From positions 1 to 64,000 of the forward strand of contig NZ_RWJX01000009.1 of the NCBI RefSeq assembly GCF_004123805.1: a stretch of DNA of 64,000 nt, read 5' to 3'. The notes under the pieces are model-generated. The model was not told the DNA's origin. It saw nothing but the letters and a program-made list of their open reading frames with translations, and ran no database searches. How positions within the stretch are numbered: position 1 is the first letter of the stretch; each line of letters opens with the position of its first letter. The translations under genes and the position numbers were made by a program. Source of the stretch: Cellulomonas endophytica (GTDB lineage Bacteria; Actinomycetota; Actinomycetes; Actinomycetales; Cellulomonadaceae). This document shows positions 1-64,000 of the stretch, piece by piece.

Positions 1-101
1 GCGCCGGGGGCGGCCGGGGCGCGGGTCGCCGCGGGCGGGGCGCCGCCCGCCGCCCGGGAGCGCATCACCACTGTCCCGCGCCGGCGGGTCGCCCGGGGCG
101 G

Positions 102-902
102 TCAGCGCCCGGTGTGAGGCGCCCCGCCCGCCCCGGGGACGCGGGCGCGCACGACGACGTACCGGGTGCGACCGCTGCGGAACCCCTCGTAGCTGCTGCT
201 GCCCCGCAGCGCGGCGAACCGGGCGAGGAGGGGCCGGGCGGCGCGCCCGAGCCACGCCGTCAGCAGCGCCCGCTTGCGGGCGTCGTCGGCGTCGAGCGCC
301 GCGACCACGCCCGCGGTGACGTCCTCCTCGTCCTCGACGACGAGCCCCGCGGCGCGCACGGCGGCGAGCAGCGCGGGCACCTCGTCGGCGGGCCGGAAGT
401 CGGCGAGCAGCAGGGCCCCGCCGGGCCGGAGCACGCGGCGGACCTGGGCCAGGAACGCGGGCAGGTCCGGGTAGCAGTGCGAGGACTCGACGTTGAGGAC
501 GGCGTCGAACGCGGCGTCGGGGAAGGGCAGGGCGTCGGCGGACCCGCGCACGAAGGACAGGCCGGGGGCGCGCCGGTGCCGTCGGGAGAGGTCGACGGCC
601 GCCGCCGACAGGTCGAGCCCGACGGTCCGCCGCGGCCGGTGCTCCCGTGCCACCCACAGGCTGCCCCCGCCACGCCCCGACCCGACCTCGAGGACCTCGC
701 GGCCCGCCAGGGGCTCGGGCCCGACCGTGCGCGCGTAGACCTGGACGGCGAGCCGGTCGGGCTCGTCCCCGGGCGCGAGCCGGGGCGCCGGGTCCCCGTC
801 GGGCAGGACGAGCCCGTAGTTCATGAAGGCCCACTCGGGCCTCCGGGAGCGGACGGCCAGGAGCTCGTAGACCACCTGCCACCCCACCCGTCCCAGCCGC
901 AC
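102..902 (-). CDS. class I SAM-dependent methyltransferase
   Basis: 266 aa. Rossmann-type methyltransferase: SAM-binding motif I VLEVGSGRGGGS at about residues 65-77, an acidic GLDLS after the second strand, and a motif IV/post region with LPFPDAAFDAV and LRPGGALLLADF. The N-terminal MNYGL segment ahead of the fold resembles phthiotriol/sterol-type methyltransferases, so a lipid or small-molecule substrate is possible, but the sequence does not identify it. No signal peptide, so cytoplasmic. It is followed on the same strand by an unrelated secreted protein after about 40 bp. The start is the ATG giving MRLGRVGW; no better internal start is seen. Confidence 0.85.
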   Translation of the reverse strand: MRLGRVGWQVVYELLAVRSRRPEWAFMNYGLVLPDGDPAPRLAPGDEPDRLAVQVYARTVGPEPLAGREVLEVGSGRGGGSLWVAREHRPRRTVGLDLSAAAVDLSRRHRRAPGLSFVRGSADALPFPDAAFDAVLNVESSHCYPDLPAFLAQVRRVLRPGGALLLADFRPADEVPALLAAVRAAGLVVEDEEDVTAGVVAALDADDARKRALLTAWLGRAARPLLARFAALRGSSSYEGFRSGRTRYVVVRARVPGAGGAPHTGR

Positions 903-945
903 GGCCCGAGGCTAGCCCCCGGGACCGTCGCGAGGGTCCCGGCCG

Positions 946-2352
946 TCAGCCGCCGGCGCGCGCCGCCCGGACGAGCTCGAAGTACCACCGCACGCCGGGG
1001 TCCTCCGCCGTGCCGGCGCCGCCGAGGTCGTACCGCATCGGGAGCACCTGGAACCAGGGCCCGTTGTGGAAGAACGTCGAGAGCCCCGGCTCGGCGGCCG
1101 CGCTGGCGACCTCGCCGCGGTACTCCGCACGCAGGTCCGCGTCGAAGACCCCGCGCGGGCGGCCGTTCGTGTACCCGCCGTACTGCTCGACGTTGACCAT
1201 GGGCGTGTCGATCCCGGCCGCCCGGTACGCCCGGTACGCGGACAGCTGCACCCGGTCCGCGGCGTCACCGGTGTCGAAGAGCAGGACGTCCGCCTCCGGG
1301 GAGCGGCCGATCGCGACGTTCCTGGCCCGGTCGTACCCGCCGGCACCCGCCACCCGCTCCGGGTCGACCTCGTGCACGATCCGCAGCAGCTCGACGACGC
1401 GCGCGGGGTCGCGCAGGTCGTAGACGTCCTCCGAGTCGCGGTACCCCTCGGAGTTCTGCTCGTTCGCGATGTTGAGCACCACGTTGCGGTGGGGGAGCAG
1501 AGCGGTCGTCGCGGTCCGCACGGCCGCCCGCACCGCGTCGGCGTCGCGGAAGGTGAAGGGCGCCGCCTGGTAGAAGATGCCCACGAGGACGACCATGTCG
1601 CGGTCCGCGGCCTCCTCGACGATCCGCACCATCCGGCGCACGTGGTCGGGGTCGAGCCGGCGGCCGTCGCTCGAGAACGGGTTGTGGTTCGCCGAGCGCG
1701 AGCCCATCCAGTACACGGCGACGGTGTTGACGCCGTGGGCGCGGTAGTCGTCGAGCTGCGCGACGAGGTGCTCCGTCTGGGCGTCGCTCACCGTCGCCGA
1801 CGCGGTGCGCACACCCCACATGTCGAAGGGGCGGCCGTCGAGCGTGAACCCCTCGCCCCGCACCGCGAGCACGTCGTCACCGGCGGGTCCGGGCACCTCC
1901 GGGTCGGGGCGGGGGGGGGGGACGGGGCGCGTCGGCGGGACGGGCGCGGCGTCGCCCACCCGGAACGTCGCGGTGACCGTGCGGCGCTCGCCGGTCCGCG
2001 TCGTCACGGTCGCGCGGACGTCGTGCGGGCCCGCACCGAGGTCGGCGGTGTCGAGCCGGTACGCCCGCCCCGCCTTGTCGTCGCCGAGCAGGGTGAAGGG
2101 CGCCATCCGCTCCGTGCGGGTGGTGCGCCCGTCGAGGGCGAACGTCACCGTGGCCACGTCCCGGTCGCCGTCGAGCCACACGGCGACGTGCTCGTCGAGC
2201 GTGGCGCCGTCCAGCGGGCGCGGCCCCGCCATGTCGGCGCGGGCGCTCCACGCCAGGACGGGGTCCGGGCCGGCGCCGGCCGCGGGGGAGACCCCGGCGA
2301 GGAGCAGGCCGAGCGCGGCGACGAGGACCAGGGGACGGGTGCGGAGGGACAT
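946..2352 (-). CDS. secreted (beta/alpha)8 glycoside hydrolase-like protein
   Basis: 468 aa. The chosen ATG opens a signal peptide (MSLRTRPLVLVAALGLLL, AGA-type cleavage near residue 28); the open frame continues upstream but antisense to the next gene. Residues about 35-140 form an Ig-like beta domain (substrate-adhesion type), then a Pro-rich linker (PVPPTRPVPPPRPDPEVP) and a TIM-barrel-like domain. NIANEQN after a strand fits the acid/base Asn-Glu of clan GH-A enzymes, and MVNVEQYGG could carry the nucleophile Glu. A GH5- or GH42-like polysaccharidase is the likeliest class; the substrate is unknown. Exported, probably acting outside the cell. Confidence 0.75.
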   Translation of the reverse strand: MSLRTRPLVLVAALGLLLAGVSPAAGAGPDPVLAWSARADMAGPRPLDGATLDEHVAVWLDGDRDVATVTFALDGRTTRTERMAPFTLLGDDKAGRAYRLDTADLGAGPHDVRATVTTRTGERRTVTATFRVGDAAPVPPTRPVPPPRPDPEVPGPAGDDVLAVRGEGFTLDGRPFDMWGVRTASATVSDAQTEHLVAQLDDYRAHGVNTVAVYWMGSRSANHNPFSSDGRRLDPDHVRRMVRIVEEAADRDMVVLVGIFYQAAPFTFRDADAVRAAVRTATTALLPHRNVVLNIANEQNSEGYRDSEDVYDLRDPARVVELLRIVHEVDPERVAGAGGYDRARNVAIGRSPEADVLLFDTGDAADRVQLSAYRAYRAAGIDTPMVNVEQYGGYTNGRPRGVFDADLRAEYRGEVASAAAEPGLSTFFHNGPWFQVLPMRYDLGGAGTAEDPGVRWYFELVRAARAGG

Positions 2353-2514
2353 GGTCCACCTCGGCGGGTGCGGTGCGGGGGGTCCCCGGAACGGAGCGGG
2401 GCGCGGCGTGCGCAGCGGTGCGGCGCCGACGGGGTGGCCGGGCCACCCGTGCGGATCTCGACGACCAGTGTGGAGCCCGCGCGCGGCGGGTGCAGCCCGT
2501 GGGAGCGTCGCGGG

Positions 2515-3384
2515 GTGCGCTACTGCCTCTCGGTGCCGAACTTCGGCCCCGGCCTCGACGCGTCCACCCTGGCCGGCTGGGCGGTCGACGCCGAGGCCGC
2601 GGGCTGGGACGGGTTCTTCCTCTGGGACCACCTGTTCGCGTTCGACCCCGGACCGGTGGACGTGGTCGACCCGTGGATGACGCTGGCGGTGGCGGCGGAC
2701 CGCACGCGCTCCATCCGGCTCGGGACGCTCGTGACCCCGCTCCCGCGGCGCCGCCCGGTGAAGGTCGCCCGCGAGACCGTGACGCTCGACCGGCTCAGCG
2801 GCGGCCGTGCCGTGCTGGGCGTCGGGATCGGCGACTTCCCGTTCGAGTGGGCCTATCTCGGCGAGGTCCCGGACCTGCCGACCCGGGGCCGACTGCTCGA
2901 CGAGCACCTGGAGCTGCTGGACCGGCTGTGGTCGGGGGAGCCGGTGGTCCACCGCGGCGAGCACTACCGGGTCGCGGCCGACGCGGGCGCGCTGCCGTGG
3001 GCCGGGGTGACCTGGCCGCCGCCCGTGCAGCGGCCGCGCGTGCCGGTGTGGGTCGCCGGCACGTGGCCCGGCGGGGCGCCGTTCCGGCGCGCGGCCCGCT
3101 GGGACGGGGTCGTCCCCATGCGGGCCGACGGCCCGTGGACGGTGGAGGACACCGCTGGGGTCCACGCGGCGGTCTCCCGGCACCGGGACCCGGCGGCCGG
3201 GGCCTTCGCGCTCGTCGTGCCGGGGGAGAGCCCGCCGGGCGGGGCGCCCGCGGCCGCGGCCCGGCACGCCGCCGTCGGCGGGACGTGGTGGCAGGAGAAC
3301 GTCACGCCGTGGCGCTACGGCTGGTCGGCCGGCCGTCCGCTGCCCGCCGAGGCGATGCGGGAGCGCATCCTCGCGGGTCCCTGA
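2515..3384 (+). CDS. LLM-class (F420-dependent type) flavin oxidoreductase
   Basis: 289 aa. Bacterial luciferase-like TIM barrel: the N-terminal strand YCLSVPNFG, GWDGFFLWDHL, then LAVAADRTRSIRLGTLVTPLPRRRP and LDRLSGGRAVLGVGIGD, the hallmark order of F420-dependent or FMN-dependent LLM oxidoreductases. The GTG at 2515 gives MRYCLSVPNFG, matching family starts; upstream codons in frame look non-coding. It is divergent from the secreted glycosidase gene and convergent with the DUF305 gene. The electron acceptor or substrate cannot be read from sequence; LLM proteins in actinobacteria commonly use coenzyme F420. Confidence 0.85.
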   Translation: MRYCLSVPNFGPGLDASTLAGWAVDAEAAGWDGFFLWDHLFAFDPGPVDVVDPWMTLAVAADRTRSIRLGTLVTPLPRRRPVKVARETVTLDRLSGGRAVLGVGIGDFPFEWAYLGEVPDLPTRGRLLDEHLELLDRLWSGEPVVHRGEHYRVAADAGALPWAGVTWPPPVQRPRVPVWVAGTWPGGAPFRRAARWDGVVPMRADGPWTVEDTAGVHAAVSRHRDPAAGAFALVVPGESPPGGAPAAAARHAAVGGTWWQENVTPWRYGWSAGRPLPAEAMRERILAGP

Positions 3385-3406
3385 GCACAGGGCGCGAGGG
3401 GGCGGC

Positions 3407-4066
3407 TCAGGGCAGCGGGCCGCCGCGCGCGTCGAGCAGGTCCTGCAGGGCGGACAGCTCCCGCTGCTGGTTCCGCACGATGTTCTCGGCCAGGGAGCGC
3501 ACGACGGGCCGACCCGCCCGGTCCGCGGCCTCCTGCGCCATCGTCACGCCCCCGCGGTGGTGCGCGATCATGAGCTCGAGGTACAGCCGCTCCGCGTCCG
3601 TGCCGGTCGCGGCGGTGAGCCGGGCGAGGTCCTCCCGGGACACCCACCCCGGCATCGCGGCGTAGCCCGTCAGGCCCGCGTCGGCGGCCGCGGCGTGGTC
3701 GTGCTCCGTCATCCACGCCATGGGGGCCGTCGACGAGGCGGCCGGCAGCCCCCACGTGCTGAGCCAGCCCGCCATCTGGCCGATCTGGTTCTGCTGCGTC
3801 AGCAGGATGTCCAGGGCGACGACCCGCAGCTCGGGGTCGGTGCTGCGGTCGCGCACGAGGACGGACAGCTCCACGGCCTGGGCGTGGTGGACCTGCATGT
3901 CGCGCGCGAAGCCCGCGTCGACGGAGCCCTCGGGGGCGGCCGTCGCGGCGGGCTGCCGGGTGAGCACCGACCCGAGCAGCGCGCCGAGCGCCAGGACGGC
4001 GACGAGCACGCCGACGAGCGCGACCCGGCTGGGGCCGGGGCGCGGCCCGTCGGCGTCGGACGTCAC
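3407..4066 (-). CDS. membrane-anchored DUF305 protein
   Basis: 219 aa. One N-terminal membrane segment or uncleaved signal (about residues 15-38, VALVGVLVAVLALGALLG), then an extracytoplasmic DUF305 four-helix domain with its paired histidine motifs MQVHHAQAVEL (about 60) and MIAHHRGGVTMA (about 165) plus a Met/His stretch WMTEHDH. Such Met/His-rich proteins are often linked with copper handling, but no function is proven for the family. It starts at a GTG whose last bases overlap the stop of the upstream DUF3105 gene (GTGA, 4063-4066), so translation is probably coupled. Confidence 0.85.
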   Translation of the reverse strand: MTSDADGPRPGPSRVALVGVLVAVLALGALLGSVLTRQPAATAAPEGSVDAGFARDMQVHHAQAVELSVLVRDRSTDPELRVVALDILLTQQNQIGQMAGWLSTWGLPAASSTAPMAWMTEHDHAAAADAGLTGYAAMPGWVSREDLARLTAATGTDAERLYLELMIAHHRGGVTMAQEAADRAGRPVVRSLAENIVRNQQRELSALQDLLDARGGPLP

Positions 4067-4704
4067 GCCGGGGTGCCCACGCCGTTGGAGCAGGGCGCGC
4101 CGACCTCGGACAGCTCGGGGTTCAGCAGGTACTTCTCGACGAAGACGGGCAGGCGCTCGTCGTCGGCGGACTCCAGGGCCAGCCGGTAGCCCCACGAGGT
4201 GGCGACGACGGGGGCGTCCATGCCCTCGTAGGGGCTGACGAGCACGTAGGCGTTGCCCTCGGCGAGCGCCTCGAGGCGGTCGACCTCGTCGGCGGGCAGG
4301 GACGGGTCGTAGGCGAGCCACACCGCGCCGTGCTCGAGGGAGTGCACGGCGTTCTCGTCGGGCACCGTCTCGGCGTAGACGCCGCAGTTGAGCCAGGCGG
4401 CGTTGTGGTCCCCGCCGACGGGCGGGGCCTGCGGGTAGTCCACGGTGGTCGTCACGTGGTTGAAGGTGAGGTCCTCGAAGGTCTCGACGCCCTCGATGTC
4501 GGCGTCGGCCGCGGCCTCGAGCGCAGCCTGCTGCCGGCCCTCGCCGATGATGACGGCGGCCGCCACCCCGACGAGCGCCAGCACGAGCACGCCGGCGACC
4601 GACGCGATCAGCACGGTGCGCCGGCGCTGCTTCCGGCTCTGCTCGGCGCGGACGGCGGCGAGCTTGGCCTGCCGCTCGGCCTCGGTGACGCGACGGCTGC
4701 TCAT
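4063..4704 (-). CDS. membrane-anchored DUF3105 protein
   Basis: 213 aa. A basic N-terminus (SRRVTEAERQAKLAAVRAEQ) precedes a single transmembrane helix at about 31-55, followed by an exported DUF3105 domain with NAAWLNCGVYAE, VHSLEHGAVWLAY and YVLVSPYEGM. The conserved Cys and His residues suggest a metal- or redox-related role, but the family is uncharacterised. It is the first gene of a two-gene unit with the DUF305 gene; this pair recurs in actinobacteria. GGAGG lies a few bases upstream of the ATG. Confidence 0.85.
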   Translation of the reverse strand: MSSRRVTEAERQAKLAAVRAEQSRKQRRRTVLIASVAGVLVLALVGVAAAVIIGEGRQQAALEAAADADIEGVETFEDLTFNHVTTTVDYPQAPPVGGDHNAAWLNCGVYAETVPDENAVHSLEHGAVWLAYDPSLPADEVDRLEALAEGNAYVLVSPYEGMDAPVVATSWGYRLALESADDERLPVFVEKYLLNPELSEVGAPCSNGVGTPA

Positions 4705-4753
4705 GGGGTCCTCCTGGGTCGGACGGTCCGGGGGAGGATACTTGGACCTTCTA

Positions 4754-5392
4754 TCACCGCCGGCCCCCGCCGTGCCGGGCCGCCCCCGCCCCGGCCAGGT
4801 CGCGCCGGACGACGAGCCGGGGCATCTTGCTCGCCACGGCGTCCGTGGTCCCCACGACGCGGAAGCCCGCCGCCTCGAACATCGCGCGCGTGCCCACGAA
4901 GGCCATGGTCGTGTCCATGCGGCGGCCGCCAGGGTCCACGGGGTACGCCTCGACGGCCGGTGCGCCCTGCGACGCCGCCCACGCCACCGCCCCCTCGAGC
5001 AGGTGCCCCGTGACGCCCTGGCGCCGGTGCCCGCCGCGGACGACGACGCAGATGATGCTCCAGACCGGCACCTCGTCGACCGGGCGGATGAGCGCCGAGG
5101 CGACGAGCCGGGGGATCTCCGCGCGGGGGCTGATGGAGCACCAGCCGACGGGCACGCCGTCCCGGTAGGTCACCACGCCCGGCGGGTGCTCCCGGGCGCA
5201 CAGGGCCCGGGCGGCGGCCTCGCGGCTGCCGCCGCCGAGCCGCTCGATCTCCGGCGCGGGCAGCCGGTGGGACAGGCACCAGCAGTGCGTCGTCCGCCGG
5301 TTCGGGTTGACGACGTCCGCGAAGTCGTCGAACCGGTCCGGGGTCACCGGGTGCGTCGACCACCCCGTGCCCTCGCCTGTGCCCTCGTCCAT
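4754..5392 (-). CDS. GNAT-family N-acetyltransferase
   Basis: 212 aa from the ATG at 5392. The acetyl-CoA-binding motif A is seen as WSIICVVVRGGHRRQGVTGHLL (about residues 103-124), and the Cys-rich THCWCLSHR near residue 30 is typical of one actinobacterial GNAT subgroup. The substrate is unknown. A GAGGG element 8 nt upstream supports 5392; in-frame GTG 5398 and ATG 5410 are alternatives. It lies downstream of the APH-like kinase on the same strand, 58 bp away, so the two may be cotranscribed. Confidence 0.8.
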   Translation of the reverse strand: MDEGTGEGTGWSTHPVTPDRFDDFADVVNPNRRTTHCWCLSHRLPAPEIERLGGGSREAAARALCAREHPPGVVTYRDGVPVGWCSISPRAEIPRLVASALIRPVDEVPVWSIICVVVRGGHRRQGVTGHLLEGAVAWAASQGAPAVEAYPVDPGGRRMDTTMAFVGTRAMFEAAGFRVVGTTDAVASKMPRLVVRRDLAGAGAARHGGGRR

Positions 5393-5450
5393 GCTCACGC
5401 CCTCGCCCATGCCCCATGGCACCACCGGGCACCGACACGCGGCCAGCCCC

Positions 5451-6383
5451 TCAGACGCCGGCGAACAGCTCGTCGAGCACGTGCCGGGCCAGCTCCGCCT
5501 GCCCCGGCGGCCGGTTCGTGAGCATGACGAGCGCCTTCCACAGCGCCCAGCCGCGGCCCCGCGCCCATGTCGCCTCGTCGAGAGCGAGGCCTTCGCGGTA
5601 GGCGTCCCGCGCCGCCCCGTGCAGCCGCGTCCACAGCAGGACGGTGTCGCAGGCGGGGTCGCCCACGCCCGCGAGCCCGAGGTCGACGACCGCGACCAGC
5701 CGCCCGTCGCGCACGAGCAGGTTGTGCGTCGACACGTCGCCGTGGAACCAGCAGGGCTCGTCGGTGGCCCGGGCCTCCAGGGCGTCCCCCCAGAGCCCGG
5801 TCGCCCGGTCGCGCTCCCGGCCGTGCAGCCGGTACAGCAGGGCGCGCACCTCGTCGTCCCCCTGGTCCAGGGGAGCGCCCCGGAAGGCGCTGTGCGGGCC
5901 CGGCCGCGGGCCGCCCGTGGGGTCGACCCCGCGCAGCGCGACGAGGAACGCCGCCAGGTCCTCGGCCAGCGCGACGGGGTCCTCGACGCCGACGACGGCG
6001 GCCGGCTGCCCCGCCAGCCACCCCAGGACGGTCCAGGGCGCCGGGAAGCGGGGGGAGGGGCGGCCGACGCCGCGAACCGCCGGGACCGGCAGGGGCAGGC
6101 GCGGCCCGAGGAGGGGGAGCCACACCTGCTCCTTCGCGGTCTGCGGCACGGCGTGCGGAGCGGCCGGCAGCCGGACGCAGAGGTCGTCGCCGAGGCGGAG
6201 CATGTGGTGGTCGTTCCCGGCGTGCTCCACGGGGCGCAGCGGCAGGTCCTGCAGGTGCGGGAGCTGCTCGGCCAGCAGCGTGCGGACGAGGGCCTCGTCG
6301 ACGACGAGGTCATCGGCGACCGCGGCGCGGGGCGTGGCCGCCGTGGGGACGCCGCCGTCCCCCTCCGCGGCCACCGACTCCAC
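5451..6383 (-). CDS. aminoglycoside phosphotransferase (APH) family kinase
   Basis: 310 aa. APH/choline kinase fold: the catalytic Brenner motif reads CWFHGDVSTHNLLV (about 210-223) and the metal-binding segment VAVVDLGLAGVGDPACD (about 230-246), where the usual D-W or D-F is D-L. The N-lobe DLCVRLP fits the nucleotide-binding strand. Many such chromosomal proteins are macrolide or aminoglycoside kinases, or act on small metabolites; which one cannot be told. It is divergent from the class A beta-lactamase gene, sharing about 90 bp of upstream DNA. Confidence 0.8.
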   Translation of the reverse strand: MESVAAEGDGGVPTAATPRAAVADDLVVDEALVRTLLAEQLPHLQDLPLRPVEHAGNDHHMLRLGDDLCVRLPAAPHAVPQTAKEQVWLPLLGPRLPLPVPAVRGVGRPSPRFPAPWTVLGWLAGQPAAVVGVEDPVALAEDLAAFLVALRGVDPTGGPRPGPHSAFRGAPLDQGDDEVRALLYRLHGRERDRATGLWGDALEARATDEPCWFHGDVSTHNLLVRDGRLVAVVDLGLAGVGDPACDTVLLWTRLHGAARDAYREGLALDEATWARGRGWALWKALVMLTNRPPGQAELARHVLDELFAGV

Positions 6384-6472
6384 CCCTGCACCGTACGGAG
6401 CCGTCGGCGGGCCCGCCTAGCCTGGTGGCTCCCGGCCCGGGAGCGCCGGGACCGGGCGACGAGGGGAGCGGC

Positions 6473-7555
6473 GTGGAGGGAGCGGCGGGTGCGGGCGCCC
6501 GGCGTGCCGACCGCGGTCCCCGGGGCGACCGCGTCGACGACGTCGCCGTGACCCGGCGGAGGTGCCGGGCCGCGGCCGCCGGGCTCCTCGTCGCGCTGCT
6601 CGTGGCGGCATCCGGGGCCTGCGCCGCCGGGCCCGGGCGTTCGACCTCGGCCTCGTCGGCGACGGCGCCGACGAGCGCGCCCGGGAGGCCGTCCGCCGCG
6701 CCGTCCGCCGCCGCCACGCCGCCGGCGACCACGCCGGAGGGGGACCGGGCGGCGGTGGCGGCCGCCGCGTTCGCGGGCCTCGAGAGCGCCACCGGTGCGC
6801 GGCTCGGCGTCTGGGCGCTCGACACGGCCACGGGTCGCACGGTCGAGCACCGCGCGGACGAGCGCTTCGGCCTCGCCTCCACCCACAAGGTGCTGTCGGT
6901 GGCGGCGCTGCTGGCGGCGCTGAGGCCGGGGGACCTCGACGCGGTGGTGCACTGGCCGGAGGGGGATGTCGTCGCGCACTCGCCCGTGACGGCCGGCCGG
7001 GGCGCGTCCGGACTGACCTGGCGCGAGGTGGCGGCCGCGGCCCTGGTGGAGAGCGACAACACCGCGGCGAACCTCGTCCTCGAGCGGGTCGGCGGGCCTG
7101 CCGGGCTGACGGGTTCCCTGCGGGCGTGGGGCGACACGGTGACGCGGTCGGACCGGACGGAGCCGGCGCTCAACGAGGTCGCGCCCGGCGACGAGCGCGA
7201 TACGACGACCCCGCGCGCCCTCGCCACCGACGTGCACGCCCTGCTGCTCGGGGACGCGCCGCCCGACGGGCTGACGGACGAGGACCGGGGCCTGCTGCTC
7301 GGCTGGATGCGGGCCTCGACGACCGGCACGGGACTGGTCCGGGCCGGGGTGCCGGACGGCTGGGTCGTCGCGGACCGGTCCGGGACCGGCAGCCATGGCG
7401 CGCGCAACGACGTCGCCGTGGTCCACCCGCCCGGGGGCGCACCCGTGGTGCTCGCCGTCCTGACCCGCCACGACGACCCCGACGCCCTCCCAGACGACGA
7501 CCTGCTCGCGCGGGCGACCGAGGTGGCCCTGGCGGGCCTCGGCCTCACCGGGTGA
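6473..7555 (+). CDS. class A (serine) beta-lactamase, exported lipoprotein-like
   Basis: 360 aa from GTG 6473. The catalytic set is complete: S-T-H-K (nucleophile S136, K139), the S-D-N loop at 194-196, an omega-loop EPALNEV with E230, and RSGTG at 302-306 in the KTG position (Arg instead of Lys). It would hydrolyse beta-lactams outside the membrane. The hydrophobic segment LLVALLVAASGAC ends in a Cys, suggesting a lipoprotein with an imperfect lipobox, followed by an Ala/Ser/Thr/Pro linker. GAGGGGAG lies 4 nt before GTG 6473; the in-frame GTG 6548 would give a shorter leader but has no ribosome-binding site. Convergent with the ArsC-like gene. Confidence 0.9.
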   Translation: MEGAAGAGARRADRGPRGDRVDDVAVTRRRCRAAAAGLLVALLVAASGACAAGPGRSTSASSATAPTSAPGRPSAAPSAAATPPATTPEGDRAAVAAAAFAGLESATGARLGVWALDTATGRTVEHRADERFGLASTHKVLSVAALLAALRPGDLDAVVHWPEGDVVAHSPVTAGRGASGLTWREVAAAALVESDNTAANLVLERVGGPAGLTGSLRAWGDTVTRSDRTEPALNEVAPGDERDTTTPRALATDVHALLLGDAPPDGLTDEDRGLLLGWMRASTTGTGLVRAGVPDGWVVADRSGTGSHGARNDVAVVHPPGGAPVVLAVLTRHDDPDALPDDDLLARATEVALAGLGLTG

Positions 7556-7604
7556 GCGCGAGCGGCGGGCCCGGCGTGCGGGGGAGCCGTCAGCGCGGTG
7601 AGGA

Positions 7605-8015
7605 TCACAGCTGGGCGGCCAGGGCTTCGACGCGGGCGGCGATGTCGTCCCGCACCAGCCGCATCCGCTCGATGCCGCCGATGCCGCGCTCCGACGGCTC
7701 GTCGGTGTCCCAGTTCACCACCGGCGTGCCGTCGTGCGGCACCACGACCGCCTCGCGGCCCAGCGTCACGACCAGGTCCGCCGCCGCCACGAGCTCGTCG
7801 GTGACGGGCTGGGGCTTCTCCTGGCGGATGTCCACGCCGACCTCGAGCAGGCTCTCGGCGGACAGCGCGTTGACCTCGGCACCCGGCGCGGTGCCCGCGG
7901 ACGCGACGTGGACGGCGGCTCCCGCCACCTTGCGCATCAGCCCGGCGGCCATCTGCGACTTCCCGCCGTTCTTCACGCACACGAACAGCACCGAGGGTCT
8001 GGTGTCCTGGCTCAT
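7605..8015 (-). CDS. ArsC-like low-molecular-weight phosphatase family protein
   Basis: 136 aa. LMW-phosphatase/arsenate reductase fold with P-loop VCVKNGGKSQMA at about 13-24: the Cys is in place, but the canonical Arg before Ser is Lys. VVTLGR and VVNWDTDEP match the distal helix and the Asp loop. Relatives act as arsenate-mycothiol transferases or protein phosphatases; with Lys in the P-loop the activity is uncertain. ATG 8015 is preferred because AGGA sits 8 nt upstream; ATG 8024 is possible. No ars operon partner is next to it. Confidence 0.75.
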   Translation of the reverse strand: MSQDTRPSVLFVCVKNGGKSQMAAGLMRKVAGAAVHVASAGTAPGAEVNALSAESLLEVGVDIRQEKPQPVTDELVAAADLVVTLGREAVVVPHDGTPVVNWDTDEPSERGIGGIERMRLVRDDIAARVEALAAQL

Positions 8016-8438
8016 GGCCGCCATCCTGTCGCGCCGGGCCCGGACGCGTCAGCACGACACCCGGACGACCAGGACCGGACCCGCCGGTCTCACGGGAGCG
8101 GCTCCTGGTAGAGGCCCTGCGACGGACCCGGACGTCGCCGCGCGTCCTCCTACCCGGGCTGTCGACGGGCGGCCTCCGCCGGGTCCTTGAGCCACTCGGC
8201 CCGCCGCAGCGCTTCCAGGTCGCCGCCCGTGGGCTGACGTCGGGGAGCTGCTTCTCGTGGCGACGTCGCTCTGCGAAAGCTGCGGCGCACGACAGGTGCG
8301 TGGTGCGCGACTCATCGAGCGCTTCCAGAGCCAAGATCAACTCGGGCTCGTTCCACTCTCGGGAGAGGCGTGGGGGGAGCTCGTCGTGCGGGCGGTTCCG
8401 TCTGCGAGGGGCGCCTCGACACCGACTGCCGACGGCTT
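8016..8438 (-). other. 423-bp stretch without a convincing gene
   Basis: No frame has both a supported start and actinobacterial codon bias throughout. On the minus strand one frame reads SREWNEPELILALEALDESR and then AAAFAERRRHEK around 8270-8370; this looks like a piece of a helical protein but has no start or clean end, so it may be a gene remnant. This stretch marks the beginning of the accessory region. Confidence 0.4.
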
Positions 8439-8744
8439 TCAGGCCGCGTCTCGGCGCGCTCGGGATGCCCGGAGCGACAGAGCCGCCAGGGCAGCGGCCG
8501 CGGCTAGCCAGGGGACCTCGTCGAAGACGTCACCCCGGCCATTGCTTGCATCTGCTGCAACGGCCGACTGGTACGTCAGCACGAGCCAGAGGCCGGCGAG
8601 AAGGAGGCCATAGACGGCCAGGGCGACCGCCACAGTCGCCCGAGGGCGTGGCACCAGCGCGACCAGGGCGGCGTGGAGGATCAGCAGACCGGCGAGCCCG
8701 AGCGCGAGGAGAGTGACGGTCAGCAGAAGCGTCACGCGCACCAC
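8439..8744 (-). CDS. small integral membrane protein, unknown function
   Basis: 101 aa with three hydrophobic helices (about 4-30, 36-59 and 78-95) and a short hydrophilic loop rich in Asp/Asn between helices 2 and 3 (ADASNGRGDVFDEV). It ends in an Arg-rich tail. AGGAG lies 3 nt before the first GTG and 6 nt before the second (8741), so either could be the start. I do not recognise the family. It is an orphan between non-coding stretches. Confidence 0.6.
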   Translation of the reverse strand: MVRVTLLLTVTLLALGLAGLLILHAALVALVPRPRATVAVALAVYGLLLAGLWLVLTYQSAVAADASNGRGDVFDEVPWLAAAAALAALSLRASRARRDAA

Positions 8745-9247
8745 TATCTCCTACAGCAGGGGCAGCAACCGCGGTCAGGCCGCGGTGCTCGCGAGCAGTC
8801 CGGCCACTGCCCGGTTCGCGAGCGGCCAACGACGGATGTCGCCCGGCTCGCACGGCCGTTCCCGACGACGTCCGATCAGCGGCATGTCCGGTCGCCTGCG
8901 TCGGCGGCTGGCCGTCGGAAGTGGCCGGGGTGAGCGCGCAAGCGCTCACCCCGGGTGCCTGCACGGGCCCGGCTCGAACGGGCAGCTCCCCTCCACAACG
9001 GACGCATAGGCCAGGCGTGGCAACCCATGCGTCGAGGCCGCGGCCGAGGCCGGAGGGTCCACTACCTCCGCCGGCACGGCCAGCCTCGCTCCAGCGTCGC
9101 CATCGGTCAACGTCCTCACTCGGGTGCGCTACTTGAGGCGTCGTCCGGCGAGGCCGGAACTGCGGCCGGCTCGCGGCGTGACCGGGCGTTCGCGAGCGGC
9201 GGCAGGGGTCCTTGCGTTTCCGGCGCGGTCACGCGTCCTGCGCGTTC
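8745..9247. other. 503-bp non-coding stretch with hairpin and tRNA-arm-like sequence
   Basis: No reading frame here shows a credible protein. It contains the 11-bp hairpin at 8927-8952. At 8967-8983 the minus strand reads a perfect tRNA T-arm shape (5-bp stem around TTCGAGC), but the rest of a tRNA cloverleaf cannot be built around it. Confidence 0.5.
8927..8952. terminator. perfect 11-bp hairpin with GCAA tetraloop
   Basis: GGGGTGAGCGC, loop GCAA, GCGCTCACCCC. There is no T-tract on either side, which is common for actinobacterial terminators. No gene obviously ends here, so a structured RNA or element border is equally possible. Confidence 0.45.
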
Positions 9248-9526
9248 CTAGTTACCGGCATCGGTGGGATCGCCGTCGTCCCACGCTGCCGCCGCGTTCT
9301 GCTTGAGGTGCTCCACGTACCCGACGAGGAGACCCAGCACCTCTTCGTCCTCGAGATCCGAGGTCACCCTGACCGACCAGCCGACGCTTCCGTCGGGCTC
9401 GTCGAGCTTGACGAAGGCAAGCACGCCCGAGGGCCTCGTGCGTGCGGGCAGCGCTGGGATCAGCAGACCATCGAGCACCTGGCCGATCGGAAGGCCGGTG
9501 GGTCCTGTGTCAGTCATGGTCGGCAT
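9248..9526 (-). CDS. hypothetical protein
   Basis: 92 aa, acidic and soluble, with no recognised domain. The middle alternates beta-like segments (GVLAFVKLDEPDGSVGWSVRV) and the C-terminus is helical (EVLGLLVGYVEHLKQNAAAAW). ATG 9526 is chosen because GAGG lies 7 nt upstream; ATG 9517 (MTDTG) is an alternative. It is adjacent to another orphan on the same strand. Confidence 0.6.
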   Translation of the reverse strand: MPTMTDTGPTGLPIGQVLDGLLIPALPARTRPSGVLAFVKLDEPDGSVGWSVRVTSDLEDEEVLGLLVGYVEHLKQNAAAAWDDGDPTDAGN

Positions 9527-9650
9527 GATGCCGCCTCGTTGGCTGCTCACCGTGCAGAGCCGCCATCCGCCCAGCGGCAGATCCGGATGCCGGTCACCCG
9601 TCAGCGGAGGCATGCGAGGCAGTTCTCGCGGTACCAGCACAGGCCGCCGC

Positions 9651-10166
9651 TTAGGACAGCCGCAGCCATCGTCGAATAGTGCGCCGGCGCCTCGCTCGGC
9701 TCTCCTCGCGTCGCCGTAGGTGAATCACCGAGAGCAGCTCGAGCGTCGCGTGCCGTTCAACACGCCGCCGAAGTTCATGCGCCTCACCGTCCGTAAGCGC
9801 CACCGATATGGAGTATCCGGAATCGTGGAAGTCAGCTAGCCACTCGCCGGTCTTGTCGTAAAGTCCAACGTCAATCGACCACGACGCGTAGGTCTCGAAG
9901 TCCGACCACGGCGCTTGATCAGGCGCGAGGACGAGACCCATCCGTGGGTCAGGCGGCGTTCGCGGGCGCTGCCTTGCCGCCTCCTCCAGGCGTTGCTCTG
10001 CATCCCGCACCGGTGCGGGCATCTCGTTGCCGTAGTCGCTGTAGACGTCGAACTCCGCCGAGCCGACGTGAGGACGGAGCACGTCGAGCACCGCGGAGCA
10101 GATGGCCGCCGCCTCAATGCGATCGGTGACGTGCTTGTCGATGGCATAGACCTGGCGCTCCGACAC
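9651..10166 (-). CDS. hypothetical protein
   Basis: 171 aa from GTG 10166, soluble and charged. It has an N-terminal helix with IDKHVTDRIEAAAICSAV, a Pro/Arg-rich middle, then a mixed segment WSIDVGLYDKTGEWLADFHDSG and a strongly basic C-terminus (RRREESRARRRRTIRRW). No family is recognised. No clear ribosome-binding site precedes the GTG, so the start is uncertain. Codon bias is weaker than in core genes, as expected for acquired DNA. Confidence 0.5.
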   Translation of the reverse strand: MSERQVYAIDKHVTDRIEAAAICSAVLDVLRPHVGSAEFDVYSDYGNEMPAPVRDAEQRLEEAARQRPRTPPDPRMGLVLAPDQAPWSDFETYASWSIDVGLYDKTGEWLADFHDSGYSISVALTDGEAHELRRRVERHATLELLSVIHLRRREESRARRRRTIRRWLRLS

Positions 10167-10833
10167 TGCTGGAACGTAGCGCGCTGCACCTCGGCGGGAC
10201 GCGCGAACCGCTGCAGACCGCCTCCGCGCGGCCCAGCCGCCCGGTCCCGAACGACTGAACGAGACCGGGGCAAGAGACGACCGAGCCCTTGGTGCTTGCG
10301 CTCGCTCATCGGCATGACCGTGCGGTCATGCCCGCCCCGAAGGGGTCCGGAAGTCACCGGGTCAGCAGTAGGGCCATGTGCCTGTCGACCACCGCTCACG
10401 CGGAGGTGGCGGCGGATGCGGCAGCGCCGGCGCGCCAGGCCGACGCTTCGCTGCCGTGCTTAGGAGCAGCGATCGCCTCGCCTGCCGCGGAGAGGTCTCA
10501 TGTGTTTGGCCGGCGCTCAAGCTGGCGCTCGAACCAGGAGGCCGCACGACGACCGTGCGGCACGGCTCGTCTCATGCCGGCAACGCGGTGTGTCACACAG
10601 CCGTGAGTCATCGCCCCCCGCCCCGGCGCCGGCCCCCACCCGGAGGCTCAGACGCGCACGATCCATGAGCGCGCACCTGTGACGTTCAAACCCGACTCGC
10701 CCCACGGCGCGCGGACACAATCGATCACCCCAACGGCTCGGAGAACGCGCGATGGTGCACGACAACCGCTGACGGCTCGGCTTGGTCCGCTTGGGTTCCT
10801 CGATAGCCGGGTCTGACCGGTGAGGACCTGCGG
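10167..10833. other. 667-bp stretch without a supported gene
   Basis: Frames exist on both strands, but none has a coherent protein, a ribosome-binding site or the strong third-position bias of neighbouring genes. It contains the 22-bp inverted repeat at 10311-10332. It separates the orphan genes from the sugar operon, which ends at 10834. Confidence 0.5.
10311..10332. promoter_or_regulatory. 10-bp inverted repeat, operator-like
   Basis: GGCATGACCG, TG, CGGTCATGCC: two perfect 10-bp arms with a 2-nt spacer, the usual geometry of a dimeric HTH repressor site. No gene starts directly beside it. Confidence 0.4.
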
Positions 10834-12984
10834 TCAGTGCTCGTTGTCGAGGAGGTCGCGGAGGTCGAGGGCGGTGACGAGCGCCCAGTCCTGGTCGTTG
10901 GCGAGCGGGTCCCATCGGGCGCCGCGTGCGCCGTTGACGCTGAGGGGGTTGGAGTAGGCGCAGCTGGCGGAGCCGTCGGCGAAGAACGTGAGGAGTGTGG
11001 CGCGAGAGGTCGTTCGGGCGCGGCGGGCGTAGTCCGGGTCGTCCCAGACGCGGGAGGCGAGGCCGTAGACCCATGCGCTCTGGGCGGCCCAGTGGTGGGG
11101 CATGGTGTCGCCCCAGATGGGATCGATGCCGAACCAGTAGCCGTCCCAGTGTCGGATGGGGACGCCGTGGGTGCGTGCGTCCGGCTGGTGACCGTCGAAC
11201 TGTTCGAGGAGGTGCAGGTGGGCGCGGGCGCCGTCGGCGTAGGTGTCGTCGCCGGTGACGAGTGCGAGCTCCAGGAGGATGGCGGCCGCGGGGGCCACGA
11301 TGGACTGCTCGTACGGGACCTCCGAGGTGGGGTAGGCGGTTCCGTGCTCGAGCAGGGCATGGCCGTGACGGCGGAACAGGTTGAGGAGCTGGCGCTCGAC
11401 GTCCGGGCGGTCGGCGCGCCGGACGGCGTCGATGCCGCGCAGCACGGGCAGGGCGATCGGGTAGAAGTGGTAGCCACCGGCGGCGTAGAAGTTGCGGACC
11501 GTCCGGACGAATCGGTCCAGGTGGGCGGTCGACCCGCTCAGCTCGAAGCACTGCAGCCAGAACCGTGCCACCCAGGGGTAGTTGTAGAGACGGAGGCGGG
11601 TCCGGTCGGTGGCCGAGTCGTGGACGGTGCCGTCAAGGTCCTGCAGGTGGTTCGCGACGAAGTGTTCGTAGCGCTCGACTGCCGCGCGGAGGTCGCTGTG
11701 GTGGGCGCTGGCCTGGGCCAGGAGAACGCCCATCCCGAGTCGTTCGCGGCCCTCGTTGAGGTCGGGGCGGGTGCTGCGCACGATGCCGCCGGCGCGGTTG
11801 TCGTAGGGCAGGAGGGCGCCGTGCAGCGGAGACGATGGGTCGTCGACCTGCTGCCGCGCGGCGATGAAGGCCGATCGTCGGCCGGTCAGCTCGTCCAGGT
11901 CGAGGAGGAAGCCGACGGTGGCGAAGGCGGCCGGTTCGAGAGGGTTGCCGACGGCGACGTCGACGAGGCCTGGCTCGGCGCGCACAAGGGTGATGCGGCC
12001 ATGGCTGTCGACCGGGATCGGGGTCCAGTCGTTCGTGCCGGTATCGCGCACGAGGGCGTGGGTGCCGGGCGGGACGGTGAGGGGGAGGGGTGTGCCGACG
12101 GTCGTTGTGGTCCCGTGGGGAAGATCGAGCTCGGGGCCGGGGGCGTGCAGATGGCGGCGGCGTTCGAAGTCAGCGCGGCCGGTGTGCCGGAACACGGTCC
12201 ATGCGATCGCGATCGTGCTGCCGGGTGCCAAGGTGAGGGGGCGCGACCCGGGGGTGCCGGCCGTCTGCATGGTGTCGTGAAAGGTGAGGGCGAGGTCGCC
12301 GCGGACCGCGGAGCCGGTCAGATCGCTGGCTCCGTCGAGGGTGTAGCCAGCGGCCGATCCTTCTGTCAGGGCCAGGCCGAGGTGATCGCCGCGGCCGGAC
12401 ATCCGCAGGGCGCACACCCAGGTCCGGGCCCCGGTGGCGTGGACGTGTGCGTGGGCGTGCCGGTCCAGTCCTGCTGACCCGTCGGTGAGGTCGGTGCGGA
12501 ACGGGACGAAGACGGACAGCCGCCCGACGTCGAGGGTCGCGTCGCCGAGGTTGCGCAGCTCGTAGTGCTCGAGGAGCGCGCCGTCCTGCAGGCGGCGGGT
12601 GACGCGGATGGAGACGTCGTCGACGAGGTAGTGCGAGACGACCTGCGCCGGCCCGGTGCTGGCGACGTGGGTGGCGCGCTGCCACCGGCGCAGGTGAACC
12701 TGCTCGCGCAGGGGGGCGCCGAGGTGACCCAGGCCCCAACTGTTGCCGGCGGGGTGCCAGGAGTCACCGGTGCCGGTCACCCAGTTCATGGCGTGCGGGT
12801 CGTCGGGCAGCACCAGGGAGGCCACGGCACCGGAGACCGGGTCGATGTCGACGCGCAGGGAGGCGTCCTCCAGCCGGATCGGTCGGGTCTGGGGCATGAC
12901 GTCGATCGGGTTCACGCGTTCCTCATGGGAGTGGGGGGTGGCGGTCCGGCGGGGCGCGGACGGGGTTGTGGGCAGCGCGCTCAC
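10834..12984 (-). CDS. six-hairpin glycosidase-like enzyme of the sugar-uptake operon
   Basis: 716 aa, no signal peptide, so probably cytoplasmic. Residues about 30-300 form a beta-rich domain (SLRVDIDPVSGAVASLVLPDD; RGDHLGLALTEG); residues about 360-710 look like an (alpha/alpha)6 barrel with aromatic-rich segments YNYPWVARFWLQ, WDGYWFGIDPIWGDTMPHHW and SCAYSNPLSVNG. It resembles six-hairpin glycosidases of the GH154/DUF5695 kind, but I cannot assign family or catalytic residues firmly. It is the last gene of an operon with two sugar permeases and a binding protein, so it likely cleaves the imported sugar. The GTG start overlaps the upstream stop (GTGA), implying coupling. Confidence 0.7.
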   Translation of the reverse strand: MSALPTTPSAPRRTATPHSHEERVNPIDVMPQTRPIRLEDASLRVDIDPVSGAVASLVLPDDPHAMNWVTGTGDSWHPAGNSWGLGHLGAPLREQVHLRRWQRATHVASTGPAQVVSHYLVDDVSIRVTRRLQDGALLEHYELRNLGDATLDVGRLSVFVPFRTDLTDGSAGLDRHAHAHVHATGARTWVCALRMSGRGDHLGLALTEGSAAGYTLDGASDLTGSAVRGDLALTFHDTMQTAGTPGSRPLTLAPGSTIAIAWTVFRHTGRADFERRRHLHAPGPELDLPHGTTTTVGTPLPLTVPPGTHALVRDTGTNDWTPIPVDSHGRITLVRAEPGLVDVAVGNPLEPAAFATVGFLLDLDELTGRRSAFIAARQQVDDPSSPLHGALLPYDNRAGGIVRSTRPDLNEGRERLGMGVLLAQASAHHSDLRAAVERYEHFVANHLQDLDGTVHDSATDRTRLRLYNYPWVARFWLQCFELSGSTAHLDRFVRTVRNFYAAGGYHFYPIALPVLRGIDAVRRADRPDVERQLLNLFRRHGHALLEHGTAYPTSEVPYEQSIVAPAAAILLELALVTGDDTYADGARAHLHLLEQFDGHQPDARTHGVPIRHWDGYWFGIDPIWGDTMPHHWAAQSAWVYGLASRVWDDPDYARRARTTSRATLLTFFADGSASCAYSNPLSVNGARGARWDPLANDQDWALVTALDLRDLLDNEH

Positions 12985-13859
12985 TTGACCGCACCGCCGG
13001 TTGTACCTGCGGCGATGTATCGCTGCGCGATCCCGAGCAGCACGATTGCGGGGATGGAGGCGATGACGGCGGTGGCCATCACGGCGCTCCAGTCGCTGAC
13101 GTAGGTGCCCAGGTAGGAGTAAAGGCCCAGGGTGATGGGCTGCACGGTGTTGGTGGTGGTCAGGGTGAGGGCGAATAGGAAGTCGCCCCAGGTGAACAGG
13201 AACGTGAACAGCGCGGCGGTGATGAGCGCGTTGCGGCTCATGGGCAGGACGATCGAGACGAAGGCGCGGATCTGTCCGGCGCCGTCGACCCGGGCAGCCT
13301 CGATGACCGAGACGGGAAGCTGGGTCATGAACGCGCGCATGATGAGGATGCCGAACGGGATGCCGGCGGAGGAGTCGGCGACGATGAGTCCGAGCAGCGA
13401 GTTGAGCAGCCCGAGGTCGCTGTAGACGGAGTAGAGGGCGTTGGCGACGACAATGCCGGGGATCATCTGGCTGATGAGGATCGCGAACAGCAGGACGTTC
13501 AGCCCGCGGAGGCGAAACTGCGCCAGGGCGTAGGCGGCCGGTGCGGCGATCAGGAGGCTGAAGACGACGCTGCCGGACGCCACCAGCAGGCTCGTCACGA
13601 GGTTGGTGCTCTGGTCGGCGAACGCGGTCGCGTAGCCGGCCAGGTCCGGGGAGAACGGGAACCAGGAGGTCCCGACGGCTCGGCCCCCGGGCTGGAGCGA
13701 GACGTTGACCATCCAGTAGATGGGAAAGAGCAGGATCGCCACGACGCCGATGCCCATGACGGTGTCGAGTGTCCCGGTGCGCCTAGGGCGTTTCGGGACG
13801 GCGCCAGTGGTGGCGCGGGTGGTGGGGGGTGCGGTTTCCAGGAGCATGTCGTGCCTCAC
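12981..13859 (-). CDS. carbohydrate ABC transporter permease, MalG type
   Basis: 292 aa, six transmembrane helices after a basic cytoplasmic N-terminus. The ATPase-docking EAA loop is EAARVDGAGQIRAFVSIVLP (about 197-216). Together with the upstream permease it would form the channel for an oligosaccharide or sugar. The start at GTG 13859 overlaps the stop of the MalF-type gene (GTGA); ATG 13847 is an alternative. No ATPase gene lies in this operon, so a shared MsmK/MsiK-like ATPase encoded elsewhere is likely. Confidence 0.9.
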   Translation of the reverse strand: MRHDMLLETAPPTTRATTGAVPKRPRRTGTLDTVMGIGVVAILLFPIYWMVNVSLQPGGRAVGTSWFPFSPDLAGYATAFADQSTNLVTSLLVASGSVVFSLLIAAPAAYALAQFRLRGLNVLLFAILISQMIPGIVVANALYSVYSDLGLLNSLLGLIVADSSAGIPFGILIMRAFMTQLPVSVIEAARVDGAGQIRAFVSIVLPMSRNALITAALFTFLFTWGDFLFALTLTTTNTVQPITLGLYSYLGTYVSDWSAVMATAVIASIPAIVLLGIAQRYIAAGTTGGAVK

Positions 13860-14797
13860 TCGTCGATCGCGCGCCGGTTGGCACGCAGGTAGATGACGGC
13901 GAACAGCAGGGACACCACGATCAGGAGGTTTCCCACGGCGGCGCCCTGACCGAAATCGAACTGCACGAAGGAGAGCCGGTAGGCCTCAGTGGCCAAGGTC
14001 TGGGTGGCGTTGGCCGGACCACCTCCGGTCAGCCCCAGGATGATGTCCAGCGCCTTGAGCGTGTAGACGACGCCGAGGACCAGCACGACGGTCACGACCG
14101 GGCGCAGCAGTGGCCAGGTGATGTGGCGGAACGCGCGCCGGCCGGTGGCGCCGTCCAGGGCGCCCGCCTCGTACAGCTCCTGGGGGATGTCCTGCAGGCC
14201 GCTGTAGAGGATCGTGAGGGCGAACGGGATCCCGAGCCAGATGTTGACGCCGACCAGCGCGGCCATGGCGATGCTGGTGTCGGTCAGCCACCCGACGTCA
14301 GCGTTCGACGCGCTGATCGCACCGATCATCTGGTTGACGACCCCCGAGTCCTTGTCGAGCATCCAGCGCCAGATCGCGCTGGAAACGATCAGCGGGATCA
14401 GCCACGGCAGCAGGAGCAGGGAGCGCAGCACGTTGTTTAGGGGAAACCGGCGGCGGAAGAACACCGCCAGGGCCATGCCCAGGACGAACTGCCCTGCGAT
14501 CGACAAGAACGTGAAGACGACGGTGTTCACCGCGGCGCGCCGGAAGATTTCGGAGGTCAGCACTGCCCGGTAGTTGTCCAGGCCGACCCAGGGCGCCTCA
14601 CCGGTGAAGAACGTAGCGGTGGTGTACTCCTGGAATCCCATCAGCAGGTTCTGTATCACGGGGTACCCGAAGAAGAGTGCCAGGTAGGTGCCGGCGGGCA
14701 CGATGAAGGCCAGTTGTAATGCGCGCTGGCGCCGTCCGCCGGTCGAGCGGCTCACCCCGCGCGGGGCAGGTGTGACGGCTGTGGTCGTGGTGCTCAT
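13856..14797 (-). CDS. carbohydrate ABC transporter permease, MalF type
   Basis: 313 aa, six transmembrane helices, first at about 28-48 (LQLAFIVPAGTYLALFFGYP). The EAA motif is YEAGALDGATGRRAFRHITW (about 212-231). GLTGGGPANATQTLA near the C-terminus is typical of MalF/UgpA-type sugar permeases. It lies 55 bp downstream of the solute-binding protein gene, separated by a strong hairpin, and overlaps the MalG-type gene by 4 bp. Confidence 0.9.
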   Translation of the reverse strand: MSTTTTAVTPAPRGVSRSTGGRRQRALQLAFIVPAGTYLALFFGYPVIQNLLMGFQEYTTATFFTGEAPWVGLDNYRAVLTSEIFRRAAVNTVVFTFLSIAGQFVLGMALAVFFRRRFPLNNVLRSLLLLPWLIPLIVSSAIWRWMLDKDSGVVNQMIGAISASNADVGWLTDTSIAMAALVGVNIWLGIPFALTILYSGLQDIPQELYEAGALDGATGRRAFRHITWPLLRPVVTVVLVLGVVYTLKALDIILGLTGGGPANATQTLATEAYRLSFVQFDFGQGAAVGNLLIVVSLLFAVIYLRANRRAIDE

Positions 14798-14816
14798 GGT
14801 GAGTTCCCTTCCGTCG

Positions 14817-14845
14817 GGTGGGGCGAGTCCGTGACTCGCCCCACC
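14817..14845 (-). terminator. intercistronic hairpin between binding protein and permease genes
   Basis: 13-bp perfect stem (GGTGGGGCGAGTC / GACTCGCCCCACC) with a 3-nt loop, 8 nt after the binding-protein stop. In this position it is probably a partial terminator or mRNA-stabilising hairpin that keeps binding-protein levels above permease levels. Confidence 0.7.
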
Positions 14846-14852
14846 GTCGAGG

Positions 14853-16088
14853 TCAGCTCTGGGCGGCCTGCTCGAAGGCGGCCAGCGGCTCGGCGCCCCC
14901 GGTCAGTGCGGTCTGGATGGCGGTGTGGATCTGCTGGGACGCCACGGTGTAGTCCGCGCCGAGCTTCGCGGTGCGCGCCCGCAGGCCCGGGACCTGAACG
15001 GCGAAGCCGGCCATCTTGGGGTTGCTCGCGACGTACTGGTCGGTCAGCGAGACCTTGGTGGGCACCAGGTCACGGCCTTCAGCCAGGGCGAGCTGGCTCT
15101 CGTCCGAGGCCAGGCACGCGACGACCTCGGCGGCAGAGGCCATCGACGCCTCGTCGCCGGTGTTGGGGACCGTCCAGGTCTCGCCGCCGAGCGGGGAGAC
15201 GATCTCCTCGCCGGCCCGCGGGGCCGGGATGGCGACGACCTCGTAGGGCACTGCGGCCTCGTCCAATGACGGGAACTGCCACGGACCGTTGACCATCATC
15301 GCGGCCTTTCCTGCGATGAACTGGTCGTTGACGTCGGCCTGCGTCCAGGTGAGTACGGACTCGGAGGCGGCGCCGGCGTCGACGAGGTCGACCCACAGCT
15401 GCAGCGCCTCGGCGGCCTCCGGGGAGGCGACGTCGGCCTCGTCCGCGCCGTTGGACCAGAAGAACGGCAGGAACTGGAACGTGCCCTCCTCGGTCGCCGC
15501 CGCCGAGAACGCCATGCCATAGGTCTCGCCCTGCGTCAGGGCAGCAGAGGCGGTCTTCAGCTCGTCCCAGGTGGTGGGGACCTCCACCCCCGCGGCCGCC
15601 AGGAGCTCGGGGTTGACGAAGAGCGCGATGGTGTTCGCGACCGGCTGGATGCCGTAGAGCTCACCCTCGTAGCTCGACGCGGCGACCACCCCCTCGGCGA
15701 AGCCGTCAGCGCTCACCCCGAAGTCGCTCAGAGCGGCAAGCGCACCGGACTGAGCGATCTGAGGCAGGTCGCCGTTGTCCAGCATGAGGATGTCGGGCAT
15801 CGTCTTGGACGACACCTGCTGCAAGATCTTGGCGAGGTACCCGTCGGAGGGAATCTCCTCCGTCTGGATCGTCACGCCCGTGGTGTTCTCGCAGTCGGCG
15901 AACACCGCGTCGTAGACCTCGGTGTCGTTCGTGGAGCCCGCCGGTCGCTGCAGGACCACGGTGGACCCCGGGGCCGCACCCGAGTCGCCGTTGCCTCCCG
16001 AGCCTCCCGCGCTGCAGGCCGTGAGCGCCATGGTGAGAGCAATGGCCGTCACCGCGCCGCCGCGGGACACAGACCGTCCGTCGAACAT
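14853..16088 (-). CDS. extracellular sugar-binding lipoprotein of ABC importer
   Basis: 411 aa. Lipoprotein signal with lipobox LTAC (Cys at about residue 25) and a Gly/Ser-rich tether, then a family 1 solute-binding fold: KILQQVSSKTMPDILMLDNGD, WDELKTASAALTQGETYG, AGKAAMMVNGPW and YEVVAIPAPRAG are characteristic. Anchored on the outer face of the membrane, it delivers sugar to the two permeases downstream. GAGGAG 6 nt before the ATG supports the start. Its leader carries a tandem LacI-type operator, so expression is probably repressed by the adjacent LacI-family regulator until an inducer sugar appears. Confidence 0.92.
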   Translation of the reverse strand: MFDGRSVSRGGAVTAIALTMALTACSAGGSGGNGDSGAAPGSTVVLQRPAGSTNDTEVYDAVFADCENTTGVTIQTEEIPSDGYLAKILQQVSSKTMPDILMLDNGDLPQIAQSGALAALSDFGVSADGFAEGVVAASSYEGELYGIQPVANTIALFVNPELLAAAGVEVPTTWDELKTASAALTQGETYGMAFSAAATEEGTFQFLPFFWSNGADEADVASPEAAEALQLWVDLVDAGAASESVLTWTQADVNDQFIAGKAAMMVNGPWQFPSLDEAAVPYEVVAIPAPRAGEEIVSPLGGETWTVPNTGDEASMASAAEVVACLASDESQLALAEGRDLVPTKVSLTDQYVASNPKMAGFAVQVPGLRARTAKLGADYTVASQQIHTAIQTALTGGAEPLAAFEQAAQS

Positions 16089-16125
16089 GGGGACTCCTCG
16101 TGATCAGCGTCGCCAGCGGCGACTG

Positions 16126-16157
16126 TCGATGCGCATCGACGTCGATGCGCATCGACG
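16126..16157 (-). promoter_or_regulatory. tandem 16-bp repeats, probable LacI-family operators
   Basis: Two exact head-to-tail copies of a 16-bp unit (16126-16141 and 16142-16157), each containing the perfect 14-bp palindrome TCGATGCGCATCGA with the central CG usual for LacI-family sites. They sit between the LacI-type gene and the binding-protein start. A TAGATT hexamer just upstream (16158-16163, minus strand) could be the -10 box, so bound repressor would cover the transcription start. Confidence 0.8.
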
Positions 16158-16204
16158 AATCTAGCGGTCGACCACCGAGGTGGGAAGAGGGAGCTTGTAA
16201 CGAT

Positions 16205-17230
16205 TCAGCGATCGCCGCGGGGCGGCGTGGTCTCGCGGTGCGTCAGGCGGGGCGGGACCAGGTGGATCCGCCCGGCGGGTCTGTCGGTGTCGAGCAGGTC
16301 GAAGACCCGAGCCATCGCGACACGTGAGACCTGGTCGGGCTCGGGTGAGACGTTGGTGACCGGGACGCTGAAGGATTGTGCGAGGGCATCGGTGCAGAGG
16401 CCGACCAGGGCGATGTCGTGGCCGGGCTCCAGCCGTTCGATGAACATCAGCTGCTGGACCCAGGTGATGGCTTGGGGGGTGCGCGCGACGATGCCGAGCC
16501 CGTCCTCGCGGCCCTCGAGGAGTCGTGGTGCCAGCTCGAGCATGCCGCGCCAACCGGCGACCTCCGGACGCAGGACGACGATTGGCACCTCCGCGAGTCG
16601 GGCGGCCTCGACCGCGCCGTCCTCGAATCCGGCCACGAAGCCGAAGTCCTTGGCGGCCACTTCCGGCGGCTCGCCCAGGACGACGATCCGGCGCTGGCCG
16701 CTCGCGACAAGCTCTTCCACGGCGAGGGCCCCGGCGCGGCGGAAGTCGAAGTCGACGGCGTCCAAGCCGTGGTTGTCCGTCGACAGCCCGATGAGTACGA
16801 CTGGGATCCCGAGCGTGGCGGCAGTAGCCAACCGCTCGTCGTGGGCCTGGATGTCCATCAGCACGATCGCGTCGACCAGGGACCGCCCCGCCAGCCGCAG
16901 CATGCTCGCGGTGCCGTCCTCGGCCGTCACCAGGACCACGTCGAAGTCTCGTGCGGCCGCCTCGCTGGTCACCGTGTCGATGAACGGCAGAACACCGGCC
17001 ATGTCGGTGGTGACGCCGAGCCGGACGACCAGGCCGATGACGTTCGTCCGTCGGCCGGCCAGGGCGCGCGCTCCCGCGTTCGGATGGAACCTCAGCTGCG
17101 CCATGGCTGCTTCGACCTTGGCCCTGGTCGCGGCGGAGATCGGGCGCTTGCCCGTCATCACGTAGGAGACGGTGCTCTGCGACACCCCGGCCAGCTCGGC
17201 CACATCCTTACTCGTCGCCACCGATGCCAC
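16205..17230 (-). CDS. LacI-family transcriptional repressor of the sugar operon
   Basis: 341 aa. N-terminal HTH (SKDVAELAGVSQSTVSYVM, residues about 6-24) and hinge (NAGARALAGRRTNVIGL), then a periplasmic-binding-protein-like effector domain with LVDAIVLMDIQ and RIVVLGEP. GTG 17230 gives the standard N-terminus MASVATSKDVAELAG; the open frame extends 14 codons further without support. It is directly upstream of and co-directional with the sugar operon, and its likely operators are at 16126-16157. The inducer is presumably the transported sugar or a phosphate-free derivative. Confidence 0.9.
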   Translation of the reverse strand: MASVATSKDVAELAGVSQSTVSYVMTGKRPISAATRAKVEAAMAQLRFHPNAGARALAGRRTNVIGLVVRLGVTTDMAGVLPFIDTVTSEAAARDFDVVLVTAEDGTASMLRLAGRSLVDAIVLMDIQAHDERLATAATLGIPVVLIGLSTDNHGLDAVDFDFRRAGALAVEELVASGQRRIVVLGEPPEVAAKDFGFVAGFEDGAVEAARLAEVPIVVLRPEVAGWRGMLELAPRLLEGREDGLGIVARTPQAITWVQQLMFIERLEPGHDIALVGLCTDALAQSFSVPVTNVSPEPDQVSRVAMARVFDLLDTDRPAGRIHLVPPRLTHRETTPPRGDR

Positions 17231-17349
17231 CCGTTCCAAGACCGAAGCGCCGGCCGTCCGGCAGCGATCCACGACGGTAGCCGAGGACGACTGCGCGGCA
17301 CACGCACGCGCCGCAGGTCGAGGTCTCCATCGACCTGCGGCGGCGGCGG

Positions 17350-17643
17350 GTGCGCCATTCCCTGCGGATCATTCGCGTCGTGAGCTGGCCCCGCGACCTC
17401 ACATTCGCGAGGCTGGCGCCCGTGCTGATCGCCTCGCTCTTGCTCGCGCCCACCGTGATGCTTGCTGCCACGCAGATGGAGCGGCGTCTCGGCCCGTCTG
17501 CAGCCGGCTGGGTCGCGGCGCTCCCGCTGGCGTTCGCGGTGGCGGCGCCCGCCGTCGCCCTAAACTCCGGGCCCGATGTCGTCAGCGCGATGGCTCTCAG
17601 CGCGGCAGAACACGTACCCGCTCAGATCTCACTGGGCCGTTGA
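17350..17643 (+). pseudogene. truncated membrane protein gene (N-terminal fragment)
   Basis: 97 codons. The segment LAPVLIASLLLAPTVMLAATQM followed by ERRLGPSAAGWVAALPLAFAV looks like the first two helices of a polytopic membrane protein family with a conserved RLGP-AAGW-AALP signature, but it stops after PAQISLGR with no further helices. The continuation is not found in the other frames. This suggests truncation, perhaps by the neighbouring recombinase element. The 247 bp between it and the recombinase gene show no gene. Confidence 0.45.
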
Positions 17644-17890
17644 GTTCGAGCGGGGCCGGTACGAGGCGGCTTTCGCCGGTGCTCTCGATCGTATCGCCGG
17701 CTTGCCATACGACGAACTCGCACATCGCGGCCGCCGATTCCTATGGCCGTGGCAATTGGGTTCGCGCCAAGCCAGACCGTGACGTTAGCCGCGCCATGGG
17801 TTGAGCCGCCCACGCCGCTCGCTCATCGGCTACGAGCGGTAGCCGGCGGCCTGGCGCTCGTCGGCTAGATCCGGATGGCGGAGTGGTCGC

Positions 17891-19387
17891 TCAGGTGGCG
17901 AACCGATGGCCTGCTTCTCGCCTCTCCACCGGTGCGGCGTAGTGGAGGTAGTCGGCGCCCGCGAGTTCGGCGTAACGCATGGCGGTGCTGGGGGAGGCGC
18001 CGAGCATCTCGGCGAGGATCGCAGGTGGCGCTTGCCGCGCCAGTTGACGCCAGGTCGCGGCCCGGGTCGGTAAGGCTGGGACACCGGCTTCGCTGAGCAG
18101 TGTCGTGACGTAGCCGGGCTTGAGGGGCTGGCCGGGCATGGTGCCGGGGAAGAGCCAGTGGCTGGTGGCGTTGGCTGCGGTTGAACGGTTGGGTCGGGCG
18201 GCGACGTGCGCGGCGAGGAGGCTGGCGAACGGCTCGGGGACCTCGGCCCAGTGACGTGTGAACCGGATGCGTACGGCCTCGCTGGTGAGGTCGACGTCGT
18301 CGACGGTCAGGCGGGTGAGCCGGTTGACGGGCTGGGCGAAGAGGAGCACGAGCCCGGCCAGGACCCGCACCTGCAGGGGGGAGCGGTCTTCGACGAGGAT
18401 CGCGCGTAGGGCGGTCAGTCGTTGCTGCTCGCCGAGGGTCACGGGGGCGTCCTTGGCTCGCCGCGGGATGGTGATCTCGCGGGGGAGTAGACGTTGCTGC
18501 CGGGCCCAGTACAGGAACGTCTCGACGTGGACCGCGGTGCCCGTGCTGTGGGAGTACCACTGGTCGATGTGCTGCTGACGGACCTGATCGAGGGTGAGTC
18601 CGCCGTCGGTGAGCCAGAGCAGGAACTGTCCGGCGACTGTGACGCACTGCTTGGCTCGGGTGAACGCGGCCTCACTGACCGGTGCGGTCGCGGACTGTGC
18701 CCGCAGGCGTCGTAGGTGGTGCCAGCGTGCGTAGCGCTCGAGCGTTCGGTGCTGCTCGGGGCGCTCGATGGTGGCCAGTCGACGTTCGAGCCAGCGCTCA
18801 AAGTCGGCGACCCTGCGGTCGCGACGGGGCAGCACCGCTTGCTCGACAAGAAGGCCGCGGATGTACTCCACGGTGCGCGAGGTGGGCAGCGCGTCGAGTG
18901 CCTCATGCGTCAGCGGGATCGTGCCGGCGGCCATGCCGCGCAGGAGCTGCTGCACGCGCACCGACCGCAGCCATGTGACGCCGCTGTTTGCGCGGGGCAT
19001 GCCGCCCAGCGCCCGCGCCAGCTGCTCGAGGGCTTCCGGGACGCGGCCGGCTGGCCCGGTCAGTAGGTCGCGGACCTGATCGTTGAGGACGCAGGCCCAG
19101 CAGCGCTCACGGCTGTGCAGTTCGGCTTCCCGGCCGCAGCCGACGCAGTCGACGTTGAGGGTGATGCCGCTGCAGGCGCGGCAGGTCGCGCGTCCGGCCG
19201 CGTCACGGCCGGGCAGCACGCCCCGGTGATCACAGGCGGCGCAGGATCCTTCGGTGCGCTTGGCGGCCAGGTAGCAGTACTGACAGACCATGCCCTCGGG
19301 CCAGCGCGCGGCGGGCTTGTAGGCCTGAACGCAGCGGGCGCATGCGGCGTAGCGCTCGGGGTCGGGCGCGGGACGCGGCCGGGCCAC
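17891..19387 (-). CDS. zinc-ribbon protein with degenerate tyrosine-recombinase domain
   Basis: 498 aa. The first 105 residues hold six CxxC pairs (CARC, CQYC, CAAC, CRAC, CVGC, CWAC), i.e. about three zinc ribbons. The C-terminal 200 residues keep the layout of a phage-integrase domain, but key positions differ: the first catalytic Arg region reads FAQPVNRLTRLTVDDV (Pro where Arg is expected), box II reads TWRQLARQ (Arg kept, both His lost), LLGHS is MLGAS, while MRYAELAG keeps a Tyr. It is therefore probably a catalytically inactive DNA-binding partner of the intact recombinase two genes upstream. GTG start, 2 bp after the HTH gene's stop. Confidence 0.8.
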   Translation of the reverse strand: MARPRPAPDPERYAACARCVQAYKPAARWPEGMVCQYCYLAAKRTEGSCAACDHRGVLPGRDAAGRATCRACSGITLNVDCVGCGREAELHSRERCWACVLNDQVRDLLTGPAGRVPEALEQLARALGGMPRANSGVTWLRSVRVQQLLRGMAAGTIPLTHEALDALPTSRTVEYIRGLLVEQAVLPRRDRRVADFERWLERRLATIERPEQHRTLERYARWHHLRRLRAQSATAPVSEAAFTRAKQCVTVAGQFLLWLTDGGLTLDQVRQQHIDQWYSHSTGTAVHVETFLYWARQQRLLPREITIPRRAKDAPVTLGEQQRLTALRAILVEDRSPLQVRVLAGLVLLFAQPVNRLTRLTVDDVDLTSEAVRIRFTRHWAEVPEPFASLLAAHVAARPNRSTAANATSHWLFPGTMPGQPLKPGYVTTLLSEAGVPALPTRAATWRQLARQAPPAILAEMLGASPSTAMRYAELAGADYLHYAAPVERREAGHRFAT

Positions 19388-19389
19388 CG

Positions 19390-19737
19390 CTAGTCACGCT
19401 CGGGGTCGACGATGCGGGCGCGGGTCGGGCGTAGCGAGGTGTGCAGCTCGGTGACCGGAGCGCCGTGCCCGGTCTGCTCGGCGGTGCCTTTACGGCCGGC
19501 GGACTCCACGTACGGCTCCACCAGGTCGGCCGGAGTGCAGCCGAAGATGTCGCAAAGAGCGGTCAACGTGTGCAGGGACAGCCGCTCGGGCTTGTCCGCC
19601 ACCAGGCGGTAGACCTGCGCGGCGGACAGGTTCACCCCGCGTTCCCGGAGCAGCGGAGCGAGGTCTGTCGTCTTCCACATGTCGTGCGCGGCCATGATCC
19701 GGCGCAGGTGCCAGTGGTATCCCAGGCGCCGGGTCAT
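19390..19737 (-). CDS. small Xre-type HTH protein of the recombinase cassette
   Basis: 115 aa. The HTH region TDLAPLLRERGVNLSAAQVYRLV followed by RLSLHTLTALCDIFGCTPADLVEP (about 24-75) is a Cro/C1-like fold of the small YozG-type family. Its ATG overlaps the upstream recombinase stop (ATGA, 19734-19737) and the next gene starts 2 bp later, so all three proteins are made from one message. It is likely an accessory DNA-binding or regulatory factor for the cassette. Confidence 0.82.
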   Translation of the reverse strand: MTRRLGYHWHLRRIMAAHDMWKTTDLAPLLRERGVNLSAAQVYRLVADKPERLSLHTLTALCDIFGCTPADLVEPYVESAGRKGTAEQTGHGAPVTELHTSLRPTRARIVDPERD

Positions 19738-20978
19738 GCCGAGCTCCCCTCGGTGACGGTCGCGTCCAGGTTGCCGGGGGCGGTCGCGCTCAGTGCTCGG
19801 GACACGTCCTGGTCCAGTGCCCGGCGCAGGGTGCGGGTGCGAAAGTCCGAGGACACCGAGGTGTACAGCGCGGTCGTGGACGCGTAGGAGTGGCCGACCT
19901 GCTGCTGCACGAACAGCGGGTCGTACCCCGCCTCGATCAAATGTGTCACGTAGGAGTGCCGCAGGCAGTGCAGTCCGATCTCGGGTGGCAGCTCGACGTC
20001 GTCGCGGTAGCGGGCGAAGCGTGCTCCCAGCGTGGACAGCTCCACGCGGGCGGCTCTCTCGCTGGGCCACAGCGCCGAGCTGCGCGCGGCGGTCGGCAGC
20101 AGCCGCCGGTACGTTCCGACCCACTCAGCCACGACGTCGACCGTCCAGGGGAACACCGTGAGCACGCTGCGTCTGCGCGGTGGGCCGCCCTTGGTCGCCT
20201 TGCCCCAGCGGACGTACACCACGCCGTAGCTGCCGAACTCCGGCGCGTGCGGGTTGGGGCCGAAGTCCTCCAGGTCAAGCATCGTCAGCTCGCGGCGACG
20301 CAGCCCGAAGCCGTAGGCGACCTTCAGCGCGGCGCTGTCGCGCAGGGCCGTCAGCCAACCCTTGTTGGCGCGCCGGCGCAGCGCTTCGACCTCGTCGTCG
20401 ACGTGGTCGAAGAGCCGCTGCAGCTCGGGCCTGGTCAGCGATCGCCGCTGCGGGCGGCCCTCGTAGTCGCTGGAGTGCACCGCGGTGTTCCACTCGAAGC
20501 ACACCTGAGCGGGGTGCGAGCCGAACAGCTGCTCGCACGTCGACGTCCACTCATATCGCGGGTCGGCGACGTAGTCGCAGAATAGCCGCAGCGTCCCGCC
20601 GTAGGCGCGGATCGTGCTCGACGCCGCCGGCCGCGGTCCGCTGCGCAACTCGCTCAGGAACTCCTCGACGTCCACCGGGCGCCACGCCCAGGGCCAGTCG
20701 TTGGTGTATGCCTGGAACCGGCGCACCATTGCCAGCCGCGGCTCCAACGTACCCCGTGACAGGCCTCGTGCCAGCTGCTGGTCGCGCCACCCGTCGAGCA
20801 TCGCGGCGAACACCTGCTCGTCAGGTCGCAGCAACGGCGCGCCGGCGCCGATGAGCGCGCGAGGCGCCGACCCCGGACCAGCCCAGCCACCGCCCACGAC
20901 ACCTCCAACAACGACCAACGGACGCCGGAATCGTGCATCAGACGAACGACGGCGGTCAACGGTGCAGGTCAGCCACAT
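19734..20978 (-). CDS. tyrosine recombinase / integrase (catalytically complete)
   Basis: 414 aa from ATG 20978. SAM-like N-terminal core-binding domain (FAAMLDGWRDQQLARGLSRGTLE; WRPVDVEEFLSELR), then the catalytic domain with all active-site elements: GLRRREL (Arg), GKATKGGPPRRR (Lys region), HCLRHSY (His/Arg), QQVGHSYASTTALY (His and nucleophile Tyr). First gene of the three-gene cassette. The upstream start is uncertain: the open frame reaches 21095 and no strong ribosome-binding site is visible. Related integrase/HTH/zinc-finger trios occur in other actinobacteria; the DNA target is unknown. Confidence 0.88.
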   Translation of the reverse strand: MWLTCTVDRRRSSDARFRRPLVVVGGVVGGGWAGPGSAPRALIGAGAPLLRPDEQVFAAMLDGWRDQQLARGLSRGTLEPRLAMVRRFQAYTNDWPWAWRPVDVEEFLSELRSGPRPAASSTIRAYGGTLRLFCDYVADPRYEWTSTCEQLFGSHPAQVCFEWNTAVHSSDYEGRPQRRSLTRPELQRLFDHVDDEVEALRRRANKGWLTALRDSAALKVAYGFGLRRRELTMLDLEDFGPNPHAPEFGSYGVVYVRWGKATKGGPPRRRSVLTVFPWTVDVVAEWVGTYRRLLPTAARSSALWPSERAARVELSTLGARFARYRDDVELPPEIGLHCLRHSYVTHLIEAGYDPLFVQQQVGHSYASTTALYTSVSSDFRTRTLRRALDQDVSRALSATAPGNLDATVTEGSSA

Positions 20979-21198
20979 GAACGCGGAGCCATGTGGTGCT
21001 CGAAGGCCGCTGACTCGACCCCAGGCGATGGCCCCGCCTGACCAGGTAGAAGACCGGCTCAAGCGACCAGCAACGAGTCCACGCAACCGATGCAACTCAC
21101 CGCGGTACTACGCCGATAATGTGCATTATGTCAGGACGCCGGAGGAACGGGACCGGAGCGGGTTCGACCTCGTCCCCTGCCACCGCTCGCGAGGACCG
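20979..21198. promoter_or_regulatory. recombinase upstream region with AT-rich palindrome
   Basis: No gene is seen in these 220 bp. At 21116-21129 ATAATG-TG-CATTAT is a perfect 6-bp inverted repeat, strikingly AT-rich for this genome. It could be a recombinase binding or crossover site, or a promoter/operator element. It is also the point where normal core-like coding resumes. Confidence 0.4.
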
Positions 21199-21834
21199 TC
21201 AGCCGCCCAGGGCGGCGCCCTCGCCGATCAGCAGCGTCAGCGCGTCCTGCGGCCGGACCAGACGCACGTCCGCCGGCTCGTCGGGCCGGTACAGGTGGCC
21301 CCAGGTCGCGGCCGCGCCCTGGGCTCCGGCCGACCTGGCGGCACGCAGATCCGTGGGCGCATCGCCGACGTAGACGACGTCCGCCGGGTCGACCCCCAGG
21401 CGTCGGGCCGCCTCCAGGACGCCGTCCGGCGCCGGCTTGGGGTGCGCCACGTCGTCCCCGCCGACGAGGACGTCGTGCTCGACGCCGGCGGACGCCAGCA
21501 ACGTCCGGGCCGCCCGGGTGCTCGCGCCGGTGAACACGGCGACCGGCAGCCCGCGCTCACGCAGCGCCCCCAGCGTCTCCAGGACGCCGTCGTAGGCGGT
21601 GACGGCCGCACCCAGCAGCCGGTCGTAGTACCGGTCGACCTCCCGGGCCTGCAGCGGCCGCCCGACGAGGTGCTCGAGCATCACCTCCGGGACGCCCAGC
21701 GCGTAGGCCGCGACGACCCGCTCGCGGTCGACGTCCTCGACGCCGAGCTCGCGGACGGTCGCGACGAACGCGTCCGGCACGACCGCCGTCGAGTCCAGCA
21801 GCGTCCCGTCCATGTCCCAGACCAGGTGCGTCAC
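21199..21834 (-). CDS. HAD-family hydrolase, phosphoglycolate phosphatase-like
   Basis: 211 aa. HAD subfamily IA: motif I DMDGTLLDS at residues 7-15 (nucleophile Asp), motif II VFTGAS, motif III Lys in HPKPAPDG, and motif IV VVYVGDAPTDLRAA. The alpha-helical cap between residues 16 and 85 fits phosphoglycolate phosphatase or beta-phosphoglucomutase relatives. A small phosphorylated metabolite is the likely substrate; no operon partner specifies it. Confidence 0.88.
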   Translation of the reverse strand: MTHLVWDMDGTLLDSTAVVPDAFVATVRELGVEDVDRERVVAAYALGVPEVMLEHLVGRPLQAREVDRYYDRLLGAAVTAYDGVLETLGALRERGLPVAVFTGASTRAARTLLASAGVEHDVLVGGDDVAHPKPAPDGVLEAARRLGVDPADVVYVGDAPTDLRAARSAGAQGAAATWGHLYRPDEPADVRLVRPQDALTLLIGEGAALGG

Positions 21835-21871
21835 GGACGGCAGCGTAGGGATCCGCGGCGCCGGGGTGGGC

Positions 21872-22375
21872 TCACTCCCAGATGTCGCAGGGCGCGCCCG
21901 GTGTCGGCTCGGCGAGCTCCATCGTCCGCGACGTCGTCGCGACGGTGCGCAGGTTGATCTCCCACGGCTCGCCCGGCAGGACCTCGACGAGGCGCGCCGT
22001 GGCCAGGTGCGGGCCGGCGACGAGGCGGCAGAGGCTCCCGTAGTACTCGCCGTACAGATCCACCTGCACCTTCTGCGGGTGGCCGGTGCACGGCACGACC
22101 TGGCCCTCGGTCTGGTTGCGGACGTAGCTCCAGTTGTTGAGGCGGCCGAAGCTGGTCAGGAGCGCGTACGTCCCGTCCGTCGGGCAGACGACCTGCACGG
22201 TGAGCAGGCCGCCCACGTCGCCGTTGCCGATGTGCTGGTACTCGAAGGCCTTGATGGGCTGCCCGCTGTGGAAGCCGGGGCCCGGCGGAGCGGCGGCCGC
22301 CGGCGTGAGGACCGCGGCGAGCACGAGCAGTGCGGCGGCGGCTGTGGCAGTAGCTGTGGCGCGGATCCCGAGCAT
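21872..22375 (-). CDS. secreted hypothetical protein
   Basis: 167 aa. Clear signal peptide (residues 1-28, ending PAAAA). The mature protein is about 135 residues, mostly beta-like, with three Cys residues that could form disulfides (VVCPTDG, VPCTGH, APCDIWE carries the last near the C-terminus). No domain is recognised. It is a single gene between the HAD phosphatase and the epoxide hydrolase, same strand. Confidence 0.75.
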   Translation of the reverse strand: MLGIRATATATAAAALLVLAAVLTPAAAAPPGPGFHSGQPIKAFEYQHIGNGDVGGLLTVQVVCPTDGTYALLTSFGRLNNWSYVRNQTEGQVVPCTGHPQKVQVDLYGEYYGSLCRLVAGPHLATARLVEVLPGEPWEINLRTVATTSRTMELAEPTPGAPCDIWE

Positions 22376-22501
22376 CGTCGCTCTCCCCTGGCTGGCCGGG
22401 TCGCGGCGCGACGGCGGCCCCTCGACGGTACTGCGGGGCGAGGACGACGCGCCCGACCGCAGGGGCAGGTCCCGAGGTTCACCCGCTCCCGACCCGTCAC
22501 G

Positions 22502-23608
22502 TCACGACGTCTCCCCCGCCGGCCGGCGCACCTCGATCGCCCGTCGGATCCCCCAGACGTAGTCCTCGGGCCGCTCCCAGGCGGCGAAGTGACCGCCGTG
22601 GTCGAGGTCGCGCCAGTCCACGACGTCGAAGAACCGCTCCGCGAACCGCCGCGGCGCGTTGACGAGGTCGTGGGCGAACATCGTCACCACGGTCGGCACC
22701 TCGACCGGCGGCCAGTCCTTCGCGCCGCCCGCGGCGTAGGGCGTGAAGGACGTGCCGATGCTCCCGGTCAGCCAGTAGGCCGTCACCCACGTGAGCGCCT
22801 CGTCGTGGGTGAAGGCACTCCCCAGGTCGTCGCCCGGGTCGGTCCAGCGCACGAGCTTCTCGACGAGCCATGCCGCCAGCCCGGCCGGCGAGTCCCCCAG
22901 CCCGACCGCGAGCGTGCCCGGCCGGGTCGACTGCTCGTGCATGTAGCCACCCTCGGCGGCCTGCCACCGGTGCCCGCGTGCGACGTACTCGCGCTCCTCG
23001 TCGTCGAGGTCCGCGGGCGGGTCGACGAGGAAGTGGTACTGCGAGACGTCGGTGAGGTGCAGGGCCTCGACCACCCCGGGGTGCCGCGCGGCGAGCGCCT
23101 CGGCCACGTCGCACCCGACGTCCCCCGCCGAGACGACGTACCGGTCGACCCCCAGCTCGGCCATCGCCGCCGCGACGGCGTCCGCCATGTCGCGCGACGA
23201 GAGGCCGCCGCCCGGCACCGGCGCGGCGAACGGGAACCCGGGCAGCGCGGGGGCGACCCACGTCAGGTCGTCCAGGTGCGGCAGCACCCGCTCGAACCGG
23301 AGCACGGAGTCGGGCCACCCGTGCAGCAGCAGCACGGCGGGCGCGTCGCCCGCGGCACGGTGGACGACCGCCCGGACGGGGACCTCCGTGCGCTCCGTCG
23401 CGTGCCAGGGCAGGGCCGCGATGCGCTCCTCCTGCGCGCGCCAGTCGAAGCCGTCCCGCCAGCGCTCCAGCAGGCCCGCCAGCAGCGCCGGGTCCACGCC
23501 GAGGGACCGGTCCAGCACCGGGTGCGGGACCGACCGCGTGCGGGCCAGCCGCTCGGCCAGGTCGTCGAGCGCCGCGTCGTCGGTGCGGGGCAGGTCGATC
23601 CGCTGCAC
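22502..23608 (-). CDS. alpha/beta-hydrolase, epoxide hydrolase family
   Basis: 368 aa. The N-terminal lid region (LDDLAERLARTRSVPH; WRAQEERIAALPWH) matches the EHN domain of microsomal-type epoxide hydrolases. The alpha/beta core shows the oxyanion HGW in LLLHGWPDS, the nucleophile region VSAGDVGCDVAEAL with Asp as nucleophile, and the catalytic His in DHGGHFAAWERPEDY. It would open epoxides or act on related esters. GTG 23608 is preceded by GGAGG at 5 nt, a decisive start; the longer frame upstream lacks coding character. Confidence 0.88.
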   Translation of the reverse strand: MQRIDLPRTDDAALDDLAERLARTRSVPHPVLDRSLGVDPALLAGLLERWRDGFDWRAQEERIAALPWHATERTEVPVRAVVHRAAGDAPAVLLLHGWPDSVLRFERVLPHLDDLTWVAPALPGFPFAAPVPGGGLSSRDMADAVAAAMAELGVDRYVVSAGDVGCDVAEALAARHPGVVEALHLTDVSQYHFLVDPPADLDDEEREYVARGHRWQAAEGGYMHEQSTRPGTLAVGLGDSPAGLAAWLVEKLVRWTDPGDDLGSAFTHDEALTWVTAYWLTGSIGTSFTPYAAGGAKDWPPVEVPTVVTMFAHDLVNAPRRFAERFFDVVDWRDLDHGGHFAAWERPEDYVWGIRRAIEVRRPAGETS

Positions 23609-23729
23609 GAGGACCTCCGGGGGTCGGCGCGACGGGTCCGGGTCCGGTCGCGCGGGCGGGGACGGGCGGGACGGGTGACGCGGGGCACGAGGGACGAGGG
23701 GACGGCGACGGACGGGACGCCCCGCGTCA

Positions 23730-24397
23730 TCAGGGACCGGGGCCGGGGTCCTCCGTGGCGGGCACCCGCTGCCAGGAGGCCAGCCGCGCCTGCGCCTCGC
23801 GGTGCAGGAGCGCGGCGGCCGCGTCGACGCGCTCGTCGTCACCCGTCACGAGCAGGTCGACGAGCAGCCCGCGCAGCCGCGCGACGAGCGTCGTGGCCAG
23901 GGGCTCGGCGTCCGCCTCCGGGCACCCGGCGCGAAGCCGCAGTTGGCGCCGGTCGGCCACGGGAGGAAGCGCAGGTCGTCGTTGAGCCGGTGCTGGCGGC
24001 CGAGCTCGCGCCCGTCCGGCGTGACGTGCCGCAGGCTCCCCCCGAGGAGCACCGCGCCCGCTGCGTACGCGGCCCAGTGCGCCGCGACCCAGCCCGGGTG
24101 GACGAGGTCGTCGGCGTCGCAGAGGAGCACGAGCTCGCCCGTCGAGGCCGCCACGCCCGCGGTCCGGGCGACGTTGACGCCGACCCCCGCGGAGGCGTCG
24201 ACGACGCGGACGAGCGGCGCGAAGGCCGCCGCGACCGCGGCCGTGCCGTCGGTCGACCCGTTGTCCGCGACCACGACCTCGAACGGCACGGGCGCGCTCT
24301 GGGCCACCAATGCCCGCAGCTGCCGCCCGAGGGTCGCGGCGCCGTCGCGGACCGGGACCACGACGGAGCAGCGGACGGCGGGGGCGCCGGCGCTCAT
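23730..24397 (-). pseudogene. family 2 glycosyltransferase with frameshift or internal deletion
   Basis: From ATG 24397 (GAGGGG upstream) the protein reads a GT-A fold: CSVVVPVRDGAATLGRQL, VVVADNGSTDGT, and the DxD-containing LVLLCDADDLVHPGW. After TGANCGFA (about 23940) the frame turns into Arg/Ser-rich sequence and stops at 23846 (183 aa). In the adjacent frame the coding bias continues as PEADAEPLATTLVARLRGLL to a stop at 23730. The usual segment after the GANCGF motif is missing, so the gene seems to have lost DNA and frame near 23940. A sequencing error alone would not restore the missing part. Confidence 0.6.
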
Positions 24398-24564
24398 GCC
24401 GACCCCTCGTCGCGCCCCGACCCGCCCCGCGTCCGCGGCACCCGTCCCCCCTCGTCGTCCGTCGTCCCGGCCGCCGGCGCCGCCCGCCCCGCCCGTGGGC
24501 GGGCCACGACGGAGCGCCGCGGCGGCCGGACCGCACGCCAGCCTCGCACGGCGCGAGGGGTGGT

Positions 24565-25560
24565 TCAGGACGCGCCCGGCCCCGTCCCCTCCCACCAGGA
24601 CAGCGTCCGCAGCGCGAGGAACGTGAGCCACGGCGAGCGCTCCCCCGCCGGGACGTCGACCTCGAACCACACCCTGCCGGGGTGGCGCCCCTCCTGGGTC
24701 CACGTGCCGTCGGGCCGGCGGCCGGCCCGCACGACCGCGACGGCCTCGGCCAGCCGCGGGTCCGGCGGCACGCCGTCGTGGAGCGCCGCCGCACGGAGGT
24801 GGTCGAGGGCGTGCAGCGCGCTGTAGGCCCACCGGAAGGGGTACGCGAAGCGCGTGGCCCAGGGTCCGACGAGCTCGCCGGTGGAGCGGCGCTGCAGGAG
24901 GCGCCGCTGGAGCAGGTACTCCTCCCCCGCGTGCCGGGCCGCCCGGAGCTGGTCCGTCCCGCCCGTCCCGCCCGTCCCGCCCGTCGCCGCCTCGTACGCC
25001 AGCAGCCCCTTCACGGCGTTGAGCGTCGAGTGGAACGACGAGCGCCGCGACCCCTCCACCCAGGCGCAGTTCCACCCGCCCTCGGGCTGCGCGTGCTCGA
25101 CGAACCACCCCGCCAGCGCGGACACGTCCGCGCCCAGCCACGCGCCGTTCGCGAGGGTCGCGGCGTTGATGCACACGTCGACCTCGCCGCCCCAGTACGG
25201 CAGGTCGTCGTACTCCCACCGGCTCCCCTCCGCCAGGCGCTCCGCCGTGCCCGCGAGCACGGACGCCTCGACACCCCACTCGCGCAGCGCGGACAGCGAC
25301 CAGCTCGTGGCCGTCCAGGGCTGGCCCTCGTCCTCCATGCGCTCGAACGGGAAGTCCCGGGGGAAGAAGGCGCCGCCCGCCCACTGCCCGTCCGGGTCCT
25401 GCAGCGCGAGCAGCCGTGCGCCGAAGCCCTCGTGCGCGACCCGCGCCCGCGTCGCGCGCCACACGTCCTCCGGCGCCCCGGCCAGGTCGCGCTCCACCTG
25501 CCAGCGCAGCGCCGGGTCCTGGTCCAGGAGCCATCCGAGCACCGCGGCGTCGACCACCAT
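24565..25560 (-). CDS. squalene-cyclase-like (alpha/alpha)-barrel protein
   Basis: 331 aa, no signal peptide. Repeated terpenoid-cyclase/prenyltransferase-type helices with QDPDGQWAGGAFFP, QPEGGWNCAWV and RRPDGTWTQEG, the QW-like repeats of this fold. The DXDD cyclase motif is absent, so true squalene cyclisation is unlikely; a role as a solitary barrel of unknown substrate is more probable. It contains a GGTGGTGGT stretch encoded by a 9-bp tandem repeat. The start is the ATG giving MVVDAAVLGWL; no strong ribosome-binding site. Confidence 0.7.
   Translation of the reverse strand: MVVDAAVLGWLLDQDPALRWQVERDLAGAPEDVWRATRARVAHEGFGARLLALQDPDGQWAGGAFFPRDFPFERMEDEGQPWTATSWSLSALREWGVEASVLAGTAERLAEGSRWEYDDLPYWGGEVDVCINAATLANGAWLGADVSALAGWFVEHAQPEGGWNCAWVEGSRRSSFHSTLNAVKGLLAYEAATGGTGGTGGTDQLRAARHAGEEYLLQRRLLQRRSTGELVGPWATRFAYPFRWAYSALHALDHLRAAALHDGVPPDPRLAEAVAVVRAGRRPDGTWTQEGRHPGRVWFEVDVPAGERSPWLTFLALRTLSWWEGTGPGAS
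24956..24982. repeat. three 9-bp tandem repeats inside the squalene-cyclase-like gene
   Basis: GTCCCGCCC repeated three times exactly, encoding a Gly-Gly-Thr tripeptide array on the minus strand. A length-variable site is plausible because the 9-bp unit preserves the frame. Confidence 0.8.
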
Positions 25561-25584
25561 CCCTGCACGGTAGACCCGGCGTCC

Positions 25585-25637
25585 GCCGGTCCGGTCCGGC
25601 CAGCCGGTCCGGTCCGGCCAGCCGGTACGGTCCGGCG
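25585..25637. repeat. 18-bp tandem repeat, about three copies
   Basis: Unit GCCGGTCCGGTCCGGCCA at 25585 and 25603, with a third slightly diverged copy from 25621. It fills the gap between the ArfB stop and the squalene-cyclase-like start; each unit is itself partly palindromic. Confidence 0.85.
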
Positions 25638-25650
25638 CCGGGCCGGCCCG

Positions 25651-26091
25651 TCAGTCGACGGGGCGGCCGCCCCGCAGCCGCTTCGTGGCGGAGCGCTGCC
25701 TCTTCGCGGTCAGCCGCCGCTCCTGCGAGCCCCGGGTCGGCCGGGTCGCGCGCCGGGCACGGGCCGGCGGGGCCAGACCCTCGAGGACCAGCGCGACGAG
25801 ACGGCGCTCGGCCGCCGCCCGGTTGCGCAGCTGCTCGCGGTGCTCGGAGGCCGTCACGGTGAGCACCCCGCCGACGAGGCGCCCGCCCAGCGCCGCGAGG
25901 AGCCGGTCGCGCTGCGTCGGCGTGAGCACGGCCGAGCCCGCGACGTCCCAGAGGAGCTCCACGCGCGAGTCCGCCGTGTTGACGCCCTGCCCGCCCGGCC
26001 CGGACGAGCGCGAGAACCGCAGGGACAGCTCCGACCGCGGCACGACGAGGGACGCCCCGACCGCGAGCCCCGACGACGGCAGGGGCCGCAT
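25651..26091 (-). CDS. arfB: alternative ribosome-rescue factor ArfB (YaeJ-type)
   Basis: 146 aa. Class I release-factor-like domain with the GGQ motif in SSGPGGQGVNTADSRVEL (about 30-47) and the typical long basic C-terminal tail (RLTAKRQRSATKRLRGGR) that enters the empty mRNA channel. It hydrolyses peptidyl-tRNA on stalled ribosomes. Length and lack of a codon-recognition domain separate it from RF1/RF2. ATG 26091 is chosen; GTG 26094 is one codon upstream. No operon partner. Confidence 0.9.
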   Translation of the reverse strand: MRPLPSSGLAVGASLVVPRSELSLRFSRSSGPGGQGVNTADSRVELLWDVAGSAVLTPTQRDRLLAALGGRLVGGVLTVTASEHREQLRNRAAAERRLVALVLEGLAPPARARRATRPTRGSQERRLTAKRQRSATKRLRGGRPVD

Positions 26092-26235
26092 CACGCTCCG
26101 CCCGCCGCGTGCATGCCGACCCCCGGGACGTCGTCGCCGCCGGTCGTGCGCCGGGGCCCCGGGACCGTCCCGGCGGGCGCCCACGCTACCGGCCCGCCCC
26201 GACCGGGGCCGGTCGTCGCGGTCGGTCGTCGCGGC

Positions 26236-26257
26236 CGGTCTGAGGTACCTCAGACCG
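26236..26257. promoter_or_regulatory. perfect 22-bp palindrome in divergent intergenic region
   Basis: CGGTCTGAGGT/ACCTCAGACCG, no mismatch and no spacer, about 105 bp upstream of the small gene at 26364 and 145 bp upstream of arfB. With no loop it suits a protein-binding operator better than a terminator. A GTCGTCGCGG direct repeat lies just upstream of it. Confidence 0.65.
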
Positions 26258-26363
26258 CACGCGCGGAGTGCCGGCGCCGCGGACGGCGCGACCTCCCGAT
26301 CCGGGGGCCGCCGCCTCAGGACGACCGTGAGGTGCGTCGGACACCGCACACCAGGAGGACGTC

Positions 26364-26582
26364 ATGGACACGCTCGTGCTGGGGACCCTCGTCGACGCCG
26401 AGGCCGCGTACCGCCGCCAGGAGGCGGGCCGGGTGATGCGGGAGGCGCGCGCCGCGGCCTCCGCCCCGCGCCGTCCCGCCGGACGGATCCCCCGGCTGCC
26501 CCGGCTGCGCCGGCCGGCCGGACCCGTGCCCGCCGGCGCGGGCCACCTGCCAGGATCGGGGGCATGGCAGCGCGCCCGATGA
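26364..26582 (+). CDS. small basic hypothetical protein
   Basis: 72 aa. AGGAGG 5 nt before the ATG is one of the best ribosome-binding sites in the window, supporting a real gene. The N-terminus is helical (TLVDAEAAYRRQEAGRVMREA) and the C-terminus is Arg/Pro-rich. No domain is recognised. Its last 19 bp overlap the start of the large LuxR-type regulator, so the two are probably translated together; it may be a leader or partner peptide. Confidence 0.6.
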   Translation: MDTLVLGTLVDAEAAYRRQEAGRVMREARAAASAPRRPAGRIPRLPRLRRPAGPVPAGAGHLPGSGAWQRAR

Positions 26583-29425
26583 GCACCCCGCTGGTCGGAC
26601 GGGCCGCGGAGCTCGGGCGCCTGCGCGAGGGCCTGGCGCGCGCCGCCGCCGGGGAGCCCTCCGTGCTGCTGCTGGCCGGGGACGCCGGGGTCGGCAAGAC
26701 GCGGCTCCTGCGGGAGGCGGCGGTGACGGCCGAGGCCCGGGGCGCGGTCGCGCTCGTCGCGCACTGCGTCGACCTCGGGGACGTCGGGCTGCCCTACCTG
26801 CCCTTCGCCGAGGCCCTCGCGCACCTGCGGGACGCCGAGCCCGAGGCCGTCGCGGCGGCGGTCGCCTCCCACCCGGCCCTGGCCCGCCTGCTCCCCGGGG
26901 GTGCCGGCGAGGTCCCCGAGGACGGCAGCGCGCAGCGCCTGCAGCTGTTCGACGGCGTGCTCGCCCTGCTCACGGCCGTCGGCGCGCCGGGGCGGCCGGT
27001 GCTGCTCGCGCTCGAGGACCTGCACTGGGCCGACGACGCCAGCCGCGACCTGCTCCGCTTCGTCACCGCGCGGCTGGGCGGCCAGCACGTGCTCCTCGTC
27101 GGGACGTACCGCACGGACGACCTGCACCGGCGGCACCCGTGGCGGCCCGTCTTGGCCGAGCTCCTGCGCCACCCCCGCGTGGAGCGCGTCGAGCTGCCGC
27201 CGCTGGACCCGGCGGAGGTGCGCGCGCTCGCGCGGCAGGCCGGACCGCTGCCGGCGGCCGTGGTCGAGCGGGTCGTCGAGCGGGCCGAGGGCAACGCGTT
27301 CTACGCCGAGCAGCTCCTGCTCGCCGGCGCCGGCCCCGAGCTGCCGGGGACCCTCGCCGACGTCCTGCGCGGCCGCGTCGAGCGCCTCGACCCCGCCGCG
27401 CAGTCCCTCGCGCGCGTCGCGGCCGCCGCGGGGCGCCGGGTGACCGAGCCCCTCCTCCGGGGGGCGGCCGTCCGCTGGGACCCGGGCCTGCCCTTCGACG
27501 CCTCGCTGCGGGAGGCCGTCGCCTCGCACGTCCTCGTCGTGGACGAGGGCCACGTCGCGTTCCGGCACGCCCTGCTCGGCGAGGCCGTGGCGGCCGACCT
27601 GCTGCCCGGCGAGGTCTCGGCGCTGCACCGGGCGTACCTGCGCGCGCTCGCCGACGAGCCGGCGCTGGGCTCCGCCTCCGAGGTCGCCGCGCACGCCCTG
27701 CTGGCGCCCGACCTGCCGGCGGCCCTCGTCGCCTCCCGGCGCGCCGCGGACGAGGCGCGCGAGCTCCTGGCTCCCGCGGTCGTGCTGCGCCACCTCGAGA
27801 CGGTCCTGCGGCTGTGGGACGGGCTGCCGGACGCCGCCGAGCTGCTCGGGGAGCCGCAGGACGAGGTCCTCGCCGCGGCGTCGCGGGCCGCCGGCCAGAG
27901 CGGGCGCGTCGACCGTGCGGTGCAGCTCGCGCGCGCGGCGGTGGCGGCGACCCCCGGCGTGCTGCGGGCGGCCGAGCACCGGACGCAGCTCGCCCGTCAC
28001 CTGCTGGCCGCCGACCGGGTGCCCGACGCCCTGCGCGAGTCGACCCGGGCCGTCGCCGACCTGGCCGGCACCTCCGGGCGTGCCGCGGCGTGGGCGCTGG
28101 CCACGCACGCCCGGGTCGCCCTCAACCTCGACCACGAGGACGAGGCGGAGCTGGCGGCGACGGAGGCCGTGGCGCTGGCGCGGGCCGTCGGCGCCCCCGA
28201 CGCGGAGTCGGACGCCGCGACGACGCTGGCGGCGGCCCTCGTCGGCGAGCCCACCCGCGCGCTGGAGATGCTCACGGCCGCCCTCGCGGCGGCACGGCGC
28301 TCGGACGACGTGGAGACGGAGCTGCGCGTCCGGTACAACCTCGGCATGCGCCGCTTCGAGGCGGGTGCGCTCGACGAGGCGGCCGCCGACGTCGCCGAGG
28401 GCCTCGCCCGGGCCCGGGCCGCCGGCGCCACGCGCGCCGTCTACGGCGTCCAGCTCGACTACCTCGACCGCCTCGTGCGGTACCACCGCGGCGACCTCGC
28501 GCCGGTCGGCGCCCCGGCCGACGTGGACGACGACCTCGCCGCGGTCACGCAGGCGGTCGACCTGTACGCGGCCGTGGCGCGCGGCGACGAGGACGCCGTG
28601 GCGCGCGGCCTGGCGCTGCGGCCGGCCTGGGCCCGCGACGGTCTCGTCGTGCTCGTCGCCGGGGGCTGCACCGCCGACGCCCTCACGCGCACCGGCCGGC
28701 CGGCCGAGGCCCTCGGGGTGCTCGCCGCCGCGGTGGAGCACCTCGAGCGCCTCTGGTCCCCGGCCTACCTCGCCGGCATCTGGCACGCCGCGCTGGGGCT
28801 GGCGGCGTGGGCCGACCTGCGGGCCGCCGGCCACGACGCACCCGTCGCCGACGGCGTCGTCGCCGTGGAGGCCCTGCGGGAGCGGGCGGAGCGGACGGCC
28901 GCCCGGGGACCGCTCGGCCCCGAGGGGCGGGCGTGGCTGCTGCGGGCCCGCGCCGAGCACGCCCGCGCGACCGGCGTGCCGGACGTCGCCGCCTGGCGGG
29001 CGGCCGCCGAGGCGTTCGACTACGGCTACCGGGTCGAGGCGGCCCGGTCCCGCCACCGCCTGGCCGAGGCCCTGCTGGCCGTCGGCGACCGGGACGGGGC
29101 CCGCGGCGCCGCGGCCGCGGCCCTCGCCGAGGCGGAGGCGACCGGTGCCGTGCCCCTGGCGGCGGCGGTGCGGGACCTGTGCCGCCGCGCCCGGCTGGAC
29201 GTCCCCGGCACCCGTGCCCCCGTCGCCGACGTCCTCACGGCCCGCGAGGCCGAGGTCCTCGCCCTGGCCGCGCAGGGGCTGTCCAACCGGCAGATCGGCG
29301 AGCGGCTCTACATCTCGGGCAAGACCGTGTCCGTCCACGTCTCGAACGTGCTGGCCAAGCTCGGCGCGTCCGGCCGGACGGAGGCCGTGGCGCTCGCCCA
29401 CCGCCGGGGGCTGCTGGACGCCTGA
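26564..29425 (+). CDS. large ATP-binding LuxR-family (LAL) transcriptional regulator
   Basis: 953 aa. N-terminal AAA/STAND ATPase with Walker A GDAGVGKTRLL (about 40-50) and Walker B VLLALEDLHWADD (about 147-159). A long helical TPR-like middle follows, and a C-terminal LuxR HTH: LTAREAEVLALAAQGLSNRQ then IGERLYISGKTVSVHVSNVL (about 888-930). LAL proteins activate carbohydrate or secondary-metabolite genes in actinobacteria in response to unknown ligands. The start at ATG 26564 overlaps the small upstream gene; ATG 26579 (MSTPL) is an alternative. The palindrome at 26236 could be its own operator. Confidence 0.9.
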   Translation: MAARPMSTPLVGRAAELGRLREGLARAAAGEPSVLLLAGDAGVGKTRLLREAAVTAEARGAVALVAHCVDLGDVGLPYLPFAEALAHLRDAEPEAVAAAVASHPALARLLPGGAGEVPEDGSAQRLQLFDGVLALLTAVGAPGRPVLLALEDLHWADDASRDLLRFVTARLGGQHVLLVGTYRTDDLHRRHPWRPVLAELLRHPRVERVELPPLDPAEVRALARQAGPLPAAVVERVVERAEGNAFYAEQLLLAGAGPELPGTLADVLRGRVERLDPAAQSLARVAAAAGRRVTEPLLRGAAVRWDPGLPFDASLREAVASHVLVVDEGHVAFRHALLGEAVAADLLPGEVSALHRAYLRALADEPALGSASEVAAHALLAPDLPAALVASRRAADEARELLAPAVVLRHLETVLRLWDGLPDAAELLGEPQDEVLAAASRAAGQSGRVDRAVQLARAAVAATPGVLRAAEHRTQLARHLLAADRVPDALRESTRAVADLAGTSGRAAAWALATHARVALNLDHEDEAELAATEAVALARAVGAPDAESDAATTLAAALVGEPTRALEMLTAALAAARRSDDVETELRVRYNLGMRRFEAGALDEAAADVAEGLARARAAGATRAVYGVQLDYLDRLVRYHRGDLAPVGAPADVDDDLAAVTQAVDLYAAVARGDEDAVARGLALRPAWARDGLVVLVAGGCTADALTRTGRPAEALGVLAAAVEHLERLWSPAYLAGIWHAALGLAAWADLRAAGHDAPVADGVVAVEALRERAERTAARGPLGPEGRAWLLRARAEHARATGVPDVAAWRAAAEAFDYGYRVEAARSRHRLAEALLAVGDRDGARGAAAAALAEAEATGAVPLAAAVRDLCRRARLDVPGTRAPVADVLTAREAEVLALAAQGLSNRQIGERLYISGKTVSVHVSNVLAKLGASGRTEAVALAHRRGLLDA

Positions 29426-29508
29426 CCGCGCCCCGCGGGTGGCCGGGAGTGGCGTCCACCGCACGGGATGTCGTGGCCTGTCGGACATTTCACCCGCACA
29501 ATGGGCGG

Positions 29509-31152
29509 ATGACCTCCCCCGCGACCACGACGACGGCGACCCCGGTCCGGCCGTTCACCGTGCTCGTCGTGGGCACGGAGAACCTCTACCGGTCGCAGGC
29601 GGCGGAGCTGCTCCTGCGGTCGCGGCTCGCCGGCGACGGCGTCCGGGTGCGCAGCGTCGGCACGCGCGCGACCCACGAGGAGCCGGTGCCGCCGCCGCTC
29701 GCCGAGCTGCTGGCCGCCGAGGGGGCGGCCGTCGAGGGGCTGGTCGCCCGCACGCTCGACGCCGCCACGGTCTCCGGCGCCGACCTCGTGCTCACGGCCA
29801 CCCGCGAGGAGCGGGCCGCCGTCGTGCGGCTGGCCCCCACCGCGCTGCACCGCACCTTCACGCTCCGCGAGTTCGCGCGCGTCGCCCGCTCCGTGCCGGG
29901 CACGGCGCTCACCGGGGACGACGTCGCGGCGCGCCTGGCCTCGCTCGTGGCCGCCGCCCGCACCCGCCGGGCCCCCGCGTCCCCGCGCTCGGCCGACGAG
30001 GACGACGTGCTCGACCCCGCCGCGGGCGACGACGCGGCGTACGCGACGTCGCTCGACCAGGTGCGGGACGCGGTCGCGACGATCGTGCGCGCGCTGGATC
30101 CCGGCCACGTGGCCGAGGACCCGGACCCGTCGGAGGCCGACGCACCCGCGCCGCCCGCGCCGGCCCGGCGCCGCAGCCGCACGCGCACGGTGGTCCTGGC
30201 GGTCCTCGTCGCCGTCCTCGTCCTCGTGACCGCGGTGACGATCGGCGCCCTCGTCGTGCTCGACCGGCTCGACGACCGCATCGCGCGGTTCCCCGACCCG
30301 TTCGCGGCCCTGCCCTCGCGCCCCGCACCCGCCGCCCCCGCGACGCCCGGCGCGTCGGACGGGACGCCGGTGACGATCCTCGTCCTCGGCGCGACGGAGG
30401 ACGTGGCCGAGGACGGGCCGGGCGCCTGGGCCGACGCCGCGTCCCTCACGGACACCCTCATGATCGCGCGCGTGTCGGCGGACCGGCGCAGCGCGCAGGT
30501 CGTGGCGGTCCCGCCGGACCTGTGGGCGCAGGTGCCCGGCGTCGGCCCGGGCACCCTGCGCTCCGCGCTCGCCGCCGGGGGGCCGACGCGCGTCGTGCAG
30601 GCGGTCGAGGGGCTCACCGACGTGCGCATCGACCACGTCGCGCTCACGGACGCCGCCACCTTCGCCCGCCTGACCGAGACGCTGGGCGGGGTCGACCTGG
30701 AGCTGGCGCGGGACCTCGTCGTCGACGGCCGCGTCGTCGCCCCCGCCGGGCAGCGTCGCCTCACGGGTGAGCAGGCCCTCCTGTGGGTGCGCGTCGGCGG
30801 CGGCGAGGCCGGCCGGGTCGACCGGGAGCGCGCCTGGTTCCGCGCCATCCTCGACCGGCTCGGCGACCCGGGCGTCCGCCAGGACCCCGGCCTCCTGCTG
30901 GAGCTGCTCGGCGTGACCTCCGACTCGGTCACGGTCGACGAGGGGTTCGACCGGAGCGAGATCGTCGGGCTGCTCACGAGCATGCGCAGCCTGCGCCCCG
31001 CGGACGTCGCGGTCCTCACGGTCCCGACCACCACGGGCCCGGACGACGACGGCGACCCGGTGCTCGTCCCCGACGCCGTCCCCTTCGGGGTGCTCGTCGA
31101 CGCGCTGCGGACGGACACGCTCGGCGACCGCGTCGGGGCCGTCGAGTCCTGA
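29509..31152 (+). CDS. fusion: inactive LMW-phosphatase domain + TM helix + LytR-CpsA-Psr domain
   Basis: 547 aa. Residues about 16-200 follow the LMW protein tyrosine phosphatase pattern: VLVVGTENLYRSQAAELLL at 18-36, ADLVLTATREERAAVV, and the distal DP loop (LDPAAGDDAAYATSLDQV). The catalytic Cys is replaced by Gly22 while R28-S29 remain, so the domain is probably a pseudophosphatase. A TM helix (VVLAVLVAVLVLVTAVTIGA, about 228-248) leads to an exported LCP domain with SLTDTLMIARVSADRR, VAVPPDLW, VDHVALTDAATFARL-like and GEQALLWVR motifs; LCP enzymes attach polymers to the cell wall. Start ATG 29509. Such a fusion could couple cytoplasmic phospho-signalling to wall assembly. Confidence 0.82.
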   Translation: MTSPATTTTATPVRPFTVLVVGTENLYRSQAAELLLRSRLAGDGVRVRSVGTRATHEEPVPPPLAELLAAEGAAVEGLVARTLDAATVSGADLVLTATREERAAVVRLAPTALHRTFTLREFARVARSVPGTALTGDDVAARLASLVAAARTRRAPASPRSADEDDVLDPAAGDDAAYATSLDQVRDAVATIVRALDPGHVAEDPDPSEADAPAPPAPARRRSRTRTVVLAVLVAVLVLVTAVTIGALVVLDRLDDRIARFPDPFAALPSRPAPAAPATPGASDGTPVTILVLGATEDVAEDGPGAWADAASLTDTLMIARVSADRRSAQVVAVPPDLWAQVPGVGPGTLRSALAAGGPTRVVQAVEGLTDVRIDHVALTDAATFARLTETLGGVDLELARDLVVDGRVVAPAGQRRLTGEQALLWVRVGGGEAGRVDRERAWFRAILDRLGDPGVRQDPGLLLELLGVTSDSVTVDEGFDRSEIVGLLTSMRSLRPADVAVLTVPTTTGPDDDGDPVLVPDAVPFGVLVDALRTDTLGDRVGAVES

Positions 31153-31158
31153 CGCCCC

Positions 31159-31175
31159 GGTCCGGGTCCCGGACC
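31159..31175. terminator. short hairpin between convergent genes
   Basis: GGTCCGG-GTC-CCGGACC: 7-bp stem and 3-nt loop, 6 bp after the LCP-fusion stop and just before the stop of the convergent small gene. A modest bidirectional terminator. Confidence 0.5.
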
Positions 31176-31180
31176 CGCCT

Positions 31181-31390
31181 TCAGTCCTCGGCGGGCCGCT
31201 CGACGACGTAGGTCCGCCCGTCGGGCCCGACGACCCGCTCGAGCGTGCTGCGCAGCTCGGTCTCGCGGCGCTGCTCCGTCTCCGACGCAGGCCGGCCCAC
31301 GACCGGCCCCGTCACCTCGGCCGGGCCGGTGAACGGCAGCAGCACGCGCTCCGTGACCCGCCGACCCCAGCCACCACCCCGTCGCGCCAC
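31181..31390 (-). CDS. small hypothetical protein
   Basis: 69 aa, basic at the N-terminus (ARRGGGWGRRVTERV) and charged at the C-terminus (RVVGPDGRTYVVERPAED). No membrane segment and no recognised family. GGGGAGG about 6 nt before GTG 31390 supports translation. It is convergent with the LCP-fusion gene and divergent from the acyl-CoA synthetase. Confidence 0.6.
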   Translation of the reverse strand: MARRGGGWGRRVTERVLLPFTGPAEVTGPVVGRPASETEQRRETELRSTLERVVGPDGRTYVVERPAED

Positions 31391-31522
31391 CGCGCACCTC
31401 CCCGTCTCGACGCGACCAGCCTACGACCGCGGCGCCACCAGGCCCCGGCGCCGACCGTCGTCCGGTGGTCCAGGGGGCCCGAGGCGGGGTCGCGGCGGGT
31501 GTGGCGCCCGACGGTCCCAGGA

Positions 31523-31542
31523 AACCTACGGTGGCGTAGGTT
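31523..31542. promoter_or_regulatory. TetR-type operator palindrome upstream of acyl-CoA synthetase
   Basis: AACCTACG-GTGG-CGTAGGTT: perfect 8-bp arms, 4-nt spacer, 11 nt before the GTG. Sites of this CCTACG/CGTAGG type are known for TetR-family regulators of lipid metabolism in actinobacteria. No TetR gene is in the window, so control would act in trans. Confidence 0.7.
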
Positions 31543-31553
31543 ACGGTGCCCCC

Positions 31554-33296
31554 GTGATCGACAGGGACCCCGCCGCGCCCGCCCCCGACGCCGGGCCGCC
31601 GCCCGCAGCCGAGCCCGCTCCCGACCCCGCCGCGCCGGCCGCCGTGCTGGACGGAGGTCCGCTCGAGGTGCCCGACGAGGCGCTACCCGCGGCGCTCGCC
31701 CGGGCGGCCGCCGCGTTCCCCGACCGCGTGGCGCTCGACCTGCTCGGCGCCACGACGACCTACGCCGAGCTCGCCGACGCCGTCGCCCGGGCGGCCGGCG
31801 CCCTGCTCGCCCTCGGGGTCCGGCGCGGCGACCGCGTGGCGGTGGCCCTGCCGAACTGCCCCGCGCACGTGGTCGCGGTCGGCGCCGTCCTGCGCCTCGG
31901 CGCCGTCGTCGTCGAGCACAACCCCACCTACGGGCCGGCGGAGCTCGAGCACCAGCTGCGCGACTCCGGCGCGACGGCGGCGCTGGTCTGGGAGCGCGTG
32001 GTGCCCGCCGCGCTGGCCGCCCGGGCCACGACCGCCCTGACGACGGTGGTGGCGGTCGACGTCTCGGCCGACCTGCCGCGGCGCGCCCGGCTCGCGCTGC
32101 GCCTGCCCGTGCCGGCGGCCCGCCGGCAGCGGGCGGCCCTGCGCGGCCCCGTGCCGGCGGGCACGCCCGTGTGGCACCGCCTCGTGGCGGCGGCCACGCC
32201 CCTGCCGGCCGACCACCCGGGCCCGGCGCCCGACGACGTGGCCCTCCTGCAGTACACCGGCGGCACGACGGGCACCCCGAAGGCGGCGGTCCTCACCCAC
32301 CGCAACCTCGTCGCGAACACGCTCCAGGCGGAGGTGTGGACGGGCCGGCCCTGGGGCACGGAGACGGTGGTGGCCGCGCTGCCGTTCTTCCACGCCTTCG
32401 GGCTCACCCTGTGCCTGCTCTACGGGCTGCGGACGGGGGCGACGCTCGTGCTGCACCTGCGGTTCGACGCGGCGGCCTTCCTCGCCGCGCAGCGGCGCCG
32501 GCCGGGCACGTTCCTGCCCGCGGTGCCGCCGGTCCTCGACCGCGTCGCGACGGCGGCGGAGGCCGCGGGCGCGGACCTGACGTCCTTCCGGTACGCCTTC
32601 AGCGGGGCGATGGCGCTGCCCGCCGCCACGGCGGAGCGGTGGGAGCGGCTGACGGGCGGGCTCGTCATCGAGGGGTACGGCATGACGGAGACCTCCCCCG
32701 TCGCGCTGGGCAACCCCATGACGGCGCAGCGCCGGCCGGGGGCGCTCGGCCTGCCGTTCCCCGGGACGCGGGCGCGCGTCGTCGACCCCGAGGACCCGTC
32801 GCGCGACGTGCCGCCCGGCGCCCAGGGCGAGCTCCTGCTCCAGGGCCCGCAGGTCTTCTCCGGCTACTGGGGGCGCCCGGACGAGACCGCGCAGCAGCTC
32901 CTGCCCGGGGGGTGGCTCCGCACCGGGGACGTGGTGCGGGTCGAGCCCGACGGCTTCGTGGTCCTCGTCGACCGCATCAAGGAGATGATCGTCACCGGCG
33001 GCTTCAAGGTGTACCCCTCGCAGGTGGAGGACCACCTGCGGGGCATGCCGGGCGTGCGGGACTGCGCGGTGGTCGGCGTGCCGGCCGGCGACCTCGGGGA
33101 GACCGTCGTGGCGGCGGTGGTCCTCGACGAGGGCGCGCGCGGCGTCGACCTCGCCGCCGTGCGGTCCTGGTGCGCCCAGCGGCTGGCCGGCTACGCGCTC
33201 CCGCGCCGTCTCGTCGTGCTCGACGAGCTGCCGCGCTCCCTGCTCGGCAAGGTGCTCCGGCGCGTCGTCCGCGAGGGCGTGCTCGGCGGGCGCTGA
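31554..33296 (+). CDS. long-chain-fatty-acid-CoA ligase-like (ANL superfamily) enzyme
   Basis: 580 aa from GTG 31554. Adenylate-forming enzyme: P-loop LQYTGGTTGTPKAAVLTHRN (about 238-257), EGYGMTETSPVAL, WLRTGDVVRVEPDGFVVLVDR with the hinge, and GGFKVYPSQVE (A8 region); the catalytic C-terminal Lys lies in RSLLGKVLRRV. It activates a carboxylic acid, probably a fatty acid, to acyl-AMP and acyl-CoA. A Pro/Ala-rich 40-residue N-terminal extension precedes the fold. The palindrome at 31523 overlaps its leader, suggesting fatty-acid-responsive repression. Followed by a palindromic terminator. Confidence 0.9.
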   Translation: MIDRDPAAPAPDAGPPPAAEPAPDPAAPAAVLDGGPLEVPDEALPAALARAAAAFPDRVALDLLGATTTYAELADAVARAAGALLALGVRRGDRVAVALPNCPAHVVAVGAVLRLGAVVVEHNPTYGPAELEHQLRDSGATAALVWERVVPAALAARATTALTTVVAVDVSADLPRRARLALRLPVPAARRQRAALRGPVPAGTPVWHRLVAAATPLPADHPGPAPDDVALLQYTGGTTGTPKAAVLTHRNLVANTLQAEVWTGRPWGTETVVAALPFFHAFGLTLCLLYGLRTGATLVLHLRFDAAAFLAAQRRRPGTFLPAVPPVLDRVATAAEAAGADLTSFRYAFSGAMALPAATAERWERLTGGLVIEGYGMTETSPVALGNPMTAQRRPGALGLPFPGTRARVVDPEDPSRDVPPGAQGELLLQGPQVFSGYWGRPDETAQQLLPGGWLRTGDVVRVEPDGFVVLVDRIKEMIVTGGFKVYPSQVEDHLRGMPGVRDCAVVGVPAGDLGETVVAAVVLDEGARGVDLAAVRSWCAQRLAGYALPRRLVVLDELPRSLLGKVLRRVVREGVLGGR

Positions 33297-33309
33297 GGGG
33301 GTGGGCGGC

Positions 33310-33327
33310 CTCCCCCCGCGGGGGGAG
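33310..33327. terminator. GC palindrome after acyl-CoA synthetase gene
   Basis: Perfect 18-bp palindrome CTCCCCCCG/CGGGGGGAG 13 bp after the stop, with no T-tract. It separates the synthetase gene from the two-component system. Confidence 0.6.
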
Positions 33328-33383
33328 ACGGTCCGGCCCCGGGGCGGACCCCTGCCGGTCGGGGCCGCCCTAGCCTGGGCCGC

Positions 33384-34679
33384 ATGAGCCACCCCCTCGC
33401 CCCCGCGCCCGTCGCGCCCCCTCCGCTCGGCGCCTGGTCCCGCGTGTGGCGCTACGGGGTCGTCGCCCTCGTCGCGCTCCTGGTGTGGGTGCTGGTCGCG
33501 TGGGACTCGATCACGGCGAGCGGCACCCGGGAGGAGCCGCCGCCGGGCGACGTCGGCCCCGTCGGCGCGGCCCTCGCGCTCGACGCCCTCCTCGGGCTCG
33601 CGGCCGTCGCGCTGCTGCCCCTGCGGCGCCGGCACCCCGTGCTCGTGGGGGTCCTCACGACCGGCGCGACCGCCCTCTCGGGGTCCGCCCTCGGCGCGGC
33701 AGCGCTGGCCGTCGTCTCGCTCTCCACCCGTCGCCGGTGGCGGGAGGTCGTCCCCGTCGTCGGCGTCCTGCTCGCCGCAACCCTCGTCTACGAGGTCGCG
33801 TTCCGACCCGCGTGGGCCCAGGTCGACCTGTCGCTGCCGGGTGCGCTGGGGTCCGTCGCCCTGGCGCTCGTCGCGGCGGCGGCCCTCGTGGCGACGGGGT
33901 CGTTCGTCGGGGCCCGGCGCGAGCTCCTCGTGCAGCTCCGGGAGCGCGCGGAGACGGCCGAGCAGCAACGCGCCCTCGCGGAGGAGGCCGCGCGCGAGGG
34001 CGAGCGGCTGCGGATCGCCCGGGAGATGCACGACGTGCTCGCCCACCGCATCTCGCTCGTCGGGCTGCACGCGGGCGCCCTCGCCTACCGGACGGACCTC
34101 GGCCGCGAGGAGACGGCGCAGGTCGCGACCGTGGTCCAGGAGAACGCGCACCTCGCGCTCGAGGAGCTGCGGGAGGTGCTCGGCGTGCTGCGCCAGGGGG
34201 CCGACGGGGCCGCCGACGCGGAGGCGGTCGCCGAGCCGCCCCAGCCGACCCTGGCGGAGCTGCCCGCCCTCGTCGCCGACGCGCGCGACGCCGGCCAGAC
34301 CGTGACGCTCCGGCTGGACGTGGCGGACGGCCACGACCTCGCCCGCGTGCCCGCGACCGCCTCGCGCACCGCCTTCCGCGTGGTGCAGGAGGGGCTGACG
34401 AACGCCCGCAAGCATGCACCGGGCTCCCCCGTGGACGTCGTCGTCACGGTGGGCGCGGCGCACGCGGTGCACGTCCGGGTCGTCAACGGCGCCGTCGCAC
34501 CCGTCGGCGCGGGGGCGGGTCCCGCCGGGGGCGTGCCGCCGTGGCGGCCGCCGGGTGCGGGGGTGGGCCTCACCGGGCTGGAGGAGCGGGCGGACCTCGC
34601 GGGCGGGCGGCTCCGCGCCGGGCCCGACGCGTCGGGGCGCTTCGTCCTCGAGCTCGACCTCCCCGGCGGTGCGGCGTGA
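33384..34679 (+). CDS. NarL-type sensor histidine kinase
   Basis: 431 aa. Four to five N-terminal transmembrane helices (first at about 22-42) with no large sensor domain, then a coiled linker (RRELLVQLRERAETAEQQRALAE), and HisKA_3 with phosphoacceptor H216 in REMHDVLAHRISLVGLH. The HATPase part has TAFRVVQEGLTNARKHAPG (N box) and GVGLTGLEERADLAGGRLRA (G box). Intramembrane-sensing kinases of this type often respond to envelope stress. Its stop overlaps the start of the response regulator (GTGA), so they form one unit. Confidence 0.92.
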   Translation: MSHPLAPAPVAPPPLGAWSRVWRYGVVALVALLVWVLVAWDSITASGTREEPPPGDVGPVGAALALDALLGLAAVALLPLRRRHPVLVGVLTTGATALSGSALGAAALAVVSLSTRRRWREVVPVVGVLLAATLVYEVAFRPAWAQVDLSLPGALGSVALALVAAAALVATGSFVGARRELLVQLRERAETAEQQRALAEEAAREGERLRIAREMHDVLAHRISLVGLHAGALAYRTDLGREETAQVATVVQENAHLALEELREVLGVLRQGADGAADAEAVAEPPQPTLAELPALVADARDAGQTVTLRLDVADGHDLARVPATASRTAFRVVQEGLTNARKHAPGSPVDVVVTVGAAHAVHVRVVNGAVAPVGAGAGPAGGVPPWRPPGAGVGLTGLEERADLAGGRLRAGPDASGRFVLELDLPGGAA

Positions 34680-35353
34680 CCGCCGCCCCCGGCGGCGGCG
34701 CCGTGCGGGTCGTCGTGGTCGACGACGACCCCCTGGTGCGGACCGGGCTGCGCCTCGTCCTGGGCGGCGACCCGGGGATCGAGGTGGTCGGCGAGGCCGG
34801 CGACGGGCAGGAGGGCCTCGCGCTCGTGCGCCGGCACACGCCCCACGTGGTCCTCATGGACATCCGCATGCCCCGTCTCGACGGGCTGGCGGCGACCCGG
34901 CGCGTCGTCGAGGAGGGTCTGCCGACGCGGGTCCTGGTGCTCACCACCTTCGACACCGACGAGATGGTCCTCACCGCGCTGCGGCACGGGGCCGCCGGGT
35001 TCCTCCTCAAGGACACGCCGCCGGCCGCGCTGGTGGACGCCGTCCGCCGGGTGGCGGCGGGCGACCCGATGCTCTCCCCCGCCGTCACGGCGCGGGTCAT
35101 CGCGGCCGCGACCGAGGCGCGGGGCGACGAGGTGCGCCGCCGTCAGGCCCTGCGCCGTCTCGAGGTCCTCACGGTGCGGGAGCGGGAGGTCGCGCTGGCG
35201 GTCGCGCGCGGGCTGACCAACGCCGAGATCGCCGCCGCGCTCCACCTCGGCACGGCCACGGTGAAGACGCACGTGGGGCACCTGTTCGAGAAGCTCGACG
35301 CGACGAACCGCGTCCAGATCGCCCGCTGGGTGCACGACGCCGGCGAGGCCTGA
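34676..35353 (+). CDS. NarL/LuxR-type response regulator
   Basis: 225 aa from the GTG overlapping the kinase stop. Receiver domain with acidic pair VVVDDDPLVRTG, phosphoacceptor D62 in LMDIRMPRLDG, Thr in VLTTFDTDE and Lys in FLLKDTPP. C-terminal LuxR HTH: LTVREREVALAVARGLTNAE and LHLGTATVKTHVGHLFEKL. Cognate partner of the preceding kinase. Target genes are not evident; the following strong hairpin terminator ends the unit. Confidence 0.93.
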   Translation: MTAAPGGGAVRVVVVDDDPLVRTGLRLVLGGDPGIEVVGEAGDGQEGLALVRRHTPHVVLMDIRMPRLDGLAATRRVVEEGLPTRVLVLTTFDTDEMVLTALRHGAAGFLLKDTPPAALVDAVRRVAAGDPMLSPAVTARVIAAATEARGDEVRRRQALRRLEVLTVREREVALAVARGLTNAEIAAALHLGTATVKTHVGHLFEKLDATNRVQIARWVHDAGEA

Positions 35354-35400
35354 CCGGCACCCGCTCCAGCACCCCGCTCCACCCCGCTCCGGCCCGCTCC

Positions 35401-35432
35401 GGCCCCGCCCGTCGGCCTCGACGGGCGGGGCC
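35401..35432. terminator. 14-bp hairpin, bidirectional terminator
   Basis: GGCCCCGCCCGTCG-GCCT-CGACGGGCGGGGCC, a perfect 14-bp stem with 4-nt loop between the convergent response regulator and cupin genes. Confidence 0.85.
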
Positions 35433-35436
35433 CCCG

Positions 35437-35796
35437 TCAGCGGTCGCGGGACGGGCCCTCCGCCGGCACGTCGCGCGGGTCGAGCCCGGTCACGGTCGTG
35501 AGGAGGAAGACGGCGTCCTCCTCCGCGCGCACGGAGTGACGGGCGTGCTCGAGCACCGCGAGCTGCCCGGCGCGCAGCGGCGAGGTCCGCGTCCCGGTCA
35601 CGGTGACGCTGCCGTGCAGCACCTGGACGCTGGCGGCGTGCGGGCTGTTGTGCTCGCCCAGCTCGGCGCCGGCGCGCAGCGCGATCACCGTCTGGCGGAG
35701 CACGCCGTCGTGGAGGACGAGCTCCGCCGAGCGTCCGTGCTCGTCGCGGTGCGCGGCCTCCAGGTGTCGGCGTGCCAGGTCGGCGAGGTCGGCCAT
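35437..35796 (-). CDS. small cupin-fold protein
   Basis: 119 aa, single cupin domain: ALRAGAELGEHNSPHAASVQ and VLHGSVTVTG (motif 1 with partial metal ligands His) and AGQLAVLEHARHSVRAEEDAVFLL (motif 2). The second His of motif 1 seems replaced by Ser/Asn, so metal binding is uncertain. Similar small cupins are linked with stress or LPS-like regulation without firm function. GGAGG-type sequence precedes the ATG. Confidence 0.78.
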   Translation of the reverse strand: MADLADLARRHLEAAHRDEHGRSAELVLHDGVLRQTVIALRAGAELGEHNSPHAASVQVLHGSVTVTGTRTSPLRAGQLAVLEHARHSVRAEEDAVFLLTTVTGLDPRDVPAEGPSRDR

Positions 35797-35888
35797 GGTC
35801 CCTCCGTCGTCGTCGTCGGTCGTGGCTGGTCGTGGCTGGTCGCTGCCGGGTCGTGGCCCGGGGAGCCGTCCGTGGCGGCCGGGCGGGC

Positions 35889-36047
35889 TCAGCCCGGGGT
35901 GCCGTGCCCCGCCCGGTCGGGCTCGGCGCGGGCGACGTCCGCCACCTCCTCCTCGGGGCGCGGCGCGATCGTCTCGTCGTCCTCGAGCAGGGGGATCTCG
36001 TCGGTCCGGAAGGTGGGGCCGTCCGAGCCGGTCGGGGTGCTGGTCAT
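35889..36047 (-). CDS. small acidic hypothetical protein
   Basis: 52 aa (MTSTPTGSDGPTFRTDEIPL, then an Asp/Glu-rich stretch EDDETIAPRPEEE). No domain is recognised and it is likely disordered. GGAGG 4 nt before the ATG is a strong ribosome-binding site. It is located between the cupin and metallo-hydrolase genes on the same strand, 34 bp after the latter's stop, so possibly cotranscribed with it. Confidence 0.6.
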   Translation of the reverse strand: MTSTPTGSDGPTFRTDEIPLLEDDETIAPRPEEEVADVARAEPDRAGHGTPG

Positions 36048-36081
36048 GCGTCCTCCAGGGGTGTGCCGTGCCGGGTCCGGG

Positions 36082-36738
36082 TCAGAGCTCGAGGGGGGTG
36101 CCGCGCTCCAGGCGGACGGGCTCCCCCGCGCCGCCGAGGTTCGTCAGGAGGGTGCGTGCCAGGCCCTGGCCGGGCTCGCTCAGCACGGCCTCGTGGATGG
36201 GCACGACCCGGTCCGGCCCCACGGCGCGCACGTAGTCGATCGCGTGCTCGAGCTTGAGCCAGGGGCCGCCGACCGGGACGAGCAGCGTGGCGACCGCCGT
36301 GCCCTCCGGGGGCAGCGTGTACGCGTCGCCCGGGTGGAGCACGCCCTCGACGAGGTAGCCGACGTTGTCCAGGCCGGGCAAGTCGGGGTGGATGACGGCG
36401 TGCCGGCCGCCGAGCACCTGGACCGTGGCCCCCGCCGCCTCGACGGTGTCCCCCGGGCGGACGGCGTGGGCACGGTCGGACGGGACCCCGGCCGCCACCA
36501 GCGCGTCGACGACCGCGGCCGGGCCCCACACGTGCACCGCCGCCCCCGCGTCGCCGGCCAGCCAGGCCGCGAGGGGCTCGGCCTGCACGTGGTCGAAGTG
36601 GTCGTGCGTGACGAGCACCGCGGTAGCGCCGTCGAGGGCGGCGTCGACGTCGGAGAAGCCGCCCGGGTCCAGGACGAGGGCGCCGCCGGGCAGGTCGAGG
36701 CGGACGCAGGAGTGGCCCCAGTGGGTCAGTGTGCTCAT
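36082..36738 (-). CDS. metallo-beta-lactamase-fold hydrolase, UlaG-like
   Basis: 218 aa. The metal-binding motif THDHFDH lies at about 44-50, GHSCVRLDLPGGALVLDPGG at the N-terminus matches L-ascorbate-6-phosphate-lactonase (UlaG) and arsenic-independent MBL relatives, and the downstream ligands are in GGRHAVIH, HPGDAY and IHEAV. Cytoplasmic, probably Zn-dependent. No sugar-lactone pathway genes are adjacent, so the substrate is open. Confidence 0.85.
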   Translation of the reverse strand: MSTLTHWGHSCVRLDLPGGALVLDPGGFSDVDAALDGATAVLVTHDHFDHVQAEPLAAWLAGDAGAAVHVWGPAAVVDALVAAGVPSDRAHAVRPGDTVEAAGATVQVLGGRHAVIHPDLPGLDNVGYLVEGVLHPGDAYTLPPEGTAVATLLVPVGGPWLKLEHAIDYVRAVGPDRVVPIHEAVLSEPGQGLARTLLTNLGGAGEPVRLERGTPLEL

Positions 36739-36804
36739 GCGCCCAGCATGCCCCCCACCTGCGGATCCGTCGCGGGGAGGCGCTGCCTCCCGGGTGGGGC
36801 GGGG

Positions 36805-37386
36805 TCAGCCCGCCGTGCGGGCGCGGCGCCGCGCCGCGAGCTCGTCCATCGGGGAGTCGCCGGGCGCGTCGTCCTCGGCGCGCTCCGTCGGCAGCTCGGC
36901 CAGGGTGCCCTCGACCTCGCGCCACACACGGCCGACGGCGATGCCGAACACGCCCTGCCCGCCCTGGACGAGGTCGATGACCTCGTCGGCCGACGTGCAC
37001 TCGTACACGGAGGCGCCGTCCGACATGAGCGTGATCTGCGCGAGGTCGTCCACGCCCCGCTCGCGCAGGTGGCCCACGGCCGCCCGGATCTGCTGGAGCG
37101 AGACGCCGGTGTCGAGGAGCCGCTTGACGACCTTGAGCACGAGGATGTCGCGGAAGGAGTAGAGGCGCTGCGTGCCGGAGCCGGTCGCGGGGCGGATCGA
37201 CGGCTCGACGAGCCCGGTGCGCGCCCAGTAGTCCAGCTGGCGGTAGGTGATGCCGGCGGCGCGGCAGGCGGTCGGTCCGCGGTAGCCGGTGGCGGTGTCG
37301 AGGTCCGGCAGGTCGTCGTCGAAGAGGAGCCCTTGCGCGCGCTGCGGCACGCCGGGCTGCTGCTCGGCGTTCTCGGTGCTGACCAC
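36805..37386 (-). CDS. MerR-family regulator (Rv1830-type)
   Basis: 193 aa. MerR-like winged helix: TACRAAGITYRQLDYWARTGLVEP (about 40-63), wing SGTQRLYSFRDILVLKVV, then a dimerisation helix and a C-terminal domain with GASVYECTSADEVIDLV and AVGRVWREVEG. The gene order after DUF151 matches mycobacterial Rv1830, a regulator connected with growth and division. The N-terminal 35 residues are low-complexity. Downstream end of the conserved garA block. Confidence 0.85.
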   Translation of the reverse strand: MVSTENAEQQPGVPQRAQGLLFDDDLPDLDTATGYRGPTACRAAGITYRQLDYWARTGLVEPSIRPATGSGTQRLYSFRDILVLKVVKRLLDTGVSLQQIRAAVGHLRERGVDDLAQITLMSDGASVYECTSADEVIDLVQGGQGVFGIAVGRVWREVEGTLAELPTERAEDDAPGDSPMDELAARRRARTAG

Positions 37387-37520
37387 GGGATCCTCCTGGG
37401 GTGCGGACGGGTCGTCCCGCCGTCATCGGCCACGCTAGGGGCGGGTGCCACCTGGCGCAACGAGCGTCGCCCTGCGTGTCGCCCGGCGCGTCGGCCGGCA
37501 CGTCGCACCGCGGCCCGTGG

Positions 37521-38015
37521 TCAGGCGGGCGGGTCCTCGGCCTTGAAGTCGTCGGCGGAGACCTCGTCGAGGAACGCCCGGAACTCCTCCAGCTCGTCCT
37601 CGGGGGCCGTCCGGCGCACCTCCACACCCGCGCGGTCCACGACGCTGCGGGCGCACAGGACGGGGCAGCCGAACCGGAGCGCGACCGCGATCGCGTCCGA
37701 GGCGCGCGAGTCCACGTGGGCCCCGCCGGACAGGACGAGCTCGGCGTGGAAGACGCCGCGCTCGAGCGACGTGACGGCGACGCGCTCCACCCGCGACCCG
37801 GCGGCGACGAGCGCGGCGTGCAGGAGGTCGTGCGTGAGGGGCCGCGGGGGCACGCGGTCGGTGAGGGCGGCGACGATCGCGGCCCCCTCGGTCTCCCCCA
37901 CCACGATGGGGACGACGAGGTCGGTGCCGGGCTCCAGCAGGAGCACCAGGACGCCGGGCTCGTCCTCCTGCTGCCGCACGCCGACCACCTCGACGGTGAC
38001 GAGGTCCTCGGCCAT
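37521..38015 (-). CDS. DUF151 bifunctional nuclease-family protein
   Basis: 164 aa from ATG 38015. The BFN/DUF151 domain has VEVVGVRQQ, VPIVVGETEGAAIVAAL, LTHDLLHAALVAAGSRV and VDSRASDAIAVALRFGCPV. The family has reported nuclease activity in plants and a conserved place next to FtsR-type regulators in actinobacteria (Rv1829 position). Its role here is inferred only from context. The longer open frame upstream is excluded because the domain begins directly after this ATG. Confidence 0.88.
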   Translation of the reverse strand: MAEDLVTVEVVGVRQQEDEPGVLVLLLEPGTDLVVPIVVGETEGAAIVAALTDRVPPRPLTHDLLHAALVAAGSRVERVAVTSLERGVFHAELVLSGGAHVDSRASDAIAVALRFGCPVLCARSVVDRAGVEVRRTAPEDELEEFRAFLDEVSADDFKAEDPPA

Positions 38016-38118
38016 GCCCCCACGGTACGCCGGAGCGGGCGGTCCGGATCGGCGAGGGTGCGCCCGGTCGGCACGGTCGGAGCAATCGGCGCGATCGGCG
38101 CGGTCCGACGTCGGCCCG

Positions 38119-38949
38119 TCAGCGGCCGGTGTCCCCCAGCGCGGACCGCAGGAGGGCGGTGTGGGCCTGCCCGCACAGCTCCCCGAGCTCGGCGGCGAGA
38201 CCGGCGGCGCGGGCACGGGCGGACGCGCTGCGCTGGCCCCGCACGGGGGCCACCGCGGTCTCCACGAGCTCGACCTGCCGGTCCGCGGCCGCGCGGAAGG
38301 CCCGCAGGTGGCGGGCGCCGATGCCGTGCTCGGCCAGGGCCGCCGCGGCGCGGACGAGGTCGCGCTCCGCCGGGCCGAAGGTGCCGTCGACGCGCGGCCG
38401 CAGCACGCCCTGGTCGACGAGCTCGACCACCGCGTCGGCCGCCACCGCGCACTCCTGCGCGAGGCCGGCCGCGTCCCAGCGGTCCGGGGCGGCGACGGGC
38501 GAGCCGTCGCGGGTCGCGAGCCGGGCCCGGGGCGCCGGCCCGTCCTCGGCGCCCGCGTCCAGGGCCGCGAGCCGCTCGGCGATGACCTTGAGCGGCAGGT
38601 AGCGGTCCCGCTGCTGCCGCAGGACGTACCGCAGGCGCTCGACGTCGGCCGGGGAGTACTGCCGGTAGCCGGCCGGCGTGCGCACCGGCGTGACGAGGCC
38701 CTGCTCCTCCCAGAAGCGGAGCTTGGAGGTCGTCACGGCCGGGAACTCCACGCCGAGCGCGGCGAGCACGTCGGAGATCCGCATGGAGGCCTGGCGGGAG
38801 ATCCCGCGCGGCCAGGGCTCGGCCGCCCCCTGCTCGTCCTCGGCGAGGGCGGCGGCCCCCCGGGCGTCGGCGGACGCGTCGTCCGCGGCACCGGCCGGTC
38901 CGCCGTCGGCCGGGCGGGTGGCGCGTGCGGCCCCGTGCGCCGCCGTCAC
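38119..38949 (-). CDS. ftsR: MerR-family regulator FtsR-like (Rv1828-type)
   Basis: 276 aa. After a 55-residue Ala/Gly-rich leader, the HTH reads MRISDVLAALGVEFPAVTTS and LRFWEEQGLVTPVRTPAGYRQYSPADVERLR, the characteristic MerR core of FtsR (activator of ftsZ in Corynebacterium, Rv1828 in mycobacteria). The C-terminal half is helical effector/dimer region. GTG start overlaps the garA stop by 4 bp (GTGA). The leader length suggests the true N-terminus could be shorter (MRISDV), but coupling favours GTG 38949. Confidence 0.85.
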   Translation of the reverse strand: MTAAHGAARATRPADGGPAGAADDASADARGAAALAEDEQGAAEPWPRGISRQASMRISDVLAALGVEFPAVTTSKLRFWEEQGLVTPVRTPAGYRQYSPADVERLRYVLRQQRDRYLPLKVIAERLAALDAGAEDGPAPRARLATRDGSPVAAPDRWDAAGLAQECAVAADAVVELVDQGVLRPRVDGTFGPAERDLVRAAAALAEHGIGARHLRAFRAAADRQVELVETAVAPVRGQRSASARARAAGLAAELGELCGQAHTALLRSALGDTGR

Positions 38950-39431
38950 CCCTGGCCCTGGCCGCGGGCCGGGCTCGGGTGGAAGGTCAGGCGGTACTTG
39001 CCGATTTGCACCTCGTCGCCCGCGCGCAGCACCGTGTCGTCGATGCGCGTGCGGTTGACGTAGGTGCCGTTGAGCGAGCCGACGTCCCGGACGCTGAACC
39101 GGGTGCCCTCGCGCACGAACTCCGCGTGCTTGCGGGAGACCGTCACGTCGTCGAGGAAGATGTCGGCGTGCGTCGAGCGGCCCGCGAGGGTGCGGTCGGC
39201 GTCCAGGAGGAAGCGCGCGCCGGCGGAGGGGCCGCGCTGGACGACGAGCAGCGCGGAGGTGGCCGGCAGCGCGCCGACCGCGGCGACGTCCGCGGGCCCG
39301 AGGCCGACCGGCGCGAGCGCCTCGGCGTCCGCGCCCAGGTCGACGGCGCCGAACTGCATCGTCGTCTCGGGCAGCGACGGACGCTGCTCCGCCCCCGGTG
39401 CGTCCTCCGGACGGTCCCCCTGCTCGCTCAC
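38946..39431 (-). CDS. garA: FHA-domain protein GarA
   Basis: 161 aa from GTG 39431 (GGAGG 7 nt upstream). C-terminal FHA domain with the phosphothreonine-binding signature RSTHADIFLDDVTVSRKHAE and SLNGTYVNRTRI. The N-terminal PETTMQF matches the conserved ETT motif whose Thr is phosphorylated by Ser/Thr kinases in GarA/OdhI; phosphorylation makes the FHA fold bind its own tail and stops inhibition of 2-oxoglutarate metabolism. In place between DUF881 and ftsR genes, as in mycobacteria but without gcvH. Confidence 0.92.
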   Translation of the reverse strand: MSEQGDRPEDAPGAEQRPSLPETTMQFGAVDLGADAEALAPVGLGPADVAAVGALPATSALLVVQRGPSAGARFLLDADRTLAGRSTHADIFLDDVTVSRKHAEFVREGTRFSVRDVGSLNGTYVNRTRIDDTVLRAGDEVQIGKYRLTFHPSPARGQGQG

Positions 39432-39536
39432 TGCACGCCTCCCACCGAAGCCCACCGACGGACCTGGCACACCCTACGCACCTGCGGCCGCCACCGCGAC
39501 GACCTGCGCCGGGACGCCCGCGCGCCGTCGTCGGGG

Positions 39537-40406
39537 TCAGCCCCCGCCCGCCGGGACGGGCGTCGCGAAGACGGGGGGGACCGGCGTCGCCAGCGCCGTC
39601 ACCTCCACCTCGTCGCGGCGGGAGACGGTGCCGTCGCCCCCGTCGCGGCGGACGGCCGCCAGCGCGCCGCCGGGGATCTCCAGCGCGGTGGAGATCGTGT
39701 CGGGGTCGCCGATGACCAGCCACCGGTAGGGCGGCCGGAGCGTGACGCCGTCGAGCACGACCGCGCCCGGCGACCCCGTGAACGCGCTCGAGGCCACGAC
39801 GCGGACGTCGCCGAGCTGGAGGACCTCGGCCCCGGCGTTGCGCAGCTCCTCGAGGAGGTTGAGGAGCGTCTCGGGCTCGACGGTGCCGTCGGGGTCCGTG
39901 ACCGTCACGACGACGCCCGGGCCGACGGCCGGCAGCCGCCCCGTGAGGATGCCCTGCGTCTCGGCGGAGCGGCGTGCCGCCTCCTCGGCGGCCTGGCGCG
40001 AGCCCTCGTCGGACAGCAGCTCGTCCCGCTCCGCCGCCAGCCGCGCGACCTCGGAGGCGAGCTCGTCGCTGCGGGTGGTCGTCTCGTCGAGGAGCCGGAC
40101 GAGGTCGTCCTGGCGCAGGGACCCCAGCGAGGCCGTCCCGGCCTGGCGCACCTGCGCGACCGCCGCGAACCCCAGCAGCGCGCACAGCACGCCGATGACG
40201 ACCTGGGTGCGCGAGACGCGCGGGCGCAGCGCCTCGCGCAGGACCGCCCAGCCCGTCGGGGGGGCCGGCGGACGACCGGCGCCCGCGCCGTCGGCGGGTC
40301 CCGCCGGACGGGCGTCGGGGGCGGCAGGGCCGCTCCCGACGCCGCCCCTGACGCCGCTCCCGCCGCCGGGCCCGCCGCCCGGGCCCGCCCGGTGGCCGCC
40401 CGTCAT
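39537..40406 (-). CDS. DUF881 membrane-anchored protein (Rv1825-type)
   Basis: 289 aa. A Gly/Pro-rich cytoplasmic N-terminus, one TM helix (TQVVIGVLCALLGFAAVAQV, about 66-86), a coiled coil (RLLDETTTRSDELASEVARLAAERDELL) and a DUF881 domain with VGPGVVVTVTDP and NAGAEVLQLGDVRVVASSAF. An FtsL/DivIC-like topology suggests an envelope or division role, unproven. ATG start overlaps the small basic protein stop (ATGA). Confidence 0.9.
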   Translation of the reverse strand: MTGGHRAGPGGGPGGGSGVRGGVGSGPAAPDARPAGPADGAGAGRPPAPPTGWAVLREALRPRVSRTQVVIGVLCALLGFAAVAQVRQAGTASLGSLRQDDLVRLLDETTTRSDELASEVARLAAERDELLSDEGSRQAAEEAARRSAETQGILTGRLPAVGPGVVVTVTDPDGTVEPETLLNLLEELRNAGAEVLQLGDVRVVASSAFTGSPGAVVLDGVTLRPPYRWLVIGDPDTISTALEIPGGALAAVRRDGGDGTVSRRDEVEVTALATPVPPVFATPVPAGGG

Positions 40407-40735
40407 GCGTGGAAGAGGTGCCGGCGGATCGAGGCGGCGTTGGAGAAGATCCGGATCCCGAGCACGACGACGACCGCCGTGGACAGCTGCGAGCCGACGC
40501 CGAGCTGGTCGCCGAGGAAGACGATGAGCGCGGCGACGACGACGTTCGACAGGAACGAGACGAGGAAGACCTTGTCGTCGAAGATGCCGTCGAGGAGCGC
40601 GCGCAGGCCGCCGAACAGCGCGTCGAGCGCCGCGACGACCGAGATGGGCAGGTAGGGCTGCAGCTCCACCGGGACCTCGGGGCGCAGCACGAGCCCGAGC
40701 ACCACGCCGATGACCAGTCCGATGGCCGCGATCAT
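40403..40735 (-). CDS. small basic protein (DUF1290), membrane
   Basis: 110 aa with three to four hydrophobic helices (IAAIGLVIGVVLGLVL at the N-terminus; VFLVSFLSNVVVAALIVFLG in the middle). It matches the Sbp/DUF1290 family always found between the two DUF881 genes. Function unknown; the conserved DALFGGLRALLDGIFDDKVF loop lies between helices. ATG 40735 overlaps the upstream DUF881 stop and its own stop overlaps the next start, so three genes are translationally linked. Confidence 0.9.
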   Translation of the reverse strand: MIAAIGLVIGVVLGLVLRPEVPVELQPYLPISVVAALDALFGGLRALLDGIFDDKVFLVSFLSNVVVAALIVFLGDQLGVGSQLSTAVVVVLGIRIFSNAASIRRHLFHA

Positions 40736-41712
40736 CCGTCCCCGCCCCCCTCGTCGGCCCCGCCGTCCGGCGTGCCGTCCCCGTCCCCCGGTGCCCCCGG
40801 CTCCCGGGGCGCTCCCGTCGAGGAGGCTGCCACAGCCTGCCCCGTCACCGGGTCGATCCCCTCCGGCAGGTCGGCGACCCGGAGGCGGGTGCCGCCGCCG
40901 GCGGGCAGCTCCAGGCGGTCGACCTGCGCCACGTCGACCCCGATGCCCCAGAGGCTGCGCAGCGCGGCGAGGTGGTCCCCCGCCCCGGACCGGGCGAGCT
41001 CGACCTCGAGCGACCCGGCCGCGCCGACGGCCTCGACGCGGTAGGGCCCGACGAGGGGCACGAGGTCGACGAGGATCGCGCTCCCGGCGCTGCGGACGGC
41101 CGCGGTGCCGGTGAGGCGCTGCCCGTTGACGGCCACCGCCTCCGCCCCCGCCGCCCACAGCCCGTTGACGACGAGCTGCAGGTCGTCGTCCTGGACGGCG
41201 GCCTCCGGGTCGGAGCCGTCCGCGGCCCCCGCGCCGTCCGTGAGCACGACGCGCAGCCCCGGCCCGGCGACCGGCACGGCCGCCGCGGCGACGGCGTCGG
41301 CCGTGACGACCTGGGCGAGGGCGGGGTCCTGGGACGCGAGTAGCTCGCCCTGCAGGCCCTGGATCTCGCCGCCGAGCTCGGCGACGCGCGCGCTGCGCGC
41401 CGTGACCTCCGCCGAGCGCGTCTCGATCTGCCGCTCCAGGAGCGCGCGCGCCTGGGTGGCGGCGCCCGCGGGCCGGCGCAGGACGGCGACGCCCGCGGTG
41501 GTGACGAGGCCGAGGACGAGCGCGGTCACGGTGAGCAGGACGGCCGCCCGCCCGCCCCGCTCCGGCCGGACGCCGCGCTCCTCGAGCGCCCGCCGCCGGG
41601 CCGCCGCCTCGGCGTAGCCGGGGTCGAGCGGGCGTTCCTGCGCCTCGACGAGCAGCGTCATGGAGGCGTCGCGCCGCCGGGCGGTGCGGAGGGCGTCGGC
41701 CGAGGCCGTCAC
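40732..41712 (-). CDS. DUF881 membrane-anchored protein (Rv1823-type)
   Basis: 326 aa. Cytoplasmic N-terminus of about 55 residues, TM helix AAVLLTVTALVLGLVTTAGV, coiled coil (RQIETRSAEVTARSARVAEL), then a DUF881 domain with GPGLRVVLTDGAG, LQLVVNGLWAAGAEAVAVNG and a Gly/Asp-rich tail (PGDGDGTPDGGADEGGGDG). The paralogue of the gene at 39537-40406. GTG start 7 bp downstream of the phosphatidyltransferase stop. Confidence 0.9.
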   Translation of the reverse strand: MTASADALRTARRRDASMTLLVEAQERPLDPGYAEAAARRRALEERGVRPERGGRAAVLLTVTALVLGLVTTAGVAVLRRPAGAATQARALLERQIETRSAEVTARSARVAELGGEIQGLQGELLASQDPALAQVVTADAVAAAAVPVAGPGLRVVLTDGAGAADGSDPEAAVQDDDLQLVVNGLWAAGAEAVAVNGQRLTGTAAVRSAGSAILVDLVPLVGPYRVEAVGAAGSLEVELARSGAGDHLAALRSLWGIGVDVAQVDRLELPAGGGTRLRVADLPEGIDPVTGQAVAASSTGAPREPGAPGDGDGTPDGGADEGGGDG

Positions 41713-41719
41713 GACGCCG

Positions 41720-42304
41720 TCACGGCGCCGTGCGGGAGGCGCGCAGCACGTGCACCGCCTGGTGGACGTAGGCGGCGCCGGCGAACCAGTAGAGCGCGAC
41801 GCCCCAGAGCGCGAAGGCCCAGCCGACGACCGTGGCGGCGTGCCCGATGCCGGAGGACCACTCCGACAGCAGCAGCAGCGGGAACGCGTAGAGCAGCGCG
41901 AACGTACCGGCCTTGCCCGCCACGTGCACCGGCAGCGGCGCGTGGCCGCGTCGGGCCAGGAGCAGCAGCACGACGAACAGCGCCACGTCCCGGGCCACGA
42001 GGACGACGAGGAGCCAGGTGGGCACGACGCCGCGCCAGGTCAGCCCGACGAGCGTCACGAGGATGAAGAGGCGGTCGGCCGCGGGGTCGAGCATCTGCCC
42101 GAGCCGCGTGACCTGTCCCATGGAGCGGGCGAGCACCCCGTCGAGCCAGTCGCTCGCGCCGGAGACGGCCAGGACGAGGACGGCCCAGCCGTCCTCCCCG
42201 CGCGCGATCAGCACCGCGAAGACGGGGACGAGCGCGAGCCGGAGCGCCGAGATGAGGTTCGGCACCGTGAGCACGCGGCCGGTCGCCACCTCCTGCGTCT
42301 CCAC
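41720..42304 (-). CDS. CDP-alcohol phosphatidyltransferase
   Basis: 194 aa from GTG 42304 (GGGAGGG just upstream). The invariant D-x2-D-G-x2-A-R-x8-G-x3-D-x3-D signature is present in SDWLDGVLARSMGQ followed by VTRLGQMLDPAADR (about 53-80). Several TM helices. It transfers a phosphatidyl group from CDP-diacylglycerol to an alcohol, as in phosphatidylglycerol-phosphate synthase; position matches mycobacterial pgsA2. First gene of the conserved block, divergent from the DEAD-box helicase. Confidence 0.9.
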   Translation of the reverse strand: METQEVATGRVLTVPNLISALRLALVPVFAVLIARGEDGWAVLVLAVSGASDWLDGVLARSMGQVTRLGQMLDPAADRLFILVTLVGLTWRGVVPTWLLVVLVARDVALFVVLLLLARRGHAPLPVHVAGKAGTFALLYAFPLLLLSEWSSGIGHAATVVGWAFALWGVALYWFAGAAYVHQAVHVLRASRTAP

Positions 42305-42662
42305 GCACCCTCCCCCGCGGGCCGACGGCCGCACCGCGCCCGATCCTATGCGGGCACGGGGGTCGCGAGGACGGACCCGCCGCCCGTCCTGCGCCGGGTC
42401 CTGCCCGTATTCCGCCGGGCGCCGTGACGCACGCCGCCCTGCCCGCCGCCGTCCTGTCCGCTAGACTCCTTCACGATCTGGAGCTCGTCGCCATCCCCCC
42501 GGGTGCGCCGTGACCGGTCGGGGACACCCGCCCGGACGGCGCCAGCGTCATCGTTCGAGGCCCTGCCGCCGTGCAGGAGGACCTCTGGGAGTCGGGGCCG
42601 CGACCACCGTCCACCGCCGTGGTGCACGGTCGGGGCTCCGCACCGATGAACAGGTCCGTGAT

Positions 42663-44567
42663 TTGAGCACCCTGCTGCCCGACGCCCCCCTGCCCCTCGA
42701 CGCCCCCGGGGTCGCCGACGCCCCGGCGGCCCCGGCCGACGAGCCCCGCACGGCCGACGCGCCCCGCGCCGCCGCCCCGGCCGTCCTGCCCGCACCCGTC
42801 GAGCCCGTCGCCGGCGGCTTCGACGCCCTCGGCCTGCCGCCCGAGCTGCTCGACGCCGTGCTCGACCTCGGCTTCGTCACCCCCTCCCTCATCCAGGCGC
42901 AGGCGCTGCCCGCGCTGCTCGCCGGCCGCGACGTCGTCGGCGTCGCCCAGACCGGCACGGGCAAGACCGCCGCGTTCGGCCTGCCGCTGCTCGCCGCGGT
43001 CGACCCCGAGGTCAAGGCCGTCCAGGCCATCGTGCTGACGCCGACCCGCGAGCTCGCGCTCCAGGTCGCCGACGCCATCACGACCTTCGCCGCCAAGGTC
43101 AGCGGCCTCGACGTCGTCGCCGTCTACGGCGGGGCGCCGTTCCTGCCCCAGAAGCGCGCCCTCGAGCGCGGCGCGCAGGTCGTCGTCGGCACGCCCGGCC
43201 GCGTGCTGGACCACCTCGACCGCCGCTCGCTCGACCTCTCCGGCGTCCGGTACCTCGTCCTCGACGAGGCCGACGAGATGCTGCGGATGGGCTTCGCGGA
43301 GGACGTCGAGCGCGTGCTCGGCTCCACCCCGCGCGAGCGCCAGGTGGCGCTCTTCTCCGCCACGATGCCGCCGGCCATCCGCCGCGTCGCCAACGAGCAC
43401 CTGCGCGACCCGCTGGAGATCACGGTCGCCCGGCAGTCCTCCACGGTGACGTCGGTCGAGCAGGCCTTCGCCGTGGTCCCCCACCGCCACAAGGCCGGGG
43501 CCCTGGCCCGCGTCCTCGCCGTGAGCGACGCCGACGCGGCGATCGTCTTCGTCCGCACCCGCGACGCCGCCGAGGAGATCGGCACGGCGCTGGTCTCGCG
43601 CGGCATCAAGGCCGCCCACATCTCGGGCGACGTCGCCCAGGCCGACCGCGAGAAGCTCGTCGAGCGCCTGCGCTCGGGCGCCCTCGACGTCCTCGTCGCC
43701 ACGGACGTGGCCGCCCGCGGGCTCGACGTGGAGCGCATCGGCCTCGTCGTGAACCTCGACGTGCCCCGGGAGGCGGAGACCTACGTCCACCGCATCGGCC
43801 GCACGGGTCGCGCCGGACGCTCGGGCAAGGCGCTGACCTTCGTCACGCCGGCCGAGCAGTCCCGCCTGCGGAACATCGAGCGCACCACGCGCGTCCCGCT
43901 GACCCCGATGACGATCCCGACGCCCGCCGAGGTCTCGGCGTACCGCGCCGGCGCCCTCCTGGCCCGGGTCGACGAGCGCCGGGAGCGCGGCCGTCTCGAC
44001 GCCGCCCGCGGGGCCGTCGAGGCGTTCCTGGCCGAGCACCCCGAGGCCGACCCCGTCGAGCTGCTCGCCGTGGTCGCCGCGCTGGCGGTCGGCGACGAGG
44101 GCCCCGAGGCCCGCCCGGCCGAGGGCGACGACCTCGACGACGCGCTCGCCCGCGTCCACATGACGCCCGAGCGCACGCGCACCGAGGGCCGCCCGCGCCA
44201 CGAGGGCGACCGCCCGCGCCGCGAGCACGGCACGGTCGCGGGGCGCCCCGAGCGCCGCCACCCGTCCGCGACGGCCACGCGGTACCGCGTCGCGGTGGGC
44301 CACCGGGACGGCCTGCAGCCCGGGGCGCTCGTCGGCGCCCTGACCGGAGAGGGCGGCCTCACGGGCAAGGACGTCGGCAAGATTGACATCTTCGGCGCCT
44401 TCGCGCTCGTCGACATCGACAACCTGACGCCCGAGGGCATCGAGCGCCTGGCGCGCACCCGCGTCGCCGGCCGCCCGCTGCAGCTGCGCCCGGACGCGGG
44501 TCCCCGCTCCGCGCAGGGCGCCTCCCGCCCGGCCGGCCCGGGCCACCACCGCCGCCCGCGCGTCTGA
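42663..44567 (+). CDS. DEAD-box RNA helicase (DeaD/CsdA type)
   Basis: 634 aa from TTG 42663. Motifs: Q motif region FVTPSLIQAQALP, Walker A AQTGTGKT (95-102), PTREL, TPGRVLDHL, DEAD (201-204), SAT (232-234), ARGLDVERI and HRIGRTGRAGR (376-386). The C-terminal DbpA/CsdA RNA-binding domain has YRVAVGHRDGLQPGALVGAL and IDIFGAFALVDI. A roughly 45-residue Ala/Pro/Asp-rich N-terminal extension. It unwinds RNA, probably in ribosome assembly and cold growth. No ATG fits: the frame is open to 42510 but reads poorly there, so TTG is a tentative start. Confidence 0.88.
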   Translation: MSTLLPDAPLPLDAPGVADAPAAPADEPRTADAPRAAAPAVLPAPVEPVAGGFDALGLPPELLDAVLDLGFVTPSLIQAQALPALLAGRDVVGVAQTGTGKTAAFGLPLLAAVDPEVKAVQAIVLTPTRELALQVADAITTFAAKVSGLDVVAVYGGAPFLPQKRALERGAQVVVGTPGRVLDHLDRRSLDLSGVRYLVLDEADEMLRMGFAEDVERVLGSTPRERQVALFSATMPPAIRRVANEHLRDPLEITVARQSSTVTSVEQAFAVVPHRHKAGALARVLAVSDADAAIVFVRTRDAAEEIGTALVSRGIKAAHISGDVAQADREKLVERLRSGALDVLVATDVAARGLDVERIGLVVNLDVPREAETYVHRIGRTGRAGRSGKALTFVTPAEQSRLRNIERTTRVPLTPMTIPTPAEVSAYRAGALLARVDERRERGRLDAARGAVEAFLAEHPEADPVELLAVVAALAVGDEGPEARPAEGDDLDDALARVHMTPERTRTEGRPRHEGDRPRREHGTVAGRPERRHPSATATRYRVAVGHRDGLQPGALVGALTGEGGLTGKDVGKIDIFGAFALVDIDNLTPEGIERLARTRVAGRPLQLRPDAGPRSAQGASRPAGPGHHRRPRV

Positions 44568-44612
44568 CACCGGACGACCCGGCACGACCCGGCACGGCCG
44601 CGCACGACCGCG

Positions 44613-44657
44613 CGACGAGGGGCGGGGCACCCACCACGGGTGCCCCGCCCCTCGTCG
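44613..44657. terminator. 20-bp perfect hairpin terminator
   Basis: Stem CGACGAGGGGCGGGGCACCC (44613-44632), loop ACCAC, and a perfect complement at 44638-44657, 46 bp after the helicase stop. No T-tract, but the strength and position make it the clearest terminator in the window. Confidence 0.9.
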
Positions 44658-44728
44658 TCCCCGGCTCCCCTCCTGGGGCTGCCGGCGACGCCCCCTGCGC
44701 GCCGCCGAGGGCGGAGGAGGCGAGGTCG

Positions 44729-44938
44729 CTCTTCGGGAGGGCGGTCCCGGTCCGCACCGCCTCGACCCAGGCCGCGGTGCCGGCCACGGCCGCCCCCACC
44801 GATCTCCCCGTGGACGGGGTCGCCGCCCGGTGCGGGTTCGGCAGCGCGGTCACCCTCCGGCAGCGCTTCGCGTCCACGTCCGGCACGTCGCCCTCCGAGT
44901 ACCGCCGGCGCTGCGACGCGCGGGTGGCGCCGGCGTGA
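44729..44938 (+). pseudogene. C-terminal remnant of an AraC-family regulator
   Basis: In one plus-strand frame DLPVDGVAARCGFGSAVTLR and FASTSGTSPSEYRRRCDA match the second HTH and end of AraC/XylS regulators (DJ-1/PfpI-linked type). Upstream sequence in any frame shows no ligand domain, first HTH or start, so only about 45 recognisable residues survive. About 70 bp of non-coding DNA follow before the next gene. Confidence 0.6.
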
Positions 44939-45005
44939 GGTCCCCGGGCTCGCCCGGGTCCGACGGACCGCGCACCGCGCGCGCGGCGCTCCCCCCGGCA
45001 GCTCG

Positions 45006-45620
45006 TCAGGGCGTCGACGGGGACGCCGGCGCGAAGCCGCCCCGCGCGTACCGCAGGACCAGCGCGATCATCACGAGCCCGGAGAGCACGGCCGCGACCT
45101 CGGCCGCACGGCGGACCCCGGCCGCCCCGAGCAGCAGGCCGGCCAGGCCGAGGCCCGCCACGGCACCGCCGAGGAGGTGGAACATCCGCTCCCGGAACGC
45201 CCAGGCGAAGGGGAGGAAGTGCAGGCCGACGACGGTCGCGACGAGCGCGGGGCGCAGGGCGGTCCGGCCCGCGTCGGCGAGCGCCGCCGAGCCGACGGCG
45301 ATGAGCACGACCTCGGCGACGACGCACGCGAGGTAGGTCGCCAGCGCCACCCGGCTCGGCCGGACGAGGGGGCCCAGCCGGACGGGACGGACGTAGTGGG
45401 CGACGAGGGCCAGGAGCACCCCCGCCAGCCCGGCGGTCCAGGCGACGGCCGTCGCGACCGGCCCCAGCGCCGGCGCGTAGCTCCCGACGAACACCATCCC
45501 GCCGAGCAGCCCGACGAGGCTCCCCCCGCGGCGCGGGTCCACGAACGGCGGGGGCTCGCCCACGTCCGGGCCGTACGGCCGTCGCCCGACGTTGGGTGCA
45601 CCCTGCTCAGGAGGCGTCAT
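45006..45620 (-). CDS. polytopic membrane protein, unknown function
   Basis: 204 aa from ATG 45620, about six hydrophobic helices (LVGLLGGMVFVGSYAPALG; VATAVAWTAGLAGVLLALVA; LATYLACVVAEVVLIAVG and others). No recognised family; the layout resembles small actinobacterial DUF membrane proteins. It is divergent from the small membrane protein at 45660, sharing only about 40 bp, so their promoters overlap. Confidence 0.75.
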   Translation of the reverse strand: MTPPEQGAPNVGRRPYGPDVGEPPPFVDPRRGGSLVGLLGGMVFVGSYAPALGPVATAVAWTAGLAGVLLALVAHYVRPVRLGPLVRPSRVALATYLACVVAEVVLIAVGSAALADAGRTALRPALVATVVGLHFLPFAWAFRERMFHLLGGAVAGLGLAGLLLGAAGVRRAAEVAAVLSGLVMIALVLRYARGGFAPASPSTP

Positions 45621-45659
45621 GACGGCATCGTGCCCCAGCGGGTCTGCCATGCTGCGGAG

Positions 45660-45947
45660 ATGGCCCTGGAGCACGTCGTGCCCCCGCGGCGGCGGACGTC
45701 CGCCGCGCGGTCCGTGGCCCGCAGGGTCGCCGTGGTCGCCGCCGTGCTCGCGGTCGCGGACGGGTTCCGGTGGGGCAACCGCTGGTACCTGGCGGTCCAG
45801 CTCTCCGAGGGCGCCGACGGCGGGTCGATGGCGGCGCCGTTCTACGCCGGGGCCCACGACGCCCTCGCCCGGGGTCTCGCGTGCCTGGTGGTCGCCCTCG
45901 TCGCGGCGGCCGTCGGGTGGGGGCTGCGCGTCGTCCGCACGCCCTGA
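45660..45947 (+). CDS. small membrane protein
   Basis: 95 aa. Basic N-terminus (PPRRRTSAARSVARR), two hydrophobic helices (about 24-40 and 68-90, LACLVVALVAAAVGWGLRVV). No domain is recognised. CGGAGATGG context places a purine-rich GGAG immediately before the ATG. Divergent from the neighbouring membrane protein gene. Confidence 0.6.
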   Translation: MALEHVVPPRRRTSAARSVARRVAVVAAVLAVADGFRWGNRWYLAVQLSEGADGGSMAAPFYAGAHDALARGLACLVVALVAAAVGWGLRVVRTP

Positions 45948-46155
45948 GCGCGCGGCGGCCCTGTCGGGTCACCGGTCGGGCGGACCGCGACCCCGTCTCC
46001 CGCCCCGCGGCCACCTCCGGCGGGCGGTCGCCGTCCTCGGGCGGCCGCCGCAGCCGACCGCCGTCGGGACTCCTCGGAGCGGGGTGTCCTCCCCGGGGTG
46101 CCGCGGTGCGTCATGGTGGGAGTGGCCGCTCGGGCCACGCCGAGGAGGAACGACC

Positions 46156-46485
46156 ATGCAGTTCGTGCTGTTCATCTGCACCGACCCGACCGGGGAGCCC
46201 TACGACGAGACCGCGGACGACGTCGGGGCGTGGTTCACGGCCCTGCAGGAGCGCGGCACGCACCTGGCCGGGGACCGGCTGCGCCCCGTCGAGGACGCCA
46301 CGACCGTCCGCGTGCGGGGCGGGGAGCGCCTGGTGACCGACGGGCCCTTCGCCGAGACGCGGGAGTGGATCGCCGGGTTCGACGTCATCGAGGTCGCCGA
46401 CCTCGACGAGGCGCTCGAGGTCGCGGCGGCCCACCCGATGGCGCGGTTCGGGCGCATCGAGGTCCGTCCGGTCTGGCCGCTCTGA
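46156..46485 (+). CDS. YCII-related DGPF-domain protein
   Basis: 109 aa. YCII domain (MQFVLFICTD; VRVRGGERLVTDGPFAETREWIAGFDVIEV) with the eponymous DGPF motif at about 58-61. AGGAGGA precedes the ATG. Four bp separate it from the ECF sigma-factor gene; DGPF proteins are the constant genomic partners of ECF42 sigma factors, and DGPF genes are typical targets of those sigma factors. Confidence 0.9.
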   Translation: MQFVLFICTDPTGEPYDETADDVGAWFTALQERGTHLAGDRLRPVEDATTVRVRGGERLVTDGPFAETREWIAGFDVIEVADLDEALEVAAAHPMARFGRIEVRPVWPL

Positions 46486-46489
46486 CCCC

Positions 46490-47830
46490 GTGGAGCCCGC
46501 ACCCCGCACCCCGACCGGGGCGACGGACCCGGTGGCGGCCGCCCTCGGCAGGGCGGTCGCCACCGACCACGCCCGGATCATGGCCGCCGTCCTGGCGACC
46601 GTCCCGGACTGGCAGCTCGCCGAGGACGCGCTCCAGGACGCGTGCGAACGCGCCCTGGAGGCCTGGTCGCGGGGCGGTGTCCCCACCAGCCCGGCGGGGT
46701 GGCTCGTCACCGCGGCCCGCCGGCGGGGCATCGACCTGCTGCGGCGCGGGCAGGGACGGGCGGCGACCCTGCAGCGGTACGGCACGTCGGTCGAGCGCGG
46801 GATGCTCGACACCGACCCGGAGCCGGAGGTCGGCGACGACCGGCTGCGGCTCGTGCTCACGTGCGCCCACCCGGCCCTCCCCCTCGAGGCCCGGGTCGCG
46901 CTCACCCTGCGGACGGTGCTCGGGTGGACCCCCGCCGAGATCGCGGCCGCGTTCCTCGCCACCGAGGCCGCCGTGCAGAAGCGGCTCGTGCGGGCCCGGG
47001 CGAAGATCGCGCACGCCGGGATCCCGTACCGCGTCCCGCCGCCGGAGGAGCTGCCCGACCGGGTGGACGGCGTGCTCGGCGTGGTCTACGTGGTGTTCAC
47101 GGCGGGCTACGCCGGCACGGGGGACGCCGGCCTCATGACGGAGGCGGTCCGGCTGGCCCGGCTCGTGCGGGACCTGCTCGACCCGGCCCTGCCCGAGCGC
47201 CTGGAGGCCTCGGGCCTGCTCGCCCTCCTGCTGGCGCAGAGGGCCCGGCAGGACGCACGCCTCGACGAGCACGGCGCGGTCGTGCTCCTCGACCGGCAGG
47301 ACCGCAGCCGCTGGGACCACGGCGCGATCGCGGAGGCGGAGCGGCTCGTCGACGAGGTCCTGCAGCTCGCGGCCCACCGCCGGCAGCCCGTGGGGCGGTA
47401 CACGCTGCAGGCCGCCATCGCCCTCGAGCACGTCCGCCCCGCGACCGCCGACGCCACCGACTGGCCCCGCATCGCGCAGCTGCACGCCCTGCTGGCCCGG
47501 CTCGACGACGGGCCGGCGCAACGGCTCGCCCGGGCCGTCGCGGACGGCCGGGCGCACGGCCCCCGACGAGGCCTCGAGACCCTCGACGGCGTCCCCGAGG
47601 GCGCGCGCACGTACCTGTTCCACGCGGCCCGCGCCGACCTGCTGGAGGCGGCGGGCCGGCCCGACGACGCCCGCGAGGAGTACGGACGGGCCGCGGCGCT
47701 CGCGCCGGGCGACCTCGAGCGGACGGCGCTGACCGACCGGCAGGACGCGCTCGGCGAGGGGCGGGCCGTGGGGCGCCGGCGGACCCGCGCCGATGAGTGC
47801 GGCGCCGCCCGCGGGTCTGCACCGCCATGA
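46490..47830 (+). CDS. ECF42-type RNA polymerase sigma factor with C-terminal extension
   Basis: 446 aa. Sigma2 region (DWQLAEDALQDACERALEAW, about 42-61) and sigma4 (RTVLGWTPAEIAAAFLATEA, about 137-156), followed by a long helical/TPR-like extension (to the end) containing VLGVVYVVFTAGY and HRRQPVGRYTLQAAIAL, the ECF42 hallmark in place of an anti-sigma factor. No anti-sigma gene is nearby. GTG start; its stop overlaps the next ATG (ATGA). Confidence 0.9.
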   Translation: MEPAPRTPTGATDPVAAALGRAVATDHARIMAAVLATVPDWQLAEDALQDACERALEAWSRGGVPTSPAGWLVTAARRRGIDLLRRGQGRAATLQRYGTSVERGMLDTDPEPEVGDDRLRLVLTCAHPALPLEARVALTLRTVLGWTPAEIAAAFLATEAAVQKRLVRARAKIAHAGIPYRVPPPEELPDRVDGVLGVVYVVFTAGYAGTGDAGLMTEAVRLARLVRDLLDPALPERLEASGLLALLLAQRARQDARLDEHGAVVLLDRQDRSRWDHGAIAEAERLVDEVLQLAAHRRQPVGRYTLQAAIALEHVRPATADATDWPRIAQLHALLARLDDGPAQRLARAVADGRAHGPRRGLETLDGVPEGARTYLFHAARADLLEAAGRPDDAREEYGRAAALAPGDLERTALTDRQDALGEGRAVGRRRTRADECGAARGSAPP

Positions 47831-48462
47831 CCCGCGTCGTCGCCGACATCTCCGTCTCGCTCGACGGCTTCGTCACGGGGCCGGACCCCGGGCCGGACGC
47901 CGGCCTGGGAACCGGCGGCGAGGCGCTGCACATCTGGGCCTTCTCCGACGACCCCGACGACCGGCGGGTGCTGCGCGAGGCCACGGGGCGCTCCGGCGCG
48001 GTGGTCCTCGGGCGGCGGCTGTTCGACCAGGTGGACGCGCCCGGCGGGTGGGACGACAGGACGGGCTACGGCGCCGGGCTGGCGGCCCGCCCCGCCTTCG
48101 TCGTGGTGACGCGTTCGCGGCCGGCGTCGGTGCGCACGACGGACCTGGACTGGACCTTCGTCACGACGGGCCTGGCCGATGCCGTGGCCGCCGCCCGCAC
48201 GCGGTCCGAGCAGGCGTCGGCCGAACGGGCTACTGACCTCGACGTCGTGCTCATGGGCGGCGGGGCGACCATCGGGTCGGCCCTGCGCGCCGGGCTCGTG
48301 GACGGGCTCCTGCTGCACCTCGCGCCCGTCCTGCTGGGCGGCGGCACCCCGCTCTTCCCGCCGGGCGTGCGGCGCACGCTCGTCCCCCGCTCCGTGGTGG
48401 CGACCTCGACGGCCACGCACCTCGCGTACGACGTCAGGGACGCTGGACGTAGTACTCGGTGA
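47827..48462 (+). CDS. dihydrofolate-reductase-like (RibD C-terminal domain) protein
   Basis: 211 aa. RibD_C fold: VVADISVSLDGFVTGPDP, GAVVLGRRLFDQ, DLDVVLMGGGATIGSALRAG, VDGLLLHLAPVLLGGGTPLF. An NADPH-dependent reductase of unknown substrate. ATG overlaps the sigma-factor stop, so it belongs to the same transcript; YCII, sigma factor and RibD-like genes form a compact module. The last 29 bp overlap the convergent SnoaL-like gene. Confidence 0.85.
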   Translation: MTRVVADISVSLDGFVTGPDPGPDAGLGTGGEALHIWAFSDDPDDRRVLREATGRSGAVVLGRRLFDQVDAPGGWDDRTGYGAGLAARPAFVVVTRSRPASVRTTDLDWTFVTTGLADAVAAARTRSEQASAERATDLDVVLMGGGATIGSALRAGLVDGLLLHLAPVLLGGGTPLFPPGVRRTLVPRSVVATSTATHLAYDVRDAGRSTR

Positions 48463-48829
48463 ATTCCCGGCAGCGTCCGCCGTCGTCGAAGCGCATCACG
48501 AAGCAGTTGTCGTAGACGCGGACGACCGGGCCGTCCGCGGTGTCGCGGTAGCTCGACGTGCCGGTCGCGACGACGACGTCCCCGTCCACGGCGACCGGCG
48601 CGTACGACGCCTCGTACGTGCCCGGCGCGTCCCGGTCGGTGGAGCCGTCGGGGCGGGCCTCGCCGAGCCAGTCCTGCACGACCGCCTCGCGCCCGACCAC
48701 CGGGTCCTCGTGCGGGTGGTAGCGGTAGAGGACGTCGGGCGCGAAGAGTGCGCCGATGCCGTCGCGGTCGTAGGAGAGCCAGGCGGCCACGTACCGGTCG
48801 AGCCAGGCCTGCGCGGCGTCGCGGTCCAT
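48434..48829 (-). CDS. SnoaL/NTF2-like polyketide-cyclase-fold protein
   Basis: 131 aa. NTF2-like cone fold: helical N-terminus AAQAWLDRYVAAWLSYDRDGIGALFAPD, then LYRYHPHEDPVVGREAVVQDW and strands ending NCFVMRFDDGGRCREFTEYYV. A small-molecule binding or isomerase-type protein; substrate unknown. Convergent with and overlapping the RibD-like gene by 29 bp. Confidence 0.85.
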   Translation of the reverse strand: MDRDAAQAWLDRYVAAWLSYDRDGIGALFAPDVLYRYHPHEDPVVGREAVVQDWLGEARPDGSTDRDAPGTYEASYAPVAVDGDVVVATGTSSYRDTADGPVVRVYDNCFVMRFDDGGRCREFTEYYVQRP

Positions 48830-48875
48830 GCCACGACGGTAGCCCCGTGACGCGCCCGGCCGCTGCCGGCGCTCC

Positions 48876-49937
48876 TCAGGCCGCCGCGGACTCCCCCACG
48901 GCGGACGCGACGAGCGCGACGAAGCGGTCCACGTCCTCGGGGCGGGTGTCGAAGGAGCACATCCAGCGCACCTCCCCCGTGGCGGGATTCCAGTCGTAGA
49001 ACCGGACGTGCTCGCGCAGGCGGTCGGCGACGCCCGCCGGGAGCACCGCGAAGACCGCGTTGGACTGCACGGCCTGGGTGACCCGGACGCCGGGCAGGCC
49101 CGCCACGCCGGAGAGGAGGCGCTGCGCCATGGCGTTCGCGTGCCGGGCGGAGGCGAGCCACAGGTCGCCCTCGTAGAGCGCGACGAGCTGCGCCGAGACG
49201 AACCGCATCTTCGACAGCAGCTGCATGTTCATCTTGCGCAGGAAGTCCAGGCCGGGGGCCGCGTCGGGACGCAGCACCACGACCGCCTCCCCGAACAGCA
49301 GCCCGTTCTTCGTGCCGCCGAGGCTCAGCACGTCGACACCGGCGTCCGTCGTGAAGGCCGCCAGCGGCACGTCGAGGGAGGCGGCCGCGTTGGAGATGCG
49401 CGCGCCGTCGAGGTGGACGGCCAGGCCGAGGGCGTGGGCGTGGTCGGCGAGGGCGCGCACCTCGTCGACGGAGTAGGCCGTGCCGAGCTCCGTCGTCTGC
49501 GTGATCGTCACGACGCCCGGCTGCGCGCGGTGCTGGTCCCCGAAGCCCCACGCCTGCCGGTCGACGAGCTCGGGCGTGAGCTTGCCGTCCGGGGTCGGCA
49601 CGGTGAGGAGCTTGAGGCCGCCGACCCGCTCGGGCGCGGCGTTCTCGTCCGTGTTCACGTGCGCCGTCTCGGCGCAGATGACCGCGCCCCACCGCGGCAG
49701 CATCGCCTGCAGCGACAGGACGTTCGCGCCGGTGCCGTTGAAGACGGGGAAGGCGAGCGCCGCGGGCCCGAAGTGGTGCCGCAGCACCTCCTGCAGGCGG
49801 GCGGTGTACACGTCGGCGCCGTAGGCGGGCTGGTGGCCGCCGTCCGCCGCGGCCACCGCGGCGAGGACCTCGGCGTGGGCACCGGCGTAGTTGTCGGAGG
49901 CGAAGTCGCGGTGGTCCGTGTCGTGGAGCGGGTTCAC
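48876..49937 (-). CDS. low-specificity L-threonine aldolase (PLP enzyme)
   Basis: 353 aa from GTG 49937. Beta-eliminating-lyase fold: FASDNYAGAHAEV at the N-terminus, FPVFNGTGANVLSL, ETAHVNTDENAAPE, HLDGARISNAA (Asp to pyridine N) and SLGGTKNG with the PLP Lys. It cleaves L-threonine/L-allo-threonine to glycine and acetaldehyde. GGGGGC before GTG. The longer open frame reads antisense into the divergent membrane protein gene and is excluded. Confidence 0.92.
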   Translation of the reverse strand: MNPLHDTDHRDFASDNYAGAHAEVLAAVAAADGGHQPAYGADVYTARLQEVLRHHFGPAALAFPVFNGTGANVLSLQAMLPRWGAVICAETAHVNTDENAAPERVGGLKLLTVPTPDGKLTPELVDRQAWGFGDQHRAQPGVVTITQTTELGTAYSVDEVRALADHAHALGLAVHLDGARISNAAASLDVPLAAFTTDAGVDVLSLGGTKNGLLFGEAVVVLRPDAAPGLDFLRKMNMQLLSKMRFVSAQLVALYEGDLWLASARHANAMAQRLLSGVAGLPGVRVTQAVQSNAVFAVLPAGVADRLREHVRFYDWNPATGEVRWMCSFDTRPEDVDRFVALVASAVGESAAA

Positions 49938-50046
49938 GCCCCCATCATCACCGGGCGCGGGCCGTGCCCGGTGCACCCGGCCCGTCGGAGGGCTCGGGAC
50001 GGGCGACGACGTGCGGCGGCCGCCGTCGCGCGGCACCATCCCAGCC

Positions 50047-50565
50047 ATGACGCACGCCGCCCGCGAGACCTACCCCACCCCCGAGGGCTGGGACCCCAAG
50101 GGGCGCTCGGAGACGTACGTCGAGCGCATGGACCGCAACTGGGACGAGCTCATGCAGGAGCTGCGCGTCACGCAGACGGGCGCGCAGATCCTCGTCGGGT
50201 TCCTGCTGACGATCCCGTTCCAGCAGACGTTCGCGGACCTCGACGACTACCAGCGCACGCTCTACCTCGTGCTCGTGGTGCTGGCCGTCACCGGCACCTC
50301 GCTCATCATCGCGCCGGTCGCGATGCACCGGGCGCTCTTCCGCAAGGGGCGCAAGCCCGAGCTCGTGCGCTGGGCGAACGTCTTCGCGCGGTGCGGGCTC
50401 GTCGTCATCGGGACCGTGCTGGTCGGCGTGCCGATGTTCCTGTTCGACATCGTGGTGTCGCGGGAGGCGGGGCGGTGGGTCGCCGGCGCGCTCGCCGTGC
50501 TGCTCCTCGCCGTCTGGTGGGCGCTGCCGACCGGCCTCCTCCGGCGGGGCGACCCGACGCCCTGA
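50047..50565 (+). CDS. DUF6328 family membrane protein
   Basis: 172 aa. Soluble N-terminus with RSETYVERMDRNWDELMQEL, then four TM helices (ILVGFLLTIPFQQTF; LYLVLVVLAVTGTSLIIAP; RCGLVVIGTVLVGVPMFLF; VAGALAVLLLAVWWALP). It matches the actinobacterial family DUF6328. Function is unknown. Divergent from the threonine aldolase. Confidence 0.85.
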   Translation: MTHAARETYPTPEGWDPKGRSETYVERMDRNWDELMQELRVTQTGAQILVGFLLTIPFQQTFADLDDYQRTLYLVLVVLAVTGTSLIIAPVAMHRALFRKGRKPELVRWANVFARCGLVVIGTVLVGVPMFLFDIVVSREAGRWVAGALAVLLLAVWWALPTGLLRRGDPTP

Positions 50566-50601
50566 CGGGCCCGGCGCGCGGTCCCGTCGGGCGAGGCCCG
50601 G

Positions 50602-51021
50602 TCAGGCGGGGTGCTCGGCCGTCTCCTCGGCCCGGCAGCTCTCGCACGTCCCGACGAGCTCCATGGTGTGGTCCACGTCGGCGAACCCGTGCGCCGCGGC
50701 GACCTGGGCCGCCCAGGACTCCGCCGCCGGCCCGTCGATCTCCACCGTGCGGCCGCAGCGCCGGCAGACGAGGTGGTGGTGGTGGCTGCCGCGCCGCTCG
50801 CACCGGCGGTAGACGGCCTCCCCGTCGGCGGAGCGCAGGACGTCGACCTCGCCGGCGTCGGCCAGGTGCTGCATCGCGCGGTACACGGTCGCCAGGCCCA
50901 CGCCCGAGCCGCGCACGCGGAGCAGCTCGTGCAGCTGCTGGGCGGAGCGGAACTCGTCGAGCTCGTCGAGCAGCCCGACGATCTCGGCGCGCTGCCGGGT
51001 CTGCCGGGCGACGACGGCCAT
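50602..51021 (-). CDS. Fur-family metal regulator (Zur-like)
   Basis: 139 aa. Fur winged helix (RQTRQRAEIVGLLDELDEF; VGLATVYRAMQHLADAGEVD), then the metal region with RGSHHHHLVCRRCGR and GTCESCRAE, two CxxC pairs for structural zinc. His-rich composition favours Zur over Fur, though assignment needs context. GGAGG 8 nt before ATG 51021. No zinc transporter gene is adjacent; the PHP-protein gene ends 51 bp upstream. Confidence 0.88.
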   Translation of the reverse strand: MAVVARQTRQRAEIVGLLDELDEFRSAQQLHELLRVRGSGVGLATVYRAMQHLADAGEVDVLRSADGEAVYRRCERRGSHHHHLVCRRCGRTVEIDGPAAESWAAQVAAAHGFADVDHTMELVGTCESCRAEETAEHPA

Positions 51022-51071
51022 GCGGGGGACCTCCGGGGGCGGGACGGGCGGGGCGGGCGGGACCAGATCCT

Positions 51072-52163
51072 TCAGCGCCCGCGGCGCGCGAGCAATTCCT
51101 CGGGGCCGAGCGCCGTCACCACGCGCTCCGGCCCGATGCCGTGCTGCACCGCCCGGATGCAGCCGGCCAGGAGCCAGCCGAGCTGGCCCGGGGCGTGCGC
51201 GTCCGTGTCGATGCTGAACACGCAGCCCGCCTCCAGCGCCACGTCGAGCAGCGCGTGCGGCGGGTCGAGGCGGTCGGGCCGGCAGCTGATCTCCACCGCG
51301 ACCCCGTGCTCGGCGCACGCCTCGAACACGGCACGGGCGTCGAAGGTGCTCTCGGGGCGGGACCGGCCGTTGACCTGCCGCCCGGTGCAGTGGCCGAGGA
51401 CGTCGGTGTGCGGGTCGCTCACCGCCCGGACCATCCGCCGGGTCATCGCCGGCGCGTCCATGCGCAGCTTGCTGTGGACGGAGGCGACCACGACGTCGAG
51501 CCGCTCGAGCAGCTCCGGCTCCTGGTCCAGCCCGCCGTCCTCGAGGACGTCGACCTCGATGCCGCGCAGCACCCGGAACGGCGCGACCGCCCGGTCCAGG
51601 GCCTCCAGCCGTGCCATCTGCGCCCGCAGGCGCTCGGGGGACAGGCCCCGGGCGACGGTCAGCCGCGGCGAGTGGTCCGTGACCGCGAGGTAGTCGTGCC
51701 CGAGGCCCATCGCGGCCAGGACCATCTCCTGGACGGGGACGCTGCCGTCGCTCTCCTCCGTGTGGCTGTGCAGGTCGCCGCGCAGAGCCGCGCGCAGCTC
51801 CCGGGCGCGGGCGACCGTCGCCGCGTCGGGCTCGGGCGCCCCGTCCACCTGGGACGGCGGCAGCGCCTCCGCCTGCGCCTCGAGCTCCTCGAGGGTCGGC
51901 ACCGGCTCGCCGCGCAGCACGAGCGCGACCACCCCGGCGGTGCGCGCGCCGACACCGGGCAGCTCCTCGAGCCCGTCGCGCGCGGCGAGGGCCCGCAGCT
52001 CCTCCCCCGGCTGCCGCTCCACCGTCGTCGCGGCGGCCCGGTACGCCTTGGGCCGGTACGACGAGGCGCGCCCCTGCTCGAGGAGGAAGGCGATGCGACG
52101 CAGCGCGGCGGCCGCGGCGTCGCGGGCGTCGTCCGGGTCGCCGGTGGGCTCAGCGCGTGCCAC
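51072..52163 (-). CDS. PHP-domain protein with N-terminal HhH (PolX-C-terminal-like)
   Basis: 363 aa. Residues about 15-105 form a helix-hairpin-helix/Pol beta-like region (AFLLEQGRASSYRPKAYRAA; LEELPGVGARTAGVVALVL). The PHP phosphoesterase follows with metal motifs DLHSHTEESDG, AVTDHSPR, GIEVDVLEDGG, VVASVHSK, GHCTGRQ and SIDTDAH. It resembles the C-terminal half of bacterial PolX without the polymerase palm, so possibly a DNA-repair phosphoesterase. It sits immediately downstream of ku, consistent with that. Confidence 0.85.
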   Translation of the reverse strand: MARAEPTGDPDDARDAAAAALRRIAFLLEQGRASSYRPKAYRAAATTVERQPGEELRALAARDGLEELPGVGARTAGVVALVLRGEPVPTLEELEAQAEALPPSQVDGAPEPDAATVARARELRAALRGDLHSHTEESDGSVPVQEMVLAAMGLGHDYLAVTDHSPRLTVARGLSPERLRAQMARLEALDRAVAPFRVLRGIEVDVLEDGGLDQEPELLERLDVVVASVHSKLRMDAPAMTRRMVRAVSDPHTDVLGHCTGRQVNGRSRPESTFDARAVFEACAEHGVAVEISCRPDRLDPPHALLDVALEAGCVFSIDTDAHAPGQLGWLLAGCIRAVQHGIGPERVVTALGPEELLARRGR

Positions 52164-52169
52164 GGGGCG

Positions 52170-53234
52170 TCAGGACGCCTTCTTCCGGGTGCGGCGGGGC
52201 GCGGCCTTGGGCGCCTCGTCGTCGTCCTTCGCGTCCTTCGCCGCGTCGTCCGCGGGCTTCGCGGCGGCCTTCGACCGCGACGACCGCGCCTTCGGCGCCG
52301 GGGCCCCGTCGGCGTCGTCCTCCGCACCCGCGGCGCCCCGGCGGCGGGTCCGCGCGGGCGTCGTCGCCTTCTCGGCGTCGTCGTCGGCCCGCGCCTCGGT
52401 GGCCGTCGCGGTGCCCGCGGAGGACGCGGCGCCCGCCTTGCCGCCGGCCCGCGCCTTCTCGACGCTGCGCTGCAGCGCGGCCAGCAGGTCGACGACCTCG
52501 CCGCCGCCGTCGGACGGGGCCGCCTCCCCCGCGGCCGCCGGCACGGGCTGGGTGCGGCCCTCGGTGACCTTCTGCTCGATGAGCGCGGTGAGCGCGGCCT
52601 CGTAGCGGTCGTGGAACTCGGAGGTGTCGAAGTCGCCCGCGAGGGACTCCACCAGGGAGGACGCCATCGTCAGCTCCTGGGGGCGGACGTTGACGTCCGC
52701 GTCGAGCACGGGGAAGTCGGCCTCGCGCACCTCGTCGGGCCAGAGCAGCGTCTGGAGCACGATGACCTTGCCGCGGACGCGCAGCACGGCCATGGACTCG
52801 CGCTGGCGCAGCGCCACCTTGACGACGGCCATCCGGTCGGAGGCCTCCAGCGCCCCGCGCAGCAGGGCGTAGGGCTTGGCGGCGGTCTTGTCGGGCTCGA
52901 GGTAGTAGGTGCGGTCGAGCAGGATCGGGTCCACCTGCTCCGCGGGCACGAACTCGAGGACCTCGATCTCGCGGCTCGTCGTCAGCGGCAGGTTCGCGAA
53001 GTCCTCGTCGGTGAGGACGACGAGCTCGCCGTCGGCCGTCTCGTAGCCCTTGGCGATCTGCGCCATCTCGACGGGCTCGCCGTCGACGCTGCAGACCTTC
53101 TTGTAGCGGATGCGGCCGCCGTCGGCGCGGTGCACCTGGTGCAGGGACACCTCGTGCTGGCCGGTGGCGGCGTAGAGCTTGACGGGGACGTTGACCAGCC
53201 CGAAGGCCACCGCGCCCTTCCAGATCGGTCGCAT
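52170..53234 (-). CDS. ku: Ku, DNA end-binding protein of NHEJ
   Basis: 354 aa. Bacterial Ku core: RPIWKGAVAFGLVNVPVKLY at the start, RYKKVCSVDG, KGYETADGELVVLTDEDF, YYLEPDKTAAKPYALLR. A C-terminal Lys/Ala/Arg-rich extension of roughly 100 residues (KARSSRSKAAAKPADDAAKD, ending RRTRKKAS) resembles DNA-binding tails of some actinobacterial Ku proteins. It binds double-strand ends and recruits LigD. Divergent from the LigD ligase gene 113 bp away, so they likely share a control region. Confidence 0.95.
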   Translation of the reverse strand: MRPIWKGAVAFGLVNVPVKLYAATGQHEVSLHQVHRADGGRIRYKKVCSVDGEPVEMAQIAKGYETADGELVVLTDEDFANLPLTTSREIEVLEFVPAEQVDPILLDRTYYLEPDKTAAKPYALLRGALEASDRMAVVKVALRQRESMAVLRVRGKVIVLQTLLWPDEVREADFPVLDADVNVRPQELTMASSLVESLAGDFDTSEFHDRYEAALTALIEQKVTEGRTQPVPAAAGEAAPSDGGGEVVDLLAALQRSVEKARAGGKAGAASSAGTATATEARADDDAEKATTPARTRRRGAAGAEDDADGAPAPKARSSRSKAAAKPADDAAKDAKDDDEAPKAAPRRTRKKAS

Positions 53235-53347
53235 CGGTCCCCTCCGTCGCTCGCCGCCCGCGGCGCGGACGTGCGTCATCGTGCCGGGGGCGTGCGCGCG
53301 CGCACCGACGGCGCGCCGCACGGACCCGCTGTGGGCAGGATGGACCC

Positions 53348-54325
53348 GTGGAGCCCATGCTCGCCACCCCGGCGACCAGCCCGGACGGGGCCCTGCGCGG
53401 CGTGGGCGACCTCGTGCCCGGCTTCCCCCGTGGCCCGGGGTGGGCCTTCGAGGTCAAGTGGGACGGCGTGCGGGTGCTGGCGGACACCCGGGGCGCCCCG
53501 GACCGGCCCCTGAGCCTGCGCAGCCGCAACGACCGCGAGGTCTCGGCGGCCTACCCCGAGCTCGCCGGCCTGGCCGCGCTCCCCGGGGCGGTCCTCGACG
53601 GCGAGGTGGTGCTCATGGACGCCGGCGTCCCGTCCTTCACCGCCCTCGCGGAGCGCATGCACGTGCGCGACCCGCGCCGGGCCGCGGAGCTCGCGGCGGC
53701 GCGGCCCGTGACCTACCTCCTCTTCGACGCCCTGGCGCTCGGGGGCAGGAGCCTGCTCGAGGAGCCCTTCGACGAGCGGCGCCGGCTCCTGGAGACCCTC
53801 GACCTCCCCGCCCACGTGGCCCTCTCCCCCGTCTACCCCGACGCCGACGAGCTGTGGGCCGTCACGCGGCAGCACGGGCTCGAGGGGGTCGTCGCCAAGC
53901 GCCGGTCGTCGCGCTACCTGCCCGGGCGCCGGTCGACGGAGTGGGTCAAGGCCGCCCACCGGCGCACCCGCACCGCGGTGGTCGGCGGCTGGCGGGAGGA
54001 GACCACCGGCTCCGGACGCCTCGGCGCGGTGCTCCTGGGGGCGCCCGACGCCGACGGCGCCCTGCGCTACCTCGGCCGCGCCGGCAGCGGGCTCACCGGC
54101 GCCGTCGCCGCGGACCTGCGCCGCGCGCTGGAGCCCCTCGCGCGGACGGGGCCGCCGTTCACGGACGCCGTCCCCGCCCTCGACCGGCGCGACGCGCACT
54201 GGTGCGAGGCGACGGTCCTCGTCGACCTCGTCTACCTCGCGCGCACCCCGACGGGTCGCCTGCGCCACCCCGTCGTCCGCGGCCGCCGCGACGACGCGGC
54301 CGCCGACCCCTGGGAGACGGCGTGA
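53348..54325 (+). CDS. ligD: LigD-type ATP-dependent DNA ligase domain, stand-alone
   Basis: 325 aa. ATP-dependent DNA ligase: adenylation motif I FEVKWDGVR with K37, motif III GAVLDGEVVLMD, motif IV EGVVAKRRSS, motif V STEWVKAAHRR, then an OB-fold domain. It seals nicks in NHEJ. In most LigD proteins ligase, polymerase and phosphoesterase are fused; here the ligase is a separate protein. GTG 53348 gives MEPML; its stop overlaps the polymerase gene start (GTGA). Confidence 0.93.
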   Translation: MEPMLATPATSPDGALRGVGDLVPGFPRGPGWAFEVKWDGVRVLADTRGAPDRPLSLRSRNDREVSAAYPELAGLAALPGAVLDGEVVLMDAGVPSFTALAERMHVRDPRRAAELAAARPVTYLLFDALALGGRSLLEEPFDERRRLLETLDLPAHVALSPVYPDADELWAVTRQHGLEGVVAKRRSSRYLPGRRSTEWVKAAHRRTRTAVVGGWREETTGSGRLGAVLLGAPDADGALRYLGRAGSGLTGAVAADLRRALEPLARTGPPFTDAVPALDRRDAHWCEATVLVDLVYLARTPTGRLRHPVVRGRRDDAAADPWETA

Positions 54326-55266
54326 GCCCGGGCGCGGAGGCGGGGGCCCTGCGGGTCGCCGGGCGGGACGTGCGCGTCACGCACCTGGACAAGGTCCTGT
54401 TCCCCGCGACGGGCACGACGAAGGCCGACGTCCTGGCGTACGTCGTGCACGCCGCCGCCGCGCTCCTGCCCCAGCTGCACGAGCGGCCCGTGACCCGCGT
54501 GCGCTGGCCGGACGGCGTGGCCGGGGAGCGGTTCTTCGAGAAGAACGTGCCGCGCGGTGCGCCGGACTGGGTCCGCCGCCGGCGCCTGCCCGCCGCCCCC
54601 GGCTCGGCGGAGGACGAGAGCGGCCGGCCGACGGGCCGCGACGAGGGGACGGTGCTCGAGCTGCCCTTCCTCGACGACGCGGCCGGCCTCGTGTGGGCCG
54701 CCAACGGCGGCGCCCTCGAGCTCCACACGCCGCAGTGGCGCGTCGGCCCGCGCGGCGGCGTCCGGCCGCCGGACCGGCTCGTCGTCGACCTTGACCCCGG
54801 CGCGCCCGCGGGACTGGCGGAGTGCGCCCGGGTGGCGCACCTCGTCGCGGACCGCCTGCGCCAGGACGGGCTCGCGTGCGTCCCCGTCACCTCCGGGAGC
54901 AAGGGGCTGCAGCTCTACGCGCCCCTGCCGCGGCACCGGTCCGTCATGGCGGTCCACGCCTACGCGCGGCGCGTGGCGCAGGAGCTGTCGGCCGCGCACC
55001 CCGACCTCGTCACCGCGGTCATGCGCAAGGACGTGCGCACGGGCAAGGTCCTCATCGACTGGTCGCAGAACCACCCGTCGAAGACGACCATCACCCCGTA
55101 CTCCCTGCGCGGCCGCGACGTCCCGCGCGTGGCGGCGCCGCGGCTGTGGGACGAGGTCGGGCCGGACCTGGAGCAGCTCGGCCCGGACGCCGTGCTCGCG
55201 CGGCTCGACGAGGGGCTCGACCCGTTCGCGGGCACCGACGCCGGGATGCGGGCCGACCCCGGGTGA
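54322..55266 (+). CDS. LigD-type primase-polymerase domain, stand-alone
   Basis: 314 aa. AEP-superfamily polymerase of LigD: THLDKVLFPATGTTKADVLAY, RFFEKNVPRGAPDWV, LELHTPQWRV, catalytic DLDPG and TSGSKGLQLYAP, and WSQNHPSKTTITPYSLRGR near the end. It fills gaps at double-strand ends with ribonucleotides or deoxynucleotides. Translationally coupled to the ligase gene. The phosphoesterase (nuclease) domain usually fused in mycobacterial LigD is not encoded here. Confidence 0.93.
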   Translation: MSPGAEAGALRVAGRDVRVTHLDKVLFPATGTTKADVLAYVVHAAAALLPQLHERPVTRVRWPDGVAGERFFEKNVPRGAPDWVRRRRLPAAPGSAEDESGRPTGRDEGTVLELPFLDDAAGLVWAANGGALELHTPQWRVGPRGGVRPPDRLVVDLDPGAPAGLAECARVAHLVADRLRQDGLACVPVTSGSKGLQLYAPLPRHRSVMAVHAYARRVAQELSAAHPDLVTAVMRKDVRTGKVLIDWSQNHPSKTTITPYSLRGRDVPRVAAPRLWDEVGPDLEQLGPDAVLARLDEGLDPFAGTDAGMRADPG

Positions 55267-55312
55267 GGCACGGTGGGACCAGTCCCCATCGCCGAACGGA
55301 AGAGGAGCAGTC

Positions 55313-55891
55313 ATGGCTCGCACGTCCCTGCCCAGCTACACCATCCCGACGATCTCCCCCGAGGACGGCGCGCAGGTCGCCGACGTCCTCCAGGGCCGGC
55401 TGCACGCCCTCAACGACCTCCAGCTCACGCTGAAGCACGTGCACTGGAACGTCGTCGGCCCGCACTTCATCGCGGTGCACGAGATGCTCGACCCGCAGGT
55501 GAAGGCCGTGCGCAAGATGGCCGACGAGACGGCCGAGCGGATCGCCACCCTCGGCGCCTCCCCCAAGGGCACGCCCGGCTCCATCGTCGCCGAGCGCAGC
55601 TGGGACGACTACTCCCTGGGCCGCGACGGCGCCATCGCGCACCTCGGCGCCCTGGACCTCGTCTACACCGGTGTCATCACCGACCACCGCAAGGCCATGA
55701 AGGCCACGGAGGAGGTCGACGACGTCACGAACGACATGATCATCGGCCAGCTGCGCGAGCTCGAGCTGTTCCACTGGTTCGTGCGCGCGCACCTGGAGAA
55801 CGCGGGCGGCCAGCTCGCCACGGGCGACGCGAGCTCCGAGGTCGAGGCCTCCGCGGACGCCACCGCCATCACGGGCGACCGCGAGCGGTGA
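55313..55891 (+). CDS. dps: Dps/ferritin-like DNA-protection protein
   Basis: 192 aa. Dps ferroxidase signature KHVHWNVVGPHFIAVHEMLD (about 41-60) followed by a second ligand set VRKMADETAERI; the four-helix fold assembles into a dodecamer storing iron and protecting DNA. It has a long acidic tail (EVEASADATAITGD). AGAGGAG precedes the ATG. It follows the LigD polymerase by 47 bp, a stress-repair neighbourhood. Confidence 0.93.
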   Translation: MARTSLPSYTIPTISPEDGAQVADVLQGRLHALNDLQLTLKHVHWNVVGPHFIAVHEMLDPQVKAVRKMADETAERIATLGASPKGTPGSIVAERSWDDYSLGRDGAIAHLGALDLVYTGVITDHRKAMKATEEVDDVTNDMIIGQLRELELFHWFVRAHLENAGGQLATGDASSEVEASADATAITGDRER

Positions 55892-55898
55892 GCAGCCG

Positions 55899-57146
55899 GT
55901 GACCACCGGCACGCCGGACGGGACCGCGCACGACGGGACCGGGACCCCCGCGGGTCCCGGTCCCGTCGGGCGTACGGCCCCCTCCGCGCCCTTCCCGGCT
56001 CCCCCCGCGGCGGCCGGCCCCGCCGTGCCCGTGCCGCCCCCGTCGCCGGGCTCGGCCACCTCCCGGCGGCCGCACCGCGCCGCCCGCGTCGAGGACCGGG
56101 TCAACCGCGCCGTGGTGCGGGTGCTGCGCGGGCGCGGGTGGACGGAGCGCGTCGAGGCCTACGCCGGCTACGGCGGGCCCGGCTGGGTCCGGGTCATGGC
56201 GCGCGTCGTGCTCGCCGCGCCCGTGGTGCAGGACGACGAGCTGCCGGGCGCCGGGTCGGCCGAGCAGACCGGCGCCGAGGAGGCGCCGCGGGTGCGGGGG
56301 TGGCGCTCGTTCCTCACCGCGCAGGTGCCCGACGGGCACCTCGTCGCCCACGTCGGCGGCCTCACGCACCGGCTCGCCGGCGACCGCGGCGGCTACGTCG
56401 ACGCCGTGGTGCCCGCGGACCTGCCGCCGGGGTGGCACGACGTGCCCCTGGAGTCCTCCGACGGGCGCTCGAGCACTGCCCGGGTCCTCGTCGTGGCCGC
56501 GGAGCAGCGTACGGGGCTCGTCAGCGACATCGACGACACCGTCATGGTGACGCGCCTCCCCCGGCCCCTCGTCGCCGCGTGGAACTCCCTCGTCCGGTCC
56601 GAGGCCGCCCGCGAGACGATCCCCGGGATGGCCGACCTCTACGCCGGGATCACCGGCGGCGACCCGGGCGTGCCGGTGGTCTACCTGTCGACCGGGGCGT
56701 GGAACGCCGCGCCGGCGCTCGCGCGCTTCCTGCGCCGGCACCGCTACCCGGCGGGCCCGATGCTCCTCACGGACTGGGGTCCGACGAACACGGGCTGGTT
56801 CCGCAGCGGCAAGGAGCACAAGGTCGCGCAGCTGGAGCGCCTCGTCGCGGAGCTGCCCGACGTCCGGTGGGTCCTCGTGGGCGACGACGGCCAGCGCGAC
56901 CCCGAGGTCTACTCCGGCGTGGTGCAGCGCCACCGCAGCCACGTCCGGGCCGTCCTCATCCGGCAGCTGACGTTCGCCGAGCACGTGCTGGCCCACGGGG
57001 CACCCGTGCCGACGCCCACCCCGCGGCGCCGCGGCCCCGGCGGCACGGTCGCCCTGGCGCCCCGCGCCGACGACGTTGCGGTGCTCCAGGGGCCGGACGG
57101 CGACGCGCTGCTGCGCGAGGCGCGGGAGCGCGGCCTCGTCGGCTGA
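55899..57146 (+). CDS. App1-type phosphatidate phosphatase family protein
   Basis: 415 aa. After a 65-residue Pro/Thr-rich N-terminus, the domain has the DxDxT signature LVSDIDDTVM (about 207-216), VVYLSTGAWNAAP, LTDWGPTNTGWF, KEHKVAQLERL and VLVGDDGQRDPEVY, matching the APP1_cat phosphatase domain. It would dephosphorylate phosphatidate or related lipids. GTG start 7 bp after the dps stop, so probably cotranscribed with it. No membrane segment. Confidence 0.85.
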   Translation: MTTGTPDGTAHDGTGTPAGPGPVGRTAPSAPFPAPPAAAGPAVPVPPPSPGSATSRRPHRAARVEDRVNRAVVRVLRGRGWTERVEAYAGYGGPGWVRVMARVVLAAPVVQDDELPGAGSAEQTGAEEAPRVRGWRSFLTAQVPDGHLVAHVGGLTHRLAGDRGGYVDAVVPADLPPGWHDVPLESSDGRSSTARVLVVAAEQRTGLVSDIDDTVMVTRLPRPLVAAWNSLVRSEAARETIPGMADLYAGITGGDPGVPVVYLSTGAWNAAPALARFLRRHRYPAGPMLLTDWGPTNTGWFRSGKEHKVAQLERLVAELPDVRWVLVGDDGQRDPEVYSGVVQRHRSHVRAVLIRQLTFAEHVLAHGAPVPTPTPRRRGPGGTVALAPRADDVAVLQGPDGDALLREARERGLVG

Positions 57147-57205
57147 CCCGCGGCGCCGGGTGGGGCCGAGAGAGGCCGACCGGCCAGGCGGGCGGGTCTG
57201 GTCGG

Positions 57206-57403
57206 TCAGAGGCGGTCCGGGTCGTCCCACTCGTCGCCGGCGGCGAGCGCCTCGTCGTCCGGCTGGAGCTCGGCAGCCCCGAGGGAGCGCGGTGCGCGGC
57301 GCGGGTCCCCGCCCGAGCGGACGTCCGTGCCCTCCGTCCGGGGCTCCGGCGGGGCGATCCCTTCGGCCGACGGGTCCGAGGTCAGATCACGGTGCGTGCC
57401 CAT
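57206..57403 (-). CDS. small acidic hypothetical protein
   Basis: 65 aa, hydrophilic and probably disordered: MGTHRDLTSDPSAEGIAPPE then an Asp-rich end (EALAAGDEWDDPDRL). No recognised family. The ATG has a GGGGGA element about 10 nt upstream, a weak ribosome-binding site. Convergent with the App1 gene and divergent from mqo. Confidence 0.5.
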   Translation of the reverse strand: MGTHRDLTSDPSAEGIAPPEPRTEGTDVRSGGDPRRAPRSLGAAELQPDDEALAAGDEWDDPDRL

Positions 57404-57558
57404 GCGCCGATCATCCCCCGGGGACGGCCGTCGCGGCACCCCCGACGCGCGGCCCGCGACCCGGTCCGCGGCGTCGGCTGTGACGGGCCTGGTGGAGGTG
57501 ACGAGGGGCGCACCCGTCCCGGGCGGACCCCGCTTTCCCGGGCATCTACCATCGGGGG

Positions 57559-59103
57559 GTGACCTCCCAGCACGACGTCGTGGACGTCGCCCTCGTCGGC
57601 GGCGGCATCATGAGCGCCACCCTCGGCGCGATCCTCGCCACCCTCGAGCCCTCCTGGACGATCCGGGTGCTCGAGCGGGAGGCCGAGCCGGCCACGGAGA
57701 GCTCGAACGCCTGGAACAACGCCGGCACCGGTCACGCCGCCCTCTGCGAGCTCAACTACACCCCCGAGGGCCCCGGCGGCACCGTCGACATCTCCAAGGC
57801 GGTCGTCATCAACGACGAGTTCCGCCTCTCGCGCGAGCTGTGGGACCGGCTGGAGCGGGCGGGCCGCCTGCCGGCCGGGTCGCCGTTCCTCAGCGTGACG
57901 CCGCACATGACGTTCGTGCGCGGGCGCGAGAACGTCGAGTTCCTGCGCCGCCGCCACGACGCGCTGCGCCGGCACCCCTCCTTCGCGCGCATGGAGTTCT
58001 CCGACGACCCGAAGCGGATCGCCGCCTGGGCCCCGCTCGTCATGGAGGGCCGCGTGCGCAAGGAGCCCGTGGCGGCGACCTTCGCGCCGGAGGGCACCGA
58101 CGTCGACTACGGCGCGCTGACCCGCCTCATGCTCGACGACCTCGTCGCGCGCGGCGGCCGGCTCGAGACGTGGAGCGAGGTCACGAAGCTCAAGCGCCGT
58201 GGCGACGGCTGGCGGCTGACGGTGGCCGACAAGCGCTGGAACGGCAGCGGCACGCGGACGCTCGACGCCCGGTTCGTCTTCGTGGGCGCCGGCGGCGGCG
58301 CGCTGCACCTGCTGCAGAAGTCGGGCATCCGCGAGGCGCAGGGCTACGCCGGCTTCCCCATCAGCGGCCAGTTCCTGCGCACGACGTCGCCCGACCTGAC
58401 CTCCCGGCACCACGCGAAGGTCTACGGGAAGGCCGACATCGGGGCGCCGCCCATGTCCGTGCCGCACCTCGACACGCGCGTCGTCGACGGGCGCCCCTCG
58501 ATCATGTTCGGCCCCTACGCCGGGTGGAGCATGAAGTTCCTCAAGGGCGGGTCGTGGACCGACCTCCTCACCTCGATCCGGCCGCGGAACCTGTGGCCGA
58601 TGGTGCTCGTCGGGCTGCGGAACGTCGGGCTGCTGAAGTACCTCATCAGCGAGGTCACGGCGGGCGAGGAGAAGCGCCTGCAGGCGCTGCGCGCCTTCAT
58701 GCCCACGGCCCGCGGCCGGGACTGGGAGCTCATCACCGCCGGCCAGCGCGTCCAGGTCATCGCGCCCGACGGCGTCCTCAAGTTCGGCACGGAGCTCATC
58801 ACCGCCGCCGACGGCTCCATCGCCGGCCTGCTCGGCGCGTCCCCCGGCGCGTCCACGGCCGTGGCGACGATGGTCGACCTGCTGCACCGCTGCTTCCCCG
58901 AGCGACTGCCGGCCTGGACGCCCGTGCTGCACGACCTCATGCCGACGCTGGCGGGGTCCTCGTCGGGCACGCCGTCTGTCGCCGGCGGCACCGGGGACCA
59001 GCCGCGCTCGGGCGACGCCGACACCGCGCTGCAGCCGCCCGAGGACGCCGACGGCGTCGACGGCATGGCCCGCCGCGGGGTCCGCGAGGGCGCGCGCCGG
59101 TGA
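57559..59103 (+). CDS. mqo: malate:quinone oxidoreductase
   Basis: 514 aa from GTG 57559. FAD-binding N-terminus ALVGGGIMSATLG, the characteristic ESSNAWNNAGTGHAALCELN, PHMTFVRGRENVEFLR, VGAGGGALHLLQKSGI and GQFLRTTSP, and the C-terminal ASTAVATMVDLL, all diagnostic of Mqo. It oxidises malate to oxaloacetate on the membrane and feeds electrons to menaquinone. The C-terminal 35 residues are low-complexity. Its stop overlaps the next small gene (GTGA). Confidence 0.95.
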   Translation: MTSQHDVVDVALVGGGIMSATLGAILATLEPSWTIRVLEREAEPATESSNAWNNAGTGHAALCELNYTPEGPGGTVDISKAVVINDEFRLSRELWDRLERAGRLPAGSPFLSVTPHMTFVRGRENVEFLRRRHDALRRHPSFARMEFSDDPKRIAAWAPLVMEGRVRKEPVAATFAPEGTDVDYGALTRLMLDDLVARGGRLETWSEVTKLKRRGDGWRLTVADKRWNGSGTRTLDARFVFVGAGGGALHLLQKSGIREAQGYAGFPISGQFLRTTSPDLTSRHHAKVYGKADIGAPPMSVPHLDTRVVDGRPSIMFGPYAGWSMKFLKGGSWTDLLTSIRPRNLWPMVLVGLRNVGLLKYLISEVTAGEEKRLQALRAFMPTARGRDWELITAGQRVQVIAPDGVLKFGTELITAADGSIAGLLGASPGASTAVATMVDLLHRCFPERLPAWTPVLHDLMPTLAGSSSGTPSVAGGTGDQPRSGDADTALQPPEDADGVDGMARRGVREGARR

Positions 59104-59438
59104 CGCCCCCCGGCGCGGCCGGGGACGCGGTCGCCGTGCCCGAGCCCGTGCCCGAGCCCGTGCCCGAGCCCGTGCCGGGTGCCGACCACGACGCGACCGA
59201 GGCGGTCAGCGCCGCGATGCGCCGGGCGAAGGTCCGGGCGTCGACGGAGCACACCACCGTGGGCGACGTGCGCCGGCTGCCCGACGGACGCGTGTCCATC
59301 GCCTGCGCCTGCGGCATGGACCTCGTCAACGGGCCGACCTGGTCCCTCGACGAGCACATCCGGCTCCACCGCGCCGAGGCCCGCTACCTCGCCCTCGCCG
59401 CCGTGGCCCCGCCCGGCATCCCCCGCCTGGTCCCCTGA
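59100..59438 (+). CDS. hypothetical protein coupled to mqo, with Pro-Val-Pro-Glu repeat
   Basis: 112 aa from the GTG overlapping the mqo stop. The N-terminus carries a short PEPVPEPVPEPVPG array encoded by CCCGAGCCCGTG repeats. The rest has TTVGDVRRLPDGRVSIACACG and TWSLDEHIRLHRAEARYLAL, with a CAC Cys pair that suggests possible metal or redox binding. No family is recognised. The overlap implies co-translation with mqo. Confidence 0.6.
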   Translation: MTPPGAAGDAVAVPEPVPEPVPEPVPGADHDATEAVSAAMRRAKVRASTEHTTVGDVRRLPDGRVSIACACGMDLVNGPTWSLDEHIRLHRAEARYLALAAVAPPGIPRLVP

Positions 59439-59502
59439 CCGCGGTCCCCCGCCCCCGGTCGTCCCCCTCCGGCCTCGCTGCCTCCGGTCGCCCCCTCCCG
59501 AC

Positions 59503-59560
59503 CAGATGCCCGTGCGGACCGCTCGACGAGGACGCGAACCGACCCGAGGAGGCATCTCGT
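59503..59560. repeat. imperfect hairpin repeat, copy 1
   Basis: About 58 bp beginning CAGATGCCCG and ending GGCATCTCGT, with a middle CGCTCGACGAGG. The ends are imperfect inverted complements. A second copy lies at 59620-59679. Confidence 0.65.
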
Positions 59561-59619
59561 GCCTGGACAGGCGTCCGGGCGTGGACAGGCCGGCGTAGAC
59601 GTCCTGCCTCTCCTGTCCC

Positions 59620-59679
59620 ACGAGATGCCCCTTCCGGCCGCTCGACGAGGTCCGGGACCGACCCCGAAGGACATCTCGT
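59620..59679. repeat. imperfect hairpin repeat, copy 2
   Basis: Begins ACGAGATGCCCCTTC and ends GAAGGACATCTCGT, which is nearly the reverse complement of its start; the middle again has GCTCGACGAGG and GGGACCGAC. Together with copy 1 it fills the gap between the gene ending at 59438 and the DUF2277 gene. Confidence 0.7.
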
Positions 59680-59723
59680 CGACCGGGGGGGGGCGCGACC
59701 CGGGCGAGGAGGCCGGGCGGACG

Positions 59724-60005
59724 TCAGGCCGTGGCGCGGGTGGTGGCGGCGATGCGGGCGCGCACCTCGGGGCGGCGCAGGGGCGGCAGGGTCGGCGGCG
59801 GGACGCGCCGGGCGGGCAGGTCCTGCAGCAGGGTCGTCGTCGCCGCCGCGATCGCCGCGACGGCCACGTCCATCGCCTCCCGCGTCGCGGCGCTCGGCGC
59901 GGTGACGCCCGAGACCTTCCGCACGTACTGGAGGGCGGCGGCATGGATCTCCTCCGCCGTCGCCCCGGGCTCGAGACCGCGCAGCATCGTGATGTTCCGG
60001 CACAT
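59724..60005 (-). CDS. DUF2277 family protein
   Basis: 93 aa. MCRNITMLRGLEPGATAEEI and HAAALQYVRKVSGV match the DUF2277 consensus, which is about 90 residues and begins with MCRNI. Function is unknown; the family is a small helical protein widespread in actinobacteria and proteobacteria. ATG 60005; the next gene upstream is 95 bp away on the same strand. Confidence 0.85.
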   Translation of the reverse strand: MCRNITMLRGLEPGATAEEIHAAALQYVRKVSGVTAPSAATREAMDVAVAAIAAATTTLLQDLPARRVPPPTLPPLRRPEVRARIAATTRATA

Positions 60006-60099
60006 GCCGCCACGGTAGGACGCCGCAGCCCCGGGCGGCACCCCTCGCGGGGGCCGGCCGGGGCCGGGGCGGTGCTGTGTACGGCGGAGCCGTGAGGGC

Positions 60100-60891
60100 T
60101 CAGGCCGTGGCGCGGGCGGCGCGCAGGCGCGGCAGGAGCTCGCCCTCGAGGTAGGCGGCGGTGTCCTCCCAGCCCTCCACCGCGTGGCACGGGACGCCCA
60201 GCGCGAGGACGGGGTAGTCGTTGCCGGCCTCGTCGAGACGGTCCCCGACGAAGAGCATCTCCTGCAGGCCGACGCCCGTGAGCTCCGCCAGCCGGTTCAT
60301 GCCGTAGGCCTTGTCGATGCCCTTGCGGGTGATGTCGACGGACGTCGAGCCGCCGGAGCGGACCTCGAGGTCGGGCAGCAGCTCGGCGACGGCCGCGCGC
60401 AGGGTGCTCTTCTTCTCGCCCGTGGGGTCCCACGCCGACTTGGCGGCGACGGGGGCCGCCTGGCCGAGGGCCGAGAACGTGATCTGGCTGCCGCGGTCCT
60501 CGAGGATCGGGCCCCAGGTCTCGGACTCCCAGAGCCCGTGCGCCTTCGCCTGCTCCTCGACGGCGCGCAGGGCACGGCTCTTCTCGTCGTCGGAGAGGTT
60601 CTCGGCGTACTGCTGCACCCAGTCGCCGTCGCCGAAGCGCCAGTACTGCGTGCCGCAGGTGGGCATGAGGTGGAGCCGGTCGAACGCGTCGGCGGCCTCG
60701 GCGGGGAGCCGGTCGACCAGCTGCATGCGGAACTGGCCGAACTGGCCGCCGCTGATGACGCACACCTCGGCCTCCGCGAGCAGCGCGACGAGCAGGTCGG
60801 CCATCCGCGGGTCCAGGGGGCTCTTCGACGGTGCGAGCGTGTCGTCGAGGTCGAACGCGACCAGGCGCGGGGCCGTGGGCTCGGTGGACAC
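60100..60891 (-). CDS. HAD-IIB family phosphatase (phosphomannomutase-like fold)
   Basis: 263 aa from GTG 60891. HAD subfamily IIB: motif I LVAFDLDDTLAPS (nucleophile Asp), motif II ISGGQFGQF, cap region with LHLMPTCGTQYWRFGDGDWV, and motif IV FVGDRLDEAGNDYPVL. The layout resembles eukaryotic-type phosphomannomutase and sugar phosphatases, so a sugar phosphate substrate is likely. GGAGG 10 nt before GTG. It is divergent from the GH92 mannosidase gene across 313 bp, possibly a shared mannose theme. Confidence 0.85.
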   Translation of the reverse strand: MSTEPTAPRLVAFDLDDTLAPSKSPLDPRMADLLVALLAEAEVCVISGGQFGQFRMQLVDRLPAEAADAFDRLHLMPTCGTQYWRFGDGDWVQQYAENLSDDEKSRALRAVEEQAKAHGLWESETWGPILEDRGSQITFSALGQAAPVAAKSAWDPTGEKKSTLRAAVAELLPDLEVRSGGSTSVDITRKGIDKAYGMNRLAELTGVGLQEMLFVGDRLDEAGNDYPVLALGVPCHAVEGWEDTAAYLEGELLPRLRAARATA

Positions 60892-61204
60892 GGGGCGGGC
60901 ACCTCCGGGGTCGGGACGGCGACCGCTGCGGCCGCCGGCGCCCGACCCTAGCCTGCGACGCCCACGCCGACGGCCCCCGCCCGGGGTGACGTGCGTCCCG
61001 CCCGCCCCCAGCCCCTGGTCACCGGTGGCCGGCCACCGTACGGTCGTCGCGCCGCAACCTCCTGGACACACGCGGCCCCTACCGTCTGCCCCTCGGGACG
61101 GTGGGCGTCGTCCGGGAGGACGGCCGCCGACGCGGTCCGGCAGCGACGCCCGAACGGCCCGGTGACCCGCGCGGCACCCGCCGCGACCGACGGTGGGAGG
61201 TGCG
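60892..61204. promoter_or_regulatory. divergent intergenic region
   Basis: 313 bp between two divergent genes, so it should contain both promoters. No clear -10 hexamer, operator palindrome or small gene is visible to me apart from the ribosome-binding sites at each end. Confidence 0.5.
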
Positions 61205-63409
61205 GTGCTCGAGGACGTCGACCCCTTCATCGGCACGCAGGCGACCGACCTGCCGGCGCCGCAGGGCCTGGCCGCGACCTGGTGGTGGCCGAAGCCGCAG
61301 GTGGGCAACACGCACCCGGGCGCGACCTACCCCCTCGGCATGGTGTCGGCCTGCGCGTACTCCGGCGGCTACCCCACGGGCTACGGCCGCTACGAGCTCA
61401 GCACCGAGGGCCTGCCGCCGTCCCTCTACGACCGCACCGTGGCCTCGGGCTTCACGCACTTCCAGCAGTCGGGCACCGGCGCGATCCGCAAGTACTACAA
61501 CTACTTCCGCGTCACGCCGATGCTCCAGCCGCTCGACGACCTGGGCCAGCACTGGGAGGTCACCGACGAGGTCGCCGAGCCCGGGTACTACGCGTGCACC
61601 CTCGCCTCCGGCATCCGGTGCGAGATCACGGTCGGCCCCAAGAGCGCCGTGCACCGGTACACGTTCCCCTCCCACCGCGACGCCCGGGTGGTCGTCGACC
61701 TGTCCATGGGCGGGCTCGTCATCCCCTACGGCCGCACCGTCCCCCTGCGCGCGCACCTCGACCTCGTCGGGCCGGGCCAGGCGCAGGGCGAGATCCGCGT
61801 CGAGGGCGCGCCGCTGGCGCTGCACGTGGAGTGCGACGCCCACCCGTGGCGCCAGATGCTCTGGTACGACCGCCGCCTCATGCCCGGCGGCACGCGCCTG
61901 GACTTCGACCGCATCCGCCCGACGACCCTGCGCACCTTCGGGTTCATGTGGGCCGGCCCGTCCGAGCCGGGGCAGACCGTCGAGCTGCGGTTCGGCTTCT
62001 CCCTGCGCGGGGTGGAGCAGGCCCGCGCGAACCTCGAGGCGGACGTCGGCGGCGGCGGGTTCGACGAGCGCCGCGCCGCCACGGCCGCCGTCTGGCGCTC
62101 GCACGTGGACGCGGTCCAGGTCGACACGCCGTCGGCCGAGCGCCGCACCGTGCTGTCCACGGCCGTCTACCACTCGCTCATCAAGCCCTGCCTGGCGCGC
62201 GACGAGAGCCCCTTCTGGCCGAGCCCGGGCCCCTACGCCTTCGACCTCGCGACGATGTGGGACGTCTACCGCACGCAGCTGCCCCTGCTCACGGCGCTGC
62301 GCCCCGACGCCGCCGTCGAGCTCGCGACCGCCCTGCTCCACATCGCCGAGGAGGAGGGCAACCTCCCCATCGGCTACCGCATGGCGCGCGGGGCCGACCG
62401 GTTCTCCCGGCAGGGCAGCGCCCTGTCGCACACGTTCTTCGCCGACCTGTGCGCGCTGAACCTGCCCGGCATGGACTGGGACTGGGCCCTGGTGCACATG
62501 CACAACGACCTGCGCCGCACCTACGGCGAGGACTTCCTGCTCCGCGGGCGGGCGCACCCCATCAGCCACACCCTCGACCTCGCCTTCGGCTACTGGTGCA
62601 GCGCACGGATCGCGGCACACGTGGGCGACCGCGCGCTCGTCGACCAGTTCGTCCCCCTCGCCGAGCGCTGGCGCAACGCCTACGACCCGTCGACGGGCCT
62701 CCTGCGCGACTCGGAGTTCTACGAGGGCGGCCGCTGGAACTACTCCTTCCGCCTCCAGCACGACATGGCCGCGCGGATCGCGCTGGCCGGGGGCGACGAG
62801 CCCTTCGTCGCCCTGCTCGACCGCTTCTTCGGCTACGGCGCCGACCCCGTCCGGCAGCCCGGGCTGGCGCCGTCGGTCGAGGAGCTCGCCGACGGCTACG
62901 CGCTCGACCGCTTCGAGGGCCTCAACAACGAGCCCGACATGGACGCGCCCTGGGCCTACCAGTACGCCGGCCGGCCGGACCGCACGGCGGAGGTCGTCCA
63001 CGCGGTCCTGCACCAGCAGTTCGGCACCGGCCGCGGCGGCCTGCCGGGCAACGACGACTCCGGCGGCCTGTCCTCCTGGTACGTGTGGGCCGCGCTCGGG
63101 CTGTTCCCCGTGGCCGGGCAGGACCTCGTGCTCCTCAACGCCCCGTCCTACCGGGAGTCGCAGCTCGCGCTCGGCTCGGGCGCGACCCTGCGGGTCACGA
63201 CGGACGGGTTCGTCGAGCCGGAGCCGGACGGTCCCCCGCAGCACGTGCAGCGGATGACGCTCGACGGACGGGCGCTGGACCGCGGTTGGATCACCACGTC
63301 CCAGCTCCACGCCGGTGGGCACCTGCACGTGGAGCTCGGGCCGGAGCCGTCCGGGTGGGCCGTGCGGCAGCGGCCGCCCTCGACGCCGAGCCCCCTCAGC
63401 CCTCGGTAG
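61205..63409 (+). CDS. GH92 family alpha-mannosidase-like glycoside hydrolase
   Basis: 734 aa from GTG 61205 (GGGAGG 4 nt upstream; GTG 61193 is less likely). GH92 features: VDPFIGTQA start, GNTHPGATYPLGMV, FTHFQQSGTGA, the catalytic-domain NEPDMDAPWAYQYAGRP and the conserved GNDDSGGLSSWYVWAALGLFPV with its acid residues. Ca-dependent exo-alpha-mannosidases of this family trim alpha-1,2/1,3-mannose. There is no signal peptide, so it may act inside the cell on imported or endogenous glycans. Followed by a short hairpin and a glycosyltransferase gene. Confidence 0.92.
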   Translation: MLEDVDPFIGTQATDLPAPQGLAATWWWPKPQVGNTHPGATYPLGMVSACAYSGGYPTGYGRYELSTEGLPPSLYDRTVASGFTHFQQSGTGAIRKYYNYFRVTPMLQPLDDLGQHWEVTDEVAEPGYYACTLASGIRCEITVGPKSAVHRYTFPSHRDARVVVDLSMGGLVIPYGRTVPLRAHLDLVGPGQAQGEIRVEGAPLALHVECDAHPWRQMLWYDRRLMPGGTRLDFDRIRPTTLRTFGFMWAGPSEPGQTVELRFGFSLRGVEQARANLEADVGGGGFDERRAATAAVWRSHVDAVQVDTPSAERRTVLSTAVYHSLIKPCLARDESPFWPSPGPYAFDLATMWDVYRTQLPLLTALRPDAAVELATALLHIAEEEGNLPIGYRMARGADRFSRQGSALSHTFFADLCALNLPGMDWDWALVHMHNDLRRTYGEDFLLRGRAHPISHTLDLAFGYWCSARIAAHVGDRALVDQFVPLAERWRNAYDPSTGLLRDSEFYEGGRWNYSFRLQHDMAARIALAGGDEPFVALLDRFFGYGADPVRQPGLAPSVEELADGYALDRFEGLNNEPDMDAPWAYQYAGRPDRTAEVVHAVLHQQFGTGRGGLPGNDDSGGLSSWYVWAALGLFPVAGQDLVLLNAPSYRESQLALGSGATLRVTTDGFVEPEPDGPPQHVQRMTLDGRALDRGWITTSQLHAGGHLHVELGPEPSGWAVRQRPPSTPSPLSPR

Positions 63410-63449
63410 GCGCCGGCCACGCGGCCGACGCCCTCCCCGTCCCGCCCCC

Positions 63450-63469
63450 GCCGGCCCTCCCGGGCCGGC
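63450..63469. terminator. 8-bp hairpin after the GH92 gene
   Basis: GCCGGCCC-TCCC-GGGCCGGC, a perfect stem 40 bp after the stop and 28 bp before the next ATG. A weak terminator or attenuator. Confidence 0.5.
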
Positions 63470-63497
63470 CTCCCCTCCGACGACCCCGAGGAGCGCC

Positions 63498-64000
63498 ATG
63501 ACCACCGCCTCCCCCGCCGCGCGTCGCCCGACCCGCCGCCTCGTCATCGTGGTCCGCGCCGACCCCGTCATCTGCGGCCACTCCGGCGAGGCCCGCAACC
63601 TCGCCGAGGCCGCGCTCGACCGCGGGTTCGACGAGGTCCGCATCGTCACGTGGCCGCTGGACGTGCTCGAGCGCTCCGGCCTGCCCCTGAAGCCGCTGGA
63701 CCGCGTCCTGCCCTACCGCGACGGCGTCGTCGTGGAGCGCCCGGCCCCGGTCGGCGACTACAAGGTGCCCGACGGCCGCTGGCTGGCCGGGCTCACGGGG
63801 CGCCTCGTCGAGCTGTTCACCGACGGCGTGCCGACCGTCGCGATGTCGCTGTACCTGAGCCCGCACGCCGTGGCCGTCGCCGACGCGGCGCGGATCGCCC
63901 GGTCGTCGGGCCTGCCCGTCGACCTCGTGACGGTCGCCGAGGCCGTGGGCTCCGACGTCACGAACGTGGTCCGCGCCGCGGTGGCGCAGGACCGCTTCGG
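63498..64000 (+). CDS. glycosyltransferase (GT-B-like), cut by window end
   Basis: First 167 codons only. The N-terminus RRLVIVVRADPVICGHSGEARNL is a GT-B Rossmann-like nucleotide-sugar enzyme start, followed by WPLDVLERSGLPLKPLDRVLPYR and MSLYLSPHAVAVADAARIAR; this is like family 4 or sucrose/glycogen-synthase-type glycosyltransferases. The GAGGAG just before ATG 63498 supports the start. The gene runs off the end of the window, so the donor site is not visible. It follows the GH92 gene and may act on the same mannose-containing glycan. Confidence 0.75.
   Translation, partial: MTTASPAARRPTRRLVIVVRADPVICGHSGEARNLAEAALDRGFDEVRIVTWPLDVLERSGLPLKPLDRVLPYRDGVVVERPAPVGDYKVPDGRWLAGLTGRLVELFTDGVPTVAMSLYLSPHAVAVADAARIARSSGLPVDLVTVAEAVGSDVTNVVRAAVAQDRF

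Follow-up and report, generated by a model that had tools for sequence, protein, structure and literature searches.

In Wzy-dependent capsule modules such as CpsABCD, the LytR-CpsA-Psr (LCP), tyrosine phosphatase and BY-kinase functions are reported as separate proteins, and the phosphatase there, CpsB, is of the PHP type; the available portions of that source describe neither a fusion nor a loss of both activities (PMC12220298). EF_3245 of E. faecalis is a reported combination of an LCP part with a phosphatase-type domain (LCP-PAP2), but the phosphatase-type part belongs to the PAP2 superfamily rather than to the low-molecular-weight protein tyrosine phosphatases (LMW-PTPs), and the accessible text states no inactivity for it (PMC2632651). 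The exchange of a catalytic Cys for Gly is known from the pseudophosphatase STYX, whose reported mode of action is competition for binding; as far as the excerpted source goes, STYX belongs to the dual-specificity phosphatase family, has been studied in animals and has no LCP fusion (PMC8269279).

The gene described here lies in a window of 64,000 nucleotides, the whole stretch of DNA that was analysed, and combines features of all three systems. Like STYX, its product has Gly in the place of a catalytic Cys; like EF_3245, it joins an LCP-type domain to a phosphatase-type domain; and some unfused loci of its relatives, like CpsABCD, carry an LCP, a phosphatase and a BY-kinase. With the LCP family (TagT, Cps2A, A. 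oris LcpA; PF03816) it shares, by sequence, a transmembrane (TM) helix and an LCP domain, but the catalytic Arg/Asp set is missing from all 15 fused copies, which carry an LMW-PTP domain at the N-terminus. That domain is similar to the Wzb-type LMW-PTPs of polysaccharide loci (PF01451), which act on BY-kinases, and some relatives adjoin BY-kinase genes; unlike the Wzb type, however, the fused form has lost its nucleophile and is joined to a membrane protein. Neither an LCP-family pseudoenzyme nor an LMW-PTP pseudophosphatase fused to an LCP domain was found among the best-ranked matches in the open-access literature, in agreement with a sequence-only reading of the window that knew of no described system with this architecture. 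The loss of both active sites in domains of known kinds is what a specialist would not expect.

Architecture of the fused gene

The gene (Table 1) is marked as coding by its base composition by codon position, G+C at third codon positions being 0.93-1.00 in the 300-base windows that start at 29701-30901. Its N-terminal half matches Pfam LMWPc at 5.9e-14 (52.9 bits against a cut-off of 23.2) and is 43-46% identical to four intact stand-alone LMW-PTPs. The LMW-PTP domain proposed from the sequence was thereby recovered; of the roughly 200 residues allotted to it, the Pfam match spans only about residues 18-123, while the alignment of relatives does reach about residue 200. An AF2 model of this half, built from a two-row alignment, was weak (pLDDT 57, pTM 0.54), and Foldseek with this weak model returned 42 matches at E <= 0.001, all of them LMW-PTP or ArsC (best E 8e-6) and all with low TM-scores (0.38-0.47 by query length). 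Structure prediction, which had been suggested as a check on the fold, agrees in the identity of its matches and is limited by the quality of the model. Two scans for viral relatives that could serve as extra alignment rows for folding found none.

The C-terminal half matches Pfam LytR_cpsA_psr (2.4e-21, 76.9 bits against a cut-off of 24.6), NCBIfam TIGR00350 agrees (1.7e-20, above cut-off), and its PDB matches are TagT, among the best, and other LCP chains, so that the searches with both family models recovered the LCP-type domain as it had been read. Both Pfam domains were above cut-off in all four fused members scanned. For the LCP half on its own, the AF2 model was unusable (pLDDT 40); the fold of this half is presumably retained. 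In a hydropathy scan the hydrophobic stretch between the halves stood alone, all other 19-residue windows scoring 1.6 or less, in line with the one TM helix previously read as joining them. It is preceded by an Arg-rich flank and followed by one of mixed charge; these charges, together with the habit of the LCP family, would place the N-terminus inside the cell and the LCP half outside.

Table 1. Features of the fused gene, in window coordinates
Feature	Coordinates	Strand	Basis or remark
Whole gene, 547 aa: predicted pseudo-LMW-PTP, TM helix, pseudo-LCP	29509..31152	+	ATG start
LMW-PTP-like domain, residues 15-200	29551..30108	+	PF01451 (Pfam core 18-123), relatives' alignment, Foldseek
Degenerate P-loop GTENLYRS, residues 22-29	29572..29595	+	Gly22 in catalytic Cys place
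Asp-Pro loop DDVLDP, residues 165-170 (Asp169-Pro170), kept	30001..30018	+	Alignment
Single transmembrane helix, residues 227-251	30187..30261	+	Hydropathy maximum 2.99 over 19 residues
LCP-like domain, residues 285-540 (Pfam core 314-450)	30361..31128	+	PF03816, TIGR00350, PDB matches
Former GSDSR motif: Thr296 (was Asp), Asp298 (was Arg)	30394..30402	+	Versus 37 unfused LCPs
Pro336 in place of catalytic Arg, S-[IL]-P-R-D motif (TagT R118)	30514..30516	+	
Arg351, new fixed residue	30559..30561	+	Asn in 37/37 unfused
Shortened former R-x-R...D..R...Q stretch, residues 426-440	30784..30828	+	TagT R217/R219: one Arg kept, one lost

No exopolysaccharide locus surrounds the window copy. It begins 83 bases downstream of a LuxR-type AAA regulator gene of the same orientation, and genes for an AMP-binding enzyme and a two-component pair come after it. 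No shared operon partner emerged, as no other window gene was found near 13 other fused copies in stretches of 11-20 kb; the closely related copies L058, L060, L061 and L062 do share neighbours with one another. Elsewhere in the window, positions 25651-26094 (-) encode a small RF-1 domain protein of 147 aa, which from its size we take to be ArfB-like. A second LMWPc protein (139 aa, Pfam 1.6e-14) is encoded at 7605-8024 (-); its loop, CVKNGGKS, keeps the Cys and has Lys for the P-loop Arg, and the protein is presumably ArsC-like.

Active-site residues in both halves

The P-loop of the fusion reads VVGTENLYRSQ, with Gly22 at the Cys position of C-x5-R-S. The loss of the nucleophile noticed in the window copy, together with the persistence of Arg28-Ser29 and of the Asp-Pro loop, was correctly read, and it extends to every fused relative: Gly occupies the position in all 15 fused copies found, and an intact Cys, which would have spoken against the reading, in none. 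In stand-alone LMW-PTPs of relatives, read with a pattern left free at the Cys position, Cys and Arg were both present in 49 of 49 readable P-loops. This control comprised 50 open reading frames (the one without a readable P-loop is in L015); the 40 stand-alone PTP stretches used were drawn from the better-scoring ones among the matches listed. The unfused rows of the PTP tree and of the fixed-residue comparison were chosen by a pattern that requires Cys; the 49/49 count is free of that bias.

The remaining residues of the phosphatase site are less uniform. Ten of the 15 fused copies, the window copy among them, still have the P-loop Arg, which has become Asp in one of the others and Pro in four; constant phosphate binding across the fused clade is therefore unlikely, and phosphate binding would make an unlikely shared function on these residues. 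The phospho-dependent sensing earlier proposed for this half is weakened accordingly. The Asp of the Asp-Pro loop is found in 14 of 15 copies, again including that of the window (Phe in G083), and the Pro is lost in G152. Other positions have become fixed or nearly so: Arg107 is present in 15/15 fused copies, and Glu101 in 14/15 against His in 49/49 unfused proteins. Among the stand-alone LMW-PTPs, those of L099 and L107 (genomes G191 and G188) have a P-loop VCTGNLARS and DIIDA replacing the Asp-Pro loop, and possibly form a variant subfamily.

For the LCP half, residues were compared with 37 unfused LCPs, rows below 60 bits and near-copies having been left out. TagT numbering equals the 3mej chain number plus 44, an offset set by putting R118 on S-x-P-R-D; with it, R219 falls on R-x-R and the GSDSR Asp comes to lie at position 82. 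Position 82 is presumably residue Asp82 of TagT. The Arg equivalent to TagT R118 is Pro in 15/15 fused copies against Arg in 37/37 unfused LCPs. The R-x-R pair (TagT R217/R219), kept in 37/37 unfused LCPs, lacks one Arg in every fused copy and both in five (G091, G016, G113, G152 and G800), and the Asp and Arg of GSDSR, present in all 37 unfused LCPs, are both replaced in all 15. What remains of the site are the equivalents of TagT D97 (15/15) and R227 (14/15), and Arg351 has been fixed in all 15 where unfused LCPs have Asn. By analogy with Cps2A D234/D246, the GSDSR Asp and a second Asp would form a metal-binding pair; the first of these is lost from, and the second kept in, every fused copy.

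Roles of TagT R118 and R219 are described in the available part of PMC7831098. In A. oris LcpA, R149A and R266A are reported to abolish GspA glycosylation and R128A is not, according to the accessible portion of PMC6381275; judged by motif, A. oris R149 would be the R118-type Arg. Variation is also seen among unfused LCPs: in one from L065 and one from L012, Thr precedes the catalytic Arg-Asp (LTRD, VTRD) and the R95 position is occupied by Asn. In G113, positions 7348-11427 of L065 hold a cluster of three LCP genes and one intact LMW-PTP, and the fusion of that genome sits elsewhere.

With catalytic residues gone from both halves, the protein is, on its sequence, a double pseudoenzyme and not a wall ligase with a sensor, and both halves probably lack catalytic activity. 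The cell-wall ligase of the sequence-only reading did not survive this comparison: an active LCP enzyme was rejected on residues, the catalytic set being lost 15/15.

Distribution, constraint and origin

Of 221 genomes in the family, 15 carry a full-length fusion (13 of the 196 of good quality), and these belong to 3 of 25 genera. Within the genus it occurs in at least 11 of 81 genomes, among the matches listed. The source genome alone carried it in a sample of the class (246 genomes, E 1e-60), and the source genome and G083 alone in a sample of the order (396 genomes), among the matches listed. Genomes were scored by their best few candidates, and at the thresholds used (E 1e-60 for the class, E 1e-80 for the family) weak fusions could be missed. 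A scan of a collection of genome contigs returned one distant LMW-PTP and nothing more. Within the genus, the fusion and the closest unfused LCP occur in 11 and 9 of 81 genomes with no overlap among the matches listed; this mutual exclusion is not significant, about 1.2 overlaps being expected by estimate.

The 16 fusion copies, in 15 genomes of three genera, contain no internal stop. G800, which is 9% contaminated, has two same-score copies on two contigs, counted once and one of them read; it was added later to the residue counts and to the omega values of pairs with the window copy, the trees, the closer-pair omega values and the first residue alignment having been made with 14 copies. Nine pairs of closer relatives, leaving out the window copy, G113 and G152, gave omega (Nei-Gojobori) of 0.17-0.46 for the PTP half, 0.14-0.39 for the LCP half and 0.06-0.83 for the linker and TM helix. 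Thirteen pairs with the window copy gave 0.42-0.63 and 0.39-0.60 for the PTP and LCP halves at a dS of about 0.6-1.0; these values are probably too high, with nearly all third positions being G or C and holding dS down, and such pairs are weaker evidence of constraint than those of closer relatives. Among close relatives, as judged from these substitution ratios, both halves are under purifying selection. A decaying fusion pseudogene, or an artefact of assembly or frame, could be read into the loss of catalytic residues from both halves and the omega of up to 0.63 in window pairs, but was rejected, and has next to no probability, on the omega of 0.14-0.46 among closer relatives, the absence of stops from 16 copies in three genera and the coding base composition.

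In trees of 14 copies, all fused copies fall on one side of a branch for both the PTP half (100/99) and the LCP half (100/100), with a long stem in the latter (1.34 changes per column); long branches and the odd composition of five rows qualify these trees. The simplest account of these sequences would be one fusion, followed by loss of both active sites and new constraint, and both sites would have gone before the sampled copies diverged. Unfused counterparts indicate what may have preceded it. PTP and LCP genes lie side by side in convergent orientation in G099, G079 and G147, a BY-kinase gene adjoining the pair in the latter two. In G440 and G242 (L044 and L045), from another family of the order, a PTP gene and an LCP gene stand in tandem in the same frame, with 6 nt from the stop to the ATG, complete active-site residues in both genes and a BY-kinase within 2 kb; from such a tandem in-frame layout, fusion through loss of the stop is easy. 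Because the nearest unfused rows are unresolved in the trees, this tandem is an analogue of the layout before fusion and not a direct ancestor.

Genomic company and candidate roles

A BY-kinase above the TIGR01007 cut-off is encoded in 14/14 fused genomes (all but G800). It is also found in 5/5 unfused genomes, and the same search gave matches in 14/14 control genomes, above cut-off in five, so co-occurrence with the fusion says little. The BY-kinase of the source genome has five Tyr within eight residues, 60 residues before its end, and the same genome also encodes an intact LMW-PTP and two LCPs with complete residues (L003, L004). The reading of intact LMW-PTPs covered 12 fused genomes (the source genome, G113 and ten others, with G091, G016 and G800 left out), and complete LCP residues were checked in the source genome and G113. 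Less than 7 kb separates the intact PTP from a BY-kinase in five of the fusion-bearing genomes of the genus (G181, G213, G166, G160 and G161); in the other six the two are more than 100 kb apart or on separate contigs.

The preferred reading, to which a probability of about 0.5 is given, is a transmembrane adaptor or decoy that acts by binding and not by catalysis, and that descends from an exopolysaccharide phosphatase/LCP pair. Ancestral neighbour genes for an LMW-PTP and an LCP glycopolymer transferase, of the type found at exopolysaccharide or BY-kinase loci, would have become fused; both active sites would then have been lost and new residues fixed. The outer pseudo-LCP would dock on a lipid-linked glycopolymer or on a wall or export machine, and the inner pseudo-PTP on a component of the polysaccharide machine, for which the BY-kinase or its Tyr cluster is the likeliest candidate. 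The fusion might thereby couple the two sides of the membrane, or compete with the cell's own intact phosphatase and ligases; ligand, partner and direction of regulation are conjectured here. Set against this reading are the surroundings of the window copy, which lack conserved neighbours and an exopolysaccharide locus, the patchy presence within the genus, the presence of BY-kinases in unfused genomes as well, the loss of the P-loop Arg from five copies, the higher omega of window pairs and the active-site residues still kept in the LCP half. A more specific form is offered tentatively, as a doubtful elaboration: the outer pseudo-LCP might sense lipid-linked polysaccharide but not transfer it, and the inner pseudo-PTP, by covering the Tyr cluster or the docking face of the BY-kinase, might relay this state to the kinase, so that export is coupled to Tyr phosphorylation.

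Other readings were weighed against this one. Rather unlikely is a purely structural wall or membrane protein, in which both domains would persist only as folded scaffolds, with no partners in either signalling or polysaccharide pathways. The patchy distribution, the lack of a neighbourhood shared with the window, the loss of the P-loop Arg from part of the clade and the higher omega of the window copy would all suit such a protein, but the new fixed residues in both halves suggest specific partners, and relatives of both parts sit at kinase/phosphatase/LCP loci. New catalysis at the remodelled sites (Arg351, Gly22, Arg107 and the near-fixed Glu101), for example by an altered lipid-PP hydrolase or transferase outside the cell, is improbable: the kept equivalents of D97 and R227 and the new Arg351 speak for it, but the R118, R-x-R and GSDSR positions used by the known mechanism have all changed. 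It is most improbable that the outer half is an active LCP wall ligase under the control of an inactive phosphatase domain that senses phospho-proteins within the cell, since the kept Arg28 and Asp-Pro loop of the Cys-less window copy and an LCP family match far above cut-off are set against the loss of the LCP catalytic Arg and Asp positions in every fused copy and of the P-loop Arg in a third of them.

The fusion described here bears on how Gram-positive cells couple polysaccharide synthesis inside to attachment outside. It joins in nature a phosphatase within the cell to a ligase outside it, the catalytic sets of both having been lost by evolution and kept so, and as a single gene it lets a purely structural or regulatory link between inside and outside be tested. 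That its relatives keep both halves disabled yet intact suggests, from the sequences compared, that the protein serves sugar-polymer export as a sensor or adaptor and not as an enzyme.
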